The notes under the pieces were generated by a model. It did no database searches, was not told the origin of the DNA, and saw only the letters and a list, made by a program, of their open reading frames with translations. Below are positions 1 to 64,000 of a stretch of DNA of 64,000 nt, one piece after another (within the stretch, counting starts at the first letter, position 1; each line of letters begins with the position of its first letter). The translations under genes and the position numbers were made by a program. This stretch comes from Devosia aquimaris. GTDB lineage: Bacteria > Pseudomonadota > Alphaproteobacteria > Rhizobiales > Devosiaceae. Location of the stretch: positions 558,001-622,000 of the forward strand of contig NZ_JAIEZN010000002.1 in the NCBI RefSeq assembly GCF_020169335.1, in the 5' to 3' direction.

Positions 1-61
1 GTGCGCTTTTTTTCCTCAAGGCTGCCGGGCTCTGTGCTCCTCAACCAGATCGCGAAACAAC

Positions 62-1870
62 ATGACACTTGACACCATCCGCAGTCGCGCATCGATCTTT
101 GTTGCCGCTTTGGCGGCGACCATGGCCGCGATCGCACTCATCTCTGAACTGAGGTTTCAGGGGGCCTTGGGCCTGGCCAGCATGTTGGCCGGCCTGGGCC
201 TCGCCGCGCTAGCCATCACCTATCTGATCAGCCGCCAGTCAGCCGCATTCCGCTATATGGCAGTCGCCGTCATGATGGCGCAGGTTATGGCCATTTTGAT
301 TGCCACTCGGGGTCAGCCCGAACAGAACGACATCCACATGGCTTTCTTTGCCGGGTTGGCTGTCTGCGCCCTGCTCTACGATACCAAAGCCATCTTACTG
401 GGTGCAGCGCTGGTTGCCATGCACCATCTGGTGCTGGGCATGACGCTCGACGACCTGATCTTCTATGGTGGCGGCGGCTTTGGGCGTGTGCTCTTGCACG
501 CCGTAATTCTGATTATCGAAGCGGTCGGCCTGGTCTGGATGACCGTCAATACCCACCACCTGCTTCAGATAGCCGACGAGCGTTCACAACAGGCCAGGTC
601 CAGCGCCCAGGAAGCCGAACTGCTTGCCGACGAAGTACAGCGCACCACGGCCGCCAGCCGTCAGGAACGCCGATCGACGATGCAGCAGCTGTCCAGCGAC
701 TTTAACCGCGTGGTAGATGCAGCCAGCAATGGCGACTTCTCGGCCCGCATCGAAACCAGCTACAGCGATCCTGAACTGGCCAATCTGGCCACATCGATCA
801 ATGGGCTGATCACCACCATGGACGAGAGCCTTGGGGAAACCGGGCGGGTGCTGTCAAGCCTGGCTGACACCAATCTGACGCAACGCGTTAGCGGCCAGCA
901 CAATGGCGCCTTTGCCAAGTTGCGAGAGGACACCAATGCAGTGGCTGACAAGCTGACAGATATCGTGGGTCAGTTGCGCAACACCTCCCGCGGCGTGCGT
1001 GCGGCGACCGGCGAGATTTTGGCCGGCGCCAATGATCTGAGCGAGCGGACGACCAAGCAGGCTGCCACGATCGAAGAGACCTCGGCGACCATGGAGCAAT
1101 TGGCAACCGCGGTGCAGCAGAGCGCCAAGCAGGCCCAGGATGCTAGCGTGAAGTCTCGGGAAGTATCGCAGGCCGCCGAAGAAGGCGGTGTGGTCATGAC
1201 CCAGGCTACTGGGGCGATGGAGCGGATTACGAGTTCCTCATCCAAGATATCCAATATCATCGGGTTGATCGACGACATCGCCTTTCAGACCAACCTTTTA
1301 GCGCTAAACGCTTCGGTGGAAGCGGCGCGCGCGGGTGATGCTGGCAAGGGTTTTGCCGTGGTGGCGGTGGAAGTGCGGCGGCTAGCGCAGTCAGCGGCCA
1401 GCGCGTCCTCGGATGTCAAGTTGCTGATCGAGCAGAGCGCCACCGAGGTGGCGGGCGGCTCCAAGCTGGTGGCCGAAGCGGCCAGTAAGCTGGAAGCCAT
1501 TCTGGCGGGGATCCGCGAGAACAGCCTGGTGATGGAAGCCATTGCACGCGACAGCAAGGAACAGGCATCTTCGATCGAGGAGGTCAATGTCGCGGTGCGG
1601 CAGATGGACGAGATGACCCAGCACAATGCTGCCTTGGTGGAACAAACCAATGCGGCAATCGAGCAGACGGAGGGTCAGGCCAGCGAGCTCGACCGGATCG
1701 TTGATATCTTCGTACTCGATGAAAGTGTCCGACCGGCGAAGGCTGCGCCGGTGGTCGTCCCGGCCCAGCGCATCGGGATCAAGGGCTTGCAGGAAAAGGT
1801 CAAGCACGCGGCCAAGGCCTACATCAGCCATGGCAATGCTGCTGTTGCCAAAGACTGGAACGAATTCTAG
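62..1870 (+). CDS. methyl-accepting chemotaxis protein
   Basis: A 602-residue chemoreceptor. Residues about 10-170 hold several hydrophobic segments with little periplasmic sequence, so ligand or redox sensing is probably within or near the membrane. Residues about 210-310 look like HAMP-type linkers. The rest is the helical MCP signalling domain with the conserved tip IAFQTNLLALNASVEAAR and the following AGKGFAVVA motif, which binds CheA/CheW. The protein ends in DWNEF, which fits the C-terminal xWxxF pentapeptide that tethers CheR/CheB. No other chemotaxis gene is nearby, so it is an orphan receptor. The signal sensed cannot be read from the sequence. The start at 62 has only a weak ribosome-binding site. 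Confidence 0.93.
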   Translation: MTLDTIRSRASIFVAALAATMAAIALISELRFQGALGLASMLAGLGLAALAITYLISRQSAAFRYMAVAVMMAQVMAILIATRGQPEQNDIHMAFFAGLAVCALLYDTKAILLGAALVAMHHLVLGMTLDDLIFYGGGGFGRVLLHAVILIIEAVGLVWMTVNTHHLLQIADERSQQARSSAQEAELLADEVQRTTAASRQERRSTMQQLSSDFNRVVDAASNGDFSARIETSYSDPELANLATSINGLITTMDESLGETGRVLSSLADTNLTQRVSGQHNGAFAKLREDTNAVADKLTDIVGQLRNTSRGVRAATGEILAGANDLSERTTKQAATIEETSATMEQLATAVQQSAKQAQDASVKSREVSQAAEEGGVVMTQATGAMERITSSSSKISNIIGLIDDIAFQTNLLALNASVEAARAGDAGKGFAVVAVEVRRLAQSAASASSDVKLLIEQSATEVAGGSKLVAEAASKLEAILAGIRENSLVMEAIARDSKEQASSIEEVNVAVRQMDEMTQHNAALVEQTNAAIEQTEGQASELDRIVDIFVLDESVRPAKAAPVVVPAQRIGIKGLQEKVKHAAKAYISHGNAAVAKDWNEF

Positions 1871-1894
1871 ACGTAGCCATCGATATGATTGACC

Positions 1895-1928
1895 AAAGGG
1901 GCGCCAAGTAGGCGCCACTTTGTGTCTT
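1895..1928 (+). terminator. possible terminator after the chemoreceptor
   Basis: The arms GGCGCC and GGCGCC surround the loop AAGTA. The outer pairing AAAG/CTTT is separated from them by one mismatch, and a T-containing tract (TTTGTGTCTTT) follows. It lies 25 bases after the MCP stop. The stem is imperfect. Confidence 0.5.
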
Positions 1929-2205
1929 TATGAGTGCATTGCTGCGCAGCAATAGCGCAATTGTGCGGCAGCCCTTTCGGTAAAACTGACGTCGGCCCGA
2001 CGCCCGATCATCGACTTGATGTATACCGAGATTCTGTGGGGCAGACTTGCTTCGACATCCGTTCGCCAAAGTGTCCGCTCTTGCACTGCGAACCACCTCC
2101 GCTGTGCGAAGGAGATGGGGCGCGCTGACGACGAAACTCATTGATCATGTAAACGGCAGGCGTTGTGCCTTGTTTGCCCAAAACCTGCCCTACCGCCTCC
2201 CACCC

Positions 2206-2283
2206 CTATCCCGCCAGCAGCGAATCTACATCGGCAGCCAGTGGAGTGGGCGGTCGCGCGCCCGGCTTGAGACAGGCCAGCCG
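2206..2283 (-). pseudogene. remnant of a ribokinase 3' end
   Basis: Read on the minus strand, this segment encodes RLACLKPGARPPTPLAADVD followed by five more residues and a TAG stop. The intact ribokinase at 4021-4917 ends with the closely matching LACLKPGAQPAIPLASEVD. Upstream of the match no PfkB sequence is present, so only about 26 C-terminal codons survive. I infer a leftover from duplication or deletion of a second ribokinase copy. The match is short, so chance similarity cannot be fully excluded. Confidence 0.45.
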
Positions 2284-2343
2284 CGCTCGGTAGGCCGCGA
2301 GATGGTCATGGTGCTGGTGCCCCGATGAGCGCCGGCCAGGCCA

Positions 2344-2383
2344 GAAAACAAAAAGGGGCAGGTCCGTCGGACCTGCCCCTTTT
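2344..2383 (-). terminator. strong terminator of the reductase gene
   Basis: A perfect 15-bp stem (2351-2365 with 2369-2383, loop GTC) lies 15 bases beyond the stop of the minus-strand gene ending at 2398. On the minus strand it is followed by TTTTTGTTTT, a good intrinsic terminator. Confidence 0.85.
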
Positions 2384-2397
2384 GTCTGGTGTCGCCT

Positions 2398-3030
2398 TTA
2401 GGCCGGGAGACGAGCCCAGGCGGGCGCGATCAGGGTGCCTTGGCCCAGGCCATAGCCGAATTTGATGTTGAGTAGGCCCAGCGGCTCGAGGAGGCGTGCG
2501 GTGGCGAGGGCCCCGGTTTCTTCCGGGACAAAGCCGGACAGCGTGACCAGCTCGGACACCGATGCCACGGCATCGGCATCGTCGCCTGCGAGGAACACCG
2601 GCAGGGTCGCGGTCTCGTTCACCGGCTGGTCGAACAGGGCCGAGAAGATGGTGTTGTAGGCCTTGACCACCTTGGCCTGGGGCGCAGCGGCCTGGATGGT
2701 CTCGGCGGCCGAGGCGTCAAAGCCCAGCAGCAGATTGGCAAAGTCGGGCGTGATCGGGTTGCTCATGTCGACCACGATCTTGCCGGCGAGGGCCGGATTG
2801 GCCGCAGCCTCAAGCGCCTTGGCATAGGGCATGGCCAGGACCACGATATCGGCGCTGGCAATGGCGGCATCGGTGGTTTGCGCCCTGGTGCGGCTGCCCG
2901 GCAGCTCGGCGGCAAAGGCTTCGGCTGCAGCCAGCTCCCGCGTGGCAATCAGCAGGTCAATCTTGCCGGCGAGGCGGCGGGCCAGGCCCTTGCCCATATT
3001 GCCCAGGCCGATAATGGCGAGTGTGGTCAT
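2398..3030 (-). CDS. NADP-binding F420-dependent-oxidoreductase-type reductase
   Basis: A 210-residue protein that begins MTTLAIIGLGNMGKGLARRL. GLGNMG is the dinucleotide-binding loop of a Rossmann fold. The following text (VLAMPYAKALEAA, VVDMSNPITP) matches the family annotated as NADPH-dependent F420 reductase or NADP oxidoreductase, whose bacterial members often use substrates other than F420. The ATG at 3030 is preferred over an upstream in-frame start because GGAG sits about ten bases before it and the protein then begins directly with the Rossmann strand. It is divergent from a LysR regulator that probably controls it. The substrate is unknown. Confidence 0.8.
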   Translation of the reverse strand: MTTLAIIGLGNMGKGLARRLAGKIDLLIATRELAAAEAFAAELPGSRTRAQTTDAAIASADIVVLAMPYAKALEAAANPALAGKIVVDMSNPITPDFANLLLGFDASAAETIQAAAPQAKVVKAYNTIFSALFDQPVNETATLPVFLAGDDADAVASVSELVTLSGFVPEETGALATARLLEPLGLLNIKFGYGLGQGTLIAPAWARLPA

Positions 3031-3041
3031 CTCAAGTCTCC

Positions 3042-3137
3042 ATGCAACGCATATCTGTGATGGCCGCAAGCTGCGCCCTTTCGATTAGAAAGAAAATTGC
3101 ATGGATATGCGCGATACAATTGCATAGAAGTATCGAA
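3042..3137. promoter_or_regulatory. divergent promoter region with LysR-like dyads
   Basis: The reductase/LysR intergenic region holds ATTGCAT twice in direct orientation (3096-3102 and 3119-3125). It also has ATGCAA in the opposite orientation (3042-3047), a GCAT-N4-ATGC dyad, and outer arms TTCGAT (3080) and ATCGAA (3132). Such nested dyads are typical of LysR binding regions. Which sequence is bound is inference. Confidence 0.45.
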
Positions 3138-4024
3138 TGGTTGAGCTTGAACACCTGCGCACGTTCCTGGCTGTGGTGAGGCTGGGCAGCTTTGTTGCCG
3201 CAGCGCGCTTTCTCAGTGTCTCGCCTGCCATGGTCGGCCGTCGCATCCAGTCGCTGGAGGAGCGCTATGGCACGCGGTTGATCGAACGCACGACCCGCAA
3301 CCAGCGCCTGACGATGGCGGGCGATGACTTTCTGCTGCGCGCCACGGCCATCATCGAGGCCACCGAGGCGCTTGACGAGCTGACCCATCCCAACTCCGGC
3401 CGGCTCGCCGGGCGCATCCGCGTCAGCGCGCCGACAACGGTCGGCATCAAGCGATTGCCGGCCATCATCGCGGGCTTTGTCGAGCGCCACCCCGATGTCA
3501 TCGTCGAGATGAGCCTGAGCGACCGCCGCGTTGACCTTGTGGCCGAAGGGTTCGACCTGGCGGTGCGCATCGGCCAATTGCGCGGCGCGGCGATGATCGC
3601 CCGACGCGTCGGCACCTATCGCTTTGCCTGCTGTGCGGCGCCGGCCTTTCTGCGCCGCCATGGCACGCCAGACCATCCCGACCGCCTGCGGGACTTGCCG
3701 GCCGTGCTCAATCTCAACCTGACGCCGCGCAACCGCTGGCCATTCCAGCAACTGGATGGCACGCCCTTTACCGTGGAGGTGAATGGCAATGTCGAGATCG
3801 ACAATGGCGAGGCCCTGCGCGCCGCGGCGCTGGCCGGTGCAGGCCTGGCCTATATTCCGCGCGATCTGGTCGCCGACGATCTCGCCGATGGCCATCTGGT
3901 CGCCGTGCTGGAAGACTGGACCTTGCCCAGCCTGCCCATCCACACCATTCACCCCTCGCGCCAGCTGGTGCCGCGCCGGGTCATGGCCTTTATCGATGCC
4001 GTCGCCGAAGGCTTTCGGGACTAG
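3137..4024 (+). CDS. LysR family transcriptional regulator
   Basis: A 295-residue regulator. The N-terminal winged helix-turn-helix (about residues 3-62, ELEHLRTFLAVVRLGSFVAA) is followed by a LysR substrate-binding domain starting near ISAP-type sequence at about residue 95. It is transcribed divergently from the NADP-binding reductase, the usual layout when a LysR protein controls its neighbour, so that gene is the likely target. Its 3' end converges on ribokinase, and the two TAG stops share the palindrome CTAG at 4021-4024. The inducer is unknown. Confidence 0.92.
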   Translation: MVELEHLRTFLAVVRLGSFVAAARFLSVSPAMVGRRIQSLEERYGTRLIERTTRNQRLTMAGDDFLLRATAIIEATEALDELTHPNSGRLAGRIRVSAPTTVGIKRLPAIIAGFVERHPDVIVEMSLSDRRVDLVAEGFDLAVRIGQLRGAAMIARRVGTYRFACCAAPAFLRRHGTPDHPDRLRDLPAVLNLNLTPRNRWPFQQLDGTPFTVEVNGNVEIDNGEALRAAALAGAGLAYIPRDLVADDLADGHLVAVLEDWTLPSLPIHTIHPSRQLVPRRVMAFIDAVAEGFRD

Positions 4025-4917
4025 GTCTTGAGCGCCGCATCCACCTCGGACGCTAGCGGAATGGCCGGCTGCGCCCCGGGCTTGAGACAGGCAAGGCTCC
4101 CCGCGGCCGCTGCGCGGCGCAGGGCGGTTTCCAGATCCAGCCCGGCATCGAGCCCGGCGGCGAGATAGCCGCAGAAGGTGTCGCCGGCGCCCACGGTATC
4201 GACCGGCTTGATCGGCAGCGCCTTGACGTGCAGCGCCTTGCCGTCGCGAATGGCTTTGACGCCATCGCCACCCAGGGTGACGATCAGCGTCTGGTTATGC
4301 GCTTTGGCCCAGTCGGCCATGGCGGCATCAAGCTCGCTCTCGGGCCGGCCGCTGAGCAGGGCAAATTCGGTTTCATTGGCCACCACAATGCTGGCCAGCG
4401 GCGCCACGGACGCGGTGTCGGCGAGGAAGGGCGCGGTGTTGAACACGCTGGTGATGCCCCGCTCACTGGCCAGTTCGAGCGCGCGGCGGCTGGCGGCCTG
4501 GGGGATTTCCTGCTGCACCAGCAGCACATCGCCGCTGGCCATGCTCGTCACGGCGGCCTCGGCATCGGCGGGCGTCATGGTGCCATTGGCGCCCGGCAGC
4601 ACGGCAATGCAGTTTTCACCGGCCGCATCGACAAAGATCATGGCAATGCCGGTGGCCTCGGTGGTGCGGCGTACCTCGGCCAGATCGACCCCGGCGCCCT
4701 CGAGAAGCTCCAGAGCGGGCGCGGCAAAACTGTCCTGCCCCACGGCCGAGACATGGCGTACCTTGGCGCCGGCGCGGCGCGCCGCCAGCGCCTGGTTGGC
4801 GCCCTTGCCACCGGCCGCCATGGAGAAGGTGCCGCCGGCCACAGTCTCGCCCGCCTGGGGCAGGCGCGGCACGGTGCCGATCTGATCAAGATTGGTGGAG
4901 CCGAATACGGTGATCAC
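4021..4917 (-). CDS. rbsK: ribokinase
   Basis: A PfkB-family sugar kinase of 298 residues that phosphorylates ribose at O5 using ATP. It shows the N-terminal GGKGANQA substrate motif and the C-terminal GAGDTFCGYLAAGL motif carrying the catalytic Asp and anion hole. I place the start at GTG 4917: this codon overlaps the TGA of the preceding DUF1697 gene (GTGA), and the protein then begins VITVFGSTNLD, as ribokinases do. An ATG farther upstream would add an unrelated stretch. It is the last gene of a minus-strand run, and no ribose transporter is adjacent. Confidence 0.88.
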   Translation of the reverse strand: MITVFGSTNLDQIGTVPRLPQAGETVAGGTFSMAAGGKGANQALAARRAGAKVRHVSAVGQDSFAAPALELLEGAGVDLAEVRRTTEATGIAMIFVDAAGENCIAVLPGANGTMTPADAEAAVTSMASGDVLLVQQEIPQAASRRALELASERGITSVFNTAPFLADTASVAPLASIVVANETEFALLSGRPESELDAAMADWAKAHNQTLIVTLGGDGVKAIRDGKALHVKALPIKPVDTVGAGDTFCGYLAAGLDAGLDLETALRRAAAAGSLACLKPGAQPAIPLASEVDAALKT

Positions 4918-5453
4918 TGCAAAATCTTCTCTATCGTGTTCCAGTTGCGCATGGTGTCGAGCCAATCCTTGCCGACCGCGGCGTAGAGCGGCTTGAGCAC
5001 CTCCTCGACATGCTCTGTATAGCGCCCGTTGGCCTGGCGATAGGTCGCCAGATAGAGCTCCCGATCATCCATGCGGACGATCTCAGTATCCTTGGGGCGG
5101 CCCTCGAGCGCGCAGCTCTCGGGAAAGGGCCGGTCCGACAGCAGCACATGGCGTGTCAGGTCAGCATCCGGATCGAGCCCGGCAAAGGGCGCCGCCGCGA
5201 CCATGGCCGCCAGCGCATCGGCCGAGCGGACAACGGCGCGCACCGGAAAGGCAAAGCTCTTTTCCATCGCGGCCTCGATGCGGTGACGGACGTCCGCCTC
5301 GTTGCCCTCAGCCTCGAACCGCACATTCCCGCTGGCCAGAAAGGTCTTGACTGCGCCCAGGCCCGCGGTCTCGAGGCACGCCTTGAGCTCGGCCATTTTC
5401 ATTTGCCGCTTGCCCAGGTTGACCCCGCGCAGAAAGCCGCACCACACCGCCAT
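4914..5453 (-). CDS. DUF1697 family protein
   Basis: A 179-residue protein beginning MAVWCGFLRGVNLGKRQMKM. The pattern LRGxNxG...MxxLxxxxxxxG with a following TFLASGNVRF is diagnostic of DUF1697, a family of unknown function. It overlaps the upstream YdeI-like gene by ATGA and the downstream ribokinase by GTGA, so the three are probably translated as a coupled unit. No membrane segment or signal peptide is visible. Confidence 0.85.
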   Translation of the reverse strand: MAVWCGFLRGVNLGKRQMKMAELKACLETAGLGAVKTFLASGNVRFEAEGNEADVRHRIEAAMEKSFAFPVRAVVRSADALAAMVAAAPFAGLDPDADLTRHVLLSDRPFPESCALEGRPKDTEIVRMDDRELYLATYRQANGRYTEHVEEVLKPLYAAVGKDWLDTMRNWNTIEKILQ

Positions 5454-6049
5454 CAGCCCTTGTCCTTTTGCGGATAGATGGTTTCCCCGCGCGCCAGCAT
5501 GTCGACAAAGCCGGCGATCTTGTTGGTCCGCCCGGCTGCGGTCTTGAGGCTGTTGGTGCGGAAGATCACGGCAAAGCGGTTTTGGGCGGAGAGGCCCTCA
5601 TAGGTCTTTTGCGCCGCGGGATTGGCGGCGATGGCCGCCAGCAGATCGGCCGGCGCATCCTGCGTCGTCTTGTAGGCCGCGTCCCAGCGACCATCCGCCT
5701 TGGCCGCCGCGACATGCACCCGTCCGTGCTCCGTCATCAGGCCGGCGGCTTCGAGCCGCGCGACATTGTCGCGGTTGATCTGGCTCCACACCGATTTTGG
5801 CCGCCTTGGGCAATAGCGCTGCACAAAGCTGGTCTCGTCCCAGCTCTTCTTGATGGCGTCGATCCAGCCCCAGCACAGCACCACATCGATGGCCTCGACC
5901 GGCGTGATGCTGGGCACGCGGCTGGCCTTCTTGAAGATACGGATCCAGATTTCGTCGGCGCTATCGTGGTTGGCGCCCAGCCAGTCGTAGAAGCTCTGCC
6001 GGTCGGCAAATTCCAGCACCTTGGCCGGGTCCACGACGACGGGCGCCAT
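5453..6049 (-). CDS. YdeI/OmpD-associated family protein
   Basis: A 198-residue protein. Sequence such as FYDWLGANHDSADEIWIRIF, then CWGWIDAIKKSWDE and QRYCPRRPKSVWSQIN, is the core of the YdeI/OmpD-associated (bacteriocin-protection-like) family, whose biochemical role is unclear. The start at 6049 (MAPVVVDPAKVLEFADR) leaves a single base to the stop of the upstream N-acetyltransferase gene. Earlier in-frame codons would overlap that gene by over 100 bases. It overlaps the DUF1697 gene by ATGA. Confidence 0.83.
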   Translation of the reverse strand: MAPVVVDPAKVLEFADRQSFYDWLGANHDSADEIWIRIFKKASRVPSITPVEAIDVVLCWGWIDAIKKSWDETSFVQRYCPRRPKSVWSQINRDNVARLEAAGLMTEHGRVHVAAAKADGRWDAAYKTTQDAPADLLAAIAANPAAQKTYEGLSAQNRFAVIFRTNSLKTAAGRTNKIAGFVDMLARGETIYPQKDKG

Positions 6050-6050
6050 G

Positions 6051-6887
6051 TCAGTCGACCGTCGCGCGCGCCGGCGCGGCGGTGAGCACGCGCTGCAGGG
6101 CCGGCTCGAAATCCTCGCCCGTCGGCAGGGTAATGCGGAACACGTCGGCCAGCATGGTGCGCAGCCCGGCCACGTCCTCGGCATAGCGTCGCTCGGGGTC
6201 CTGGCCGGCCCGGTAAATGCTCAGCCGGTTGCCGGAGAGGGCATACTGCACCTCCTTGTCCACCCGGGCGGCGAACAGCAGCGCGCGACTGTAATATTCC
6301 TTTTCCACCAGGCTGTTGATGGCCGCGATGTCGCCCTCGCTCTGCTCGACTGGCTCGAACTGATAGATGCCGCGCCAGTCCTCGCCCAGTTTCACATCCA
6401 GCCGCCAGAGGTCATCCACCTTGCTCAGGCGGAACAGGTTATCGCCCACCTGCTGTTCGACGCCGTCGCGCAGCTTGAGTGGCGCGGTGAGCGTAAAGAC
6501 GCTGCAGCCCACGTCGCACAGATAGCTGCTGCCGGAAATGTCCACGACCAGCACCATATGGCTGATCATGCTCGCCCCGCCCTCGCCATGGCCCCACAAC
6601 ATGCGGGCGGCGTGGCCGCGCACGCTGTAGTCGAGTTCGCGCAGCTCGTTCATCAGCAGCGTATTGTGCTCAAAGCAATAGCCGCCACGTCCCTTGTGCA
6701 GCATCTTCTGCTCAAGGCTGGCCTGATCGAGCTGCACCGGGCGCCCCATCAGCGGATCAAGATTTTCAAAGGGAATGGCCACCGGGTGCAGGCCATGAAT
6801 GGTTTCGAGTGTCGCCAAGGTCGGGGCGATTGAACCAGCAAAGCCGATTCGTTCGAAATAGGCGTTCAGATTGACCTTTTGGCTCAT
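6051..6887 (-). CDS. arylamine N-acetyltransferase
   Basis: A 278-residue enzyme that transfers acetyl from acetyl-CoA to arylamines and hydrazines. The Cys-His-Asp triad is visible: Cys71 in RGGYCFEHN, His110 in SHMVLVVD and Asp125 in CDVGCS, with spacing matching known NATs. The usual VDVGFG reads CDVGCS here, a small deviation next to the catalytic Asp. A purine-rich GGGTGG lies just before the ATG. It heads the four-gene minus-strand run ending in ribokinase; their shared role is not evident. Confidence 0.9.
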   Translation of the reverse strand: MSQKVNLNAYFERIGFAGSIAPTLATLETIHGLHPVAIPFENLDPLMGRPVQLDQASLEQKMLHKGRGGYCFEHNTLLMNELRELDYSVRGHAARMLWGHGEGGASMISHMVLVVDISGSSYLCDVGCSVFTLTAPLKLRDGVEQQVGDNLFRLSKVDDLWRLDVKLGEDWRGIYQFEPVEQSEGDIAAINSLVEKEYYSRALLFAARVDKEVQYALSGNRLSIYRAGQDPERRYAEDVAGLRTMLADVFRITLPTGEDFEPALQRVLTAAPARATVD

Positions 6888-7107
6888 TGGCCACCCTTGC
6901 CGCTATTGTCGTTCAGCCTGCAATATGGGTCATGGCTCAGGCTCTGTCACCGCCACCGCAAGGCGTTTTTGCCGCGACGGGGGCTGGACAGCCCCATTTT
7001 GTTCACAGCAGGAGCGCGCCGTCACGCAGTCACGTGGCGCCGATTCCGGCCGTAAACCTCTTTGATGCAACACTATTGTCGCGCTGTGCTGCGCCGGCCC
7101 AAGGGGC

Positions 7108-7554
7108 TCAGGCCTGCGTCTTGCGCACCCGGATAACCACGTCCACATGGCTGACCTTCATGCCCTTGGGGGGCTCGGGCAGCGCCAGGAACTCCACCGA
7201 GGCGGCCGGAATATCGATCATCCGCTGCTCGTCCTCGACGTAGAAATGGTGGTGGTCCGACGTGTCGGTGTCGAAATAGGAGCGCGAGGCATCCACCGCC
7301 ACTTCGCGCAGCAGCCCCGCTTCATGGAACTGGTGCAGCGTGTTGTAGATGGTGGCCAGCGACACATTGACCCGTGCCTCGCCCGCCTCGCTGTGCAGCT
7401 GCTCGGCACTGACATGGCGATGCGGCCCGCCAAACAGCAGCTCGGCCAGAGCCACGCGCTGGCGTGTCGGGCGAAGTCCGGCCATGCGCAGCACCGCGGT
7501 CAGGCACGGCTTGCGCGAAGGAATCGACCGGGCGGTCTGGCTGCGATCAGTCAT
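7108..7554 (-). CDS. irr: Fur family iron response regulator Irr
   Basis: A 148-residue Fur-superfamily repressor. The winged-helix region contains [15 protein letters not shown] and [12 protein letters not shown], and the dimerisation domain carries the HHHFYVEDE histidine run seen in Irr, where heme or iron status is sensed. Position supports Irr over Fur: Irr next to fabA-fabB is a conserved arrangement in Hyphomicrobiales. It is divergent from fabA. I found no clear ICE box in the shared intergenic region. Confidence 0.85.
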
Positions 7555-7747
7555 GGGTCCTTGGGGTCCTCGGGTACACGAAAGGGCCTGTATTTGTGCC
7601 CTATCTTATAGACAGCACGGGACATCGATACAAGCGCCGCTGCAGTCGCAGCACGGGCAAAGCCCCGCTGGCGCTGGCCTTGCCGCCCTTGACCCCCCTG
7701 TTGCACCGCTATACGAGACGAACACAAGGTTAACCGGGGTTAGGTGC

Positions 7748-8278
7748 ATGGCCGAGCGGCAGAGCGCATTTGGGTATCAAGAGCTGTTGGCGCATGGTCG
7801 CGGCGAACTGCCCGGCCAGGGCGATGCACGCCTGCCTGCCCCACCGATGCTGATGTTCGACCGCATTACCTCGATCACCGAGGACGGCGGCGCCTATGGC
7901 AAGGGCCAGGTGCGCGCCGAGCTCGACGTCAATCCGGACCTGTGGTTCTTCAAGTGCCATTTCATCGGCGACCCCGTCATGCCCGGCTGCCTTGGCCTGG
8001 ACGCCATCTGGCAGATGACCGGCTTTTTCCTCAGCTGGATCGGCCAGCCCGGCAAGGGCCGCGCCCTGGGCGGGGAAATCAAGTTCACCGGCCAGGTGAC
8101 CGATGACGTCAAGCTGGTCGAATATGGCATCGACCTCAAGCGCGTCATGAAGGGGCGCCTGACGCTGGGCATCGCCGATGGCTGGGTCAAGGCCGACGGC
8201 GCAGTGATCTATGAAGCCAAGAACCTGCGCGTGGGTCTGTTCACGGACGCGCCGATGCAGGGCGAAAAGAGCGCCTGA
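7748..8278 (+). CDS. fabA: 3-hydroxydecanoyl-ACP dehydratase/isomerase
   Basis: FabA, 176 residues. It dehydrates 3-hydroxydecanoyl-ACP and isomerises trans-2- to cis-3-decenoyl-ACP, the branch point to unsaturated fatty acids. His71 in [12 protein letters not shown] and Asp85 in CLGLDAIWQ align with the catalytic His70/Asp84 of E. coli FabA. The ATG at 7748 gives the usual length (about 171). A much longer in-frame extension upstream is not supported by the family. It is followed by fabB after 82 bases, and the two form the classical FabA/FabB pair. Confidence 0.95.
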
Positions 8279-8360
8279 TTACACCGGTGCCTTTCTGTAG
8301 CCACCAAAGAACAATAACCGCCCATTCAAGGGCGTCCGATCAAGACGGAGCGAGGCCACT

Positions 8361-9587
8361 ATGAGACGAGTTGTCGTCACCGGCATGGGTATCATTTCCT
8401 CGATCGGCAATTCGCTGGACGAGGTCACCCAAAGCCTGCGAGACGCCCGGCCCGGCATTGTGTTCGCGCAGGACTATGCCGACCTGGGCTTCCGCAGCCA
8501 GGTCAAGGGCGATCCACGGCTCGATCCTTTCGAGCTGCTCGACCGCCGCGTCACCCGCTTCATGGGCAAGGGCGCGGCCTGGAACTACCTTGCCATGCAG
8601 CAGGCTATTGCTGACGCGGGCCTGGAGGAATCCGACATCTCCAACCCCATGACCGGCATTGTCATGGGCTCGGGCGGCGCCTCCACCCGCACGATCGTGG
8701 AAGCTGCCGACACCACCCGCAAGAACACCAGCCCCAAGCGCATCGGCCCGCTGGCCGTGCCCAAGGCCATGGGCTCGACCGCCTCGGCAACGCTGGCCAC
8801 CGCCTTTGGCATCAAGGGCGTGAACTATACGATCACTGCCGCCTGCGCGACCTCCAAGCATTGCATCGGCAATGGCATGGAACAGATCATGCTGGGCAAG
8901 CAGGACATCGTCTTTGCCGGCGGCCATGAGGATCTCGACTGGACATTGTCCAACCTGTTCGACGCCATGGGCGCCATGAGCTCGGACTTCAATGCCACCC
9001 CCGAAAAGGCCAGCCGCTGCTATGACGCGGCGCGCGATGGCTTCGTCATCTCGGGCGGCGCCGGTGTCCTGGTGCTCGAAGAGTATGAGCACGCCAAGGC
9101 GCGCGGCGCCAAGATCTGGGCCGAGCTGGTGGGCTATGGCGCTACCTCCGATGGCCTCGACATGGTGGCCCCCTCGGGCGAGGGCGCGGCCCGCTGCATG
9201 CAGATGGCGTTGCGCAACGCCGGCCCGCGCATCGACTACATCAATCCCCATGCCACCTCGACGCCCGTGGGCGATCTCAAGGAGATCGAAGCCATCCGCG
9301 CCGTGTTCGGCAATGGTGACGCCTGCCCGCCCATCTCGGCGACCAAGTCGCTGACCGGCCACAGCCAGGGCGCCACCGGCGTGCACGAGGCGATCTATTC
9401 GATCCTGATGATGAAGCACCGCTTCATCGCCGCCAGCGCCAATATCGACACGCTCGACCCGGCCTTTGAGGACATGCCCATCGTCCGCCAGCGCCGCGAC
9501 AATGTCGATCTGGGCGCCGTCTTGTCGAACTCGTTCGGCTTCGGCGGCACCAATGCCGCCCTGGTGTTCAAGCACCCCGACGCCTGA
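8361..9587 (+). CDS. fabB: beta-ketoacyl-ACP synthase I
   Basis: FabB, 408 residues, elongates cis-3-decenoyl-ACP and works directly with FabA. The nucleophile is Cys162 in [10 protein letters not shown]. The two active-site histidines are in [11 protein letters not shown] and [12 protein letters not shown] strong purine-rich site (GGAGCGAGG) precedes the ATG. In many Hyphomicrobiales fabI follows in the same operon, but here the next gene is on the opposite strand and fabI is absent. Confidence 0.95.
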
Positions 9588-9599
9588 GCCGCCGGCTGA

Positions 9600-10196
9600 T
9601 CAGGTCTTGCCAAGTCCGGTCGCCGCGATGACAGCGGCGGCCATGGCGCCGGGCGCCGCTGTCGAGAGCACCAGCGCATCGCCCTCCGCCCGGTACCGCG
9701 CAAAGCGCGTGCGGAACTTCTCGCTTTCGCTCTCTGCCTCAAAACCAAAGCCGCGCGTCAACTGCCGCGCCACCACGATGCGGCAGGCCAGGTCGATATC
9801 GAGGCTGGGCAGCAGCACCATGCCATAGCCACCCCAGATCAGCGCCCGGGCCTGCTGATAGTCCTCTGTTTCAGGCGCGGCCGCCAGAAAACCCGACGGG
9901 GTGACGAAGACCTGTGGGCCAACGGGTTTGGCCGCCATCTCCTGCGCCAGCGCCAGATTGGCGGCGCGGTAGGCCCCATAGCCATGGGCGGCAATATAGT
10001 CGCCGATCACGGCGATCCGCGCGCAGAACTCCAAGTCCAGATCGAGCAGGGGCCAGCCGAGCTGTTGCGCCAGCGCGCGGCCAAGCGTCGACTTCCCCAC
10101 GCCGCCCGGCCCGAGCAGAAACAGGGTTTCCCCGCTGTGCCAGGCGCGCCGTGCGATGACCTGGGTGTCGCTCGCAGCGGGCGGCGCCGCGCTCAG
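9600..10196 (-). CDS. shikimate-kinase-like P-loop protein
   Basis: A P-loop kinase resembling shikimate kinase. The Walker A motif GPGGVGKSTLGRAL is followed by LDLDLEF, like the DxD region of shikimate kinases. The first conventional start codon, GTG at 10100, lies inside the Walker A loop and would remove its first half, so the real start must be upstream. The frame is open back to about 10233 with no ATG, GTG or TTG. The best candidate is CTG at 10196, which overlaps the TGA of the moeB-like gene (CTGA) and gives 198 residues. The C-terminus (FRTRFARYR) suggests an arginine-rich lid. Substrate unknown. Confidence 0.7.
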   Translation of the reverse strand: MSAAPPAASDTQVIARRAWHSGETLFLLGPGGVGKSTLGRALAQQLGWPLLDLDLEFCARIAVIGDYIAAHGYGAYRAANLALAQEMAAKPVGPQVFVTPSGFLAAAPETEDYQQARALIWGGYGMVLLPSLDIDLACRIVVARQLTRGFGFEAESESEKFRTRFARYRAEGDALVLSTAAPGAMAAAVIAATGLGKT

Positions 10197-10912
10197 AACG
10201 CGAACTCGGAAAAATGCGCGCCCTGGCTGTCATAGGTCAGCACGCGCCCGATCAAGGGCGTGCCGATGCTGGTGATCAGCTTGATAGCCTCCATGGCCAT
10301 CAGCGTGCCAATGACCCCGGTCAGCGGCCCCAATATGCCCGTCGCCTCGCAACTGGGCAGGTCGGCATCGTCGGCCCCTATGGGATAGAGCGCATCAAAC
10401 CCCGGTCCCCCCGGAGCAAAGACGGTCACCTGGCCGTCGAACATCGAGACCGCGCCCGAGACCAGGGGGATGCCGGCTTTGGCGGCGGCAGCGGCCACCG
10501 CACGGCGCGTGACGAGGTTGTCGGTGCCGTCGAGCACGATGTCATAGCCGGCCAGCTCGGCGTCGGCATTGGCCGCCGTCAGCTGCGGATGCAGGCGGAT
10601 GGCCACATGCGGATTGAGCGCAGCGGCGAAGTCGCGCGCGCTCTCGGCCTTGCCGCTGCCGATGCCGGCGCTGGTGTGGATCACCTGCCGCTGCAGGTTG
10701 GACAAGGCGATCTCGTCATGCTCGGCTATGCCCAGCGTGCCGACCCCGGCGCCCGCCAGATAGGCAATCACCGGACTGCCCAGCCCGCCGGCGCCGACCA
10801 CCAGAACGCGCGCCGCCTTGAGCGCCTGTTGCCCGCGCCCGCCCATGCCCTTGAGCACCAGATGGCGCGCATAGCGGCGGGTCTCTTCGGGCGACAGCGG
10901 ATCAGAAGCCAA
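10193..10912 (-). CDS. moeB: MoeB/ThiF-type adenylyltransferase
   Basis: An E1-like ATP-dependent adenylating enzyme, probably activating the MoaD C-terminus in molybdopterin synthesis or ThiS in thiazole synthesis. It shows LSPEETRRYARHLVLKGMG, the nucleotide loop VVGAGGLGSPV and the DGTDN motif. The structural zinc CxxC pairs of typical MoeB are missing: only Cys in LPSCEATGILGP remains and the CYRC position reads FDALY. The start is uncertain. TTG 10912 fits the family N-terminus and overlaps the upstream stop by 11 bases; ATG 10960 would add 16 residues. Confidence 0.82.
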   Translation of the reverse strand: MASDPLSPEETRRYARHLVLKGMGGRGQQALKAARVLVVGAGGLGSPVIAYLAGAGVGTLGIAEHDEIALSNLQRQVIHTSAGIGSGKAESARDFAAALNPHVAIRLHPQLTAANADAELAGYDIVLDGTDNLVTRRAVAAAAAKAGIPLVSGAVSMFDGQVTVFAPGGPGFDALYPIGADDADLPSCEATGILGPLTGVIGTLMAMEAIKLITSIGTPLIGRVLTYDSQGAHFSEFAF

Positions 10913-11633
10913 GGGGCACCGCAAGAAAGCGCCGGTCCGGCCCCTCGAAGCCCTGCGCATAGATCGAGATCAGCGCCACGGCATGGGGCAGGGGGTCATC
11001 GACCCAGGGCGCCAGCACGGCATAGATGCGGTAGTTGACCGGGCAGCCGCGCGAGCGTGGCAGCGTGTCGTCCTGATGCACCAGCCGGGTTTGGTCCCCG
11101 TCTGCCACGGCCAGGGAAAAGCCGATGGCACGGGCGCCGAACCAGGCGTTGCACGGGGTCATGGCCTGCACCTCCCCCGTTGACAGGGTCAGCCTGTAGT
11201 CGCCCATCACATCGCCAATGCCATAGCCGGGCAGGCCGAAGTGCAGGCTCTGCCCGTCCATGTCCGGGGCGCCATCGGCCGCCATGGCCAGCACCTGCAC
11301 CGGCGCATCGATGCCAAGCGTCGCCAGCGTTTCGCCGGCCTTTTCGCGCGCCTCTGCGCGCACCTCGAGCAGGGACGTCTCTTCCTTGTCGGCCAGCTTG
11401 CGGATCGGGGTGCCGACCACCCAATTGTCCTCGACCAGATCGATCACATAGACGGTCGAATAGGCAAAGCCCGAACCATCCTGGATGCCGAATTCCTCAA
11501 AGGCCAGGTAATGACTGTCCCGCGAATAGCCGATGACCTCGATCAGCGCCCGGTCGCCGGCCAGGGCCGGGATGACCAGCAGGACCAGCGCGCCCAAAAG
11601 GCCCAGCAGACGCCTAGCGACCCGTTGAACCAT
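10902..11633 (-). CDS. DUF2259 secreted protein
   Basis: A 243-residue predicted periplasmic protein. The start at 11633 gives an N-terminal signal sequence ([20 protein letters not shown], then IPALAGD as cleavage site) and has GAGGGCGG upstream. The mature part contains [20 protein letters not shown] and STVYVIDL, characteristic of DUF2259, of unknown function. It overlaps the 3' end of dut by 20 bases and the moeB-like gene by 11, so dut, this gene, moeB and the kinase form one tightly packed minus-strand unit. Confidence 0.8.
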
Positions 11634-12075
11634 GTCCGCCCTCGCCGCGTTGCGTTTCATCAAGTGTCTCCACTGCATCGATCCTGACGGCGCTCACCGG
11701 GGCCACCACCATCTGCGCGATGCGGTCTCCGCGCTGCACCACAAAGGCCTGGGTGCCGTGATTGATCAGCATCACCTTCACCTCGCCCCGATAGTCCGCA
11801 TCCACCGTGCCGGGGGCATTGAGCACCGTCACGCCGTGCTTGGCTGCAAGGCCCGAACGCGGCCGGATCTGCGCCTCAAAGCCGATGGGCAGGGCCATGG
11901 CAAAGCCGGTCGGCACCATGGCATGGCGGCCCGGCGCGATCTCGAGGCTTTCTCCTGCCGGCAGCGCTGCCGCCAGATCGAGCCCGGCCGCCCCGGCGGT
12001 CTGCTGGGCCGGCAGCGGCAGGCCGCGGCCATGCTCCAGCCAGCGCAATGCGATCGAGACGGGGCTGGACGGCAT
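11614..12075 (-). CDS. dut: dUTP diphosphatase
   Basis: Trimeric dUTPase, 153 residues, which hydrolyses dUTP to dUMP, keeping uracil out of DNA and supplying dUMP for dTMP. The family motifs are in order: AGLDLAAAL (1), [11 protein letters not shown] (2), [13 protein letters not shown] (3, with the catalytic Asp), RGDRIAQMV (4) and the C-terminal GEGGHGSTG (5). In many relatives coaBC sits between ubiB and dut; here only 67 bases without a gene separate them. Confidence 0.95.
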
Positions 12076-12142
12076 CAGGAGACTCGCAAAATGTTCGGAT
12101 TGTTCGACAATCTAGGGGCAAGGGCGCAAGCGGACAAGCGCC

Positions 12143-13702
12143 CTAGACCCCCGGCAGCATGACAAGACGCCAGAGCCCGATCAATAGGATAAGTCCGGCC
12201 AAACCCATCAGACCCAGCAACATGGCGCGCAGCAGCGGATCGGCCGGGCGGTGCTTGTTGGCGTGGTAATCGGCCAGGGCCAGTTCGGCCTGGCTGAGGA
12301 TGGTCGGCAGCCGACCGGCGGCCTCGGCAGCGGTCTTGACATGCTCCTTGAGGGTTTCGATCTGCCCCAGCGGGCCGGCCTCGCGACGCAGCCAGTCGCC
12401 GACAACCGGCTCGGCCACGGTCCAGATGTCGAGATCGGGGTCGAGCGCCCGCGCCACGCCCTCCACCAGCACCATCGATTTCTGCAGCAGCACCAGCTCG
12501 GGCCGGGTCTGCATGTCGAAAAGGTCCGTGATGGCGAACAGCTGGCCCAGAACCCGCGCCATGGAAATGTCGCGCGCGGTGCGCCCATGCAGCGGCTCGC
12601 CGATGGAGCGGATGGCCAGCGCGAAATCATCCACCGACTTGTTGGCCGGCACATAGCCGATCTCGAAATGCCGCTCTGCCACCAGCCGGTAGTTGCGGGT
12701 GATGAAGCCATAGAGAATATCGGCGAGGAACCGGCGTTCCCGCCGGTTGATACGGCCCATGATGCCGAAGTCGACCGCGATCACGCCATTGGTGCGCGGA
12801 TCGGCGAACAGATTGCCCGGGTGCATGTCGGCGTGAAAGAAGCCGTCGCGGATGGCATGCTTGAGAAAGCTTTGCAGCAGCGTCGCCGCCAGCGCCTTGC
12901 GATCCACCCCGGCCGCGTCGAGCGCGGCATGGTCGCGGATCGGAATGCCCTCGACCCAGCTGGTGGTCAGCACATTATGCGCCACATGATCCCAGCTGAC
13001 GGTGGGGATGACAAAGCCGGTGTCGTCCTTGATGTTCTCGGCCATTTCGGAAATGGCGGCGGCCTCGAGCCGCAGGTCGAGCTCGAGCTGGGCCGAGCGG
13101 TCGAGCGTCTCGACCACCTCGATGGGCCGCAACCGCTTGGTGGAGCGCACGAAGCGATCGGCCAGCCGGGCCACGGCATAAAAGCTCTCGATATCGGAGC
13201 GGAAGCGCTGTTCGACGCCGGGCCGCAGCAGCTTGACCGCCACGGCGCGGCGCGGGCCCTCGGCGGGCACCAGCATGGCCTTGTGCACCTGGGCAATGGA
13301 GGCGGCGGCAATGGGCGGGCTCATTTCGGTGAGTTCGGCGGCCTTGTCGCCCAGCGCGTCGGTGAGGATGGCCGGCACCAGCGCCGGATCAAACGGCGCC
13401 ATCCGGTCCTGCAGCCCCGCCAGATCCTGCGCCACGGCGGCGCCCACCACATCGGGGCGGGTGGCCAGCGTCTGTCCGAACTTGACATAGGTGGGGCCCA
13501 GCCGGTTGAGCGCGGCGTTGAGCCGCTCGACATGGCCGGTCTTGCGCACGCTGGGGCGCTCGATCAGCCGCCCCAGCCAGATACCCAGGCGCATCGGCGC
13601 CAGGGCCGGGGGCAGGCCGTCAATCGAGATGATGGACAATGCGCCTTCGCGCGCCAGCACATAGCCGGCCCGCAGCAGGCGGAAATAGGCACCGAACAGC
13701 AT
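12143..13702 (-). CDS. ubiB: ubiquinone biosynthesis kinase-like protein UbiB
   Basis: UbiB/ABC1/ADCK atypical kinase-like ATPase, 519 residues, required for ubiquinone biosynthesis. It shows the KxGQ-type motif in YVKFGQTLATRPD, the lysine in VAVKLLRPG, HADMHPGNLF and VDFGIMGR. The last about 25 residues form a membrane segment (MLLGLMGLAGLILLIGLW). It lies three bases downstream of ubiE, in one operon. A 7-bp stem (AGGGCGC/GCGCCCT) spans the stop codon but lacks a T-tract. Confidence 0.94.
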   Translation of the reverse strand: MLFGAYFRLLRAGYVLAREGALSIISIDGLPPALAPMRLGIWLGRLIERPSVRKTGHVERLNAALNRLGPTYVKFGQTLATRPDVVGAAVAQDLAGLQDRMAPFDPALVPAILTDALGDKAAELTEMSPPIAAASIAQVHKAMLVPAEGPRRAVAVKLLRPGVEQRFRSDIESFYAVARLADRFVRSTKRLRPIEVVETLDRSAQLELDLRLEAAAISEMAENIKDDTGFVIPTVSWDHVAHNVLTTSWVEGIPIRDHAALDAAGVDRKALAATLLQSFLKHAIRDGFFHADMHPGNLFADPRTNGVIAVDFGIMGRINRRERRFLADILYGFITRNYRLVAERHFEIGYVPANKSVDDFALAIRSIGEPLHGRTARDISMARVLGQLFAITDLFDMQTRPELVLLQKSMVLVEGVARALDPDLDIWTVAEPVVGDWLRREAGPLGQIETLKEHVKTAAEAAGRLPTILSQAELALADYHANKHRPADPLLRAMLLGLMGLAGLILLIGLWRLVMLPGV

Positions 13703-13705
13703 GGG

Positions 13706-14470
13706 CTAGAGCTTCCATCCCGAGAACAGCGTGGCCACATTGCCCGTATAGGATGTGTGCTTGCAGCGCTTGAAACCCGCTTCGGCCAGCATGGCCTCGA
13801 ACTGCGGCGGGCTGGGGAACTTGCGGATCGATTCCACCAGATATTGATAGGGCTGGGCGTCCCCGGTCACCAGTTTGCCCATGGGCGGGATAATGCTGTC
13901 GGAAAAGGCCTTGTAGACCACGTCCATGCCGGGCACATCGACCTGGCTGAACTCGAGCACCAGGATGCGGCCACCGCGCTTGAGCACGCGATGGGCTTCG
14001 TTCAGCGCCTTCTGGATGCGCGGGACATTGCGGATGCCGAAGGCGATCGTATAGGCGTCAAAGCTGTTGCTCTCGAAGGGCAGCTCCTCGGCATTGGCCT
14101 CGACGAAGCTGGCCTGGGCCGGGAACCGCCAGGACTTGGCGCGCTCGGCGCCGACGCGCAGCATGTCCGAATTGATGTCGCTGACCACCACCTCGGCATA
14201 GCCCACCGAGGCATTGATGATGCGCTCGGCGATGTCGCCGGTGCCGCCGGCCATGTCGAGCACGCGATAGGGCCGGCTGCCGGACTTGGGCGGCGCCAGA
14301 TCGGCGACCATGGCATTCTTCCACAGCCGGTGGATGCCCATGCTCATCAGATCGTTCATCAGGTCGTAGCGGTCCGCCACGCCGTGAAACACCTTGTTGA
14401 CCAGGCCCTGCTTGTCGTCGAGCGCCACGGTCTGCTCGCCAAAATGGGTGGTCTCGTGGGCCTGGGTCAT
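13706..14470 (-). CDS. ubiE: demethylmenaquinone/ubiquinone C-methyltransferase UbiE
   Basis: Class I SAM-dependent methyltransferase, 254 residues, which methylates the quinone ring in ubiquinone biosynthesis. It carries [17 protein letters not shown] near the N-terminus, the SAM loop [12 protein letters not shown], and [20 protein letters not shown], the diagnostic UbiE motifs. It ends with LFSGWKL. It is the first gene of a ubiE-ubiB unit and is divergent from mutM. Confidence 0.95.
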
Positions 14471-14586
14471 GGCATGGGTCCAATCCGCCTGAGGGAAACA
14501 CTTCTATAGTCTGTCGGCGCGCACCATATTCAACCCCATCCGGCTTTGCCATGGCGCAAAGCGGCACAGGTGAAAGAGATCCAAAC

Positions 14587-15474
14587 ATGCCCGAACTGCC
14601 CGAGGTGGAAACGGTGCGCCGGGGGCTGGAGCCCTGGCTGGCCGGCGCCCGCATCCAGACCGTCACGCTCAACCGGGCCGATCTGCGCTTTCCCTTTCCG
14701 GTCAACCTCAAGGCAGGGCTGGAGGGCGACACCATCATCGGCGTCGGCCGCCGCGCCAAATATCTGCTGATCGGGCTCGAGAGCGGTCGCACCCTGCTCA
14801 GCCACCTGGGCATGACCGGCTCCTGGCGCTTCGCCGAACACGGCATCGACAAGGCGCCGCGCTATTATGAGCCGGGCCTGGCACCCAAGCATGACCATCT
14901 GGTCTTTGACATCGCCCATCCGGCCCATGGCCAGAGCCACCTGATCTATGCCGACCCCCGCCGCTTCGGCTTTCTCGATCTCTATGAAGATCTCTCGGCC
15001 AGCCCCTATCTCGCCGGCCTCGGACCCGAGCCCCTCGGCAACGATTTTCACGCTGCGGCATTGGCCCAGGCCTTTGCCGGCAAGAAGACGCCGATCAAGG
15101 CGGCCTTGCTCGACCAGCGCATCGTCGCCGGCCTAGGCAATATCTATGTGTCCGAGGCGCTTCATCGCGCCCATATCCTGCCCACGGTGATGGCCGGCAG
15201 CCTGGTGACGCCCACCGGCCGGCCCAAGCGGGCGCTCGATGATCTTGTGCGGGCCGTGCGCCAGGTGCTCGACGAGGCCATTGTCTCGGGCGGCTCCACC
15301 CTGCGCGACTTCCGCAATGCCCAGGGCGGCTCGGGCTATTTCCAGCACAATTTTGCAGTCTATGACCGCGAGGGGGATGCCTGCCCCACGCCCGGCTGCC
15401 ATGGCGTCATCCAGCGGATCGTGCAATCGGGCCGCTCCACCTTCTTTTGTCCCGTGTGCCAGAAGCAACCCTGA
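14587..15474 (+). CDS. mutM: formamidopyrimidine-DNA glycosylase
   Basis: MutM/Fpg, 295 residues, excises 8-oxoguanine and formamidopyrimidines. The start is fixed by MPELPEVETVRRGL: after Met removal, Pro2 is the catalytic amine and Glu3 also acts in catalysis. Downstream features include SHLGMTGSW, the DNA-contact motif VAGLGNIYVSE, and the C-terminal zinc finger CPTPGCHG...FFCPVCQK. An ATG 36 bases upstream is excluded because Pro must follow the initiator Met. Confidence 0.96.
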   Translation: MPELPEVETVRRGLEPWLAGARIQTVTLNRADLRFPFPVNLKAGLEGDTIIGVGRRAKYLLIGLESGRTLLSHLGMTGSWRFAEHGIDKAPRYYEPGLAPKHDHLVFDIAHPAHGQSHLIYADPRRFGFLDLYEDLSASPYLAGLGPEPLGNDFHAAALAQAFAGKKTPIKAALLDQRIVAGLGNIYVSEALHRAHILPTVMAGSLVTPTGRPKRALDDLVRAVRQVLDEAIVSGGSTLRDFRNAQGGSGYFQHNFAVYDREGDACPTPGCHGVIQRIVQSGRSTFFCPVCQKQP

Positions 15475-15626
15475 CCCGCGCCGGGGCTGAATCCAGTTGA
15501 CGCTAACCCTGGCTTCCCCTATAGACCCACCAACTTGGCGGCAGTCGAAAGCCGCCGATTTCATTTCATCCCGGACGCATGCGACCTCGTGGCGCGATCG
15601 GCCGGTTGGACGCCAAGAGGACCATC

Positions 15627-15893
15627 ATGGCCAATACGCCGTCAGCCAAAAAGGCTACCCGCAAGATCGAAGCCCGCACCGCGGTCAACAAGTCGCGCCG
15701 TTCGCGCGTGCGCACCTTCATCCGCAAGGTTGAAGAAGCCATTGTTGCCGGCGACCACAAGCTGGCCATGGAAGCCCTGGCTGTTGCAGCTCCCGAGATC
15801 AACCGGGCTGCTTCCAAGGGCATCGTTCACGCCAATCTGGCCGCCCGCAAGGTGAGCCGCCTGAACAGCCGCGTGAAGGCCCTCAGCGCCTAA
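15627..15893 (+). CDS. rpsT: 30S ribosomal protein S20
   Basis: S20, 88 residues, a basic three-helix protein that binds 16S rRNA early in 30S assembly. [20 protein letters not shown] and [17 protein letters not shown] match the family. The start at 15627 gives the normal length; an in-frame extension to 15579 is not conserved. It sits between mutM and dnaA, the usual position in Hyphomicrobiales. Confidence 0.96.
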
Positions 15894-15940
15894 GACAATT
15901 GTCCCCGCCGTGCGTTCCGCACGGTTGGCGTGACCCGACA

Positions 15941-15970
15941 AATGGGCTCCTTGCGGAGCCCATTTTCTTT
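15941..15970 (+). terminator. terminator of rpsT
   Basis: A perfect 10-bp stem (AATGGGCTCC with GGAGCCCATT, loop TTGC) is followed by TTCTTT, 48 bases after the rpsT stop. Confidence 0.88.
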
Positions 15971-16710
15971 GCCCGGTCACACGGGCATGCTTTTCCGTCT
16001 TGCGGCCATCGTGTCATTTGCGTGACAGCCGGCCAGGCGCCCTGTAGAGCGCCTAAGTACGGGCTTTTGTTGAGTATTGTCAGGAGTTTGTTGCCGGCCC
16101 GCGGCGTCGTGAAAATGTCTTCATGACGCTTGAAGGCGAGCCGAAAGGTCGCACCGGAAAAATTATTTTGGGGTGCCGGAAAGCCCGTTTTGGGGATTCT
16201 GCATTGAGTCACAAACGCTTGGTTTGGATCATCGCGGAGGGGGGTGCGGATGGCTAAAATTCTCACTCAGAGTCAAGCCCCCATTTTTCCGATTCCACGG
16301 TTGCGAGCCCAAAATCGTCCCTCTAAAGTAATCTCGTCAGCTTGAAAAAGACGCCACTTACGAGCGATCCAACACAGGCTGGCGGGGCACTATGTGGGGC
16401 AGTTTTTACTCGGTTCGGTTCCGGCCGGAAGTGGTGACAGGTGAGGGTTGTGTTCACAACTCATGCGCTTGTGCGTCCATTTCGGCGACCATGTTGTAGT
16501 TTATCGACACAGGCCAGCTCTGGCCGGGTTCACGATAGATAGGCGTAAGACGCCGGCGGCACACACCGACGGAGAGAAAAGGCGTGTCCGCGCGAGCGGA
16601 TGCAGGGGCGAAGCCATGGCCGCGTGGACCACACGTTACGGCCATGGAGAAACAAGAATGCTGCTGGCGGGACTTTGCGGACCGGCCGGCGAGAAGAAAC
16701 GAGGCTGACA
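15971..16710. other. long rpsT-dnaA intergenic region
   Basis: About 740 bp without a supported gene. It is richer in A/T than its surroundings near 16141-16340. It contains a hairpin at 16035-16054 (AGGCGC/GCGCCT), a cluster of GANTC sites, a dyad GTTGTG-TT-CACAAC at 16447-16460 and one near-match to a DnaA box (TTATCGACA, 16501-16509). It probably holds the dnaA promoter and a long leader. An origin here is possible but weakly supported: only one DnaA-box-like site was found. Confidence 0.55.
16195..16295. promoter_or_regulatory. cluster of GANTC (CcrM) methylation sites
   Basis: GATTC at 16195, GAGTC at 16206, GAGTC at 16270 and GATTC at 16291 fall within 101 bp. Two more (GACTC at 16747 and 16813) lie just inside dnaA. 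By base composition about one site per 300 bp is expected. CcrM methylation at GANTC controls dnaA transcription in Caulobacter; a similar role here is inferred. Confidence 0.5.
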
Positions 16711-18261
16711 ATGACGCGACAGGCGACCGCCGGACAGCCGGATTGGGACTCCTCCCACCCGGCAACCATCTCCCTGACCACCAAAGGCGATACTCCTGTC
16801 ATGACCACAACCGACTCCTCCGAAGGCCAGCGCGAACTCTGGAACCGCGTGCGTGCCCGGATCAAGGCGTCGGTCGGTGCCGATGTGTTCACCTCCTGGT
16901 TCGCCAGCCTCGAGCTGGAAGAGATTGTCGACGACGTGGTGCACCTGTCCGCGCCCACGCGCTTTTTGTGCTCCTGGGTGCAGTCCAACTATGCCGACCG
17001 CATCCTGGAGGCCTTCCGCCAGGACGCCGAAACCGTCAGCCGCATCCAGGTGACGCTGCGCGTCAATGGCCAGGCCCGTCCGCGCCTGGCGCCGGTCGTC
17101 ACCGAGACGCCGGCCGCCGAGGAGACCGCGACCCCCGCAGCCCCCAGTGCGCCGATGCTGGCTTCGACTGTGGCGCGCTTTCCGCGCGACGCGGCAGCAC
17201 AGCCCAAGGGTGATGCGCTGTCGGGCAGCGCCATCGATCCGCGCATGACCTTCGACAGCTTCGTGGCCGGCGAAGCCAATGAAATGGCCTTTGGCGTTGC
17301 CAAGCAGATCGCCAATGCCGCCGCCAACAATGCCGTGACCTTCAACCCGGTCTATATCCACTCCACCGTCGGCCTGGGCAAATCCCACCTGCTCAACGCC
17401 ATCGCCCATGCCGTGCAGTCGGCCGATGCCTCCAAGAACATCGTCTATCTGACCGCCGACCACTTCATGTACCATTTCATCACCGCCGTGCAGCGCCAGT
17501 CCGCGCTCGGCTTCAAGGAATGGCTGCGCCGCGTCGACCTGCTGCTGATCGACGACATGCAGTTCCTGCAGGGCAAGTCGGCCACCGAATTCGGCCATAC
17601 GCTGGGCACGCTGCTCACCGGGGCCAAGCAGGTCGTGGTGGCCGGCGATGCGCCGCCGCGCGATCTCGAAATGCTCGATGAGCGCGTCCGCTCGCGTCTC
17701 TCGGGCGGGCTGGTCGTGCCGATCTCGGGCTTTGATCTCGAACTGCGCCGCGCCATCGTGCAGCGCCGCGCCGACCAGGCCACCGCGCGCTATGGCATGC
17801 ACTTCCCCGCGCCCGTGATCGACTATATCGCCCGCGCGGTCATCAGCCATGGCCGCGACCTCGACGGCGCCGTCAATCGCCTCGTCGCCGCCAACCAGCT
17901 CACCGGTGAACTGGTCACCGTGCCGCTGGCCGAAAAGACCCTGGGCGACCTGATCCGCAGCCGCGAAGTGCGCCGCGTGCGCATCGAGGACATCCTGCGC
18001 ATGGTCTCGCGCCACTACAAGGTGCCGCGCAATGAGCTGCTCTCGGCCCGCCGCTCGCGCGATGTGGTGCGGCCGCGCCAGATCGCCATGTTCCTGGCCA
18101 AGGCGCTGACCTCGCGCTCGCTGCCCGAAATCGGCCGCCGCTTCGGCGGACGCGACCACACCACCGTGCTGCATTCGGTGCGCAAGGTGGAACAGATGAT
18201 CAAGGATGATGTCGAACTGGCCCAGGAGATCGAGCTGCTCAAGCGCATGCTCGAGGAATAG
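16711..18261 (+). CDS. dnaA: chromosomal replication initiator DnaA
   Basis: DnaA, 516 residues from this start. Domain I ([16 protein letters not shown] region) is followed by a Pro/Ala-rich linker. Next comes the AAA+ domain, with Walker A near residue 221 ([10 protein letters not shown]; family members usually have GLGKTHL) and Walker B near 277 (LLIDDMQFL). Domain IV ends with the DnaA-box-binding signature [15 protein letters not shown] near residue 480. I chose ATG 16711 because GAGG stands eight bases before it. ATG 16801 (486 residues, [13 protein letters not shown]) is the alternative and is nearer the family's usual beginning. Confidence 0.95.
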
Positions 18262-18290
18262 CCGCCGTTCCACCGACAGGTCGGTCGTTC

Positions 18291-18322
18291 AGCCCCGCGC
18301 CTGTGGCGCGGGGCTTTTGCTT
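18291..18322 (+). terminator. terminator of dnaA
   Basis: A perfect 10-bp stem AGCCCCGCGC/GCGCGGGGCT with loop CTGTG, followed by TTTGCTT, lies 30 bases after the dnaA stop. Confidence 0.88.
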
Positions 18323-18332
18323 AGCCGAGGAC

Positions 18333-19325
18333 CTATTCGGCGGCGAGCAGGTCAGCGATTTCGGCCATGGTCTGGGCCCCCAACGGTCCCTTCTCCAGCG
18401 TGCCCATATTGTCGCGCACCTGTGCCACGCTGCGGAAGCCGGGCACGGGCAGGGCCCGGTCGGAACTGGCGAGGATCCAGGCCAGCGCGCCCTGCGCCAG
18501 CGTGCGCCCATCCGTCTGCAACAATTCCCGGATGGCCCCGAGGCGCTCCAGATACTCGGCACTGGGCTTGCCATCCCTAAAAAAGCGCAGCCAGGCAAAG
18601 TCCTGCGCGCGCACATCGTCGCGGCCCAGCGTGCTGTCGGGCGCATATTTGCCGGTCAGCAGGCCCATGGCCAGCGGCAGGCGGCTGATCGAGACCAGAT
18701 TGCGCGCGCTGACGAAATCCATGAGCGCCCGTGCCGGGGTGAACACATTGTAGTCGTTCTCGATGGCCACGAAGTGCGGATAGTCCGCGCCGGCCCGCGC
18801 TTGCGGCATGAAGTCGGTGCTCCAGCCATAGGCGCCGATCCAGCCTTCGGCCACCAGGGTTTCGAGCGTATCGAACACTTGCGGCGCCAGGGCCGGGTCC
18901 ATCTCGTTGAGATGCAGCAGAGCCAGGTCGATGCGGTCGCGTTTCAGTCGGCTGCGGCTGCCGCCGATGACGCTGCGGATGCCCTCGGGCGTCACATTCA
19001 CATCGCCATTGCGGCGATTGGCATGGTCCACCTCAAAACCAAACTTGGTGACGATGACGGCGTCGGCGTGCCGGGCGATCTCTTCGCCGACCAGCACTTC
19101 GGAATGCCCCGCGCCATAGCCGGCTGCGGTGTCAAAGACACGTGCGCCCATCTCATAGCCGGCCTGCAGCGCCGCCCGCGACTGCGCATCGTCGGTGGCG
19201 CCATAGGAGGTGGAGGGCCCGTCGTTGAGCGTCGGCCCGCCGATGGCCCAGCAGCCCAGGCCAACGCGGGGCACGGTCTGGCCGGTCCACAGGGTCATTG
19301 TGCTCTTGGAGACTGCAGTATTCAT
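18333..19325 (-). CDS. aldo/keto reductase
   Basis: A 330-residue NADPH-dependent AKR with a (beta/alpha)8 barrel. Active-site elements are Asp in FDTAAGYG with the following Tyr, Lys in IVTKFG, and His in LALLHLNEMD. GCWAIGG near the N-terminus and the C-terminal PVPGFRSVAQVRDNM region, which contacts cofactor, support the call. It starts inside the stop of the upstream SDR gene (ATGA), so two oxidoreductases are co-translated. Substrate not predictable. Confidence 0.9.
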   Translation of the reverse strand: MNTAVSKSTMTLWTGQTVPRVGLGCWAIGGPTLNDGPSTSYGATDDAQSRAALQAGYEMGARVFDTAAGYGAGHSEVLVGEEIARHADAVIVTKFGFEVDHANRRNGDVNVTPEGIRSVIGGSRSRLKRDRIDLALLHLNEMDPALAPQVFDTLETLVAEGWIGAYGWSTDFMPQARAGADYPHFVAIENDYNVFTPARALMDFVSARNLVSISRLPLAMGLLTGKYAPDSTLGRDDVRAQDFAWLRFFRDGKPSAEYLERLGAIRELLQTDGRTLAQGALAWILASSDRALPVPGFRSVAQVRDNMGTLEKGPLGAQTMAEIADLLAAE

Positions 19326-20188
19326 CGGCTTGATCCTGTCTTGGGCATGGTGCTGTCGTCAGCCATGAAGGCGGCAAACGCGTCCTTGTAGTCACTGTGC
19401 CAGCGCGACAGCGCCGGGCGGTTCTCGATGATGTCGAGCGCATTCCACAGGATGCGCTTGTGATCGACGGCGTTGGGGGTCTCGTCGTCCGGGCAGAGGA
19501 TGAAGAAGCGATTGTCCGCAATGGACTGCTCCATCAGGTCAATCACCTGTTCGGGCAGCCAGGCGCCGGGCCGGTGTTCGGCGTCGCCCGTTGTGGTCCA
19601 GCCCGGGATCAGCAGATGGGCTGTGATCGAGCAACCATCGCGCTCGCGCAGGTCACGCGCCAGGTTTTGTGTGTAGGCATTCACGGCCGCCTTGGAGGTA
19701 TTATAGGCCGGATTGCCCGGGGGATTGGTCAGACCCTGCTTGGAGCCGGTATTGACGATGACCCCGGCCTTGCTGGACGCCAGCATGGCGGGCAGGAAGG
19801 CCTGGACGCCATTGACGGGGCCCAGCACATTGACCGCGAACAGGCGCTGCCAATTGTCATTGGGGTCCAGAATGCCGCCGGCGCCGCCCGAGACGAAGGC
19901 CGCGGCATTGTTCATCAGCAGCGTCACATTGCCCAGCCTGTGCTGCACTTCGTCAGCCAGCGACAACATGGCAGAGGGGTCGGCGACGTCGATATTGGCG
20001 GCCAGCACGCGATCGGCCCCCACCACGCCGCCCAGCTCTTCGGCGAGGCTCGCCAGCTTGACGTCGTTGACGTCCACCAGGGCCACGCCCATGCCCGCTG
20101 CAGCGGCGCGCCGGGCGGCCGCCCGGCCGATGCCGCTGGCGCCCCCGGTTATCACCGCAACGCCGTCTGCCTGGAAACACGCGCTCAT
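19322..20188 (-). CDS. SDR family NAD(P)-dependent oxidoreductase
   Basis: A 288-residue short-chain dehydrogenase. It has the cofactor loop TGGASGIG, the NNAA motif in LLMNNAAAF, the catalytic Ser in NTGSKQG and Tyr/Lys in YNTSK. The C-terminus is longer than in minimal SDRs (about 250), adding about 40 residues after the core. The start at ATG 20188 has GGAGG six bases before it. The GTG two codons upstream overlaps that site and is less likely. First gene of a pair with the AKR. Confidence 0.9.
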   Translation of the reverse strand: MSACFQADGVAVITGGASGIGRAAARRAAAAGMGVALVDVNDVKLASLAEELGGVVGADRVLAANIDVADPSAMLSLADEVQHRLGNVTLLMNNAAAFVSGGAGGILDPNDNWQRLFAVNVLGPVNGVQAFLPAMLASSKAGVIVNTGSKQGLTNPPGNPAYNTSKAAVNAYTQNLARDLRERDGCSITAHLLIPGWTTTGDAEHRPGAWLPEQVIDLMEQSIADNRFFILCPDDETPNAVDHKRILWNALDIIENRPALSRWHSDYKDAFAAFMADDSTMPKTGSSR

Positions 20189-20324
20189 GTTCACCTCCTC
20201 GATTTGACTGCTGCGGAGCCTAACCAGATTTGCCGCGTGATACAGCCCGTCAGGCCCAGCGCATTTGCCGGGGGCAAAATGCCGCCCGCACTTGCGTTTT
20301 GGTCACCAAATTGTAAATGTCCAA

Positions 20325-20346
20325 CCCCGGCTTGCCGGGGGTTTTT
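20325..20346 (+). terminator. terminator-like hairpin in the dnaN leader
   Basis: The stem CCCCGG/CCGGGG with loop CTTG is followed by GTTTTT on the plus strand, 42 bases before dnaN. No plus-strand gene lies upstream since dnaA ends at 18261, and the neighbouring gene points away. It may be an attenuator of dnaN, or a terminator of antisense transcription. The dnaN promoter may also lie downstream of it. Confidence 0.5.
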
Positions 20347-20387
20347 GCTGCCCAGACGCAGCCGCGTAGTGCCAGGGATATTGCCGC

Positions 20388-21509
20388 ATGAAAGTCACGC
20401 TCGAACGCAATCATCTGCTCAAGTCGCTGAGCCATGTGCACCGGGTCGTGGAGCGGCGGAACACATACCCCATTCTCGCCAACGTGCTGTTCAAGGCCGG
20501 CGATGACAAGGTGGAGCTGCGCGCCACCGACCTTGATATCGAAGTGACCGAATCGGTCCCCGCCATGGTCGCGACCCCGGGCACCACCACGGTGCCGGCC
20601 CATACGCTCTATGAAATCGTCCGCAAGCTGGCCGATGGCGCCGAAGTGCGCCTCGAAACCGATGGCGGCGAGAACATGGTGCTGACCTCGGGCCGCTCGC
20701 GCTTTAACCTGGCGTGCCTGTCGCCCGACAGCTTCCCCGATCTCAAGTCGGGCAGCTTCGGCCATGAGTTCACCATGCCGGCCGCCGCGCTGCGCGAGCT
20801 GATCGAGCGCACCCAGTTCGCCATCAGCAATGAAGAGACCCGCTACTACCTCAACGGCATCTATTTCCACACCATCGACGTCACGGGCCTCGGCACCGTG
20901 CTGCGCGCCGTGGCCACCGACGGCCACCGCATGGCGCGTGCCGAAATCGAGGCCCCCGATGGCGCCAAGGGCATGCCCGGCATCATCGTGCCGAAAAAGA
21001 CCGTTGGTGAGGTCCAGAAGCTGCTCGACGGCGCCGATGGCGATGTGACGGTGGAAGTCAGCGACACCAAGATCCGCTTCACCGTCGGCTCGGTGGTGCT
21101 GCTCAGCAAGCTCATCGAAGGCACGTTCCCCGACTATGACCGGGTGACGCCCAAGAACAACGACAAGCAGATGAATGTCGACCGCGCGGCCTTTGCCACG
21201 GCCGTCGACCGCGTCTCGACCATTGCCTCCGATCGTGGCGGCAAGGCCGTCAAGCTCCAGGCCAAGGATGGCCTGCTCGAGCTCTCGGTGACCAATCCCG
21301 ATCACGGCACGGCCAGCGAGGAGCTGGCGGTGGAGTTCGAGACCGACGGCTTCGAGATCGGCTTCAATGCCCGCTATCTGCTCGACATCATCGGCCAGAT
21401 CCGCAGCGACAGCGCCGTGTTCATGTTCAACGACGCCGGCTCGCCGACCCTGGTCAAGGACGAGGGCGAAACCCGCGCGCTCTACGTGCTGATGCCGATG
21501 CGTGTTTGA
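20388..21509 (+). CDS. dnaN: DNA polymerase III sliding clamp (beta subunit)
   Basis: The beta clamp, 373 residues, forms a homodimeric ring that tethers Pol III to DNA. The N-terminus MKVTLERNHLLKSLSHVHRV, the three repeated clamp domains and the C-terminal ending YVLMPMRV (the M-P-M-R terminus contributes to the protein-binding pocket) are typical. It is followed by recF and gyrB on the same strand, though a long palindrome separates dnaN from recF. Confidence 0.96.
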   Translation: MKVTLERNHLLKSLSHVHRVVERRNTYPILANVLFKAGDDKVELRATDLDIEVTESVPAMVATPGTTTVPAHTLYEIVRKLADGAEVRLETDGGENMVLTSGRSRFNLACLSPDSFPDLKSGSFGHEFTMPAAALRELIERTQFAISNEETRYYLNGIYFHTIDVTGLGTVLRAVATDGHRMARAEIEAPDGAKGMPGIIVPKKTVGEVQKLLDGADGDVTVEVSDTKIRFTVGSVVLLSKLIEGTFPDYDRVTPKNNDKQMNVDRAAFATAVDRVSTIASDRGGKAVKLQAKDGLLELSVTNPDHGTASEELAVEFETDGFEIGFNARYLLDIIGQIRSDSAVFMFNDAGSPTLVKDEGETRALYVLMPMRV

Positions 21510-21540
21510 GTGGGCGATATTGCTCGCGCCAACCTCGATC

Positions 21541-21623
21541 GTCACCCTCGGGCTTGACCCGAGGGCTCTTCAGTTGCAGATGCAATTTAAGTGCAACGCC
21601 CTCGGGTCAAGCCCGAGGGTGAC
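21541..21623. repeat. long palindromic repeat between dnaN and recF
   Basis: The 25-bp arms 21541-21565 and 21599-21623 are exact reverse complements. Each arm is itself nearly palindromic (CCCTCGGG...CCCGAGGG). The loop holds a further stem GTTGCA/TGCAAC (21573-21578 with 21592-21597). The transcript can fold into one long hairpin or two short ones. It resembles the REP/BIME-type intergenic palindromes of alphaproteobacteria. Only this pair was noticed in the window. Confidence 0.9.
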
Positions 21624-21662
21624 GGGCGGTGGGTTGAATAACATGATGGCCGGCAGACACAC

Positions 21663-25353
<3,691 letters not shown>

Positions 25354-25372
25354 GGATCAGCGGGCAGTGGCA

Positions 25373-26206
25373 ATGCCTCTGCGTATTGCCACGGCACAGA
25401 GTCTGATCACGGCCGATGTGGCCGCGAACGGGCAGCATATTCGCGCCTTGATCACCGAGGCCAGGGCGGCTGGGGCGAGGCTCGTTCATTTCCCTGAAGG
25501 CGCGCTGTCGGGCTATGTCAAAGCCCAGGTTACCGATTGGGCAAAGGTCGATTGGCCTGCCATTACCGATGAACTGGCCAAGACCCAGGCGATGGCGCGC
25601 GACCTGGACATCTGGGTGGTCCTCGGCTGCAACCACCAGCTGACCCCGCCCAATCGGCCGCACAACAGCCTCTATGTGATCTCGCCAGCAGGCGAGATCC
25701 TCACCCGCTACGACAAGCGCTTCTGCTCGCATACCGAGATCACCGACTGGTATAGCCCCGGCGCCGAAGCGGTGGTTCTTGATATCGATGGCGTCCGCTT
25801 CGGCTTTGCGCTGTGCATCGAGGTGCAGTTTCCCGAACTCTTTGCCGAGAACGCCCGGCTGGGAGTCGAGTGCATGCTGTTCTCGGCCTATGCCGCGGAC
25901 CCGATGTTTGCCGTGTTGGCCCAGGCGCACGCCGCGACCAACAATGTCTGGCTGTCGCTCTCCACGCCGGCACAATGCGGCGCGGCCCTGCCCAGCCGCT
26001 TCATCGGGCCGAACGGGTACGTCGCAGCAAGCGCGCCCGAGCATGCGGAGGCCACCGTTGTTATGGGCACCATTGACCGCGACGACCCCCGCTACGACAT
26101 CGCCTTGAACAAGGCCCGCCCCTGGCGCAAATTGGCGCGAGATGGCGAGATCTATCGCAGCCGTGCCGTCGAGGACACGCGCAGCACCAGTCGCGACGTC
26201 CTTTAG
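25373..26206 (+). CDS. carbon-nitrogen hydrolase (nitrilase superfamily)
   Basis: A 277-residue amidase of the nitrilase superfamily. The Glu-Lys-Cys triad is Glu42 (FPEGALSGY), Lys115 (RYDKRF) and Cys148 (ALCIEVQFPE). It starts 20 bases after gyrB at ATG 25373; GTG 25367 is also possible. It likely hydrolyses a small amide or carbamoyl compound. Its position next to gyrB is not informative. A kinase-like APH protein follows after 42 bases. Confidence 0.85.
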   Translation: MPLRIATAQSLITADVAANGQHIRALITEARAAGARLVHFPEGALSGYVKAQVTDWAKVDWPAITDELAKTQAMARDLDIWVVLGCNHQLTPPNRPHNSLYVISPAGEILTRYDKRFCSHTEITDWYSPGAEAVVLDIDGVRFGFALCIEVQFPELFAENARLGVECMLFSAYAADPMFAVLAQAHAATNNVWLSLSTPAQCGAALPSRFIGPNGYVAASAPEHAEATVVMGTIDRDDPRYDIALNKARPWRKLARDGEIYRSRAVEDTRSTSRDVL

Positions 26207-26248
26207 GGTCTGTCCGACGCAAGCGCACCGGACCGGAGGAGGGCAGGC

Positions 26249-26953
26249 ATGGAAAGCACCGAGACAGTCCTGCCCGGCGGCCAGATCAATCAGGTCGTGC
26301 GCATTGGCGATACGGTGCGGCGCAGTGTGACGGGGGATCGCAGCCAGCAGCATGCGCTGCTGCGCCATCTCGAGGCCATTGGCTTTGATGGCGCCCCGCG
26401 GCTGCTGGGCCTTGATGAGCAGGGGCGGGAAATCCTGACCTTCCTGCCCAGCGACCTGGCTGCCGAAGCCAGCGGCTTTTCCGATGCGCAACTGAACGCC
26501 GCGGCCTGCCTGTTGCGCCGCTATCATGATGCCACAACGACATTTGTTGCGGTTGTGGCCAGCGGTGCCGAGGTCATGTGCCACAATGACTGGACGCCGG
26601 CCAACACACTGTTCCGCGCGGGCATGCCCTATGCCCTGATCGACTTCGATACCGCCCGGCCCGGCACAAGGCTCTGGGATCTGACCTATAGTGTCTGGAC
26701 CTGGCTCGATCTCAGCGACCCCGCCTATTCGGGCCCTGAACAGCTGCGCCGTATTGCTCTGTTCTGCGAGGCCTATGAGCACCCCAGTTGCACCCTGGCC
26801 CATGTCGCGGGCTATCTGCCGACCCGCCAGGCGGGTGTTGCCCAATGGGCCCGGGCCAATGATCGCGCTGCGGGCGCGGAGTGGGCGCTCAACTGCCTGG
26901 ATTGGACGCTGGCCCATATCACCGACGCGATCCATCCCAACGGGCGCCCGTGA
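26249..26953 (+). CDS. aminoglycoside phosphotransferase-family protein
   Basis: A 234-residue protein of the APH/choline-kinase fold. The Brenner motif is CHNDWTPANTLF and the metal-binding motif IDFDTARPG, followed by RLWDLTYSVW. The N-lobe is short, and the family includes kinases for small metabolites as well as antibiotics, so resistance should not be assumed. A strong GGAGGAGGG stands before the ATG. A bulged GC-rich hairpin at 26996-27021 follows the gene but lacks a T-tract. Confidence 0.8.
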   Translation: MESTETVLPGGQINQVVRIGDTVRRSVTGDRSQQHALLRHLEAIGFDGAPRLLGLDEQGREILTFLPSDLAAEASGFSDAQLNAAACLLRRYHDATTTFVAVVASGAEVMCHNDWTPANTLFRAGMPYALIDFDTARPGTRLWDLTYSVWTWLDLSDPAYSGPEQLRRIALFCEAYEHPSCTLAHVAGYLPTRQAGVAQWARANDRAAGAEWALNCLDWTLAHITDAIHPNGRP

Positions 26954-27083
26954 CACTGCGCCGTTCACTCCGGTGAACAATCCGTTCCGCCCAGGGCCCT
27001 TGGCGGTTGCGCCCCAAGGGCTTAGCTAGGTTGCAGTTTCGCCATTGATGCGGCCATTGCCGCGACACCCAGGGTCATGTCCC

Positions 27084-28106
27084 ATGAAAAAGATCGGTTT
27101 CCTCTCCTTCGGCCATTGGTCGCCCTCGCCCCAGTCGGGCACGCGTTCGGCCGGCGATGCGCTGCTGCAGTCCATTGACCTGGCCGTGGCGGCCGAGGAA
27201 CTGGGCGCCGACGGCGCCTATTTCCGCGTGCATCACTTTGCCCGTCAGCTGGCCTCGCCCTTTCCGCTGCTGGCTGCCGTTGGCGCCCGCACCAAGAAGA
27301 TCGAGATCGGCACGGCCGTGATCGACATGCGCTACGAAAACCCGCTCTATATGGCCGAGGATGCCGGCGCAGCCGATCTGATCTCGGGCGGCCGCCTGCA
27401 GCTGGGCATCAGCCGCGGCTCGCCCGAACAGGTCATCGAGGGCTATCGCTATTTTGGCTACCAGCCTGCCGAGGGCCAGACCGATGCCGACATGGCGCGT
27501 GGCCAGACCGAAGTGTTCCTCGAGGTGCTCAAGGGCAATGGCTTTGCCGAGCCCAACCCCAGCCCCATGTTCCCCAATCCGCCCGGCAAGCTGCGGCTCG
27601 AGCCGCATTCACCCGGCCTGCGGGAGCGCATCTGGTGGGGCAGCGCCACCAATGACACCGCCATCTGGGCGGCCAAGCTGGGCATGAATTTGCAGAGCTC
27701 GACGCTCAAGTTCGACGAGAACGGCAAGCCCTTCCACATCCAGCAGGCCGAGCAGATCCGCGCCTATCGCGCCGCCTGGAAAGAGGCTGGCCATGCGCAC
27801 GAGCCGCGCGTTTCGGTCAGCCGCTCGATCTTTGCCCTGGTCAACGACATGGACCGCGCCTACTTCGGCCGCGGTCGCCCCGAGCAGGACCAGTTCGGCT
27901 ATATCGAACCGGAAAAGCGCGCCGTCTTTGGCCGTGGCTATACCGCCGAGCCCGATGCGCTGATCAAGCTATTGGCCGAGGACGAGGCGATTGCCGAGGC
28001 CGATACGCTGCTGCTCACCGTGCCCAATCAGCTGGGCGTCGACTACAATGCCCATGTCATTGAATCGATCCTGACGCATGTGGCGCCGGGCCTGGGCTGG
28101 CGCTAA
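27084..28106 (+). CDS. LLM class flavin-dependent oxidoreductase
   Basis: A luciferase-like monooxygenase-family protein of 340 residues with an FMN-dependent TIM barrel. It has LAVAAEELGADGAYFRVHHF, the family motif with a Glu/Asp-rich helix, and RLQLGISRGSPEQVIEGYRY, the flavin-phosphate loop region. I place the start at ATG 27084 (MKKIGFLSFGHW), which puts the first beta strand at the N-terminus. The last 50 bases overlap the end of a convergent MFS gene. Substrate unknown. Confidence 0.88.
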   Translation: MKKIGFLSFGHWSPSPQSGTRSAGDALLQSIDLAVAAEELGADGAYFRVHHFARQLASPFPLLAAVGARTKKIEIGTAVIDMRYENPLYMAEDAGAADLISGGRLQLGISRGSPEQVIEGYRYFGYQPAEGQTDADMARGQTEVFLEVLKGNGFAEPNPSPMFPNPPGKLRLEPHSPGLRERIWWGSATNDTAIWAAKLGMNLQSSTLKFDENGKPFHIQQAEQIRAYRAAWKEAGHAHEPRVSVSRSIFALVNDMDRAYFGRGRPEQDQFGYIEPEKRAVFGRGYTAEPDALIKLLAEDEAIAEADTLLLTVPNQLGVDYNAHVIESILTHVAPGLGWR

Positions 28107-29298
28107 GCGCACGAGATCTGGTCTGCCAGCCGATGCTGGCAAAGGCGCCGACGGCGAGCACGCCGGCGCCGGCCGCCAGCAGCAGGGCGGGCGCGGTGCC
28201 CAAGAGGCTCGCCAGGAGCGAGAACAGAAACGGCGCCAGTGCCGAGGCCAGTTGCCGGCCGGCATTGACCATGCCCAGCCGCTGCCCATACCCTTCGGTG
28301 CCAAACAGTGTCAGCGGCAGCGTGCCGCCGACAATGCTGAACAGGCCTGAGCCGAGCCCGAACAGCACGGCAAACACCATGGCCCCGACGGGCGAGGGCG
28401 CGGTGAGCACCAGCACCAGGGCGCCCAGCGGCATCAGGCTCGCCGCGATCACCGCCAGCCAGGGCTGCGGCAGCCGGCTGCCCCAGCCCATGTTGATCAG
28501 ACGGCTGGCCACCTGAGCCGGCCCGAACAGGGTCGCCACCGCAACGCCGGTGGAACCCACGCCCAGACCAGCCAGCAGCCCCACCATGTGGATGGTCACC
28601 GACGAGGCCAACACCCCTGTCAACGCAAACCCGGCCAGCATGAGCCAAACCAGCAGCCGGACCTGCCCGGGCCGGGCGATCCCCAAGGCGATCGCCGGTA
28701 CGCGGCCGGTCGCCCGGCTCTGGCGCACATGGCGCGCCAGGGCCAGATGCAGCGGCATGCAGACGGCCAGGTTCAACCCGGCAAAGACCAGATAGGTGCC
28801 GCGCCAGCCCAGCTGCGCGATGAGAAATGTGGTCAGCGGCCAGAACAGGGTGGAGGCAAAGCCGGCAATCAGCGTCAGATGCACGATCTGGCGTTGCGCG
28901 CCGGCGCCGGCAATTTGCGCCAGGGCGGCAAAGGCCAGCGGATAGAGCACGAAGGCGGAGGCAAGCTCGATAGCCAGCAGGGCCGCGGCAAAGGCAGGGC
29001 CATTGGGGGCAAGGGCGCAGCCCACCAGGGCCAGCGCTGCCGCCAGCGAACCCAGGCCCATCATCGGCCCGGCGCCATGGCGGTCGGCCAGCCGGCCGGC
29101 CCAAGGAGCCAGGGCCCCGCTGACGAGCAAAGACACCGCCAGCGCGCCATAAAGTGCCGTCTCGGGCCAGCCGAAGCTGGCCGCCAGATGCGGCGCCAAC
29201 GGGCCGAAGCTGTAGTAGAGCGTGCCGTAGCCGATCACCTGGGTCAGGCCCAGGCTCCAGATCAGCCAGGCCGGTGCCCGGGGCGGAATGGACGTCAT
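28057..29298 (-). CDS. MFS transporter linked to ArsR
   Basis: A 413-residue major facilitator with about twelve membrane segments. The motif-A-like loop WAGRLADRHGAGPMM follows the second helix. The start MTSIPPRAPAWLIWSLGLTQ at 29298 places the first helix at the N-terminus; longer in-frame extensions run back over the ArsR gene. It begins 43 bases after the arsR stop, so the regulator and transporter form one operon and ArsR probably represses efflux. The exported substrate (metal, arsenical or organic) cannot be told. Confidence 0.85.
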   Translation of the reverse strand: MTSIPPRAPAWLIWSLGLTQVIGYGTLYYSFGPLAPHLAASFGWPETALYGALAVSLLVSGALAPWAGRLADRHGAGPMMGLGSLAAALALVGCALAPNGPAFAAALLAIELASAFVLYPLAFAALAQIAGAGAQRQIVHLTLIAGFASTLFWPLTTFLIAQLGWRGTYLVFAGLNLAVCMPLHLALARHVRQSRATGRVPAIALGIARPGQVRLLVWLMLAGFALTGVLASSVTIHMVGLLAGLGVGSTGVAVATLFGPAQVASRLINMGWGSRLPQPWLAVIAASLMPLGALVLVLTAPSPVGAMVFAVLFGLGSGLFSIVGGTLPLTLFGTEGYGQRLGMVNAGRQLASALAPFLFSLLASLLGTAPALLLAAGAGVLAVGAFASIGWQTRSRALSASPGPAPHASGSIQ

Positions 29299-29341
29299 TT
29301 CGGTTGTGCCGGAAAAATGGAAATAAGGGTCAAAAGAAAAT

Positions 29342-29644
29342 TCAGGCGGCCGCCTCAGCCCGGGCATCGGCGCAGCAATGGCTGGAGAGAAAATCCACCA
29401 GGCCATCCATCGCCGCAAAATTGGCGCGACAGAGCAGCTGCGTCCCCTGCCGCTCCCGGATCACCAGATCCACGCCCACCAGGCGGCGCAGGTGATGTGA
29501 CAGGGTGGAGGCCGGAATGCACAGAGCCGCCTGCAACCCGCCCACCGGCAGCCCTTTTGGCCCGGCCCGCACCAGCAGGCGATAGGCCGCCAGCCGGGTC
29601 GGATTGCCCAGCGCCTCGAGTTGACTGGCAATAGTTTCAAGCAT
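29342..29644 (-). CDS. ArsR family transcriptional regulator
   Basis: A 100-residue winged-helix repressor: LEALGNPTRLAAYRLLVRAG begins the HTH domain and PASTLSHHLRRLVGVDLV is the recognition helix. There is no CVC metal motif of classical ArsR; instead a Cys pair (SSHCC) sits near the C-terminus and one Cys (ALCIP) just before the recognition helix, so metal sensing would be of a non-canonical type. GGTGAGG precedes the ATG. It leads the operon with the MFS gene. Confidence 0.88.
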   Translation of the reverse strand: MLETIASQLEALGNPTRLAAYRLLVRAGPKGLPVGGLQAALCIPASTLSHHLRRLVGVDLVIRERQGTQLLCRANFAAMDGLVDFLSSHCCADARAEAAA

Positions 29645-29662
29645 GGCAACCTCACCTGCTAT

Positions 29663-29678
29663 TTCGAGAACTATCGAA
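29663..29678. promoter_or_regulatory. candidate ArsR operator
   Basis: The dyad TTCGA-N6-TCGAA lies 19 bases upstream of the arsR start codon, on the template for the arsR-MFS operon. ArsR repressors typically bind such short AT/CG dyads over their own promoter. Binding is inferred. Confidence 0.45.
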
Positions 29679-29699
29679 CAAGCAGATGACAGGCCCGTG

Positions 29700-30230
29700 T
29701 CAGGGCAGGCTGAAGGGCGATTGCTGGCACCGGCTGGCCGCCCAATAGGCATCGACCGGGGTAAAGCGCCCCGACGCCAGCACCTCGACATGGGCAGCAA
29801 AGGCCATGGCCTGACATTCGTCACGCCCGGCCACGACATGCACCATCTCATGCAGGATGGTCAGGGCGCGCAGCGCGTCGGCACCCGGTGCGAAGAATTG
29901 CGGGCAAAGCACCAGCGGCACCACGCCATCCTCGGGCGGCATGCGGACGAAGGCGGCGAACTTCGCGCACGAGCCGGTCGCTTCCGTGCGGATGGTCAGC
30001 GAGGGCGTGACCGGACCGTCCCAGGCGCCGCCCGTAAATGTCTGCAGCAGAAGGGCCTTGCGATAGGCGGCAACGTCAACGCCATGGGCCGTGGCACCCA
30101 GTTGCGGCAGCGCTCGGGCGAATTGTGCCCGCGCGCTGTCCAGAGCCCGATCGAGCAAAGCCTGGTCACTGGCCTGGGCAGGCGCGACCAGACAGGCCAG
30201 CGCCAGTGTCACGACAAATCGGCGCAGCAT
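29700..30230 (-). CDS. secreted zincin-like protein (HEMVH motif)
   Basis: A 176-residue protein with a signal peptide (MLRRFVVTLALACLVAPAQA) and a mature part carrying HEMVH at residues 127-131 in LTILHEMVHVVAGRDECQ, which fits the HExxH zinc-protease motif. An acidic residue (Asp137 or Glu138) seven residues later may be the third ligand. The mature cysteines (Cys88, Cys109, Cys139 and one near the C-terminus) could form disulfides. No named family is recognised. The start may be ATG 30230 or TTG 30245, which overlaps the Lrp stop (TTGA). Confidence 0.65.
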   Translation of the reverse strand: MLRRFVVTLALACLVAPAQASDQALLDRALDSARAQFARALPQLGATAHGVDVAAYRKALLLQTFTGGAWDGPVTPSLTIRTEATGSCAKFAAFVRMPPEDGVVPLVLCPQFFAPGADALRALTILHEMVHVVAGRDECQAMAFAAHVEVLASGRFTPVDAYWAASRCQQSPFSLP

Positions 30231-30241
30231 GGTCAGCACTC

Positions 30242-30688
30242 TCAACCCCGGGCGGGCCGCAACACATTGCGGATGGCAAAACTGGACTGGATGCGTGTGA
30301 CGCTGGGCAGGCGCGACAGCACCTCGGTGTGCAGCCGCTCGTAGTCAGCGACACTGGCGGCTTCCACCCGCACCAGATAGTCGGTGAGCCCGGCCATCAG
30401 ATAGCATTCGCGCACCTCGGCGCAGCCGCGCAGGGCCTGCTCGAACCGGCGCAGCACATCGTCGGTTTGCCGTTCCAGCGTGATCTGCACGATGGCGATA
30501 ATGGCCGCTTCCGGCGTTGGGCTATCGACGATGGCGGTATAGCCGCGAATGACGCCGGTCTCCTCCAGCGTGCGCAGGCGACGCAGGCAGGCCGAGGGCG
30601 ACAGGCCCACGGCGGTGGCCAGTTGCGCATTGCTGATGCGTCCGTCGCGTCGCAGCTGCGCCACGATCGCGCTGTCGATCCGGTCCAT
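30242..30688 (-). CDS. Lrp/AsnC regulator of dadA
   Basis: A 148-residue Lrp-family regulator. The N-terminal HTH reads MDRIDSAIVAQLRRDGRISN and LSPSACLRRLRTLEETGVI. The C-terminal RAM domain (ligand-binding, oligomerising) contains ECYLMAGLTDYLVRVEA. The start at 30688 has AGGAG upstream and matches the family's usual beginning. It is divergent from D-amino acid dehydrogenase, as with DadR or BkdR-type regulators, so it probably activates dadA in response to an amino acid such as alanine. Confidence 0.9.
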   Translation of the reverse strand: MDRIDSAIVAQLRRDGRISNAQLATAVGLSPSACLRRLRTLEETGVIRGYTAIVDSPTPEAAIIAIVQITLERQTDDVLRRFEQALRGCAEVRECYLMAGLTDYLVRVEAASVADYERLHTEVLSRLPSVTRIQSSFAIRNVLRPARG

Positions 30689-30706
30689 TGCACGCACACT
30701 CCTGCG

Positions 30707-30731
30707 GTTGCGCAGCATAAGATTGCGCAAC
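30707..30731. promoter_or_regulatory. dyad operator between lrp and dadA
   Basis: GTTGCGCA (30707-30714) and TGCGCAAC (30724-30731) form a perfect 8-bp inverted repeat with a 9-base spacer. A further half-site-like TTGCAAC lies at 30742. The location just upstream of the Lrp gene fits an Lrp-type binding site. Binding is inferred. Confidence 0.5.
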
Positions 30732-30843
30732 TCAGCTATGCTTGCAACTTAACTGCGTCGAAAAGAAGGACATTTCCTGTCCCTTGCGCCACACTAAGGT
30801 GGTGCGGGCATGTCAGGCCCGTCCAAACCATGCGGGGGCGGTC

Positions 30844-32097
30844 ATGCGGGTTATCGTTCTGGGCGGCGGCGTCATCGGCACGACGACAGCCTATTATCTG
30901 GCCAAGGCCGGTCACCAGGTCACCGTGCTCGAACGCCAGCCCGGCGTCGCGCTGGAGACCAGTTTCGCCAATGCCGGGGAAATCTCGCCGGGCTATTCCT
31001 CTCCCTGGGCCGGCCCGGGCATTCCGCGCAAGGCGCTCAAATGGCTGTTCATGGAACATGCCCCGCTGATCATCCAGCCGCTGCTCGACCCGGCCACCAT
31101 TCGCTGGTGCCTCGCCATCCTGCGCAATTGCACACTCGCTCGCTACAAGATCAACAAGTCGCGCATGGTGCGCCTGGCTGAATACAGCCGCGACCAGCTT
31201 ATGGCCCTGCGCGAAGATACCGGCATCAGCTATGACCACCGCACCCAGGGCACGCTGCAGCTGTTCCGCACCGAAAAGCAGGTGCATGACGCGCACAAGG
31301 ACACCGAAGTGCTGCGCGCCGACGGCGTGGAGTTCGAAGTGCTTGATCGGGCCGGCTGCATCGCCGCAGAGCCCGGTCTCGCCAATGCCCGCGACCGCAT
31401 CGCCGGCGGGCTGCGCCTGCCGCATGACGAGACCGGGGATTGCTTCATGTTCACCACGCGCCTGGCGGAAATGGCCCACGCGCTGGGTGTCGATTTCCGC
31501 TTCGGTGTCGACATCAGGCGCTTGGTGACCGAAGGCAGCCGCGTGTGCGCCGTCGAGACCAGCCAGGGCACGCTGGAGGCCGATGTGTTCATCGGCGCAT
31601 TGGGCAGCTATACGCCCGCGCTGGTGCGCCCCCTCGGCCTCGACCTGCCGGTCTATCCGGTCAAGGGCTACTCCATCACCGTCCCGATCGTCAACGAAGC
31701 CAGCGCGCCGGTCTCCACCGTACTCGATGAAAGCTACAAGGTTGCCGTGACCCGGCTGGGTGACCGCATCCGCGTCGGCGGCATGGCCGAGATCGCCGGC
31801 TTTGACACCACATTGCATGATCGCCGCCGGCGCACGCTCGAGCATGTGGTGACCGATCTCTATGGCGATGCCGGAGATGTGAGCCGCGCCAGCTTCTGGA
31901 CCGGGCTGCGGCCGATGACCCCCGACGGCACCCCCGTGGTGGGCGCCACGCGCTACCCCAATTTCTATCTCAACACCGGCCACGGCACGCTCGGATGGAC
32001 CATGGCCTGCGGCTCCGCGCGGGTTATTGCCGACTTGGTGGGCGGCAACCGGCCCGAGATCGCCACCGATGATCTGGGCCTGGCGCGCTACGCCTGA
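30844..32097 (+). CDS. dadA: D-amino acid dehydrogenase small subunit
   Basis: A 417-residue FAD-dependent membrane-associated dehydrogenase that oxidises D-alanine and other D-amino acids, passing electrons to the respiratory chain. The start [19 protein letters not shown] supplies the FAD-binding GxGxxG loop. [19 protein letters not shown] and the C-terminal [17 protein letters not shown] are DadA hallmarks. The divergent Lrp-type regulator fits the dad system, but no alanine racemase gene (dadX) is adjacent. Confidence 0.93.
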
Positions 32098-32330
32098 ACC
32101 AGCACCGGCGCTGTCATCGCGCGGCCACACCGGCGGCGCAACTGTGCGCAGCCCCATAAACCAGCCACATTTGCCCCGGACAAGCGGCTGAATGACCGCG
32201 CCAAAAGCGCCCGCCGCTTGGTGGCGCCCGGCGAGTCGGTCAGTATTGGCGTTAATCAACTGCTAACCTCCGGTTTCCCATTGCTGCGGAACGGAGTAGA
32301 AGCGGCCAAGACAGTTTCGTGGGTTCGCTG

Positions 32331-34919
32331 ATGGATTTTCGCATTTCCGCCGATGATCGTGTGGGCGCCGGCCCGGACAAGGCCGGCAAGGGGCGCAAGG
32401 CGCCTGCCACCAAAGGCCAGCGTGTTGAGCCCTCCATGGGTGGTTCGCTGGGCAGTCTGGGCGGTGCGGATCGCAGCGGCGGCGGTGGCGGCAAGCCCCC
32501 CAAGCCGCCGCGCCGCGGCAAGGCACAAACCGCCAAGGCCAAAAAGCCGCGCCGCTCGCGCAGCGGCGGCTTCCTCATGGGCCTGCTCTGGTGGGGCTTT
32601 GTCGCCTGCCTGTGGGGCGGCATCGCCGTCATCGGCATCATCGTCTATTACGGCGCGCAGCTGCCGGCCTCCAACACCTGGGCCATTCCCGAGCGTCCGC
32701 CCAATATCCGCATCCTGGCCGCCGATGGCACGCTGATCTCCAATCGCGGCCAGACCGGCGGCGAAGCCGTGACCTATCGCGAGCTGCCCTATTATGTGCC
32801 GGCGGCCTTCATCGCCAGCGAAGACCGCCGCTTCTTGAGCCACTTCGGCGTGGACCCCATTGGCCTGTTGTCGGTGGCCATCGAGTCCGTGCAGGCGCGC
32901 GGCGTCACCCGTGGCGCCTCCACCATCACCCAGCAGGTGGCCAAGAACCTGTTCCTCACGCCCGACCAGACCCTGGGCCGCAAGGTGCAGGAAGCCATTC
33001 TGGCGGTCTGGCTGGAGCAGAACTACACCAAGGAAGAAATCCTCGAGCTCTACATGAACCGCGTCTACTTCGGCGCGGGCGCCACCGGCATCGAGGCCGC
33101 GGCGCAGACTTATTTCGGCGTCTCGGCGCGCAATCTCTCGCTCGGCCAGGCGGCCATGCTGGTGGGCCTGCTGCCGGCACCATCGGCCTATAATCCCAAG
33201 ACCAATCCGGAAAAGGCCATCGAGCGCCAGCGCATCGTGCTCAACCTGATGGCGCAGGAAGGCTATATCACCAAGGAAGAGGCCTCCGCCGCCCAGATCG
33301 ACCCCAACCAGAGCGTGCGCACGCGCATCGCCGGCTCGGAATCCTATGTCGCCGACTGGGTCGAAAGCCTGATGACCGCCTATATCGGCGAGATCGACAG
33401 TGACGTGGTGGTGCAGACCACCATCGACTACAAGATGCAGAAGGACGCCGAGTTCATCGTCAAGGAACAGGTGGCCACCGAGGGTCCCAAGCGCGGCTTC
33501 ACCCAGGGTGCCCTGGTGGCCATGGATGTGGACGGCAAGGTCCGCGCCATGGTGGGCGGCGTTGACTACCAGGCCAGCCAGTATAACCGCGCCGTAACGG
33601 CCAAACGCCAGCCGGGTTCGACCTTCAAGCCCTTCGTCTACCTGGCGGCCATGGAAAAGGGCTATACGCCCGATACCCTGGCTGAAGATGCCAAGTTTGA
33701 CTACAACGGCTGGAGCCCGCGCAATGCCTCGGGCAAATATGCCGGCACCGTGACGCTGCGTCAGGGCCTGGCCTATTCGCTCAACACCATCGCGGCGCGC
33801 CTGGCCATCGACGTCACGCCCGAAGCGGTGGTCGATGTGGCCACCCGCATGGGCATTTCCAGCCCGCTCACCCCCGTGCCCTCGATCGCCTTGGGCACGC
33901 AGGAAGTGAACCTGCTCGAGCTGACCAGCGCCTATGCGCCCTTCGCCAATGGCGGCTTCGGCGTCATCCCCAATGTCATCACGCGCATTGAATCCAAGGA
34001 TGGCAAGCTGCTCTACGAGGCGTCCGATGCCGGCCCCGGCCGCGTGATCGCGCCCAATGTTCTGGCCGAAATGGACGACATGCTCGAGACCGCCGTCGAG
34101 GTGGGTACCGGCAAGCGCGCCAGCGTCAATGGCTGGGAATTCGGTGGCAAGACCGGCACCAGCCAGGAGGCCAAGGATGCGCTGTTTGTCGGCTTTACCT
34201 CGGCCATGGTCGCCGGCGTCTGGCTGGGCAATGACGACAGCACCAAGACCACGCTGTCGGGCGGCAATGTGCCCACCATCATCTGGTCCGAATTCATGAC
34301 CAAGGCGCATCAGGGCAAGCAGATCGCCCCCATTCCGGGCGGCAGCTATGAGGGCGAGCTGGTGGCCCAGCAGCTCATCGACCCCAACACCGGCCAGCCG
34401 GTCATCGATCCGGCGACCGGCCAGCCGCAGGTGCAATATGTCGATGCCGGCACCGGCCAGCCCGTGCCGACCGCGATCGACCCCACCACCGGACAGGTGG
34501 TGCGCATTGATCCGGCGACGGGCCAGCCCATCGCCGGGGCGACTGCCGTGCAGCAGGCGCCCGTGACCACCACGGACAATGGCCTCAACACCGGTGGACT
34601 GATCATCGATGCCAATGGGCAGCAGATTGACCCGACCACCGGACTGCCTGTGGGCCAGATCGTGCAGGACCAGGCGATTGATCCGGTGACCGGCCAGCCG
34701 CTGCAGCCGCAGTCCAATGGCGTCGGGCAGGCGCCCATTGACGCCGACACGGGCCTGCCCATGGTCTTGGTCACCGATCCGGCGACCGGCCAGCAGGTCT
34801 GGGTGCCCAGCGCCCCGGCTCAACAGCAGCCGCAGCAGATCCAGCCGCCGGCCAATGTCGAGCAGCCTGTGCAGCAGGAGCGGCCGCGCACGCTGATGGA
34901 CATGCTGTTCGGCGGCTAG
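32331..34919 (+). CDS. class A penicillin-binding protein with repetitive tail
   Basis: A bifunctional peptidoglycan glycosyltransferase/transpeptidase, 862 residues. A basic, Gly/Pro-rich cytoplasmic tail (1-80) precedes one membrane segment (about 80-107). The glycosyltransferase domain has ASEDRRFLSHFGVDP with the catalytic Glu and TRGASTITQQVAKNL. The transpeptidase has SxxK (GSTFKPF), SxN (YSLNT) and KTG (FGGKTGTS). From about residue 683 to 822 there are nine copies of a D-P-x-T-G-Q-P-like motif, which is unusual. The start could also be GTG 32319. PBP1a-like by domain order. Confidence 0.93.
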   Translation: MDFRISADDRVGAGPDKAGKGRKAPATKGQRVEPSMGGSLGSLGGADRSGGGGGKPPKPPRRGKAQTAKAKKPRRSRSGGFLMGLLWWGFVACLWGGIAVIGIIVYYGAQLPASNTWAIPERPPNIRILAADGTLISNRGQTGGEAVTYRELPYYVPAAFIASEDRRFLSHFGVDPIGLLSVAIESVQARGVTRGASTITQQVAKNLFLTPDQTLGRKVQEAILAVWLEQNYTKEEILELYMNRVYFGAGATGIEAAAQTYFGVSARNLSLGQAAMLVGLLPAPSAYNPKTNPEKAIERQRIVLNLMAQEGYITKEEASAAQIDPNQSVRTRIAGSESYVADWVESLMTAYIGEIDSDVVVQTTIDYKMQKDAEFIVKEQVATEGPKRGFTQGALVAMDVDGKVRAMVGGVDYQASQYNRAVTAKRQPGSTFKPFVYLAAMEKGYTPDTLAEDAKFDYNGWSPRNASGKYAGTVTLRQGLAYSLNTIAARLAIDVTPEAVVDVATRMGISSPLTPVPSIALGTQEVNLLELTSAYAPFANGGFGVIPNVITRIESKDGKLLYEASDAGPGRVIAPNVLAEMDDMLETAVEVGTGKRASVNGWEFGGKTGTSQEAKDALFVGFTSAMVAGVWLGNDDSTKTTLSGGNVPTIIWSEFMTKAHQGKQIAPIPGGSYEGELVAQQLIDPNTGQPVIDPATGQPQVQYVDAGTGQPVPTAIDPTTGQVVRIDPATGQPIAGATAVQQAPVTTTDNGLNTGGLIIDANGQQIDPTTGLPVGQIVQDQAIDPVTGQPLQPQSNGVGQAPIDADTGLPMVLVTDPATGQQVWVPSAPAQQQPQQIQPPANVEQPVQQERPRTLMDMLFGG

Positions 34920-34936
34920 GCCAGGCGCATAGCGAC

Positions 34937-34969
34937 AAGAAAAAAGGGCCGCCCGGTGGGGCGGCCCTT
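34937..34969 (-). terminator. terminator of the L,D-transpeptidase gene
   Basis: The perfect 10-bp stem AAGGGCCGCC/GGCGGCCCTT (34944-34953 with 34960-34969) lies five bases beyond the minus-strand stop at 34974 and is followed on that strand by TTTTTCTTG. It may also act on the plus-strand PBP transcript, where the T-tract is weaker. Confidence 0.82.
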
Positions 34970-34973
34970 GCCT

Positions 34974-35654
34974 TTACTGGATCACCACGATGGGGCTGCC
35001 CGAGGGCACCCGCTCATAGAGATCGATCACGTCCTGGAACAACAGCCGCACGCAGCCGCTGGAAACAGCCCTGCCGATGGAGTGGATGTCCATATTGCCA
35101 TGCAGGCGATAGAGCGTGTCGCGATTGCCCTGATGGATGTAGAGCGCCCGCGCGCCAAGGGCATTGTCCAGCCCCGGCGGCTGCCCGTTGCGATAGATCT
35201 CAAGCTCGGGCTGGCGGTCAACCATCTCGCTGGGCGGGGTCCACACCGGCCACTTGCGCTTGTAGGCGATGTGCGCGCGGCCACTCCAGGCAAAGCCGTC
35301 CCGACCGATGCCCACGCCATAGCGCATGGCCCGACCGCCGGGCATGGTCCAGTAGAGGAAGCGGTTGGGCGTATCGACCACCACCGTGCCCTCGGGCTCG
35401 CCGGTGATGTTGTCGACCTCCTGGCGCCAATATCTGGGGTCCAGCTCCCAGATGGGCGCGGCGGGCACGGGAAATTCCTCATTGGGCAGCGGACCATACA
35501 TGGCCAGCACCTCGGGCGGCACCGGCGGCGGCGTGGTGACGACCGGACGGGGGGTGGAGGTGGCGCAGCCCGCGAGGGCCAGGGCGGAGACGCTCGCCGT
35601 ACCGGCGAGAAAATGGCGCCGCGTCAGCGACGGCAGCGCGATGGAACGATACAT
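34974..35654 (-). CDS. L,D-transpeptidase (YkuD), Tat-exported lipoprotein
   Basis: A 226-residue YkuD-domain enzyme that makes 3-3 peptidoglycan crosslinks or attaches proteins to the wall. The catalytic motif is HGNMDIHSIGRAVSSGCVRL, with Cys201 the nucleophile and a His about 16 residues earlier. The N-terminus carries a twin-arginine motif (TRRHFLAG) and a lipobox (LALAGC), so the protein is probably exported folded and lipid-anchored. The start at ATG 35654 is inferred from the signal sequence. It faces the PBP gene convergently. Confidence 0.9.
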   Translation of the reverse strand: MYRSIALPSLTRRHFLAGTASVSALALAGCATSTPRPVVTTPPPVPPEVLAMYGPLPNEEFPVPAAPIWELDPRYWRQEVDNITGEPEGTVVVDTPNRFLYWTMPGGRAMRYGVGIGRDGFAWSGRAHIAYKRKWPVWTPPSEMVDRQPELEIYRNGQPPGLDNALGARALYIHQGNRDTLYRLHGNMDIHSIGRAVSSGCVRLLFQDVIDLYERVPSGSPIVVIQ

Positions 35655-35721
35655 GGACAAAACCTTCTGGCGGCCGAGCGGCCGCAATGGTGGGAAACAT
35701 CAAGGGATGGGAAGGACGGCC

Positions 35722-36060
35722 TCAGGCCGCTATCGGCGGGCGCAGGGACACCGGCTGCACCCATGGCCCCTCGATCGGGGCGACAATCCCAGTGTGCGAT
35801 GCGCGCGGCAGCATGGGCAGACGCAGGCTCGTCTCGGACAGCACGCCAACCTGCGGCGGGCAGGGCATCACCAGACCGGAGCTTTTATGGCCGCAGGACT
35901 TGAAGAGGACGGCACTGGGTACAGTGCTCGCCTCGGCGCAGCTGTCCGTGGACCGCTGCACCACCGGCACGCTGGAAAAGGCCATGGCATTGGTCGTGGC
36001 CACGCCACCAACGGCGGCGAAGGCAAAAAGGGCAGCGATCAGGCACATGAGGCGGCGCAT
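35722..36060 (-). CDS. small secreted protein of unknown function
   Basis: A 112-residue protein with a clear signal peptide (MRRLMCLIAALFAFAAVGGV, cleavage near NAMA). The mature part contains two Cys (DSCAEAS, FKSCGHKS) and a third in MPCPPQVGV, and many Ser/Pro residues. No family is recognised. It lies 67 bases upstream of the L,D-transpeptidase on the same strand, so a periplasmic role is plausible but unproven. Confidence 0.6.
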   Translation of the reverse strand: MRRLMCLIAALFAFAAVGGVATTNAMAFSSVPVVQRSTDSCAEASTVPSAVLFKSCGHKSSGLVMPCPPQVGVLSETSLRLPMLPRASHTGIVAPIEGPWVQPVSLRPPIAA

Positions 36061-36117
36061 GCCGGCAAACTAGGAGAGTTCGTGCGTCCAGCACAGGTCC
36101 TCACGCAGCCGTGTCCG

Positions 36118-36861
36118 TCAGCCGCCGTGCGCCATCAGCTCCCGTCCATGTGCCTTGAGCCAGGCGCGGCCGCGCTCCATGTCGGGCAAGGTGCGTTTCA
36201 CCGCCGCCCAGAAGGCCGGCGAGTGGTTCATCTCCACCAGATGGGCCACTTCATGGGCGGCCACATAGTCGAGCACATGCGGTGGCGCCATGACGAGGCG
36301 CCAGTTGTAGTTAATGGTGCTGGTCGATGAGCACGAGCCCCAGCGGCTGGCCTGGCTGCGCATCTTGATGGCCTTGACGCTCACGCCCAGCCGCTCGGCA
36401 TGGATGGCGCTGCGGATCACCAGGTCCGCATGGGCTTCCGCCTTGAGCCAGTCGGTCAGCCGCCGCGCCTGATGGGCGTCGTCGCCCGGCACGAACAGGG
36501 CCGCATGGCCGTCCTCGTCGGTGCCGACCTCGACCCGCCCGCGCAGCCGGCCGGTGCCGATGATCCGGTGGTCGACCCCGCGCAGGGGCACCAGGCTTCC
36601 ATGGCTGAAGCTGGCGCCGGTGGGCTGGCGGGTGATGCGCGCGGCCAGCCAGGCGCGCTGGCGCAGCAGAAAGGCCTCGGCCTCGCTCCATTTGCCGCCC
36701 GGCGGCAACGTCAGCACCGGCCCGGTCGCCGGCAAGGACAGCCGATAGCTGCGCGAGCGCGCATTGACCCGCACGCTCACCACCACCGGCGCGCCATCAA
36801 TGGTGATGGTCGTGCTGGCCGGGATCTTGGGCTTGGAGCGGAAGAACAGGTTCATGGGCAT
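36118..36861 (-). CDS. YgjP-like (DUF45) metallohydrolase
   Basis: A 247-residue M48-like/YgjP family protein. The zinc motif is HEVAH in AAHEVAHLVEMNHSPAFW. SQASRWGSCSSTSTINYNW is the conserved substrate-side motif of the family, which has been annotated as a SprT-like metalloprotease and, for YgjP, as a nucleotide phosphohydrolase. The start at 36861 (MPMNLFFRSKPK) or 36855 is uncertain because no good ribosome-binding site is visible for either. Confidence 0.82.
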   Translation of the reverse strand: MPMNLFFRSKPKIPASTTITIDGAPVVVSVRVNARSRSYRLSLPATGPVLTLPPGGKWSEAEAFLLRQRAWLAARITRQPTGASFSHGSLVPLRGVDHRIIGTGRLRGRVEVGTDEDGHAALFVPGDDAHQARRLTDWLKAEAHADLVIRSAIHAERLGVSVKAIKMRSQASRWGSCSSTSTINYNWRLVMAPPHVLDYVAAHEVAHLVEMNHSPAFWAAVKRTLPDMERGRAWLKAHGRELMAHGG

Positions 36862-36936
36862 CTGGGAGGGGAATCGCCAGGACAGTCTAGCCCGATTTGT
36901 CGCGCCTGACTGCCGCAAGCGCGCAGCAGAGGGCGC

Positions 36937-36964
36937 ACAAAAAAGGCGCCCCTTGCGGGGCGCC
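36937..36964 (-). terminator. terminator of the DUF2852 gene
   Basis: The perfect 8-bp stem GGCGCCCC/GGGGCGCC (36945-36952 with 36957-36964) is followed on the minus strand by TTTTTTGTG, 46 bases past the stop of the DUF2852 gene. Confidence 0.85.
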
Positions 36965-37010
36965 AGGTCAGTCGTGGGAACGACCGGCTTCAGGAGGAGA
37001 TGGGCTGGGG

Positions 37011-37490
37011 TCAGCCGTTGTTGCCCCAGCCATTGTTGGTGTCGCCATTGTCCGGACGGGGCTGATCATAGCCCTGGCGGGAGCCGCGGCGTTCATTCAT
37101 GAAGCGATCGAATTCTTCGCGATCCTTGGCCTTGTTCAGATTGGCCATGTATTCGTGGAAGGCTTCGATCTCGGCGTCCAGGCGCGCGCGCTCTTCTTCG
37201 AGGCGCTTGAGCTGTTCGGCGCGGTATTCGTCAAAGGCTGCATTGCCGCTCGAGTTCATGCCGTAGCTCCTGTGGTTCTGCCAGCCGTGATGGCGGCTCT
37301 TGTTGCTGCTGCACCAGGCGCGGCCCTTGTTCCAATAGGCCTGTGCCTTTTCCGGCGATCCGCCGAACTTCTCGCCCCACAGGATGTAACCCAGGACGAG
37401 CAGGCCAAGCGGCCAGAAGGCGATAAAGCCCAGAACCATGAGGGCGATGGTCAGCGGGGACCATTGAGGTTTGATGATTGCTGTGTTCAT
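37011..37490 (-). CDS. DUF2852 membrane protein
   Basis: A 159-residue protein. Residues about 12-38 form a membrane hairpin or long segment (SPLTIALMVLGFIAFWPLGL, then LVLGYILWG). Around residues 85-130 there is a charged heptad-like coiled coil (AFDEYRAEQLKRLEEERARL). The C-terminus is Gly/Asn-rich (NGWGNNG). This matches DUF2852, common in Hyphomicrobiales and of unknown function. It is divergent from the ActS sensor gene across 146 bases. Confidence 0.82.
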   Translation of the reverse strand: MNTAIIKPQWSPLTIALMVLGFIAFWPLGLLVLGYILWGEKFGGSPEKAQAYWNKGRAWCSSNKSRHHGWQNHRSYGMNSSGNAAFDEYRAEQLKRLEEERARLDAEIEAFHEYMANLNKAKDREEFDRFMNERRGSRQGYDQPRPDNGDTNNGWGNNG

Positions 37491-37636
37491 TTCGGTTGCA
37501 TTCTCCCAGTCACGATGACCCTAAAGTGGCCCGCACCGGGGTAGGATCAAGCGTGTGACCATGGAAAATCGGTTCTTGAAATGACACATCTGCATGACTA
37601 TGGCGTCTGCGTTCAGGCCGTCTGGAGGGCCTTTTG

Positions 37637-38950
37637 ATGGCCATGATCCACGCCGACGGACTGCCCCTGCCCAGCACCTGGCGGCCATTGCGCCTGCAGA
37701 CCCTGGTGCTGATCCGCTGGCTGGCCGTGGGCGGGCAGGCCATTGGCCTGTTGTTCGTGGCCTTCGGTCTGGGCTTTCCGCTGCCACTGTTTGAATGCCT
37801 GGCGCTGGTGGCGGTGTCGGCCGGGGTCAATCTCTGGCTGGTGCTGCATTTTGGCGCTGCCTACCGTCCCAGCTCCCAGTTCGCCGCCGGCCAGATCGTC
37901 TTCGATCTCTGCCAGCTCGGCTGCCTGCTGGCGCTGACGGGCGGGCTGCACAATCCCTTCTCGCTGTTGCTGCTGGCCCCGGTTTCGGTATCAGCCACAA
38001 CGCTCTCGGCACGGGCCACCTTTGCCATCGCCTTTCTGGCGGTCGTGCTGGCCTCGATTCTGTCGGTCTGGCATCTGCCGCTGCCCTGGGTCCCGGACGA
38101 GCCGATCACCTTCAACCGCATCTATGTGATCGGCATCTGGGTCTCGATCGTCTGCGGCGTGGTGTTTATCTCTGCCTACACCACCCGCGTTGCCCATGAC
38201 GCCCGCCAGATCGCCGACGCCCTGGCGGCCACCGAACTGGCCCTCTCGCACAAGGAACAGCTCTCCGCGCTCGACGGGCTCGCCGCCGCCGCGGCCCATG
38301 AACTGGGCACGCCGCTGTCCACCATTGCCCTGGCCGCCAAGGAAATGCGGGCCGACGCCCCGCCGGGCAGCGATCTGGCGTCCGACGTCGAGCTCATCAT
38401 CGCCCAGGCCGCGCGCTGCCGGGCCATCCTCGCCAAGCTGCGCAATCTGGGCAATGAGGCCGACGACCCCTTTGCCGCCGTGCCGCTGACCGACCTGCTG
38501 TCGGAAGTGGCGCGCCCGCACGAGGGGCACGGCAAGGCAATCCTGTTCTATTCCGAGCGCTCGGCCGGTGAGCCCCCGGTCTTTGCCCGCTCGGTGGGCC
38601 TGCTCTATGGCCTGGGCAATCTGATCGAGAATGCCGCCGATTTCGCGCGCCAGACCGTGCGCATCGATTCCGCCTGGGACAAGGACTCCATCTCGGTGAG
38701 CATTACCGATGACGGCCCCGGCTTTGCCCCCGAGCTGATCGCCAGGCTGGGCGAGCCCTATCTCACCAGCCGTCCGCGCGACCCCCAGGGTCCCGATGCC
38801 AGCAATCCTGGCGGGCTGGGACTGGGCGTCTTCATCGCCAAGACCCTGCTCGAGCGCACCGGGGCACGCCTGGCCTTTCAGAACATCGCGCCCGAGGGCC
38901 ATGCCCAGGTGCGCATTGTCTGGCCGCGACAGGCCATAGAGGCAGTTTGA
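37637..38950 (+). CDS. actS: redox sensor histidine kinase ActS/RegB/PrrB
   Basis: A 437-residue membrane kinase of the RegB family, which controls energy metabolism and redox genes through ActR. About six N-terminal membrane segments include the quinone-site motif GGLHNPFSLLLLAPV (near residues 101-115). His221 in AAAAHELGTPLSTI is the phosphorylation site. Cys261 in AARCRAIL matches the redox-active Cys of RegB. The ATPase has LGNLIENAADFA and GLGLGVFIAKTLL. GGAGGG precedes the ATG by seven bases. It is followed by the cognate regulator. Confidence 0.94.
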   Translation: MAMIHADGLPLPSTWRPLRLQTLVLIRWLAVGGQAIGLLFVAFGLGFPLPLFECLALVAVSAGVNLWLVLHFGAAYRPSSQFAAGQIVFDLCQLGCLLALTGGLHNPFSLLLLAPVSVSATTLSARATFAIAFLAVVLASILSVWHLPLPWVPDEPITFNRIYVIGIWVSIVCGVVFISAYTTRVAHDARQIADALAATELALSHKEQLSALDGLAAAAAHELGTPLSTIALAAKEMRADAPPGSDLASDVELIIAQAARCRAILAKLRNLGNEADDPFAAVPLTDLLSEVARPHEGHGKAILFYSERSAGEPPVFARSVGLLYGLGNLIENAADFARQTVRIDSAWDKDSISVSITDDGPGFAPELIARLGEPYLTSRPRDPQGPDASNPGGLGLGVFIAKTLLERTGARLAFQNIAPEGHAQVRIVWPRQAIEAV

Positions 38951-38975
38951 CGCTGCGCCGATCCAAGCGGTCGGC

Positions 38976-38995
38976 TTTGACGTATCAGTGTCAAA
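38976..38995. promoter_or_regulatory. perfect dyad upstream of actR
   Basis: TTTGAC-N8-GTCAAA lies in the 61-base gap between actS and actR, ending 16 bases before the actR start. It could be a protein-binding site or an RNA stem near the ribosome-binding site. No T-tract follows, so it is not a typical terminator. Confidence 0.4.
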
Positions 38996-39011
38996 CCCTT
39001 ATGGGAAAGCC

Positions 39012-39563
39012 ATGAGCACGATTGAAGATCTCCTGGCCACCGACCCCAGCCTGTTGCTGGTCGACGATGATATGGCCTTTCTCCAGCGCCTCGAACGGGC
39101 CATGACCCGCCGCGGCTTTTCCGTCCGCATTGCCGGCTCGGTTGCCGATGGCCTGGCCGCCGTTGCAGCCCAGCCGCCGGCCTATGCGGTGGTGGATCTG
39201 CGCCTCGAGGATGGCAATGGCCTCGAGGTCGTCTCGGCCCTGCACACCAAGCGGCCCGATGCGCGCGCCGTGGTGCTGACCGGCTATGGCAATATCGCCA
39301 CCGCCGTCACTGCGGTTAAGCTCGGTGCAGTCGACTATCTCAGCAAGCCCGCCGACGCCGACGACGTCATCAACGCCCTGCTGGTGACCGGCGAGGACAA
39401 GCCCGAGCCGCCGGAAAATCCGATGTCGGCCGATCGCGTGCGCTGGGAACATATCCAGCGCGTCTATGAGCTGTGCGATCGCAATGTCTCCGAGACGGCG
39501 CGGCGCCTCAACATGCATCGGCGCACGCTGCAGCGCATCCTGGCCAAGCGCGCGCCCAAATAG
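39012..39563 (+). CDS. actR: redox response regulator ActR/RegA/PrrA
   Basis: A 183-residue two-domain response regulator. The receiver contains the acidic pocket LLLVDDDMAF, phospho-acceptor Asp62 in VVDLRLEDGNG, and Lys in YLSKPAD. A Pro-rich linker (KPEPPENP) leads to a Fis-type HTH (SETARRLNMHRRTLQRILAK). This architecture is specific to RegA/ActR. The start at ATG 39012 has GGAAAG upstream; an in-frame codon at 38988 would sit inside the dyad. Confidence 0.95.
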   Translation: MSTIEDLLATDPSLLLVDDDMAFLQRLERAMTRRGFSVRIAGSVADGLAAVAAQPPAYAVVDLRLEDGNGLEVVSALHTKRPDARAVVLTGYGNIATAVTAVKLGAVDYLSKPADADDVINALLVTGEDKPEPPENPMSADRVRWEHIQRVYELCDRNVSETARRLNMHRRTLQRILAKRAPK

Positions 39564-39595
39564 GCGGGCAGGGCAATCTGCCCTGCGCCCACCCT

Positions 39596-39946
39596 CTAGC
39601 GTGCTGAAATCATGGTGCTGAAGCCGCCATAGATCAGGCGCTTGCCGTCGAACGGCATGCTCGTGCCGGCCATGGTGGCGTCGCTCATCATCAGGCTCTG
39701 CACCTTGTCCCGCGTGGCCTTGTCGGGATATTCGACCCAGGAGAACACCACGACCTCGTCCGGCCCCGCTGCCACGGCGCGATGAAAATCGGTCGTTTCG
39801 CCAGTCGGCACGTCGTCGCCCCAGTTCTCCACCACCCGTGTGGCGCCCCAAGACAGGATCAGCTTTGCCATCGTCTCGGCAAAGGCGATGTATTCCGCCT
39901 TCCTGGTCTTGGGCACTGCCGCCACGAAGCCATCGACATAGCTCAT
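39596..39946 (-). CDS. DUF1428 family protein
   Basis: A 116-residue protein beginning MSYVDGFVAAVPKTRKAEYI, the diagnostic start of DUF1428, a ferredoxin-like alpha/beta-barrel family of unknown function. ENWGDDVPTGETTDFHRAV and VFSWVEYPDKATRDKV are further family motifs. GAGGAGAG precedes the ATG. It converges with actR across 32 bases containing an 8-bp stem (GCAGGGCA/TGCCCTGC) without a T-tract. Confidence 0.9.
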   Translation of the reverse strand: MSYVDGFVAAVPKTRKAEYIAFAETMAKLILSWGATRVVENWGDDVPTGETTDFHRAVAAGPDEVVVFSWVEYPDKATRDKVQSLMMSDATMAGTSMPFDGKRLIYGGFSTMISAR

Positions 39947-40075
39947 TTTGTCTCTCCTCTGCTTGTGCTGGCCCGCACCAATGGACACATCCATCCACGG
40001 GCCGCCTCGACAACGACGAAGTTGGAAGGCTAACTCCGACACAAGCGACAAGAAAAATCCAAAGGAGTCCGCGCC

Positions 40076-41728
40076 ATGACTGTCACCCTGCACTTCCATG
40101 GCGCCGCCGGCACGGTAACCGGCTCATGCTATCGCGTGGTCTATCCGGGCGGACAGTTCCTGGTCGATTGCGGCCTGTTCCAGGGCAACAAGAGTGTGCG
40201 CGACCTCAATCTCAAGCCCACGCCCTTTGACCCCAGGGCCATCGGTTTCCTGCTGCTGACCCACGCCCATATCGACCACGCGGGCCTTCTGCCCAAGCTC
40301 TATCGCGAAGGCTGGCGCGGGCCGATGTGGATGACCGAGCCGACCGCGGGCCTGCTCGAATATCTGCTGCCCGACAGCGCCGGCATCCAAGAATCCGAGG
40401 CCGAGCGCGAGACGCGCAAGCACGCGCGGCGCGGTGACGAACCCGCCCGCCCGCTCTATACGCTCGAGGACGCCCAGGAGGCGCTGCAGCATCGCCAGAC
40501 CTGCCGCTATGGCGAGTGGATCACCCCGGCCCCGGGCGTGCGCGCCCGCTATTGGAACGCCGGCCATATCATCGGCTCGGCATCCATCGAGGTCGAGGTG
40601 GCCGATGGCGACAGCACGGTGCGCCTGATGTTCTCCGGCGATATCGGCCCGGACGAAAAGGTCTTCTACAACGAGCCCGAGGGCCCCTCGGGCTTTGACT
40701 ATATCGTCTGCGAATCCACCTATGGCGGGCGCGAGCGCGACGACTATACGCTGGTCCAGCGCCGGCAAGCGCTCAAGACCGAGATCAACACCGCCCTCGC
40801 CCGCGGCGGCAATCTGGTCATCCCCGCCTTTGCCGTCGAGCGCAGCCAGGAGCTGCTGCATGACATCGGCTATCTGATCAAGACCGGCGAGATCGACCCC
40901 AAGCTGGTGTTCCTCGATTCACCCCTCGCCAGCAAGGTCACCGGCGTCTATCGCAAATACGCGTCCATGTTCGACGATGTCGAACTGGGGGCCGACGAGC
41001 TGTTCAACGATCCCCGCTTCCGCATCATCGAAGCCGTCGAGGATTCCAAGGCCATCAACGCCATCCGCGGCGGCGCCATCATCATGAGCGCCTCGGGCAT
41101 GGCCGACGCGGGGCGCATCAAGCACCATCTGCGCAACAATCTGATCCGCCGTAACGCCACCGTGCTGTTCGTCGGCTATCAGGCGCCTGGCACGCTGGGC
41201 CAGATTATCCTCTCCGGTGCCAAGGAAGTGCGCATCCATGGCGCGCTGGTGCCCGTCCGTGCCGCCATCCGCTCCATGGGCAATTACTCCGCCCATGCCG
41301 ACCACAGCGAGCTGATGGACTGGATCAAGGCCCGCCTGCCAGCCCATGGCGCCATCTTCCTCACCCATGGCGAAGATGAGGAGCGCCAGGCGCTGCGTGC
41401 CGCCATTCTGGGTATTGGCATTGCCGGCGACCAGGTGATCCTGCCGCAGCTGGATGACTATTTCGAGCTGACCGCAGCGGGCATTGCCGCGGCCAAGGCC
41501 ACGACCGCGCCGCGTATCGACCCTGCCCAGGTGCATTCGGACTGGCACAATGCCTTCTCCGATTTCACCATTCGCCTCAGCCAGCGCCTGCAGTCGGGCA
41601 GCGATGCGGAAAAGCTGGCACTGATGCGGGCGCTGCAGGCCGAGCTGACGGCGCTGGGTGCGCCACCCTCGCCGCCGCCCCGCCCCAGCGCCATCACGCC
41701 GGTGGAGAGCCAGTCGGTCGACGAGTAG
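40076..41728 (+). CDS. beta-CASP metallo-beta-lactamase nuclease
   Basis: A 550-residue metallo-beta-lactamase/beta-CASP protein, similar to CPSF73-like RNA exonucleases. The zinc motif is LLLTHAHIDHAGLLPKLY, followed by GHIIGSASIEV and FSGDIG. The beta-CASP and RMMBL parts include VIPAFAVERSQELLHDI, SASGMADAGRIKHHL and GNYSAHADHSELMDW. An approximately 80-residue C-terminal extension ends in a Pro-rich tail. It probably acts in RNA processing or decay. Its 3' end overlaps a convergent MFS gene by 35 bases. Confidence 0.9.
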   Translation: MTVTLHFHGAAGTVTGSCYRVVYPGGQFLVDCGLFQGNKSVRDLNLKPTPFDPRAIGFLLLTHAHIDHAGLLPKLYREGWRGPMWMTEPTAGLLEYLLPDSAGIQESEAERETRKHARRGDEPARPLYTLEDAQEALQHRQTCRYGEWITPAPGVRARYWNAGHIIGSASIEVEVADGDSTVRLMFSGDIGPDEKVFYNEPEGPSGFDYIVCESTYGGRERDDYTLVQRRQALKTEINTALARGGNLVIPAFAVERSQELLHDIGYLIKTGEIDPKLVFLDSPLASKVTGVYRKYASMFDDVELGADELFNDPRFRIIEAVEDSKAINAIRGGAIIMSASGMADAGRIKHHLRNNLIRRNATVLFVGYQAPGTLGQIILSGAKEVRIHGALVPVRAAIRSMGNYSAHADHSELMDWIKARLPAHGAIFLTHGEDEERQALRAAILGIGIAGDQVILPQLDDYFELTAAGIAAAKATTAPRIDPAQVHSDWHNAFSDFTIRLSQRLQSGSDAEKLALMRALQAELTALGAPPSPPPRPSAITPVESQSVDE

Positions 41729-42860
41729 GGTCCAGCCGACCCGCCATCACCATGGTCAGCGTGAGCAGCGGCAGCAGCATGGCAAAGGCCAGCCGAATGC
41801 CAAAGCTCTGCGCCATGGCCCCGATCAGCACGGGAGACCCCATGTTGACGAACTGGAAGATCAGCGTCGTCGCGGCCACATTCTGCGACGCCGGGCGGTC
41901 GCCCAGCCGCGCCGCCGCCGACAGCATCAGCGGATAGAGCACGCAGATGCCGGTGCCGACGAGGCCAAAGCCCAATAGCGCCACGCCGGCATTGGGCGAG
42001 ACCACCAGCAGCACCAGCCCGGCAATGGCAATCCCGGCCAGAATGCGGGCCACCAGCACCGGGCCGAAACGGTCGATCCAGCGGTCCGCCACCAGCCGGC
42101 CGATGGCCATGGTGGCCAGCAGCGCCGGCAGGGCCAGCGACTCGATCCAGGCGGCGACCGAGAAACTGTCGCGCAGGAAGATGATCGACCAGGCCCGTGC
42201 CGCCCCTTCGGTGAGGCCGGCACCCAGCCCAAAGGCCACCAGACCCATGGTCGCCAGTGTCGGCCAGGCCAGCCGCCGGCGCGTGTCGCCACTATGCGGC
42301 CGCGGCGGCGTCACCGGCATCGGCAGGGCAATCAGCATCAGCAGCCCGATGATCACGGGCGCCAGCGTCCACAGGTGAATGGCCGGCGAAATGCTCATCC
42401 CGCGCAGGGCCGCTCCCAGGAGCGAGGTGGTGAGAAACCCCACGCTCCAGGCGCCGTGGCAGGTATTCATCACCCGCATCCCCGTGGAGGCCTCGACGCG
42501 GTCGGCCTCCACATTGATGGCGATATTGGTGACTGAAAAGCCCACCCCATTGATCGCCAGCAGCGCAAACATGGCGATGGGGTGCAGGATCACTGTGATG
42601 AGGGCCGCGCTGATGCAGACCACCGGCAGCATGACGAGCAGCACGCGGCGCGGGCTGAAACGCTCGATGATGCGGCTGGAAAACAGGAACATGCCCAGCC
42701 CGCCCAATGGCTGGCCAATCAGCACCAGCCCGAGCTGGGCTTCGCTCAGCCCGTTGAGCAGCTGGATATCGGGAATGCGCGTATGAATGGCGCCCAGCGC
42801 CAGCGCATGCACGAAGAACAGGGCGATGATGCGCCAGCGCAGCCGCAAAGCATCCGTCAT
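41694..42860 (-). CDS. MFS transporter, paralogue 1
   Basis: A 388-residue major facilitator, clearly paralogous to the two MFS genes upstream: all share RxPxxQ...GLxEAQLGLxLIG near the N-terminus, NVEADRVE...MN..H..WS.GF in the middle, and SAAARLGDRPASxNVAA near helix 10. It resembles the YbjJ-type MFS group. It starts within the mmcB stop (ATGA) and is the last gene of the four-gene run. Substrate unknown. Confidence 0.88.
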   Translation of the reverse strand: MTDALRLRWRIIALFFVHALALGAIHTRIPDIQLLNGLSEAQLGLVLIGQPLGGLGMFLFSSRIIERFSPRRVLLVMLPVVCISAALITVILHPIAMFALLAINGVGFSVTNIAINVEADRVEASTGMRVMNTCHGAWSVGFLTTSLLGAALRGMSISPAIHLWTLAPVIIGLLMLIALPMPVTPPRPHSGDTRRRLAWPTLATMGLVAFGLGAGLTEGAARAWSIIFLRDSFSVAAWIESLALPALLATMAIGRLVADRWIDRFGPVLVARILAGIAIAGLVLLVVSPNAGVALLGFGLVGTGICVLYPLMLSAAARLGDRPASQNVAATTLIFQFVNMGSPVLIGAMAQSFGIRLAFAMLLPLLTLTMVMAGRLDPTRRPTGSPPA

Positions 42861-43321
42861 TGCGGGCCCGGGTCCATCAGGGCATGGATGCGGTCTGCGC
42901 CCAGCCGCGCCAGCTTGAGCATCAGCGCCTTGCGTCGCGCCGGAGCCATTGGCGTCAGCGGGCTGTCGCGCAGGATGGCTCCGTCATGGCCATCGGCCAC
43001 GATCAGCCCTTCGCTTTGGGGGAATATGCCGCCATCGAGCTCCGGCGGTTTGGCGAAGAAGAACTTGTCGGAGAATTCCCGGTATTCCGGCCACTTCTTG
43101 TCGACCTGGAAATCGATCAGGCTCGACTTGATCTCGACGATCCAGATCTCCCCCTGCGGCCCCACGCCCAGCACATCGGCGCGGCGACCGCTCTTGAGCG
43201 TCACCTCGGCAAAGCAGGCCATGTCATGGCTCTCGCGCAACAGGCGCATCACGCCCCTTTGCACGCGCAAGGCGGTGGCCGACTGGCGCAGGTCAACGAT
43301 GGGTGGCAGCGACGTCCCCAT
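42857..43321 (-). CDS. mmcB: MmcB family DNA repair protein
   Basis: A 154-residue protein with a PD-(D/E)XK-like core: EVTLKSGRRADVLGV then IWIVEIKSSLIDFQVDKKW. MmcB is an alphaproteobacterial DNA damage protein first noted in Caulobacter as a SOS/mitomycin-linked gene. The ATG at 43321 overlaps the stop of the upstream MFS gene, and its own stop overlaps the next MFS start, so it is embedded between transporters by translational coupling. No LexA box was looked for successfully within the operon. Confidence 0.85.
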   Translation of the reverse strand: MGTSLPPIVDLRQSATALRVQRGVMRLLRESHDMACFAEVTLKSGRRADVLGVGPQGEIWIVEIKSSLIDFQVDKKWPEYREFSDKFFFAKPPELDGGIFPQSEGLIVADGHDGAILRDSPLTPMAPARRKALMLKLARLGADRIHALMDPGPQ

Positions 43322-44514
43322 CAACCCAGCGGTGTCGCCGGTTCAGGTGCCAGCGCCGCAGGCGTATCGACCGCCTTGGTGCCCAGGGCGCGGCAGGCGA
43401 TCAGGCCCAGCACGATGACCGGCAGCACCACCAGATAGGAGGTGCGGATATGCAGGTGCTCGGCCACAAAGCCCAGGAGCGGCGGCGCCAGGAAGAACAC
43501 CACGAAAGTCACCTGGCCAAGCGCTGCCACATTGACGGAACTGGGCCGGTCGGTGCGCTGCGCGGCGGCCGACACGGCCAGTGGATAGACCGCCGAGCAG
43601 CCGATGCCCAGCAGGGCAAAGCCCACCAGCGACACCCAGGGCATCGGCGCGCTGGCCACGGCCACCGCACCGATGGCGGCCAGCGACAGCAGCGTCGTGG
43701 CGGTTGCCCTTGGACCGAAGCGCTCGACAATCGGGTCTGCCGAAAGCCGCGTCGCCGCCATGAAGCCCGAGAACAGCGTCAGGCCGAGCCCGCCGATGAA
43801 CGGTTCCACCGGCGTCTCGAAGGCATCGCGCATGTAGATGGTCGACCAGTCGATGCCGGCACCCTCGATCAGGAAGGCGGCAATGCCGATCATGCACAGG
43901 GGCAGCAGGCCCAGGTTGGGGAACGCAAACCGTGGCGTCTCGCCGGTATGCATATTGGGACGATGCGGCGCCGTGGTCATGCCGGCAATCATGACGATTC
44001 CGACCACAACCACGATTGCGGCGGCGAGGCCCACGTGGAGCTCCATGGACATGCCAGTCTGGCGCACAGCGGCCCCCAGCAGGGCCGTGATGAAGAAGCC
44101 CAGGCTCCAGCTGCCATGGGCGCGGTTCATGTAGCGCCGGCCATATTGCGCCTCGAGCCGATCCGTTTCGACATTGAGGTTGATCTCGAGCGCCCCGGCC
44201 AGCAGGCCGGCGCAGAAGAGCGTGATGAACACCGCAACGGCCGATGGCAGCCAGGGGATGATGGCATAAAGGCTCGCCGTGCCCAGCACGGTGATCATGG
44301 CCGTGGTGCGGGCCCCCAGCCGTTCGATCAGAGGCGCAGAAATGGTCAGCGAGATCAGCGAGCCGATCGACATGCCGATCAGCGTCAGGCCGAGCTGGCC
44401 TTCGGCCACCTGCAGATGGGTCTGCAGATCCGGCATGCGGGACAGCAGGGCGCCCAGCGAGAAGGCGAAGAGGAAAAAGCACGCGTAGATGCGGACATGC
44501 GGGGCGATTTTCAT
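43321..44514 (-). CDS. MFS transporter, paralogue 2
   Basis: A 397-residue MFS protein with about twelve membrane segments. Its N-terminus MKIAPHVRIYACFFLFAFSL aligns with paralogue 3, and PPLLGFVAEHLHIRTSYLVV near the C-terminus is nearly the same as in paralogue 3, so these two are the closer pair. It overlaps both neighbours by ATGA. Substrate unknown. Confidence 0.9.
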   Translation of the reverse strand: MKIAPHVRIYACFFLFAFSLGALLSRMPDLQTHLQVAEGQLGLTLIGMSIGSLISLTISAPLIERLGARTTAMITVLGTASLYAIIPWLPSAVAVFITLFCAGLLAGALEINLNVETDRLEAQYGRRYMNRAHGSWSLGFFITALLGAAVRQTGMSMELHVGLAAAIVVVVGIVMIAGMTTAPHRPNMHTGETPRFAFPNLGLLPLCMIGIAAFLIEGAGIDWSTIYMRDAFETPVEPFIGGLGLTLFSGFMAATRLSADPIVERFGPRATATTLLSLAAIGAVAVASAPMPWVSLVGFALLGIGCSAVYPLAVSAAAQRTDRPSSVNVAALGQVTFVVFFLAPPLLGFVAEHLHIRTSYLVVLPVIVLGLIACRALGTKAVDTPAALAPEPATPLG

Positions 44515-45674
44515 TCTGCGGCCACCACCTTGGCCTGGCGGCGCGGGGCCAGCGAATCGGCGAACAGCAGACCCAGGATCACCAGCGGAATGCCGATGCC
44601 GAATGCCCAGCGAATACCGAAATGCTCAGCCACAAAGCCAAGCAGCGGCGGCCCGACCAGGAAGGATACGAAGGAGATCTGGGCCAGGGCGGCGACATTG
44701 ATGGCCGCCGGGCGGTCGGTGCGTTGCGCCGCCGCCGACATGGCCAGCGGGAACAGCGCACTGGTGCCAGCGCCGGTCAGGGCGAGGCCGAGATAGGCCA
44801 GCGGCTGCCAGGGCGCAAAGAACACCAGAACCGTGCCCACGCCGAGCAGGCCCAGCAGGCTCCGCGCCACGACCTGCGGGCTCCAGCGCTCAACAAAGCT
44901 GTCGGCAAAAAAGCGAGTGACGGCCTGCGACCCCGCGCCAATGGCCACGGCCAGTCCGGCCCAGAAGGGTTCGGCGATGAATTCCTTGGTCATGAAGATG
45001 GCAGACCAGTCGATGATCGCGCCTTCCATGATCATGGCCGGCAGACACACCATGATCAGCGCCAGAATGGCCAGCGTCGGGCGAGCCAGCATGGGCGAAG
45101 GCTCGCTGTTGCCGCCGGCGCGATGGGCGGCGGGTTCGAACTTGCCGAGCACCAGCGCGGTCAGCACGGAAATGATGGGGATCATCAGGGCCAGGTGCCA
45201 CTGCGGCGACAGGCCCATCTGGGCCATCAGCGCGCCGAACACGCCGGCCGAGAAGAAGCCGAAGCTCCAGAAGGCATGCGCCCGGTTCATGATGCGACGC
45301 CCGATGGCATGCTCCACCCGGTCGGCCTCGAGATTGACGATCAGCTCGATGCAGCCGATCACCAGGCCCACCGGCACCAGCAGCAGAAAGAAGGTGACCG
45401 GCGAGGGTGCCCAGACGGCGATGGCGTAGAGCGTCGCCAGGAGCGGCAGCGCGGCCAGCAGCACGCGACGATGGCCCAGGCGATCCAGCAGCGGCCCGGC
45501 AAAGGTCAGCGAAATCAGCGTGCCCGTGGCGGCGCCGATCAGCGACAGGCCCAGCGCGCCTTCGGCGACGCCCATGAACTCCTGGATGGCCGGCAGGCGG
45601 GGATAGATGCTCCCCATGCAAAATGAATAAATGAAAAACGCCCCGAAGACCTTGATCTGGGGCGGCAGCGTCAT
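44511..45674 (-). CDS. MFS transporter, paralogue 3
   Basis: A 387-residue MFS protein, first gene of the run. Start choice: ATG 45674 (MTLPPQIKVFGAFF) aligns with the beginning of paralogue 2; ATG 45686 adds four residues, and neither has a strong ribosome-binding site. It shares NLEADRVEHAIGRRIMNRAH and SAAAQRTDRPAAINVAALAQ with its paralogues. Upstream lies an AT-rich stretch with CGTTTTACATTGC and CGTTTTGTAACGTTGC that may hold the operon promoter. Confidence 0.88.
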   Translation of the reverse strand: MTLPPQIKVFGAFFIYSFCMGSIYPRLPAIQEFMGVAEGALGLSLIGAATGTLISLTFAGPLLDRLGHRRVLLAALPLLATLYAIAVWAPSPVTFFLLLVPVGLVIGCIELIVNLEADRVEHAIGRRIMNRAHAFWSFGFFSAGVFGALMAQMGLSPQWHLALMIPIISVLTALVLGKFEPAAHRAGGNSEPSPMLARPTLAILALIMVCLPAMIMEGAIIDWSAIFMTKEFIAEPFWAGLAVAIGAGSQAVTRFFADSFVERWSPQVVARSLLGLLGVGTVLVFFAPWQPLAYLGLALTGAGTSALFPLAMSAAAQRTDRPAAINVAALAQISFVSFLVGPPLLGFVAEHFGIRWAFGIGIPLVILGLLFADSLAPRRQAKVVAAE

Positions 45675-45805
45675 GCCGAAACTCATCTGAATGCACTCAG
45701 TAAGGCGTTGTAAGCGGCAAGCTATGCCAAAATCGATGGCAAAGAAAGCAGCCACGAAATCGTTTTACATTGCGTTTTGTAACGTTGCATTTTTGCCGCC
45801 CTGCT

Positions 45806-46375
45806 CTAGCCGGCGACATGTTTCGGCTGCGGCTGGACATAGTCGTCGCGCAGCACATGCACGCCCGATATGACGTTGCGGATGAAATCGATGTGCCTTT
45901 GTTGTCCGCTGAGCGGCGTCTGGCTGCCGGGCCTTGCGGCCGGATTCTGGCTGCGCCGGTCGGGCCCGAAATAGCCCGGCGTTTCAAAGTAGCGCAGGGG
46001 CTTGCCGATCTGGCGGTCGATGCGGGCCTGCAGCCGCGCGCGGCTGAAGGGCATGGTAATGACGTCATCAAAGCCCATGCTTGCGCAGCGCCGGATGGTC
46101 TCGCCTGACGGGCTTTCGGAAAAATAGATCAGCGGCGCATAGCGCACCTGCCGGCGTGGCGAAAAGCGAATCGCCTGGGCCACGCCGCGCAGCGCCTCGA
46201 CATCGGGCACGGCCGCAAACAGAAAGAAGCAGATCGGTGTGCGCGAGATCTGGTGCTCGACCTGCATCATGCCGGCATAGGGCAGGACAGCGGCAAAATC
46301 GATCCCCCGCGCCATGGCCATCAGTCCGGCCCCCGAGCCATCCTGAGGTCCCACCACATAAGCGGTAATGTTCAT
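45806..46375 (-). CDS. receiver-like protein lacking a phospho-acceptor
   Basis: A 189-residue protein whose fold looks like a response-regulator receiver: alternating strands (ICFFLFAAV, YAPLIYFSES) and a final DDVITMPFSRARLQARI like the beta5/alpha5 region. It is followed by YFGPDRRSQ, a tail motif common in alphaproteobacterial regulators. The usual acidic pocket and central Asp are not visible, so it is probably an unphosphorylated pseudo-receiver. GGGACGGGG precedes ATG 46375. It lies 45 bases downstream of a LysR gene. Confidence 0.6.
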   Translation of the reverse strand: MNITAYVVGPQDGSGAGLMAMARGIDFAAVLPYAGMMQVEHQISRTPICFFLFAAVPDVEALRGVAQAIRFSPRRQVRYAPLIYFSESPSGETIRRCASMGFDDVITMPFSRARLQARIDRQIGKPLRYFETPGYFGPDRRSQNPAARPGSQTPLSGQQRHIDFIRNVISGVHVLRDDYVQPQPKHVAG

Positions 46376-46420
46376 CTGCCCCGTCCCTGCATTCCCCACC
46401 GCCACACTAGGGCGGGAGTG

Positions 46421-47290
46421 CTAAGGCAGGGCTAACGGCAGGGCGCCGCCAAAAAGCGGCGCATGCGATTTCAGCAGTGTCGCGAGGCGTTCGGCGACAG
46501 CCTTGACGGCCGGTTCGTGGCGGCCCTCGTGGTGGCTGACCAGCCACTGGTCCGTGGCAAGTTCGGCAATGGGCGGGGCCACCCGAACCAGCCGTGGGTC
46601 GCTGTCGCCGACAAAGCAGGGAAAGACCGATAGTCCGGCCCCGGCGGCCACCAGTTCCCGCACGGCCATGGCGTCATTGCCGCGCAGCGCAATGCGGTCG
46701 CCATGGTGGGCCTCGAGCCAACGCTCGGAATGCATGGATTTGCCGGCAGTGCCGACGAAATAGCCCGCCTTGACGCCATTGATGAGGTTGCGGCCTGCGT
46801 AGATGCCATAGGCAACGCTGCCGACCTGCCGGCCGGCCAGCCATTGCTCCGTCGGGCGTTGGTTGCGAATGCCGATGTCGGCGTGGCGGCGGCCGATATC
46901 CACCTTTTCGGTGGCTGTGACGAACTCAACCACGAAACGGTCCGCCACGGTCCAGACACTGTCGATCCGGCTGGCGATAAAGGCAGACGTCCAGGGTCCC
47001 GCCGAGATCCGCACCACGGGCAGGCCTGCCACGCTGTCCTTCCAGCGCATCAGGCCGCGCATGGCCGTCGCGACCTCCTCTGCGCGTTCGAGCAGATTGG
47101 TTCCGGCCTCGGTCAGCTGATAGCCGGTCTGGCTGCGCACAAACAGCCGCTCGCCCATCTGGCGCTCAAGCGCCGTGATGCGTCGCCCCAGCGTGGCAGC
47201 ACTCAGGCCGGTGACCTGTGCGGCCGCGCTCAGCCCACCCAGGCGCGCGACCTCTAGGAACAGGCGGAGATCGTCCCAACTGAAGTTCAT
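46421..47290 (-). CDS. LysR family transcriptional regulator
   Basis: A 289-residue LysR protein: the HTH region MNFSWDDLRLFLEVARLGGL and SAATLGRRITALERQMGERL is followed by the substrate domain from about residue 90 (VVRISAGPW). The start MNFSWDDLRLF is typical of the group that begins with a Trp-Asp. It is not divergent from an enzyme gene. Possible targets are the downstream pseudo-receiver or the MFS run. Confidence 0.9.
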   Translation of the reverse strand: MNFSWDDLRLFLEVARLGGLSAAAQVTGLSAATLGRRITALERQMGERLFVRSQTGYQLTEAGTNLLERAEEVATAMRGLMRWKDSVAGLPVVRISAGPWTSAFIASRIDSVWTVADRFVVEFVTATEKVDIGRRHADIGIRNQRPTEQWLAGRQVGSVAYGIYAGRNLINGVKAGYFVGTAGKSMHSERWLEAHHGDRIALRGNDAMAVRELVAAGAGLSVFPCFVGDSDPRLVRVAPPIAELATDQWLVSHHEGRHEPAVKAVAERLATLLKSHAPLFGGALPLALP

Positions 47291-47472
47291 TTTGCATTTC
47301 TGAAATATGACTTGCGACCATGATCATAGCGCAACGCCAAGCGATTGCGCAATAAACGGGTCGTGGCAGGCGGCAACGTGCCGTCGCCCGACAATCCATA
47401 GTTCAGAAATGAAACGCTGCAGCGCCGAGGTGTCCGGCACGCGTGCGCTGCGCCTTTGCTCGGAGATCAAGG

Positions 47473-47730
47473 ATGCTTATTGGCAATGTTTGGCGTCAGG
47501 TCAAAACCTGGCTCGATTTGCGCGTATCGATCGACGCGGTCAGTCGATTGGATGATCGGCTGCTGCAGGACATGGGCATTCCACGCGATCGCATCGCCGA
47601 GACTGTGACCCATGGCAAGGCGGCAGGCGCACTGCCGGAACATCAGGTGCTCCGACAGTGGTTCCGGCCGGTTGCATCGGCCTGCAATACGCATGTCGCC
47701 AAGGCGGCTCCGGCCTGCGCCGCGCCTTGA
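47473..47730 (+). CDS. DUF1127 small protein
   Basis: An 85-residue protein containing LDDRLLQDMGIPRDRIAETV, the core of the DUF1127 (YjiS-like) domain. Such small basic proteins are common in alphaproteobacteria; some affect RNA turnover, phosphate or carbon metabolism. The start at 47473 is preceded by GGAGATCAAGG. The tail after residue 60 is not conserved. It converges with the rlpA-like gene 16 bases downstream. Confidence 0.8.
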   Translation: MLIGNVWRQVKTWLDLRVSIDAVSRLDDRLLQDMGIPRDRIAETVTHGKAAGALPEHQVLRQWFRPVASACNTHVAKAAPACAAP

Positions 47731-47746
47731 CGACAACCCGGTTCGG

Positions 47747-48100
47747 CTAGAGCTGGCTGATGCACACCGAAGTGGTGCCGCGGTTGCGGAAGCCCAGTTC
47801 GGTGGCGGCGGCCTTGGAGAGGTCGATGATGCGCTTGCCCACAAAGGGGCCGCGGTCATTGATGGTGACCTGGATGGCGCGGCCGGTACGCTGGTCGGTG
47901 ACGAGCACCTTGGTGCCGAAGGGCAGCGAGCGGTGAGCGGCGGTCATGGCGTTTTCGTTGAAGGTTTCACCCGAGGCGGCTTTTTTCCCGTTGAAGCCGG
48001 GACCATACCAGGAAGCACCACCACATTGGGCATAGGCAGCAGAGGAAAACGAGAGGACGGTCGCAGCAACGGCTGCAACAACAACGGCTTTTCTGATCAA
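47747..48100 (-). CDS. RlpA-like double-psi beta-barrel protein
   Basis: A 117-residue exported protein. The N-terminal signal (MIRKAVVVAAVAATVLSFSS, cleavage after AYA) is followed by a complete RlpA/DPBB domain: CGGASWYGPGFNGKKAASGE, TAAHRSLPFGTKVLVTD and INDRGPFVGKRIIDLSKAAA. The family includes septal-ring lytic transglycosylases acting on denuded peptidoglycan. It lacks a SPOR domain. The only start that preserves the signal peptide is TTG at 48100. Confidence 0.88.
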   Translation of the reverse strand: MIRKAVVVAAVAATVLSFSSAAYAQCGGASWYGPGFNGKKAASGETFNENAMTAAHRSLPFGTKVLVTDQRTGRAIQVTINDRGPFVGKRIIDLSKAAATELGFRNRGTTSVCISQL

Positions 48101-48564
48101 GTCTGGAACTCACATAGTCTTAGGTAAGCCGCTGGTTAATGCAGGCTACGGGCCAGAATGTGCCCAACTTTGCCACAAATGGCCCGTCAGCCCGATGTGT
48201 TGCCCTGATGTCGCAGAATCCGGCGGATATGCTGGCCGCAGTCTCGCCAGGATTGGCCCGATCTGTAGGATATGAATCCACAACTCGACAGATATGGTCG
48301 TGTCTGCGGCAGCAGAATTGCCCGAATCCGGATTCATCTTGCCCACTGTGGCCGTATGGTCACAAACCCACCCCGGGTGATCACAAAGGCCGGATTTCTG
48401 CGATTTTTCGACGTGGAGACCGGGTTCGGGTGCCCCGCGAGGCCCAAATGTGGCGAGAATGGGGCGGATTTATTCCGCGTTGGCGTATTTGAGGGCGGGG
48501 CGGCGCTGCGATAACCCTTTGCCAACCCCTTGGCGCCATACTGCGCGGGCAGGGGAATGCGACG
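48101..48564. other. 464-bp gap upstream of the diguanylate cyclase
   Basis: No gene, tRNA or terminator with a T-tract is supported here. It is the divergent regulatory region of the rlpA-like and GGDEF genes. Two similar words, GGTCACAAA (near 48358) and GATCACAAA (near 48379), are 21 bases apart and could be a tandem binding site. Otherwise nothing was recognised. Confidence 0.5.
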
Positions 48565-49626
48565 ATGCGGCGGCCATCCAACAGGCTCCCGGGCTGGTTC
48601 AGCCAGGCTCCGGTCGACACCGATGCCGGTATGCGGGCCATCGGTCGCCTGGTCATTGCCTGCATGGTGGCGTTGGCCTGCACCGCCATTCTCGTCGGCA
48701 CCACTGCCATCAATGTCACCCAGGCGATCGATCAGGCCAACCAGAGCGCCGAACTGCGCCGCGCGGCCAATGCGCTTGACGCAATCGTGGCCCAATATGG
48801 CGAACTGACCCCGTCTGGTGCCGTCCGGGTGGGGCAGCTTGCGGGCCTGCGCAACAGTCGGCTGACCGCCGAGCGCAGCACCGATCCGGGCGAAGCCCAG
48901 ATTCCCCTGCTCAATGGCCAGGGGCCCTCAGGCAGCTTCCTCACATGGCGCCGCGAGTCCACCGGCGCCCAGGTGTTTGCCCGCTTCGCCCCCGTCCGCC
49001 TGCCGCTGATTGGCGGCACGATCCTGCTGGCCATGGGCCTGATGCTGGTGATGCACAATCTTGCCCGCCGCATCGAGCGCCAGCGCCGGCTTGCCCATAA
49101 CCAGTCGCGCATTGATGCGCTGACCGGCCTGCCCAATCGCCTGGCCTTCGAAACGCGCGCGGCCTCGCTCACCAGCCAAAAGATCCCCTTTGACGTGCTG
49201 CTGCTCGATCTCGATCACTTCAAGCCGGTCAACGACGCCTTCGGCCACGCCGCAGGCGACGCCGTGCTGCGCGCCGTGGGCCAGCGTCTGCAGCCGCTGC
49301 TGCAGTCCAGTGACATGCTGGCGCGGCTGGGCGGTGATGAATTCGTGCTGCTGGCCAGCCCTGCGCGCGGTGCCGAAGGTCTGGCCGATCTGGCGCATGC
49401 CTGTGTCGCGGCCATTGCGGCGCCAATTCGGACAGCGGCGCACACCGTCACGGTCGGCGCCAGCGTTGGCGTGGCCACCTCGCCCGGCGGCGACCTGCCG
49501 GTGGCCACCGTCCTGGCGGCGGCTGATTCTGCGCTGTATCGCGCCAAGCGTGTGGCCGGCAGCAGTGTCAAGTTTGCCGACGAGGCGCCCGGCCCCGCAG
49601 GAGCCTGGCAACTGCGCCGGGCCTAG
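48565..49626 (+). CDS. membrane diguanylate cyclase (GGDEF)
   Basis: A 353-residue enzyme making cyclic di-GMP from GTP. Two membrane segments (about 28-50 and 147-166) enclose a periplasmic sensor region of about 95 residues. The catalytic domain has LTGLPNRLAFE, LLLDLDHFKPVNDAFGH and intact GGDEF at 256-260. The inhibitory I-site position reads QSSD (247-250) rather than RxxD, so product inhibition at the primary site is probably lost. Its TAG stop shares CTAG with the convergent rutR-like gene. Confidence 0.92.
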   Translation: MRRPSNRLPGWFSQAPVDTDAGMRAIGRLVIACMVALACTAILVGTTAINVTQAIDQANQSAELRRAANALDAIVAQYGELTPSGAVRVGQLAGLRNSRLTAERSTDPGEAQIPLLNGQGPSGSFLTWRRESTGAQVFARFAPVRLPLIGGTILLAMGLMLVMHNLARRIERQRRLAHNQSRIDALTGLPNRLAFETRAASLTSQKIPFDVLLLDLDHFKPVNDAFGHAAGDAVLRAVGQRLQPLLQSSDMLARLGGDEFVLLASPARGAEGLADLAHACVAAIAAPIRTAAHTVTVGASVGVATSPGGDLPVATVLAAADSALYRAKRVAGSSVKFADEAPGPAGAWQLRRA

Positions 49627-50357
49627 CCGGCCTTGGGTGTGCTGCGCGGCGTCAGCCCGTGCAGGAACAGCCCCTCGAGATAGCGGGCTGCGTCCTCGAA
49701 TCGCCCCTCGCCGCCCCGCGCCGGCCCCAGTACGGCGCGGACCTGCACGTCGAAATCGGCATAGTGCTGGGTTGTGGCCCAGATCGAGAAGATCAGGTGA
49801 TAGGGGTCGGTGCGGGCCAGCTTGCCCTGGTCCATCCAGGTCAGCAGCACCTTGGCCTTTTCATCGACCAGGTTCTTGAGGTCCACCTCGATCATCTCGA
49901 TGATGCGCGGCGCACCCTGCAGCATTTCATTGGCAAACAGCCGACTTTCGCGCGGATAGTCGCGCGCCATCTCCAGCTTGCGGCGAATATAGGAGCGAAT
50001 CTCGGGAAAGGGATCGCCATCGGCATTGATCTCGCGCAGCGGCGCCAGCCAGGTGTCGAGCAGGGCCGACATCAGCCGGCGATGGATCTCTTCCTTGCGG
50101 GGGAAATAATACAGCAGGTTCGGCTTGCTCATGCCGGCGACCTCGGCGATCTGGTCGATCGTGGCGCCGCGGAAACCGTGCATGGAGAACACCTCCAGCG
50201 CCGCTTCCAGAATCACATCCTGCTTCTCGCGCTGGATACGCGTCTGCGCCCTTGGCTTGGCCGGACCATGCGACCCTGCGGCCGCGCGGGCGTCCGCCTT
50301 GTGCTGGCGCCTGGGTGTTGTCGCGACTTCGGCACTTTTCACTTTGATCGGCGGCAT
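49623..50357 (-). CDS. rutR: TetR family regulator RutR
   Basis: A 244-residue TetR repressor. A Lys/Arg/Ala-rich N-terminal extension precedes the HTH (ILEAALEVFSMHGFRGATID and AGMSKPNLLYYFPRKEEIH). The C-terminal part (ESRLFANEMLQGAP, TDPYHLIFSIWATTQHYADF) is the RutR/YcdC ligand domain that binds uracil or thymine. It is divergent from the pyrimidine catabolism operon and a near-consensus RutR operator lies between them, so the assignment is well supported by context. AAGG precedes ATG 50357. Confidence 0.9.
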   Translation of the reverse strand: MPPIKVKSAEVATTPRRQHKADARAAAGSHGPAKPRAQTRIQREKQDVILEAALEVFSMHGFRGATIDQIAEVAGMSKPNLLYYFPRKEEIHRRLMSALLDTWLAPLREINADGDPFPEIRSYIRRKLEMARDYPRESRLFANEMLQGAPRIIEMIEVDLKNLVDEKAKVLLTWMDQGKLARTDPYHLIFSIWATTQHYADFDVQVRAVLGPARGGEGRFEDAARYLEGLFLHGLTPRSTPKAG

Positions 50358-50392
50358 TTTCGCCTTGCTAGAAAGATTGGGAGTGCTAACAT

Positions 50393-50408
50393 TTTTCCAA
50401 CTGGTCAA
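50393..50408. promoter_or_regulatory. RutR operator
   Basis: TTTTCCAACTGGTCAA matches the RutR consensus TTGACCANNTGGTCAA at 12 of 14 defined positions, with a perfect right half-site. It lies between the divergent rutR gene and the aminotransferase gene, where it could control both. Confidence 0.72.
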
Positions 50409-50482
50409 AATTCTGGGCATTGCGGCCCCGCGTCAAGCGCCAAATCATGGCCGGCAGCAGATTCAACGGGAGCGAGGATTTC

Positions 50483-51810
50483 GTGTCCAATTCTAGCGCA
50501 GTGGTACCCAACGACCTGAGTGCGTTCTGGATGCCGTTTACGGCCAACCGGCAGTTCAAGAAAGCCCCGCGCATGTTCGTGGCGGCCAAGGACATGCATT
50601 ACACCACCGCCGACGGCCGCCAGGTTCTGGACGGCACGGCGGGCCTGTGGTGCGTCAATGCCGGCCACGCCCGTCCCAAGATCGTCGAGGCCATCGCCAA
50701 GCAGGCCGCCGAACTCGACTATGCGCCCGCCTTCCAGATGGGCCATCCCAAGGCTTTCGAGCTGGCCAACCGCATCGTCGACATCGCGCCCAAGGGGCTC
50801 GACCATGTGCTGTTCACCAATTCGGGCTCCGAGTCGGTGGAGACCGCGCTCAAGGTGGCGCTGGCCTATCATCGCGTGAAGGGCGACGGCGCCCGCTCCC
50901 GCCTGATCGGCCGCGAGCGTGGCTATCACGGCGTCAATTTCGGCGGCATTTCGGTGGGCGGCATTGTCACCAACCGCAAGATGTTCGGCACGCTGCTGAC
51001 CGGCGTCGACCACATGCCGCATACCCATAACCTGGCCAAGAACGCCTTCTCCAAGGGCCTGCCCGAGCATGGCGTCGACCTGGCTGACGAGCTGGAACGC
51101 ATCGTCACCCTGCACGATGCCTCCACCATTGCCGCCGTCATCGTCGAGCCGGTGGCCGGCTCCACTGGCGTGCTCATTCCACCCGCCGGCTATCTCAAGC
51201 GCCTGCGCGAGATCACCAAGAAGCATGGCATCCTGCTGATCTTTGACGAGGTCATCACCGGCTTCGGTCGCCTGGGCACGCCCTTTGGCGCCGACTATTT
51301 CGGCGTGACGCCCGACATCATGGTCACCGCCAAGGGCCTGACCAATGGCGTCATCCCCATGGGCGCGGTTCTGGTGTCCTCGGAAATCCACGATGCCTTC
51401 ATGGATGGCCCCGAACACGTCATCGAGTTCTTCCATGGCTATACCTATTCGGGCAATCCGGTGGCTTCGGCAGCGGGTCTGGCCACGCTCGAAACCTATA
51501 AGGACGAGGATCTTTTGACCCGCGGCGCCGCGCTGGCCCCCGTCTGGCAGGACGCGCTGCATTCGCTCAAGGGCGAGCCGCATGTCATCGACATCCGCAA
51601 CATCGGCTTGGTCGGCGCCATCGAGCTCGAGCCCATCGCCGGCTCGCCCACCAAGCGCGCCTTCTCGGCGTTCCTGAAGTGCTTCGAAGATGGCTATCTG
51701 ATCCGCACCACGGGCGACATCATCGCCATGAGCCCGCCGCTGATCATTTCCGAAAGCCAGATTGGCGAACTCATTGACGGCGTGCGCAGCGCCCTGCGGA
51801 GCATTGCATA

Positions 51811-51811
<1 letters not shown>
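50483..51811 (+). CDS. beta-alanine:pyruvate aminotransferase
   Basis: A 442-residue class III PLP aminotransferase. The PLP lysine is Lys284 in TAKGLTNG, with the metal/PLP-binding FDEVITGFGRLG and the phosphate-binding NSGSESVETALK. DLSAFWMPFTANRQFKKAPR at the N-terminus is typical of omega-amino acid:pyruvate transaminases. In this operon the substrate is probably beta-alanine (and 3-aminoisobutyrate), giving malonate semialdehyde. GTG 50483 is the likely start, since GGGAGCGAGGA precedes it; ATG 50447 has no such site. Its TAA overlaps the next ATG (TAATG). Confidence 0.92.
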
Positions 51812-53307
<1,496 letters not shown>

Positions 53308-53319
53308 AAAGCACAGCCC

Positions 53320-54570
53320 ATGTCTGCCCCTGGAGAAAACCTTCGTATCAACGGTGATCGGCTCTGGGATAGCCTGATGGACATGGCCAAGATTGGCCCC
53401 GGCATCGCCGGGGGCAATAACCGCCAGACGCTGACCGACGAAGATGGCGAAGGCCGTCGCCTGTTCCAGTCCTGGTGCGAGGACGCGGGCCTCACCATGG
53501 CTGTCGACAAGATGGGCACCATGTTCATGACGCGCCCCGGCACCGATCCCGATGCGCTGCCGGTCTATGTCGGCAGCCATCTCGACACCCAGCCCACCGG
53601 CGGCAAATATGACGGCGTGCTGGGCGTGCTGGCCGGGCTCGAACTGGTCCGCTCGATGAACGACCTGGGTATCAAGACCAAACATCCCATCGTTGTCACC
53701 AACTGGGCCAATGAGGAGGGCGCCCGCTTCGCCCCCGCCATGCTAGCCTCGGGCGTCTTTGCCGGCATCCATACCCTCGACTACGCCTATGGCCGCAAGG
53801 ACATGGACGGCAAGACCTATGGCGATGAACTGCAGCGCATCGGCTGGGTCGGCGAGGAGCCGGTGGGCGCGCGCAAGATGCACGCCTATTTCGAATATCA
53901 CATCGAGCAGGGCCCCATTCTCGAAGCCGAGAACAAGCAGATCGGCGTCGTCACCCACGGCCAGGGCCTGTGGTGGCTCGAGTTTACCCTCACCGGCAAG
54001 GAAGCCCATACCGGCTCGACGCCCATGCCCATGCGTGTCAATGCGGGCCTGGCCATGGCGCGCATCATGGAGGCGGTGCAGACCATTGCCATGGCCAATC
54101 AGCCCGGCTCGGTTGCCGGTGTCGGCCAGGTCAAGTTCTCTCCCAATTCGCGCAATGTGCTGCCCGGCACGGTGGTCTTCACGGTCGACCTGCGTTCGCC
54201 CGACCAGGGCAAGCTCGATCGCATGCGGGCCGAAATCGAGGCCAAGGCCGCCGAGATCGCGGCGTCGCTGGGCGTCGGCTGTTCGGTTGAAGCGGTGGGG
54301 CATTTCGATCCCGTGGCCTTTGATCCGACCCTGGTCGCCCGCGTCCGCGCCGCCGCCGAAAAGCTCGGCTACAGCCACATGGACATCATCTCGGGCGCCG
54401 GCCACGACGCCTGCTGGACCAACAAGGTTGCCCCCAGCACCATGGTGATGTGCCCCTGTGTCGGCGGGCTCAGCCACAATGAGGCAGAAGAGATCTCCAA
54501 GGAATGGGCCGCGGCGGGCGCCGATGTGCTGTTCCACGCAGTGGTCGAGACGGCGGAGATCGTTCAGTAA
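53320..54570 (+). CDS. N-carbamoyl-beta-alanine amidohydrolase (M20 family)
   Basis: A 416-residue zinc-dependent amidase of the HyuC/AmaB/beta-ureidopropionase group. Metal ligands are in VGSHLDTQPTGGKYDGVLGV and NWANEEGARFAP. The dimerisation domain includes TGKEAHTGSTPMPMRVNAGL. The C-terminal SGAGHDACWTNKVAPSTMVM has the last metal His. The operon context points to N-carbamoyl-beta-alanine, cleaved to beta-alanine, CO2 and ammonia; N-carbamoyl-L-amino acids are the alternative substrates. Confidence 0.92.
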   Translation: MSAPGENLRINGDRLWDSLMDMAKIGPGIAGGNNRQTLTDEDGEGRRLFQSWCEDAGLTMAVDKMGTMFMTRPGTDPDALPVYVGSHLDTQPTGGKYDGVLGVLAGLELVRSMNDLGIKTKHPIVVTNWANEEGARFAPAMLASGVFAGIHTLDYAYGRKDMDGKTYGDELQRIGWVGEEPVGARKMHAYFEYHIEQGPILEAENKQIGVVTHGQGLWWLEFTLTGKEAHTGSTPMPMRVNAGLAMARIMEAVQTIAMANQPGSVAGVGQVKFSPNSRNVLPGTVVFTVDLRSPDQGKLDRMRAEIEAKAAEIAASLGVGCSVEAVGHFDPVAFDPTLVARVRAAAEKLGYSHMDIISGAGHDACWTNKVAPSTMVMCPCVGGLSHNEAEEISKEWAAAGADVLFHAVVETAEIVQ

Positions 54571-54659
54571 AAATGGCCCAGCTCTCCGCCCCTGCCGACC
54601 TGAACCTTGGCACCATCCCTATGGTGGCTATGGGCCTGGCACGGACGGGCGGGGGTTCC

Positions 54660-54710
54660 CACCTCTCCCTTTGGGGGAGAGGTCGGCCCGCAGGGCCGGG
54701 TGAGGGGGCC
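54660..54710. repeat. left inverted repeat of the DUF559 cassette
   Basis: 51 bp made of two adjacent hairpins: CTCTCCC/GGGAGAG and GGCCC-GCA-GGGCC, ending TGAGGGGGCC. It is the inverted counterpart of 55057-55113: both ends (CACCTCTCCC...GGGGGAGAGGTCGG and CGGGTGAGGGGGCC) match in reverse complement, while the central hairpin differs. It ends two bases before the DUF559 start codon. Confidence 0.85.
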
Positions 54711-54712
54711 TG

Positions 54713-55114
54713 ATGTCCACACTCAAGACCCGCTTTTCCGCCTCTGCCGCAAAACGCCTTCGTGTCGAGATGACCGACGCCGAGAGCAAGCTCTGGTCCG
54801 TGCTCCGCAACCGCCAGTTCCGCGGTCTAAAATTCGTCCGCCAACTACCCATCGGTCCCTATATCGCCGACTTCGCCTGCCGACAGGCCGATCTGGTCGT
54901 CGAGCTGGACGGCGGTCAGCATGATCAGAACCCTGCCGATCATGCCCGGACACAGGTCCTTGCTGCGCATGGCTACGACGTGATCCGTTTCTGGAATCAC
55001 GATGTTCTCTCAAACAGTGACGGCGTGCTCACCACACTGGGTGCGTACATCGATCAGGCCCCCTCACCCGGACGTCGCTTCGCGACGACCGACCTCTCCC
55101 CCAGGGAGAGGTGA
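54713..55114 (+). CDS. DUF559 endonuclease-domain protein
   Basis: A 133-residue DUF559 protein, related to very-short-patch and restriction-like nucleases. KLWSVLRNRQFRGLKFVRQL and GPYIADFACRQADLVVELDG contain a PD-(D/E)XK-like core with Asp60 and Glu64, then GGQHDQNPADHAR; later DVIRFWNHDVL is the family's last strand. The gene interrupts the pyrimidine operon and is bounded by two inverted repeats. The start lies two bases after the left repeat. The last about 18 codons (PSPGRRFATTDLSPRER) are encoded by the right repeat, and the stop is one base beyond it. Confidence 0.85.
   Translation: MSTLKTRFSASAAKRLRVEMTDAESKLWSVLRNRQFRGLKFVRQLPIGPYIADFACRQADLVVELDGGQHDQNPADHARTQVLAAHGYDVIRFWNHDVLSNSDGVLTTLGAYIDQAPSPGRRFATTDLSPRER
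55057..55113. repeat. right inverted repeat of the DUF559 cassette
   Basis: 57 bp in reverse orientation to 54660-54710. It begins GGCCCCCTCACCCG and ends CCTCTCCCCCAGGGAGAGGTG, with a middle hairpin CGTCGC-TTC-GCGACG that is different from the left copy's hairpin but also self-complementary. It overlaps the 3' end of the DUF559 gene and lies 17 bases before the dihydropyrimidinase start. Confidence 0.85.
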
Positions 55115-55130
55115 AGAAAGGAAACCACCC

Positions 55131-56582
55131 ATGAGCAAAGTCATCAAGAACGGCACCATTGTCACGGCCGATCTGACCTACAAGGTCGATGTCAAAATCG
55201 AGGGCGAGACCATCGTCGAGATCGGGCCGAACCTCTCCGCCGACGAGGTGCTGGACGCCACCGGCTGCTACATCATGCCGGGCGGCATTGACCCGCATAC
55301 CCATCTCGAGATGCCCTTCATGGGCACCTATTCCGCCGATGATTTTGAATCGGGCACCCGCGCGGGCCTGGCTGGCGGCACCACCATGGTGGTCGATTTC
55401 TGCCTGCCCAATCCCAACCAGAGCCTGCTCGAGGCCCTGCAGATGTGGGACAACAAGACCGGCAAGGCCTCGGCAGACTATTCCTTCCACATGGCGATCA
55501 CCTGGTGGGGCGAGCAGGTCTGGCGCGAGATGGACGAGGTCGTCAAACGCGGCATCACCAGCTTCAAGCATTTCATGGCCTATAAGGGCAGCCTCATGGT
55601 CAATGACGATGAGATGTTCGCCAGCTTCCAGCGCTGCGCGGAACTCGGCGCCCTGCCGCTCGTCCATGCCGAAAATGGCGATGTCGTCGCCGCCATGACG
55701 GCCAAGCTCCTGGCCGAAGGCAACAACGGCCCCGAGGCCCATGCATATTCGCGGCCCCCGGAAGTGGAGGGCGAAGCCACCAATCGCGCCATCATGATTG
55801 CCGACATGGCCGGCGTGCCGCTCTATGTCGTCCATGTCTCTTCCGAACAGGCGCACGAAGCCATCCGCCGCGCCCGCCAGAAGGGCATGCGCGTCTATGG
55901 CGAGCCGCTGGTGCAGCATCTGACGCTGGACGAAAGCGAATATGCCCATCCCGATTGGGACCATGCCGCCCGCCGCGTCATGTCCCCGCCCTTCCGCAAC
56001 AAGCTGCACCAGGATTCGCTCTGGGCGGGCCTGCAGGCCGGCTCGCTGTCTTGTGTCGCCACCGATCACTGCGCCTTCACCACCGCGCAGAAGCGCAATG
56101 GCATCGGCAATTTCTCCAAGATCCCCAATGGCACCGGCGGCCTCGAAGACCGCCTGCCCGTGCTCTGGACGGCCGGCGTCAATACCGGTCGCCTGACCAT
56201 GAATGAATTCGTGGCCGTCACCTCGACCAATATCGCCAAGATCCTGGGGCTCTATCCCAAAAAGGGTGCGGTGCTGGTCGGCGCCGATGCGGACCTGGTG
56301 GTCTGGGACCCCAAGCGAAGCAAGACCATTTCGGCCGCCAGCCAGCAGTCGTCCATCGACTACAATGTGTTTGAAGGCTTTGAGGTCACGGGCCTCCCGC
56401 GCTTCGTGCTCAGCCGCGGCAAGGTCTCGATTGTCGAAAACGAGATCAAGGCCGAGCCCGGCCATGGCAAGTTTGTCGGCCGCGAGCCAAAGAACCCTGT
56501 GAACCAGGCCCTCAGCCAGTGGAAAGACCTCGTCGCACCGCGCAAGGTGGAGCGTACCGGCATTCCGGCCTCGGGGGTTTGA
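55131..56582 (+). CDS. hydA: dihydropyrimidinase
   Basis: D-hydantoinase/dihydropyrimidinase, 483 residues, opens dihydrouracil or dihydrothymine to the N-carbamoyl amino acid. Binuclear-zinc motifs: GIDPHTHLEMPF, the carboxylated Lys152 in FKHFMAYKGS, LVHAENGD, VVHVSSEQAHE and the Asp of CVATDHCAF. AAAGGAAA precedes ATG 55131; an open frame upstream runs through the repeat and is not part of the protein. It precedes the amidohydrolase in the pathway but follows it in the operon, after the DUF559 insertion. Confidence 0.95.
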   Translation: MSKVIKNGTIVTADLTYKVDVKIEGETIVEIGPNLSADEVLDATGCYIMPGGIDPHTHLEMPFMGTYSADDFESGTRAGLAGGTTMVVDFCLPNPNQSLLEALQMWDNKTGKASADYSFHMAITWWGEQVWREMDEVVKRGITSFKHFMAYKGSLMVNDDEMFASFQRCAELGALPLVHAENGDVVAAMTAKLLAEGNNGPEAHAYSRPPEVEGEATNRAIMIADMAGVPLYVVHVSSEQAHEAIRRARQKGMRVYGEPLVQHLTLDESEYAHPDWDHAARRVMSPPFRNKLHQDSLWAGLQAGSLSCVATDHCAFTTAQKRNGIGNFSKIPNGTGGLEDRLPVLWTAGVNTGRLTMNEFVAVTSTNIAKILGLYPKKGAVLVGADADLVVWDPKRSKTISAASQQSSIDYNVFEGFEVTGLPRFVLSRGKVSIVENEIKAEPGHGKFVGREPKNPVNQALSQWKDLVAPRKVERTGIPASGV

Positions 56583-57037
56583 TGCAGCAGCCGCAACTGG
56601 GCGAACCGATCACCATCGCATTGGCGGCCATCGTCAATTCGGCCAACCAGATGCTTTTGGTGCGCAAGGCGGGAACCACAAAGTTCATGCAGCCGGGCGG
56701 CAAGATCGACGCGGGGGAAACCCCGCGCCAAGCGCTCGACCGCGAACTGCTCGAAGAGATCGGCGTTCGGCTCGATGGCGATGTCGCCTTTTGCGGCGTG
56801 TTCGAGGATGACGCCACCAACGAGCCGGGGCGCCGGGTGCGCGGCCACGCCTTTTTTGCCCGCCGCGACATCAGCGCCACGCCCTCGGGTGAAATCGAGG
56901 AATTGCGCTGGGTGCCGCTGGCGGCGCCCGGTGATCTGCCGATCGCCCAGCTTTCGGCCAACCACATCTTTCCGCTGGCACGGCGCCTGAGCGGTACCGA
57001 CCACAACACTCACCAGGATGGAGCGGCGCGCCCGTGA
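56582..57037 (+). CDS. Nudix hydrolase
   Basis: A 151-residue Nudix protein. The Nudix box is GGKIDAGETPRQALDRELLE followed by EIGV, with the metal-binding REXXEE glutamates present. The start ATG overlaps the hydA stop (TGATG) and its stop overlaps the GTG of the ABC ATPase (GTGA), so it is an integral part of the operon. Its substrate is unknown; a damaged or pyrimidine nucleotide is possible but unproven. Confidence 0.88.
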   Translation: MQQPQLGEPITIALAAIVNSANQMLLVRKAGTTKFMQPGGKIDAGETPRQALDRELLEEIGVRLDGDVAFCGVFEDDATNEPGRRVRGHAFFARRDISATPSGEIEELRWVPLAAPGDLPIAQLSANHIFPLARRLSGTDHNTHQDGAARP

Positions 57038-57837
57038 CCGAACTCGCCCCCCCTTCGCAAGACGCCATGGCCGTGGTCCGCGCCCAAAACCTCGGGCTGA
57101 CCTTTTCCACCAATGATGGTGACGTCATTGCGCTGAGCGACGTCAATCTGACGATCAACAAGGGAGAGTTCGTCTCCTTCATCGGGCCATCGGGCTGCGG
57201 CAAGACCACCTTTCTGCGCACGATTGCCGATCTTGAGCAGCCGACATCGGGCACGCTGACCGTCAATGGCACCACGCCGTCCGATGCCCGCCTCAACCGC
57301 GCCTATGGCTATGTGTTCCAGGCGCCGGCGCTCTATCCCTGGCGCACCATCGCCCAGAACGTCGCCCTGCCGCTCGAAATCATGGGGCTCGCCGACAAGG
57401 CCGAGCGCATCGCCCGCACGCTGGAGCTGGTCAACCTCACCGGCTTTGAGAACAAATATCCCTGGCAGCTGTCGGGCGGCATGCAGCAGCGCGCCTCCAT
57501 TGCCCGCGCCCTGTCCTTTGATGCCGATCTGCTGCTGATGGACGAGCCCTTTGGCGCGCTCGACGAAATCGTCAGGGATCACCTCAATTCCGAGCTGCTC
57601 AAGCTCTGGGCCCGCACCAGAAAGACCATCGCCTTCGTCACCCATTCCATTCCCGAGGCGGTCTATCTCTCCACCAAGATCGTGGTGATGAGCCCGCGGC
57701 CTGGCCGGGTCACCGACATCATCGAGAGCGACCTGCCCGCCGAACGCCCGCTGGACATCCGCGAGACGCCAGAGTTCCTGCGCCTCGCCGCGCGGGTCCG
57801 CGACGGGCTGCGCGCCGGCCATAGCTACGAGGAGTAG
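57034..57837 (+). CDS. ABC transporter ATP-binding protein (pyrimidine-type importer)
   Basis: A 267-residue ATPase of the nitrate/sulfonate/taurine/HMP subfamily. Walker A is GPSGCGKTTF (51-60), signature LSGGMQQRAS, Walker B LLLMDEPFGALDE, and the switch His is in FVTHSIPEAVYL. It starts at GTG 57034 inside the Nudix stop and drives import through the two permeases downstream. Likely cargo, judged from the operon, is a pyrimidine. Confidence 0.93.
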   Translation: MTELAPPSQDAMAVVRAQNLGLTFSTNDGDVIALSDVNLTINKGEFVSFIGPSGCGKTTFLRTIADLEQPTSGTLTVNGTTPSDARLNRAYGYVFQAPALYPWRTIAQNVALPLEIMGLADKAERIARTLELVNLTGFENKYPWQLSGGMQQRASIARALSFDADLLLMDEPFGALDEIVRDHLNSELLKLWARTRKTIAFVTHSIPEAVYLSTKIVVMSPRPGRVTDIIESDLPAERPLDIRETPEFLRLAARVRDGLRAGHSYEE

Positions 57838-57840
57838 GGC

Positions 57841-58722
57841 GTGCAACAGCTTCTCGCCGGCAAGACAGCCCCCATCCTGATCGTCCTGCTGGCCATTGGC
57901 CTGTTCTGGTATGCTGCCGCCATCTGGATGAATGCCCCCTGGCAGACCACGCTGAACCAGCGCGCCGGGCTCGAAAACGTCAGTGCCACCGAGTTCATCG
58001 GCCAGACCTGGAGCCAGGACAAGCCGGTCCTGCCCGCGCCGCACCAGGTGGCGGGCGAAATCTGGAATGCCACCGTGGGCACCGATATCGCCTCCAAGCG
58101 GTCGCTGGCCTATCACGCCAGCATCACCCTGTCGGCGACCCTGCTCGGCTTTGCCCTCGGCACGCTGCTGGGCATTGGCCTGGCCGTGGTCATCGTCCAC
58201 AACGACGCCTCCGAGCGCTCGCTCATGCCCTGGATCATCGCCAGCCAGACCATTCCCATTCTGGCCATTGCCCCCATGGTGGTGGTGGGTCTGGGGGCCG
58301 TGGGCGTCACCGGCCTTTTGCCCAAGGCGCTGATTTCGATGTATCTCAGCTTCTTCCCGGTGGTGGTCGGCATGGTCAAAGGCCTGCGCACGCCCGAGGC
58401 CATCCAGCTCGATCTCATGCACACCTATAGCGCCACGCCCTGGCAGGTGTTTTCCAAGCTGCGCTGGCCGGCTTCCATTCCGTTCCTGTTTGCCTCCATG
58501 AAGGTGGGCGTTGCCATTTCGCTGATCGGCGCGGTGGTGGGTGAGCTCTCCAACAATGCCGGCGGTGGTCTGGGCGTCCGCCTGCTCACCGGCTCCTACA
58601 ATGGCCAGACCATTCAGATCTGGGCGGCGCTGTTCATCGCGGCGGCCCTGGCGGCCGTGCTGGTGATTGCCGTGGGCGCGGCCGAGAAACTGGCCAATCG
58701 CGCCATGGGGGTGCGGGCATGA
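57841..58722 (+). CDS. ABC transporter permease 1
   Basis: A 293-residue BPD-type permease. The first membrane segment (about residues 8-28) is followed by a roughly 65-residue loop, then five or six segments with the EAA loop near KGLRTPEAIQLDLMHTYSA and WQVFSKLRWPASIPFLFASM. It starts with GTG three bases after the ATPase stop and overlaps the second permease by ATGA, so the two form a heterodimeric channel. Confidence 0.9.
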   Translation: MQQLLAGKTAPILIVLLAIGLFWYAAAIWMNAPWQTTLNQRAGLENVSATEFIGQTWSQDKPVLPAPHQVAGEIWNATVGTDIASKRSLAYHASITLSATLLGFALGTLLGIGLAVVIVHNDASERSLMPWIIASQTIPILAIAPMVVVGLGAVGVTGLLPKALISMYLSFFPVVVGMVKGLRTPEAIQLDLMHTYSATPWQVFSKLRWPASIPFLFASMKVGVAISLIGAVVGELSNNAGGGLGVRLLTGSYNGQTIQIWAALFIAAALAAVLVIAVGAAEKLANRAMGVRA

Positions 58723-59840
58723 GCGCGACGACCAACACCGGCCTGAGCCGGTTGCAGCTGTGGCTGGCGCTGGGAGCCGGGGCCGTCTCGGTCCTGGGCC
58801 TGGCGCTGGCGCTTGTGGCGGGCGATGCGCCGGTTCACCTGCTGGCTTTCCTGCTGCTGGGCACGGCGACCCTTCTGCGCCTGCGTCTGCCCGTCCCCCT
58901 GTGGATCGATGGCCTGCTCATGCTCATGGGCGCCATTGCGCTGTTGCTGACGCTGCCGCTGTTCGTGGCCGAACCCAGCTATTTCTGGCTGGCGCTTCTG
59001 GCCTGCTGGGCCTTCGCCTGGCTGTTCGTCGAGCGCCTGTCCCAGGCCATCCGGACGCGCCAGCTCTCCGGGCGCGTCTTCGGTCTGCTCATTCCGGTGC
59101 TGTTTGGCGTCGCACTGCTGTTCATCTGGGAAGTGGTGACGCGCGGCGCCAATGTGCCCCAGGTGCTGCTGCCCGCGCCCAGCCAGATCTGGACCCGGCT
59201 GCTCGCCTCGGTGCCAACCCTGGTGGCCGATTTCCAGCAGACCTTCCTCAAGGCCGTGCTGGCCGGCTATGCCATGGGCTGCGGCGCCGGCTTCATCGTG
59301 GCGATCCTGGTGGATCGCTCGCCCTTCCTCAAGCGGGGCCTTTTGCCCATCGGCAATTTCGTCTCGGCCCTGCCCATCATCGGCATCGCGCCCATCATGG
59401 TGATGTGGTTCGGCTTCGACTGGCAGTCCAAGGCGGCGGTGGTGGTGGCGATGACCTTCTTTCCGATGCTGGTCAACACCGTGGCCGGGCTCAATCAGGC
59501 CTCGTCCATCGAGCGCGACCTGATGCGCACCTATGCCGCCAGCTACAGCCAGACGCTGCTCAAGCTGCGCCTGCCGGCGGCGGCGCCCTTTATCTTCAAC
59601 GCCCTCAAGATCAACTCGACTCTGGCCTTGATCGGCGCAATCGTAGCGGAGTTTTTCGGAACCCCCATCGTGGGAATGGGGTTCCGGATTTCGACCGAGG
59701 TCGGCAAGCTCAATATCGACCTGGTCTGGGCAGAGATCGCCGTGGCGGCGGTGGCGGGGTCTGCCTTTTATGGGGTGATAGCGCTCATCGAAAGGGCGGT
59801 CACCTTCTGGCATCCGTCCGTCCGTGGTGGACGGGCATAA
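58719..59840 (+). CDS. ABC transporter permease 2 with N-terminal extension
   Basis: A 373-residue BPD-type permease. The permease core (from about residue 120) contains the EAA-type loop SSIERDLMRTYAASYSQTLL and KLRLPAAAPFIFNALKIN. In addition it has about 115 N-terminal residues with four hydrophobic segments not present in permease 1, which makes it longer than most permeases of this subfamily (about 250-280). The role of the extension is unknown. Confidence 0.9.
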   Translation: MSATTNTGLSRLQLWLALGAGAVSVLGLALALVAGDAPVHLLAFLLLGTATLLRLRLPVPLWIDGLLMLMGAIALLLTLPLFVAEPSYFWLALLACWAFAWLFVERLSQAIRTRQLSGRVFGLLIPVLFGVALLFIWEVVTRGANVPQVLLPAPSQIWTRLLASVPTLVADFQQTFLKAVLAGYAMGCGAGFIVAILVDRSPFLKRGLLPIGNFVSALPIIGIAPIMVMWFGFDWQSKAAVVVAMTFFPMLVNTVAGLNQASSIERDLMRTYAASYSQTLLKLRLPAAAPFIFNALKINSTLALIGAIVAEFFGTPIVGMGFRISTEVGKLNIDLVWAEIAVAAVAGSAFYGVIALIERAVTFWHPSVRGGRA

Positions 59841-59861
59841 CTGGGGTAAGGGACGACAGAA

Positions 59862-60836
59862 ATGAAGAAGCTTCTATTGGCATTGACCGCCAGCGCCTTC
59901 GCGCTGGCTGCAACCGCCGCGCATGCGCAGGACAAGCTGACGCTCCAGCTCAAGTGGGTCACCCAGGCACAGTTCGCCGGCTACATCGTGGCCAAGGCCA
60001 AGGGGTTCTACACCGATGAGAACCTGGACGTGACCATTGCGCCCGGCGGCCCCAACGTTGCCCCCGAGCAGGTGATCGCCGGCGGCGGCGCCGATATCAT
60101 CGTCGACTGGATGGGCGGCGCCCTGGCCGCGCGCGAAAAGGGCGTGCCCCTGGTCAATATCGCCCAGCCGTTCAAGCGCAGCGGCCTGATGATGATCTGC
60201 CCCAAGGAAACCGGCATCACCACCGAAGCCGATTTCAAGGGTCACACCCTGGGCGTCTGGTTCTTCGGCAATGAATACCCGTTCTTTGCCTGGATGAACA
60301 AGCTGGGCCTCAACACCGCCGAAGGCGGCGACGTCAAGGTGCTGCAGCAGAGCTTTGACATCCAGCCCATGATCCAGAAGCAGGCCGACTGTATCTCGGT
60401 GATGACCTACAATGAATATGGTCAGGCCCTCGATGCCGGCTACGGCCCGGACAATCTGACCATCTTTAACTACACCGACATGGGCAATGACCTGCTCGAG
60501 GATGGCCTCTACGTGATGGAAGACACCCTGGCCGATCCGGCCAAGGTCGATGCCTATACGCGCTTCGTGAAGGCCTCGATGGAAGGCTGGAAATACGCCC
60601 TCGACAATCCCGAGGAAGCCGCCCAGATCGTTGTCGACAGCGACGACACCGGCGCTGCCGAACTGGCCCACCAGCTCTACATGGTCGGCGAAGTCAGCAA
60701 GCTGGTCGATGCGACCGACCCGGCGCTGAGCATGGCCACCTATGACCGTACGGTTAAGGCCCTGCTGGACCAGAAGATTATCGAGAAGCAGCCCGAGGGT
60801 GCCTACACCACCGTAGTTACCGACGCGCTCAAATAA
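59862..60836 (+). CDS. ABC transporter substrate-binding protein (NMT1/THI5 type)
   Basis: A 324-residue periplasmic binding protein. The signal peptide MKKLLLALTASAFALAATAA ends near AHAQ. The mature part begins KLTLQLKWVTQAQFAGYIVA and GFYTDENLDVTIAPGGPNVA, typical of NMT1/THI5-like proteins that bind hydroxymethylpyrimidine or related pyrimidines. Together with the catabolic genes this supports uptake of a pyrimidine for degradation. No TPP riboswitch was seen, which argues against a thiamine role. Confidence 0.92.
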   Translation: MKKLLLALTASAFALAATAAHAQDKLTLQLKWVTQAQFAGYIVAKAKGFYTDENLDVTIAPGGPNVAPEQVIAGGGADIIVDWMGGALAAREKGVPLVNIAQPFKRSGLMMICPKETGITTEADFKGHTLGVWFFGNEYPFFAWMNKLGLNTAEGGDVKVLQQSFDIQPMIQKQADCISVMTYNEYGQALDAGYGPDNLTIFNYTDMGNDLLEDGLYVMEDTLADPAKVDAYTRFVKASMEGWKYALDNPEEAAQIVVDSDDTGAAELAHQLYMVGEVSKLVDATDPALSMATYDRTVKALLDQKIIEKQPEGAYTTVVTDALK

Positions 60837-60870
60837 GTCGTCATACAACACGTTCAAGATGTGATCGGGG

Positions 60871-60905
60871 AAAGGGCGGGGCAAACACCCCGTCCTTTTT
60901 CTTGC
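60871..60905 (+). terminator. terminator of the pyrimidine operon
   Basis: The stem AAAGGGCGGGG/CCCCGTCCTTT (one G-T pair) with loop CAAACA is followed by TTCTTGCC, 34 bases after the substrate-binding protein gene. Confidence 0.82.
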
Positions 60906-61016
60906 CTTTTTTCATCTCTAAGTTGGTTTGCATCGGTACCGGCGTGGTGGGTATTTTCAACCACGATGCCGACAATAAAACTTACAAATAAACTAGTACT
61001 TGAAATGAGGGCTATT

Positions 61017-61091
61017 ATGAACTCGATTATTTATCTTGTTGGTCTCGTTGTTATTGTTATGGCGATCCTGTCGTTCATTGGTCTTGCCTGA
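61017..61091 (+). CDS. 24-residue membrane peptide
   Basis: A short gene encoding MNSIIYLVGLVVIVMAILSF followed by IGLA, essentially one membrane helix. GAGGG stands before the ATG at a good distance. The coding sequence is unusually AT-rich for this genome (many ATT, GTT, CTT codons). It is followed 44 bases later by a larger membrane protein gene and later by a second tiny membrane protein gene, suggesting a shared envelope function. Similar single-helix proteins occur in related bacteria, but none has a known role. Confidence 0.65.
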   Translation: MNSIIYLVGLVVIVMAILSFIGLA

Positions 61092-61135
61092 GCCTGCCGC
61101 GCTTCACGCAACCAATCAAATCAGGAGCTCCAGCA

Positions 61136-62029
61136 ATGAGCATTGACACCCCCACCGGCGTCATCGTCACCGATGCCGCAACATCTACGCGCGACCAATC
61201 GAGCTATGTCGACTGGTCAGCCATCATCGCCGGCATCGTGCTGGCCTCAGCCATCAGCCTGGTGCTGATCAGCTTTGGTTCGGCGGTTGGCCTCAACTTC
61301 CTCGACTTCACCTACCGCAATGGTCCCAATCCTCTGGTGATCGGCATTGTCGCCGCCAGCTGGTTCCTGTGGGTTCAGATCTCCAGCTTTATGGCTGGTG
61401 GCTATCTCACCGGTCGTCTGCGTCGTCGGCATTTCGACGCCACCGAAGACGAGAGCGACCTGCGCGACGGCGCCCATGGCCTGCTGGTCTGGGCTGGCGC
61501 CGCGATCCTGGGCACCGTGATTGCCGTGGGTAGCATCGGCGCGGCGGCAAACGCTGTCGGCTCGGCCGCCAGCACGGCGACCATCGCTGCGTCCAATGTG
61601 GCCGAGGGCACAGCCGCTTCGCTCGATCCCAATGCCTATCTGGTGGACACCATGTTCCGCTCCACCCGGGCCACCGACACCGCTGCCGCGCGCAGCGAAG
61701 CCTCCGGCATCTTTGCCCAGGCAACCCTGGGTGACGGAACCGTGCCGGACGCTGATCGTGCCTATCTTGCCGAGGTTGTTGCCGCCAATACCGGCCTCAC
61801 CCCGGAAGAAGCCACGGCTCGTGTCGATCAGGCCGTGACCAGCTACGAAGCGGCTCGTGCCGAAGCCGTCAAGGCTGCGCGCCTGGCCCGCAACACCACC
61901 ATCATCGGTGCGTTCCTGCTGGCCGCCTCCCTGCTGATCTCGGCGATTGGTGCCTTCTGGGCAGCCCAGAAGGGTGGCAATCACCGCGACAACAATACCG
62001 CCTTCGTTGACGTGTTCCGTCGGTTCTAG
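61136..62029 (+). CDS. membrane protein of unknown function
   Basis: A 297-residue protein. The N-terminal membrane segments include YVDWSAIIAGIVLASAISLV, ASWFLWVQISSFMAGGYLTG and LLVWAGAAILGTVIAV. An Ala/Thr-rich region of about 120 residues, possibly periplasmic and helical (NAYLVDTMFRSTRATDTAAA), precedes a last segment (IIGAFLLAASLLISAIGAFW). No named domain is recognised. It is flanked by two very small membrane peptide genes in what looks like one operon. Confidence 0.8.
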   Translation: MSIDTPTGVIVTDAATSTRDQSSYVDWSAIIAGIVLASAISLVLISFGSAVGLNFLDFTYRNGPNPLVIGIVAASWFLWVQISSFMAGGYLTGRLRRRHFDATEDESDLRDGAHGLLVWAGAAILGTVIAVGSIGAAANAVGSAASTATIAASNVAEGTAASLDPNAYLVDTMFRSTRATDTAAARSEASGIFAQATLGDGTVPDADRAYLAEVVAANTGLTPEEATARVDQAVTSYEAARAEAVKAARLARNTTIIGAFLLAASLLISAIGAFWAAQKGGNHRDNNTAFVDVFRRF

Positions 62030-62043
62030 AGAAAGGACATCTG

Positions 62044-62121
62044 ATGTTTAGAGGACTTGCTCTGTGGCTGCTCGGCGTGCCGATCTGGCTGATCATCATC
62101 ATCGTGTTCTTCCTGCACTAG
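62044..62121 (+). CDS. 25-residue membrane peptide
   Basis: A short gene encoding MFRGLALWLLGVPIWLIIII followed by VFFLH, a single membrane helix with a Gly-Val-Pro hinge. AAAGGA lies eight bases before the ATG. It starts 14 bases after the 297-residue protein and is followed at once by a terminator, so it ends the small membrane operon. Peptides of this type are found in Hyphomicrobiales and lack known function. Confidence 0.65.
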   Translation: MFRGLALWLLGVPIWLIIIIVFFLH

Positions 62122-62135
62122 GGAAGACACAAAAG

Positions 62136-62162
62136 AGGCGGGGATCACTCCCCGCCTTTTTT
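62136..62162. terminator. bidirectional terminator between the membrane operon and truB
   Basis: The perfect 9-bp stem AGGCGGGGA/TCCCCGCCT with loop TCAC is followed by TTTTTT on the plus strand. On the minus strand an A/T stretch (CTTTTGTG) follows, so it may also end the truB transcript. Confidence 0.86.
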
Positions 62163-62167
62163 CTTGC

Positions 62168-63070
62168 CTAGTTGAACACCCGCCGTGGCCGGAACTGGCC
62201 GAATTCCACCCATCCGGTGGCCAGCACCTCGCCCTTGTGGCTGGCCCAGCATTCATCCAGCGACACCGGCGCCCCCGCCCCGGTCAGCAGCACCGGATTG
62301 CCGTGGCGCACGCCATTGGCCTGATGCGGATCAAGCCGGATTTCCGGCAAATCCGCAAACCCGGCCCACACCGGCTTGAGCAGGCTGTCACGCCCGTCCT
62401 GGTCGAGTGCTTCGAGCTGCTCGATGGTGACGGCGTCTGCGTCGGTAAAGGGCCCCACGGCTGCGCGGTGCAACAGGCTCACATGGCCCCGCGTGCCCAG
62501 CGCCTCGGCAATATCGCGCGCCAGCGAGCGCACATAAGTGCCCTTGCCGCAGCTGACTTCCAACATGGATTGCTCGGGGCCATGCTCGACCAGGGTGATG
62601 GCGTCCACCACGATTTCGCGCGGCTCCAGCGTCACGGTCTCGCCGGCCCGGGCCAGGTCATAGGCGCGCTCGCCATCGATCTTGAGCGCCGAATAGATCG
62701 GCGGCCGTTGCAGGATCGTGCCCGTAAACTGCGGCAGGATCGCTTCCAGCGCCGCCCGGTCCGGCCGCACATCGGAGGTGGCGATCACTGCGCCCTCGGT
62801 ATCGTCCGTGGTGGTGGCGCTGCCCCAGGCAATGGCAAAGCGATAGATCTTGGTGCCATCCTGCACCTGTGGCACGGCCTTGGTGGCCTCGCCCAGGGCG
62901 ACGGGCAGAATGCCGGTCGCCAGCGGGTCGAGCGTACCGGCATGGCCCGCCTTGGCCGCGCTGTACAGCCAGCGCAGCTTGCCCACCGCCTGGGTGGACG
63001 TCATGTCATAGGGCTTGTTCAGCACCACCCAGCCGGAGATGGGGCGCTTGACGCGTTTGGGCGCGCTCAA
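62168..63070 (-). CDS. truB: tRNA pseudouridine(55) synthase
   Basis: TruB, 300 residues, makes pseudouridine-55 in tRNA T-loops. The catalytic Asp48 is in [16 protein letters not shown], matching Asp48 of E. coli. [17 protein letters not shown] and [18 protein letters not shown] are family motifs. Translation begins at TTG 63070, which overlaps the rbfA stop (TTGA), so truB is coupled to rbfA. A usual neighbour, rpsO, does not follow. Confidence 0.95.
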
Positions 63071-63474
63071 TCGGTCTCGCCGCCGTCGTCATCAAGATCG
63101 CGCTGCACCTTTTCAGAGCGCAGCAGCGCGTCGATGCGGCTGGCCTCCTCGAAAGTCTCGTCGACCATGAAGCGCACTTCAGGCGCAAATTTCAGGTTCA
63201 CCTGCGGCGCGACGCGGCCACGGATATACTTGCGGTGCCGGTTCAGCGCGGCCACGATCTCGTCGGCATGGGCGCCGCCCAGCGGCATGATATAGGCGTT
63301 GGCGATCTTGAGGTCCGGGCTCATGCGCACCTCGGGCACGGTGATCACCGCGCCGCGCAGGGCGTCATCGTCGATGTCGCCGCGGGCGAACATGGCGGCC
63401 AGCGCATGGCGCACCAGTTCACCCACGCGCAGCGAACGTTGGGTCGGACCGCTGGATTTGTTATCTTTGCTCAT
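63067..63474 (-). CDS. rbfA: ribosome-binding factor A
   Basis: RbfA, 135 residues, a KH-like factor for late 30S maturation. It contains [34 protein letters not shown] and the C-terminal [20 protein letters not shown]. It overlaps truB by TTGA. In most relatives infB lies immediately upstream; here a different gene intervenes. Confidence 0.95.
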
Positions 63475-63505
63475 GGCGGGGAATTATGCCCTCCCCGCGC
63501 TCCCG

Positions 63506-64000
63506 TCAATCCGCCAGCGTGAGCCGGGCCTGCGTGGCCAGTTGTTCGGCACGCTGCTTGACGCGTTCTCCATCCACCGGCCAGGTCGCAGGATCGGAGG
63601 GATCGAACGCCTTGCCGCGCCATTCCTGATAGACGATGGCCACGCCCTTTTCGGTCTTGGAAAAGCTCATCACCATAACCTGACCCTGCCCCTTGTAGTC
63701 GGCCAGATGGTCAAGATAGGCGCCGCAGACATAGCCCAGTGGCGCCAGCGTATCGCCCTGGTCCTCGCCAAAGGTGAAAAAGCCGGTCAGCTCGGGCTTG
63801 CAGCTCTGGCTGTAGCCAAACATCACCGCCTTGCGATAGTCGGCCAGCGGTCGCCCGGCATCGAGCGTGATGCGGGCAGCATAGAGCGTGGTCCAGGCCT
63901 TGGCATCCTCGCCCGCTGGATAGATCTCGAGCAGGGCCTGCTTGTCATCGGCGTTATAGACCGGCGCTACCAGCGGCAGCACCTTGCCGCTCAGCCGCTC
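63506..64000 (-). CDS. hypothetical protein, 5' end beyond the window
   Basis: An open frame that runs off the right edge. The visible C-terminal 164 residues include KVLPLVAPVYNADDKQALLE, AGRPLADYRKAVMFGYSQSC and GVAIVYQEWRGKAFDPSDPA. No domain is recognised. The GTG at 63982 is unlikely to be the start because the frame continues upstream (ERLSGKV). Two Cys (SC, VC) suggest a possibly exported protein, but the N-terminus is not visible. It lies 31 bases upstream of rbfA. Confidence 0.6.
   Translation of the reverse strand, partial: ERLSGKVLPLVAPVYNADDKQALLEIYPAGEDAKAWTTLYAARITLDAGRPLADYRKAVMFGYSQSCKPELTGFFTFGEDQGDTLAPLGYVCGAYLDHLADYKGQGQVMVMSFSKTEKGVAIVYQEWRGKAFDPSDPATWPVDGERVKQRAEQLATQARLTLAD

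Follow-up and report, generated by a model that had tools for sequence, protein, structure and literature searches.

The window, a 64,000-nucleotide stretch of a Devosia aquimaris contig (NZ_JAIEZN010000002.1, positions 558,001 to 622,000), contains a short gene of the DUF559 family lying between an amidohydrolase-family gene and a dihydropyrimidinase gene (names read from the sequence itself). In window coordinates, the features of the locus are the following:

53320..54570, + strand: amidohydrolase-family gene, upstream border of the insertion site, outside the element and conserved in relatives
54660..54711, + strand: left double-hairpin repeat, its G-rich tail GGTGAGGGGGCC towards the gene (from pairing, folding and a sub-threshold whalefall-1 match)
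54713..55114, + strand: DUF559 gene, 133 aa, predicted EDxHD/Vsr-like nuclease (from PF04480, AlphaFold2 model and fold matches)
55053..55113, - strand: right double-hairpin repeat, inverted, tail towards the gene (from pairing, folding and a sub-threshold whalefall-1 match)
55131..56582, + strand: dihydropyrimidinase gene, downstream border of the insertion site, given as context

The framing of the gene by inverted double-hairpin repeats, described in the earlier note, is confirmed by the coordinates, by the complementarity of the repeat arms and by the family match of the protein: the ATG stands at 54713, after a left repeat that ends at 54711, the TGA (55112-55114) ends one base past the right repeat, and the protein scores 129.7 bits against PF04480 (DUF559; curated cut-off 20.6). 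The repeats are laid out as a first hairpin (CACCTCTCC...GGGAGAGGT), a second hairpin variable in sequence and length, and the tail GGTGAGGGGGCC. Complementarity is 19/19 between the inner arms (54696-54714 and 55053-55071) and 86% between the outer arms (54665-54686 and 55089-55110). The middle hairpins of the left and right repeats are unlike in sequence and length, yet each is self-complementary, as had been claimed, and the two repeats fold as single-stranded DNA with z-scores of -3.19 and -3.83, which 0/200 shuffles equal. In an alignment of 29 related repeats, whose tails are GGTGAGGGG-like and carry no GTAG or CGTC tag, 92.6% of the cells are paired (83.8% after shuffling) and 33 cells changed on both sides keep their pair (10.2 after shuffling), values reached in each case by 0/500 shuffles; neither the pairs with a change on both sides (5 against 3.7, reached by 72/500 shuffles) nor the further pair types (14 against 12.5, reached by 103/500) are in excess.

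The right repeat also encodes the C-terminus of the DUF559 protein, as had been proposed, the encoded tail (DQAPSPGRRFATTDLSPRER) being about 20 residues long, slightly above the 18 originally given. In the AlphaFold2 model of the protein (pLDDT 84.7, pTM 0.75) this tail has low confidence (block means of 55 and 65), as expected for a disordered tail. The model matches the folds of NGO0050 (Z 17.4), of I-Bth0305I, the type member of the EDxHD family (Z 13.1, 93 residues, 2.5 A), and of Vsr (Z 10.7, 98 residues, 2.5 A), and on this basis the protein is predicted to be an EDxHD/Vsr-like nuclease. Mitoribosomal proteins and Holliday junction resolvases were also among the fold matches. Over 73 sequences, D53, D66 and D76 never vary, and E24, E64 and H70 very seldom do.

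Repeat types, copy numbers and sites in Devosia

DUF559 matches occur in 60/75 genomes of the genus, with up to nine per genome and 185 in all (table sum), and 110 of these domains (all down to about 114 bits, plus a sample below) were placed in a tree. Clade A (branch support 100/98, 62 rows) is tightly associated with repeats of the window type, hereafter A-type: one lies at most 200 nt away in 61/62 clade-A rows and in 0/48 other rows, a looser run adding one weak match beside a non-A locus (L097). A reading of the 48 non-A rows as repeat-free proved wrong, since most of them have other repeat families, invisible to the A-type profile. Flank-to-flank repeats of other types were found in 37/46 scorable non-A rows, clade B having, for example, CCTCCCCC...GGGGGAGG..GGTGGGGGT and clade D another two-hairpin type, and several clades with different repeats can share a genome (G006 has A1, A4 and two B rows). 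The distance from the end of the domain to the start of the downstream inverted repeat is 21-22 nt in 31/31 tree rows of subclades A3 and A4.

The window genome (G000) has a single DUF559 match in the profile search, the window gene itself, and many copies of its repeat: 15 BLAST matches at E<=1e-4, both window repeats included, and, with a covariance model scoring at most 80 candidates per genome, 22 matches at E<=0.001. Three inverted, gene-less pairs with tails inward (C1:205365/205406, C1:600564/600615 and C2:267424/267476), about 130 bp long, have the layout of the cassette with a short spacer replacing the gene. The inner ends of most dispersed copies in this genome are TTCAG and those of the DUF559 flanks GCCTGAT; in the genus comparison, TTCAG ends flank some A4 genes.

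Other repeats of the same genome were seen in passing. One A-type repeat (C1:605874-605924) lies amid apparent putA-type coding sequence (named by eye). Two loci (L035 and L038) hold copies of a CGTCATTGCCCGG...CCGGGCAATCCA palindrome resembling the CGTC-type REP, a class reported, in the accessible text of the source, without a dedicated transposase (PMC3733652). Two more (L041 and L044) hold repeats like those flanking a DUF559 gene inserted in cobN in the relative G040, and no such DUF559 gene is present in the window genome.

Copy numbers were compared over the 68/75 genomes that are at least 90% complete, with statistics that ignore kinship and with clade-A presence judged from loci down to about 114 bits, so that a low-scoring clade-A gene may have been missed. 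The median total of dispersed repeats is 25 in the 42 genomes with clade A and 3.5 in the 26 without (p 1.1e-4, kinship ignored). Type-b (A1-type) repeats have a median of 11 in the 24 genomes with A1 and of 1 in the 44 without (p=3.3e-7), a count to which the A1 loci's own flanks contribute a few, and their numbers show no link to A2, A3 or A4. For GGAGAGGTCG-type repeats the difference is weak by A1 (18 vs 5, p 0.013) and A3 (19 vs 5, p 0.012), and not significant by A4 (21 vs 9, p 0.06) or A2 (6 vs 13, p 0.96). Only 4 and 5 phylogenetically independent pairs were usable among the 30 genomes with marker loci. Some genomes are rich in repeats and have no identified clade-A gene (G011 with 106 in two patterns, G049 with 46, G043 with 44, G050 with 32 and G031 with 28).

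The 63 clade-A loci of the site survey (one of them truncated) fall at few places. A1 is found in 23/24 rows at a single site, next to a gene that by eye looks like one for cysteinyl-tRNA synthetase, the site upstream of the amidohydrolase gene holds A2 in 7/7 rows plus five A4, and the window junction is occupied by nine A3 and sixteen A4 rows. We followed this junction in 30 genomes, the window's included: 8 are occupied, 17 have short repeat-free spacers, 3 have other small open frames and 2 retain just a remnant of the right repeat (found by profile in G044 and by eye in G060). Unrelated small ORFs were noted at the junction in G065 (L174), G064 (L187) and G025 (L193), and this point of the operon may be an insertion-tolerant spot. 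The empty site that the earlier note had asked for is present in G040, which is nearest to the window genome in its neighbouring gene (99% identity) and is its sister in the marker tree, where the junction is a 69-nt spacer, against 560 nt in the window genome.

The dispersed repeats also differ in presence between relatives. Five of their sites in the window genome were traced into G040, G050, G034 and G065, and the A-type element is absent from G040 at 5/5: three are short junctions there (site 3 was called empty from two adjoining BLAST matches, with no alignment obtained) and two carry the different, CCTCCCCC repeat family. At an intergenic site that by eye is obgE-proB-like, the pair of the window genome recurs in G065, a pair of another subfamily stands in G034, and the site is empty in G050. 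The gene-less pairs of the window genome are matched end to end, over about 130 bp, in G034 and G065. In G007, neighbours among the pattern matches that lie within less than 150 nt of each other are inverted in 18/18 cases, ten with tails out (52-58 nt between patterns) and eight with tails in (27-31 nt, one 49). The flanks of filled and empty sites are too diverged for an insertion boundary or a target site duplication to be read.

It is this comparison of genomes that suggests mobility. The idea of a mobile or gene-converting cassette in a REP/RAYT-like layout gains support from the empty sites and the clade-specific repeat types, and also from the repeats flanking DUF559 genes elsewhere, the cassettes inside conserved genes and the 0/21 genomes with a Y1 match, all given below, except that the window copy is not recent: 25/63 clade-A loci have DUF559 at this very site, which argues for long residence and rare movement, and the few, long-conserved sites of the clade-A genes in Devosia likewise argue against fast hopping.

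DUF559 loci in other bacteria

The association between DUF559 genes and repeats was then measured without any repeat motif. Loci were gathered by a flank-blind protein model (79 named, 30 from Pseudomonadota, where 129/397 screened genomes match the model, and 90 more), 60 of the further stretches being chosen by protein score down the listing and not at random; with the Devosia loci, the 312 domains minus 15 duplicates gave 297, of which 5 were unscorable. For each of the remaining 292 loci, the 200 nt upstream were scored against the 200 nt downstream in reverse complement, with shifted windows on the same contigs as controls. The median score is 51.5 for the DUF559 loci and 18 for the 897 control windows; at a score of at least 30, inverted flank repeats are found at 212/292 loci against 10/897 control windows, and at a score of at least 40 at 180 loci against 0 controls. 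Positives make up 37/62 of clade A and 37/46 of the other clades in Devosia, and elsewhere 62/75 of the named loci and 19/28, 21/27 and 36/54 of the remaining sets. Among the named positives are metagenome-assembled genomes (MAGs) labelled Dehalococcoidia, Omnitrophota, Rokuibacteriota and one of two Gastranaerophilales, labels open to MAG contamination. The 80/292 loci with no flank-to-flank pair at the threshold include 22 of A1, whose loci mostly have repeats upstream only. By a crude measure of tail direction, the tails of the 212 positives point towards the gene in 136 and away from it in 41, the rest being undecided, and in 123/212 the reading frame enters the downstream repeat by at least 10 codons. 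DUF559 genes are thus neither kept at the window junction free of repeats, nor are the repeats random relative to DUF559 genes, the two outcomes that the earlier note had named as speaking against its proposal.

Whole cassettes (repeat, DUF559, repeat) also lie in frame inside protein genes: a valS-like gene (L211), ispE (L225), an M14 peptidase gene (L277), priA (L229), cobN (L096 and L156, in two genomes), hsdR (L318), hsdM (L314) and the gene of a YkuD protein (L321); the host gene of a further cassette (L304) is probably a DNA methylase gene. Matches to the host protein both before and after the insert were obtained with solved structures for the tRNA synthetase and PriA, as two Pfam stretches apiece for CobN, HsdM and YkuD, and as two Pfam domains for HsdR; IspE is matched before the insert only and the M14 peptidase after it only. 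An assignment of L096 and L156 as helicase fusions was rejected, the Pfam match being CobN. The host in L211, from the Rickettsiales genome AM-377-L16, has an isoleucyl-tRNA synthetase as its best match over the full length; the name valS-like refers to its editing and anticodon parts, for which the matches are valyl-tRNA synthetases. About 0.9 kb beyond the cassette, in frame within this same gene, lies a gene-less pair identical to the cassette end at 37/38 nt, and the relationship between the two is that of an autonomous and a non-autonomous element within a single gene. Gene-less elements with the ends of the gene-bearing element, as expected of MITE-like derivatives, are therefore present in L211, in the window genome and in its relatives.

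The unit as a probable mobile element, and its alternatives

With a probability that we put at about 0.72, the unit is a mobile element with hairpin-repeat ends, one EDxHD/Vsr-like nuclease gene and REPIN-like derivatives. This reading draws on the anatomy of the unit, the clade-specific pairing of gene and repeat, the gene-less pairs, the empty and filled sites, the in-frame cassettes and the predicted nuclease fold, and it is further favoured by the motif-free comparison, the link of type-b repeats to A1 and the lack of a Y1 match in the 21 genomes searched. Weighing against it are the repeat-rich genomes with no identified clade-A gene, the TTCAG inner ends of most dispersed copies in the window genome, the long-conserved sites of the Devosia genes, the 80/292 loci below the threshold and the 41 loci whose tails point away from the gene. 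In the mechanism that we propose, the two inverted hairpin repeats, their G-rich tails directed inward, would be the ends of the element and the DUF559 nuclease its only gene, and the gene-less pairs of about 130 bp would be non-autonomous derivatives, moved in trans and standing to the cassette as REPINs stand to RAYTs. The nuclease would recognise its own repeat family, probably as an extruded or single-stranded hairpin, and cut or nick at the recognised repeat; repair or replication would then bring copies of the pair, and in rare cases of the entire cassette, to new sites, or alternatively a resident repeat would be converted to another subfamily.

A possible account, to be held tentatively and overlapping with the mobile element, is homing or gene conversion, in which breaks would be made in or beside existing repeats and repair would copy subfamilies, and sometimes the gene, between repeat sites, so that sequence spreads among existing sites with no insertion into new ones. 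It would suit the predicted fold, whose closest match after NGO0050 is a homing endonuclease, I-Bth0305I, as well as the different subfamilies at the obgE-proB-like site, the CCTCCCCC family at two sites in G040 and the A3 and A4 genes at the same junction; however, the mid-gene cassettes and the sites that are repeat-free in relatives require insertion into repeat-free DNA.

It is unlikely that the gene is a passenger, that is, that an unrecognised factor moves the repeats and DUF559 was captured and then retained for a different function, for instance Vsr-like mismatch repair. The many repeats persisting in genomes with no identified clade-A gene could be understood in this way, and a DUF559 protein of Caulobacter, VsrA, is linked in the accessible text of its description to a cytosine methylase and the SOS response (PMC12907096), but capture hardly explains why, in distant bacteria, a single gene family should have repeats specific to its clades at a fixed spacing. 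Moreover, the Y1 transposase (PF01797), the transposase family searched, had no match in the 21 genus genomes searched (of 75), the same search being positive in 5/14 control genomes, and on this result a RAYT was rejected as the mobiliser. The strong hairpins with compensatory changes and the sub-threshold match to the candidate noncoding RNA whalefall-1 might suggest terminators or mRNA-stabilising hairpins around an operon gene, a reading made very improbable by the reading frames that run into the downstream repeat, by the repeats in frame inside other genes and by the inverted pairs with no gene between them.

Under the preferred reading of a mobile element, the recurrence of the layout in very different bacteria and in essential genes suggests mobile DNA of a kind not yet described, which would also scatter short copies of its ends that lack the gene. 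A much broader proposition, on which our judgement is evenly balanced, is that all DUF559 proteins are the enzyme of ancient, bacteria-wide hairpin-ended elements in which an EDxHD nuclease replaces the transposase, and that such elements are the source of their hosts' CCCTCTCCC/GGGTGAGGG-type hairpin repeats, perhaps including elements to which no enzyme has yet been assigned, such as the Rickettsia palindromic elements and whalefall-1; within it, ends kept open as a reading frame would make in-frame settling inside essential genes possible.

Hairpin repeats are found in many bacterial genomes, the usual linked enzyme being a RAYT (PMC3116915 and PMC3733652, accessible text). Here a second enzyme family, unrelated to RAYT, is tied to its own repeats in distant bacteria, offering a testable function for a domain of unknown function and a candidate mobiliser for repeats lacking one, and in-frame cassettes such as those in priA and cobN would be a source of new protein inserts.

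Comparison with known systems

VsrA (CCNA_02930) has the same domain as the window protein, and its proposed active site (E73, D102, D115, H119 and D124) has the spacing of E24, D53, D66 and H70 here, with the last aspartate (D76) one residue further; it is a proposed mismatch-repair nuclease, and the accessible text of the paper (PMC12907096) contains the string "palindrom" 0 times and no flanking repeats in its account of VsrA. EDxHD is described as a homing-endonuclease family (PMC6083498, accessible text). Compared with I-Bth0305I and Vsr, the cassette shows no intron, intein or methylase partner, and its ends are multi-copy hairpin repeats. As for other database searches, PADLOC gave only a weak, partial DpdF match (E 5e-4), and a defence system was rejected; NCBIfam gave a single match, below its cut-off. 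The papers covered include none that links DUF559 to such repeats, an earlier description being possible among preprints and most subscription papers, which lay outside this coverage.

Two families of palindromic sequence recall the repeats described here. Rickettsia palindromic elements are, in the accessible text, palindromic inserts of about 150 bp lying in frame in protein genes (PMC10969869), and L211, also from Rickettsiales, resembles them in layout by its in-frame DUF559 cassette and gene-less pair. The Rfam family whalefall-1 (RF01762), described in the accessible text (PMC2864571) as a candidate noncoding RNA known from environmental sequences alone, matches both window repeats over its full length below the gathering score of 37 (18.5 bits at 54659-54707, + strand, and 23.8 bits at 55060-55114, - strand) and shares their architecture of two hairpins followed by a GGGUGAGG tail. 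At the gathering score, whalefall-1 was found at 0/20 other DUF559 loci, and Rfam as a whole gave a tRNA only over 20 DUF559 loci. Whalefall-1, an orphan among RNA families, may itself be a DNA repeat like those flanking DUF559 genes.

The closest parallel is with REP/RAYT. In RAYT systems, the repeat type is specific to the enzyme clade and the enzyme sites are stable. In REPINs, tagged hairpin repeats flank an enzyme gene and gene-less inverted pairs are dispersed as apparent units; RAYTs themselves are single-copy and unable to move themselves (PMC3116915, accessible text), which fits the stable sites of the DUF559 genes. The hairpin repeats around an enzyme gene, the dispersed gene-less inverted pairs, the clade-specific repeat types and the stable gene sites of the present elements correspond to this, the recurrent inverted pairs being those of G007 (18/18) and those of about 130 bp in G034 and G065. 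The differences lie in the enzyme, which is a predicted DUF559 nuclease and not a Y1/HUH transposase, in the tail, which is GGTGAGGG or GTGGGGG-like and not GTAG (the REP tag classes are GTAG and CGTC; PMC3733652, accessible text), in the two hairpins of the A-type repeat, and in the whole cassettes lying in frame within protein genes. The suggestion that a PD-(D/E)XK-type enzyme occupies the place of the RAYT in such a layout is supported by the 0/21 genomes with a Y1 match. The DUF559 element would work like REP/RAYT and is not a member of it, there being no Y1 match in the 21 genomes searched and no GTAG or CGTC tag.
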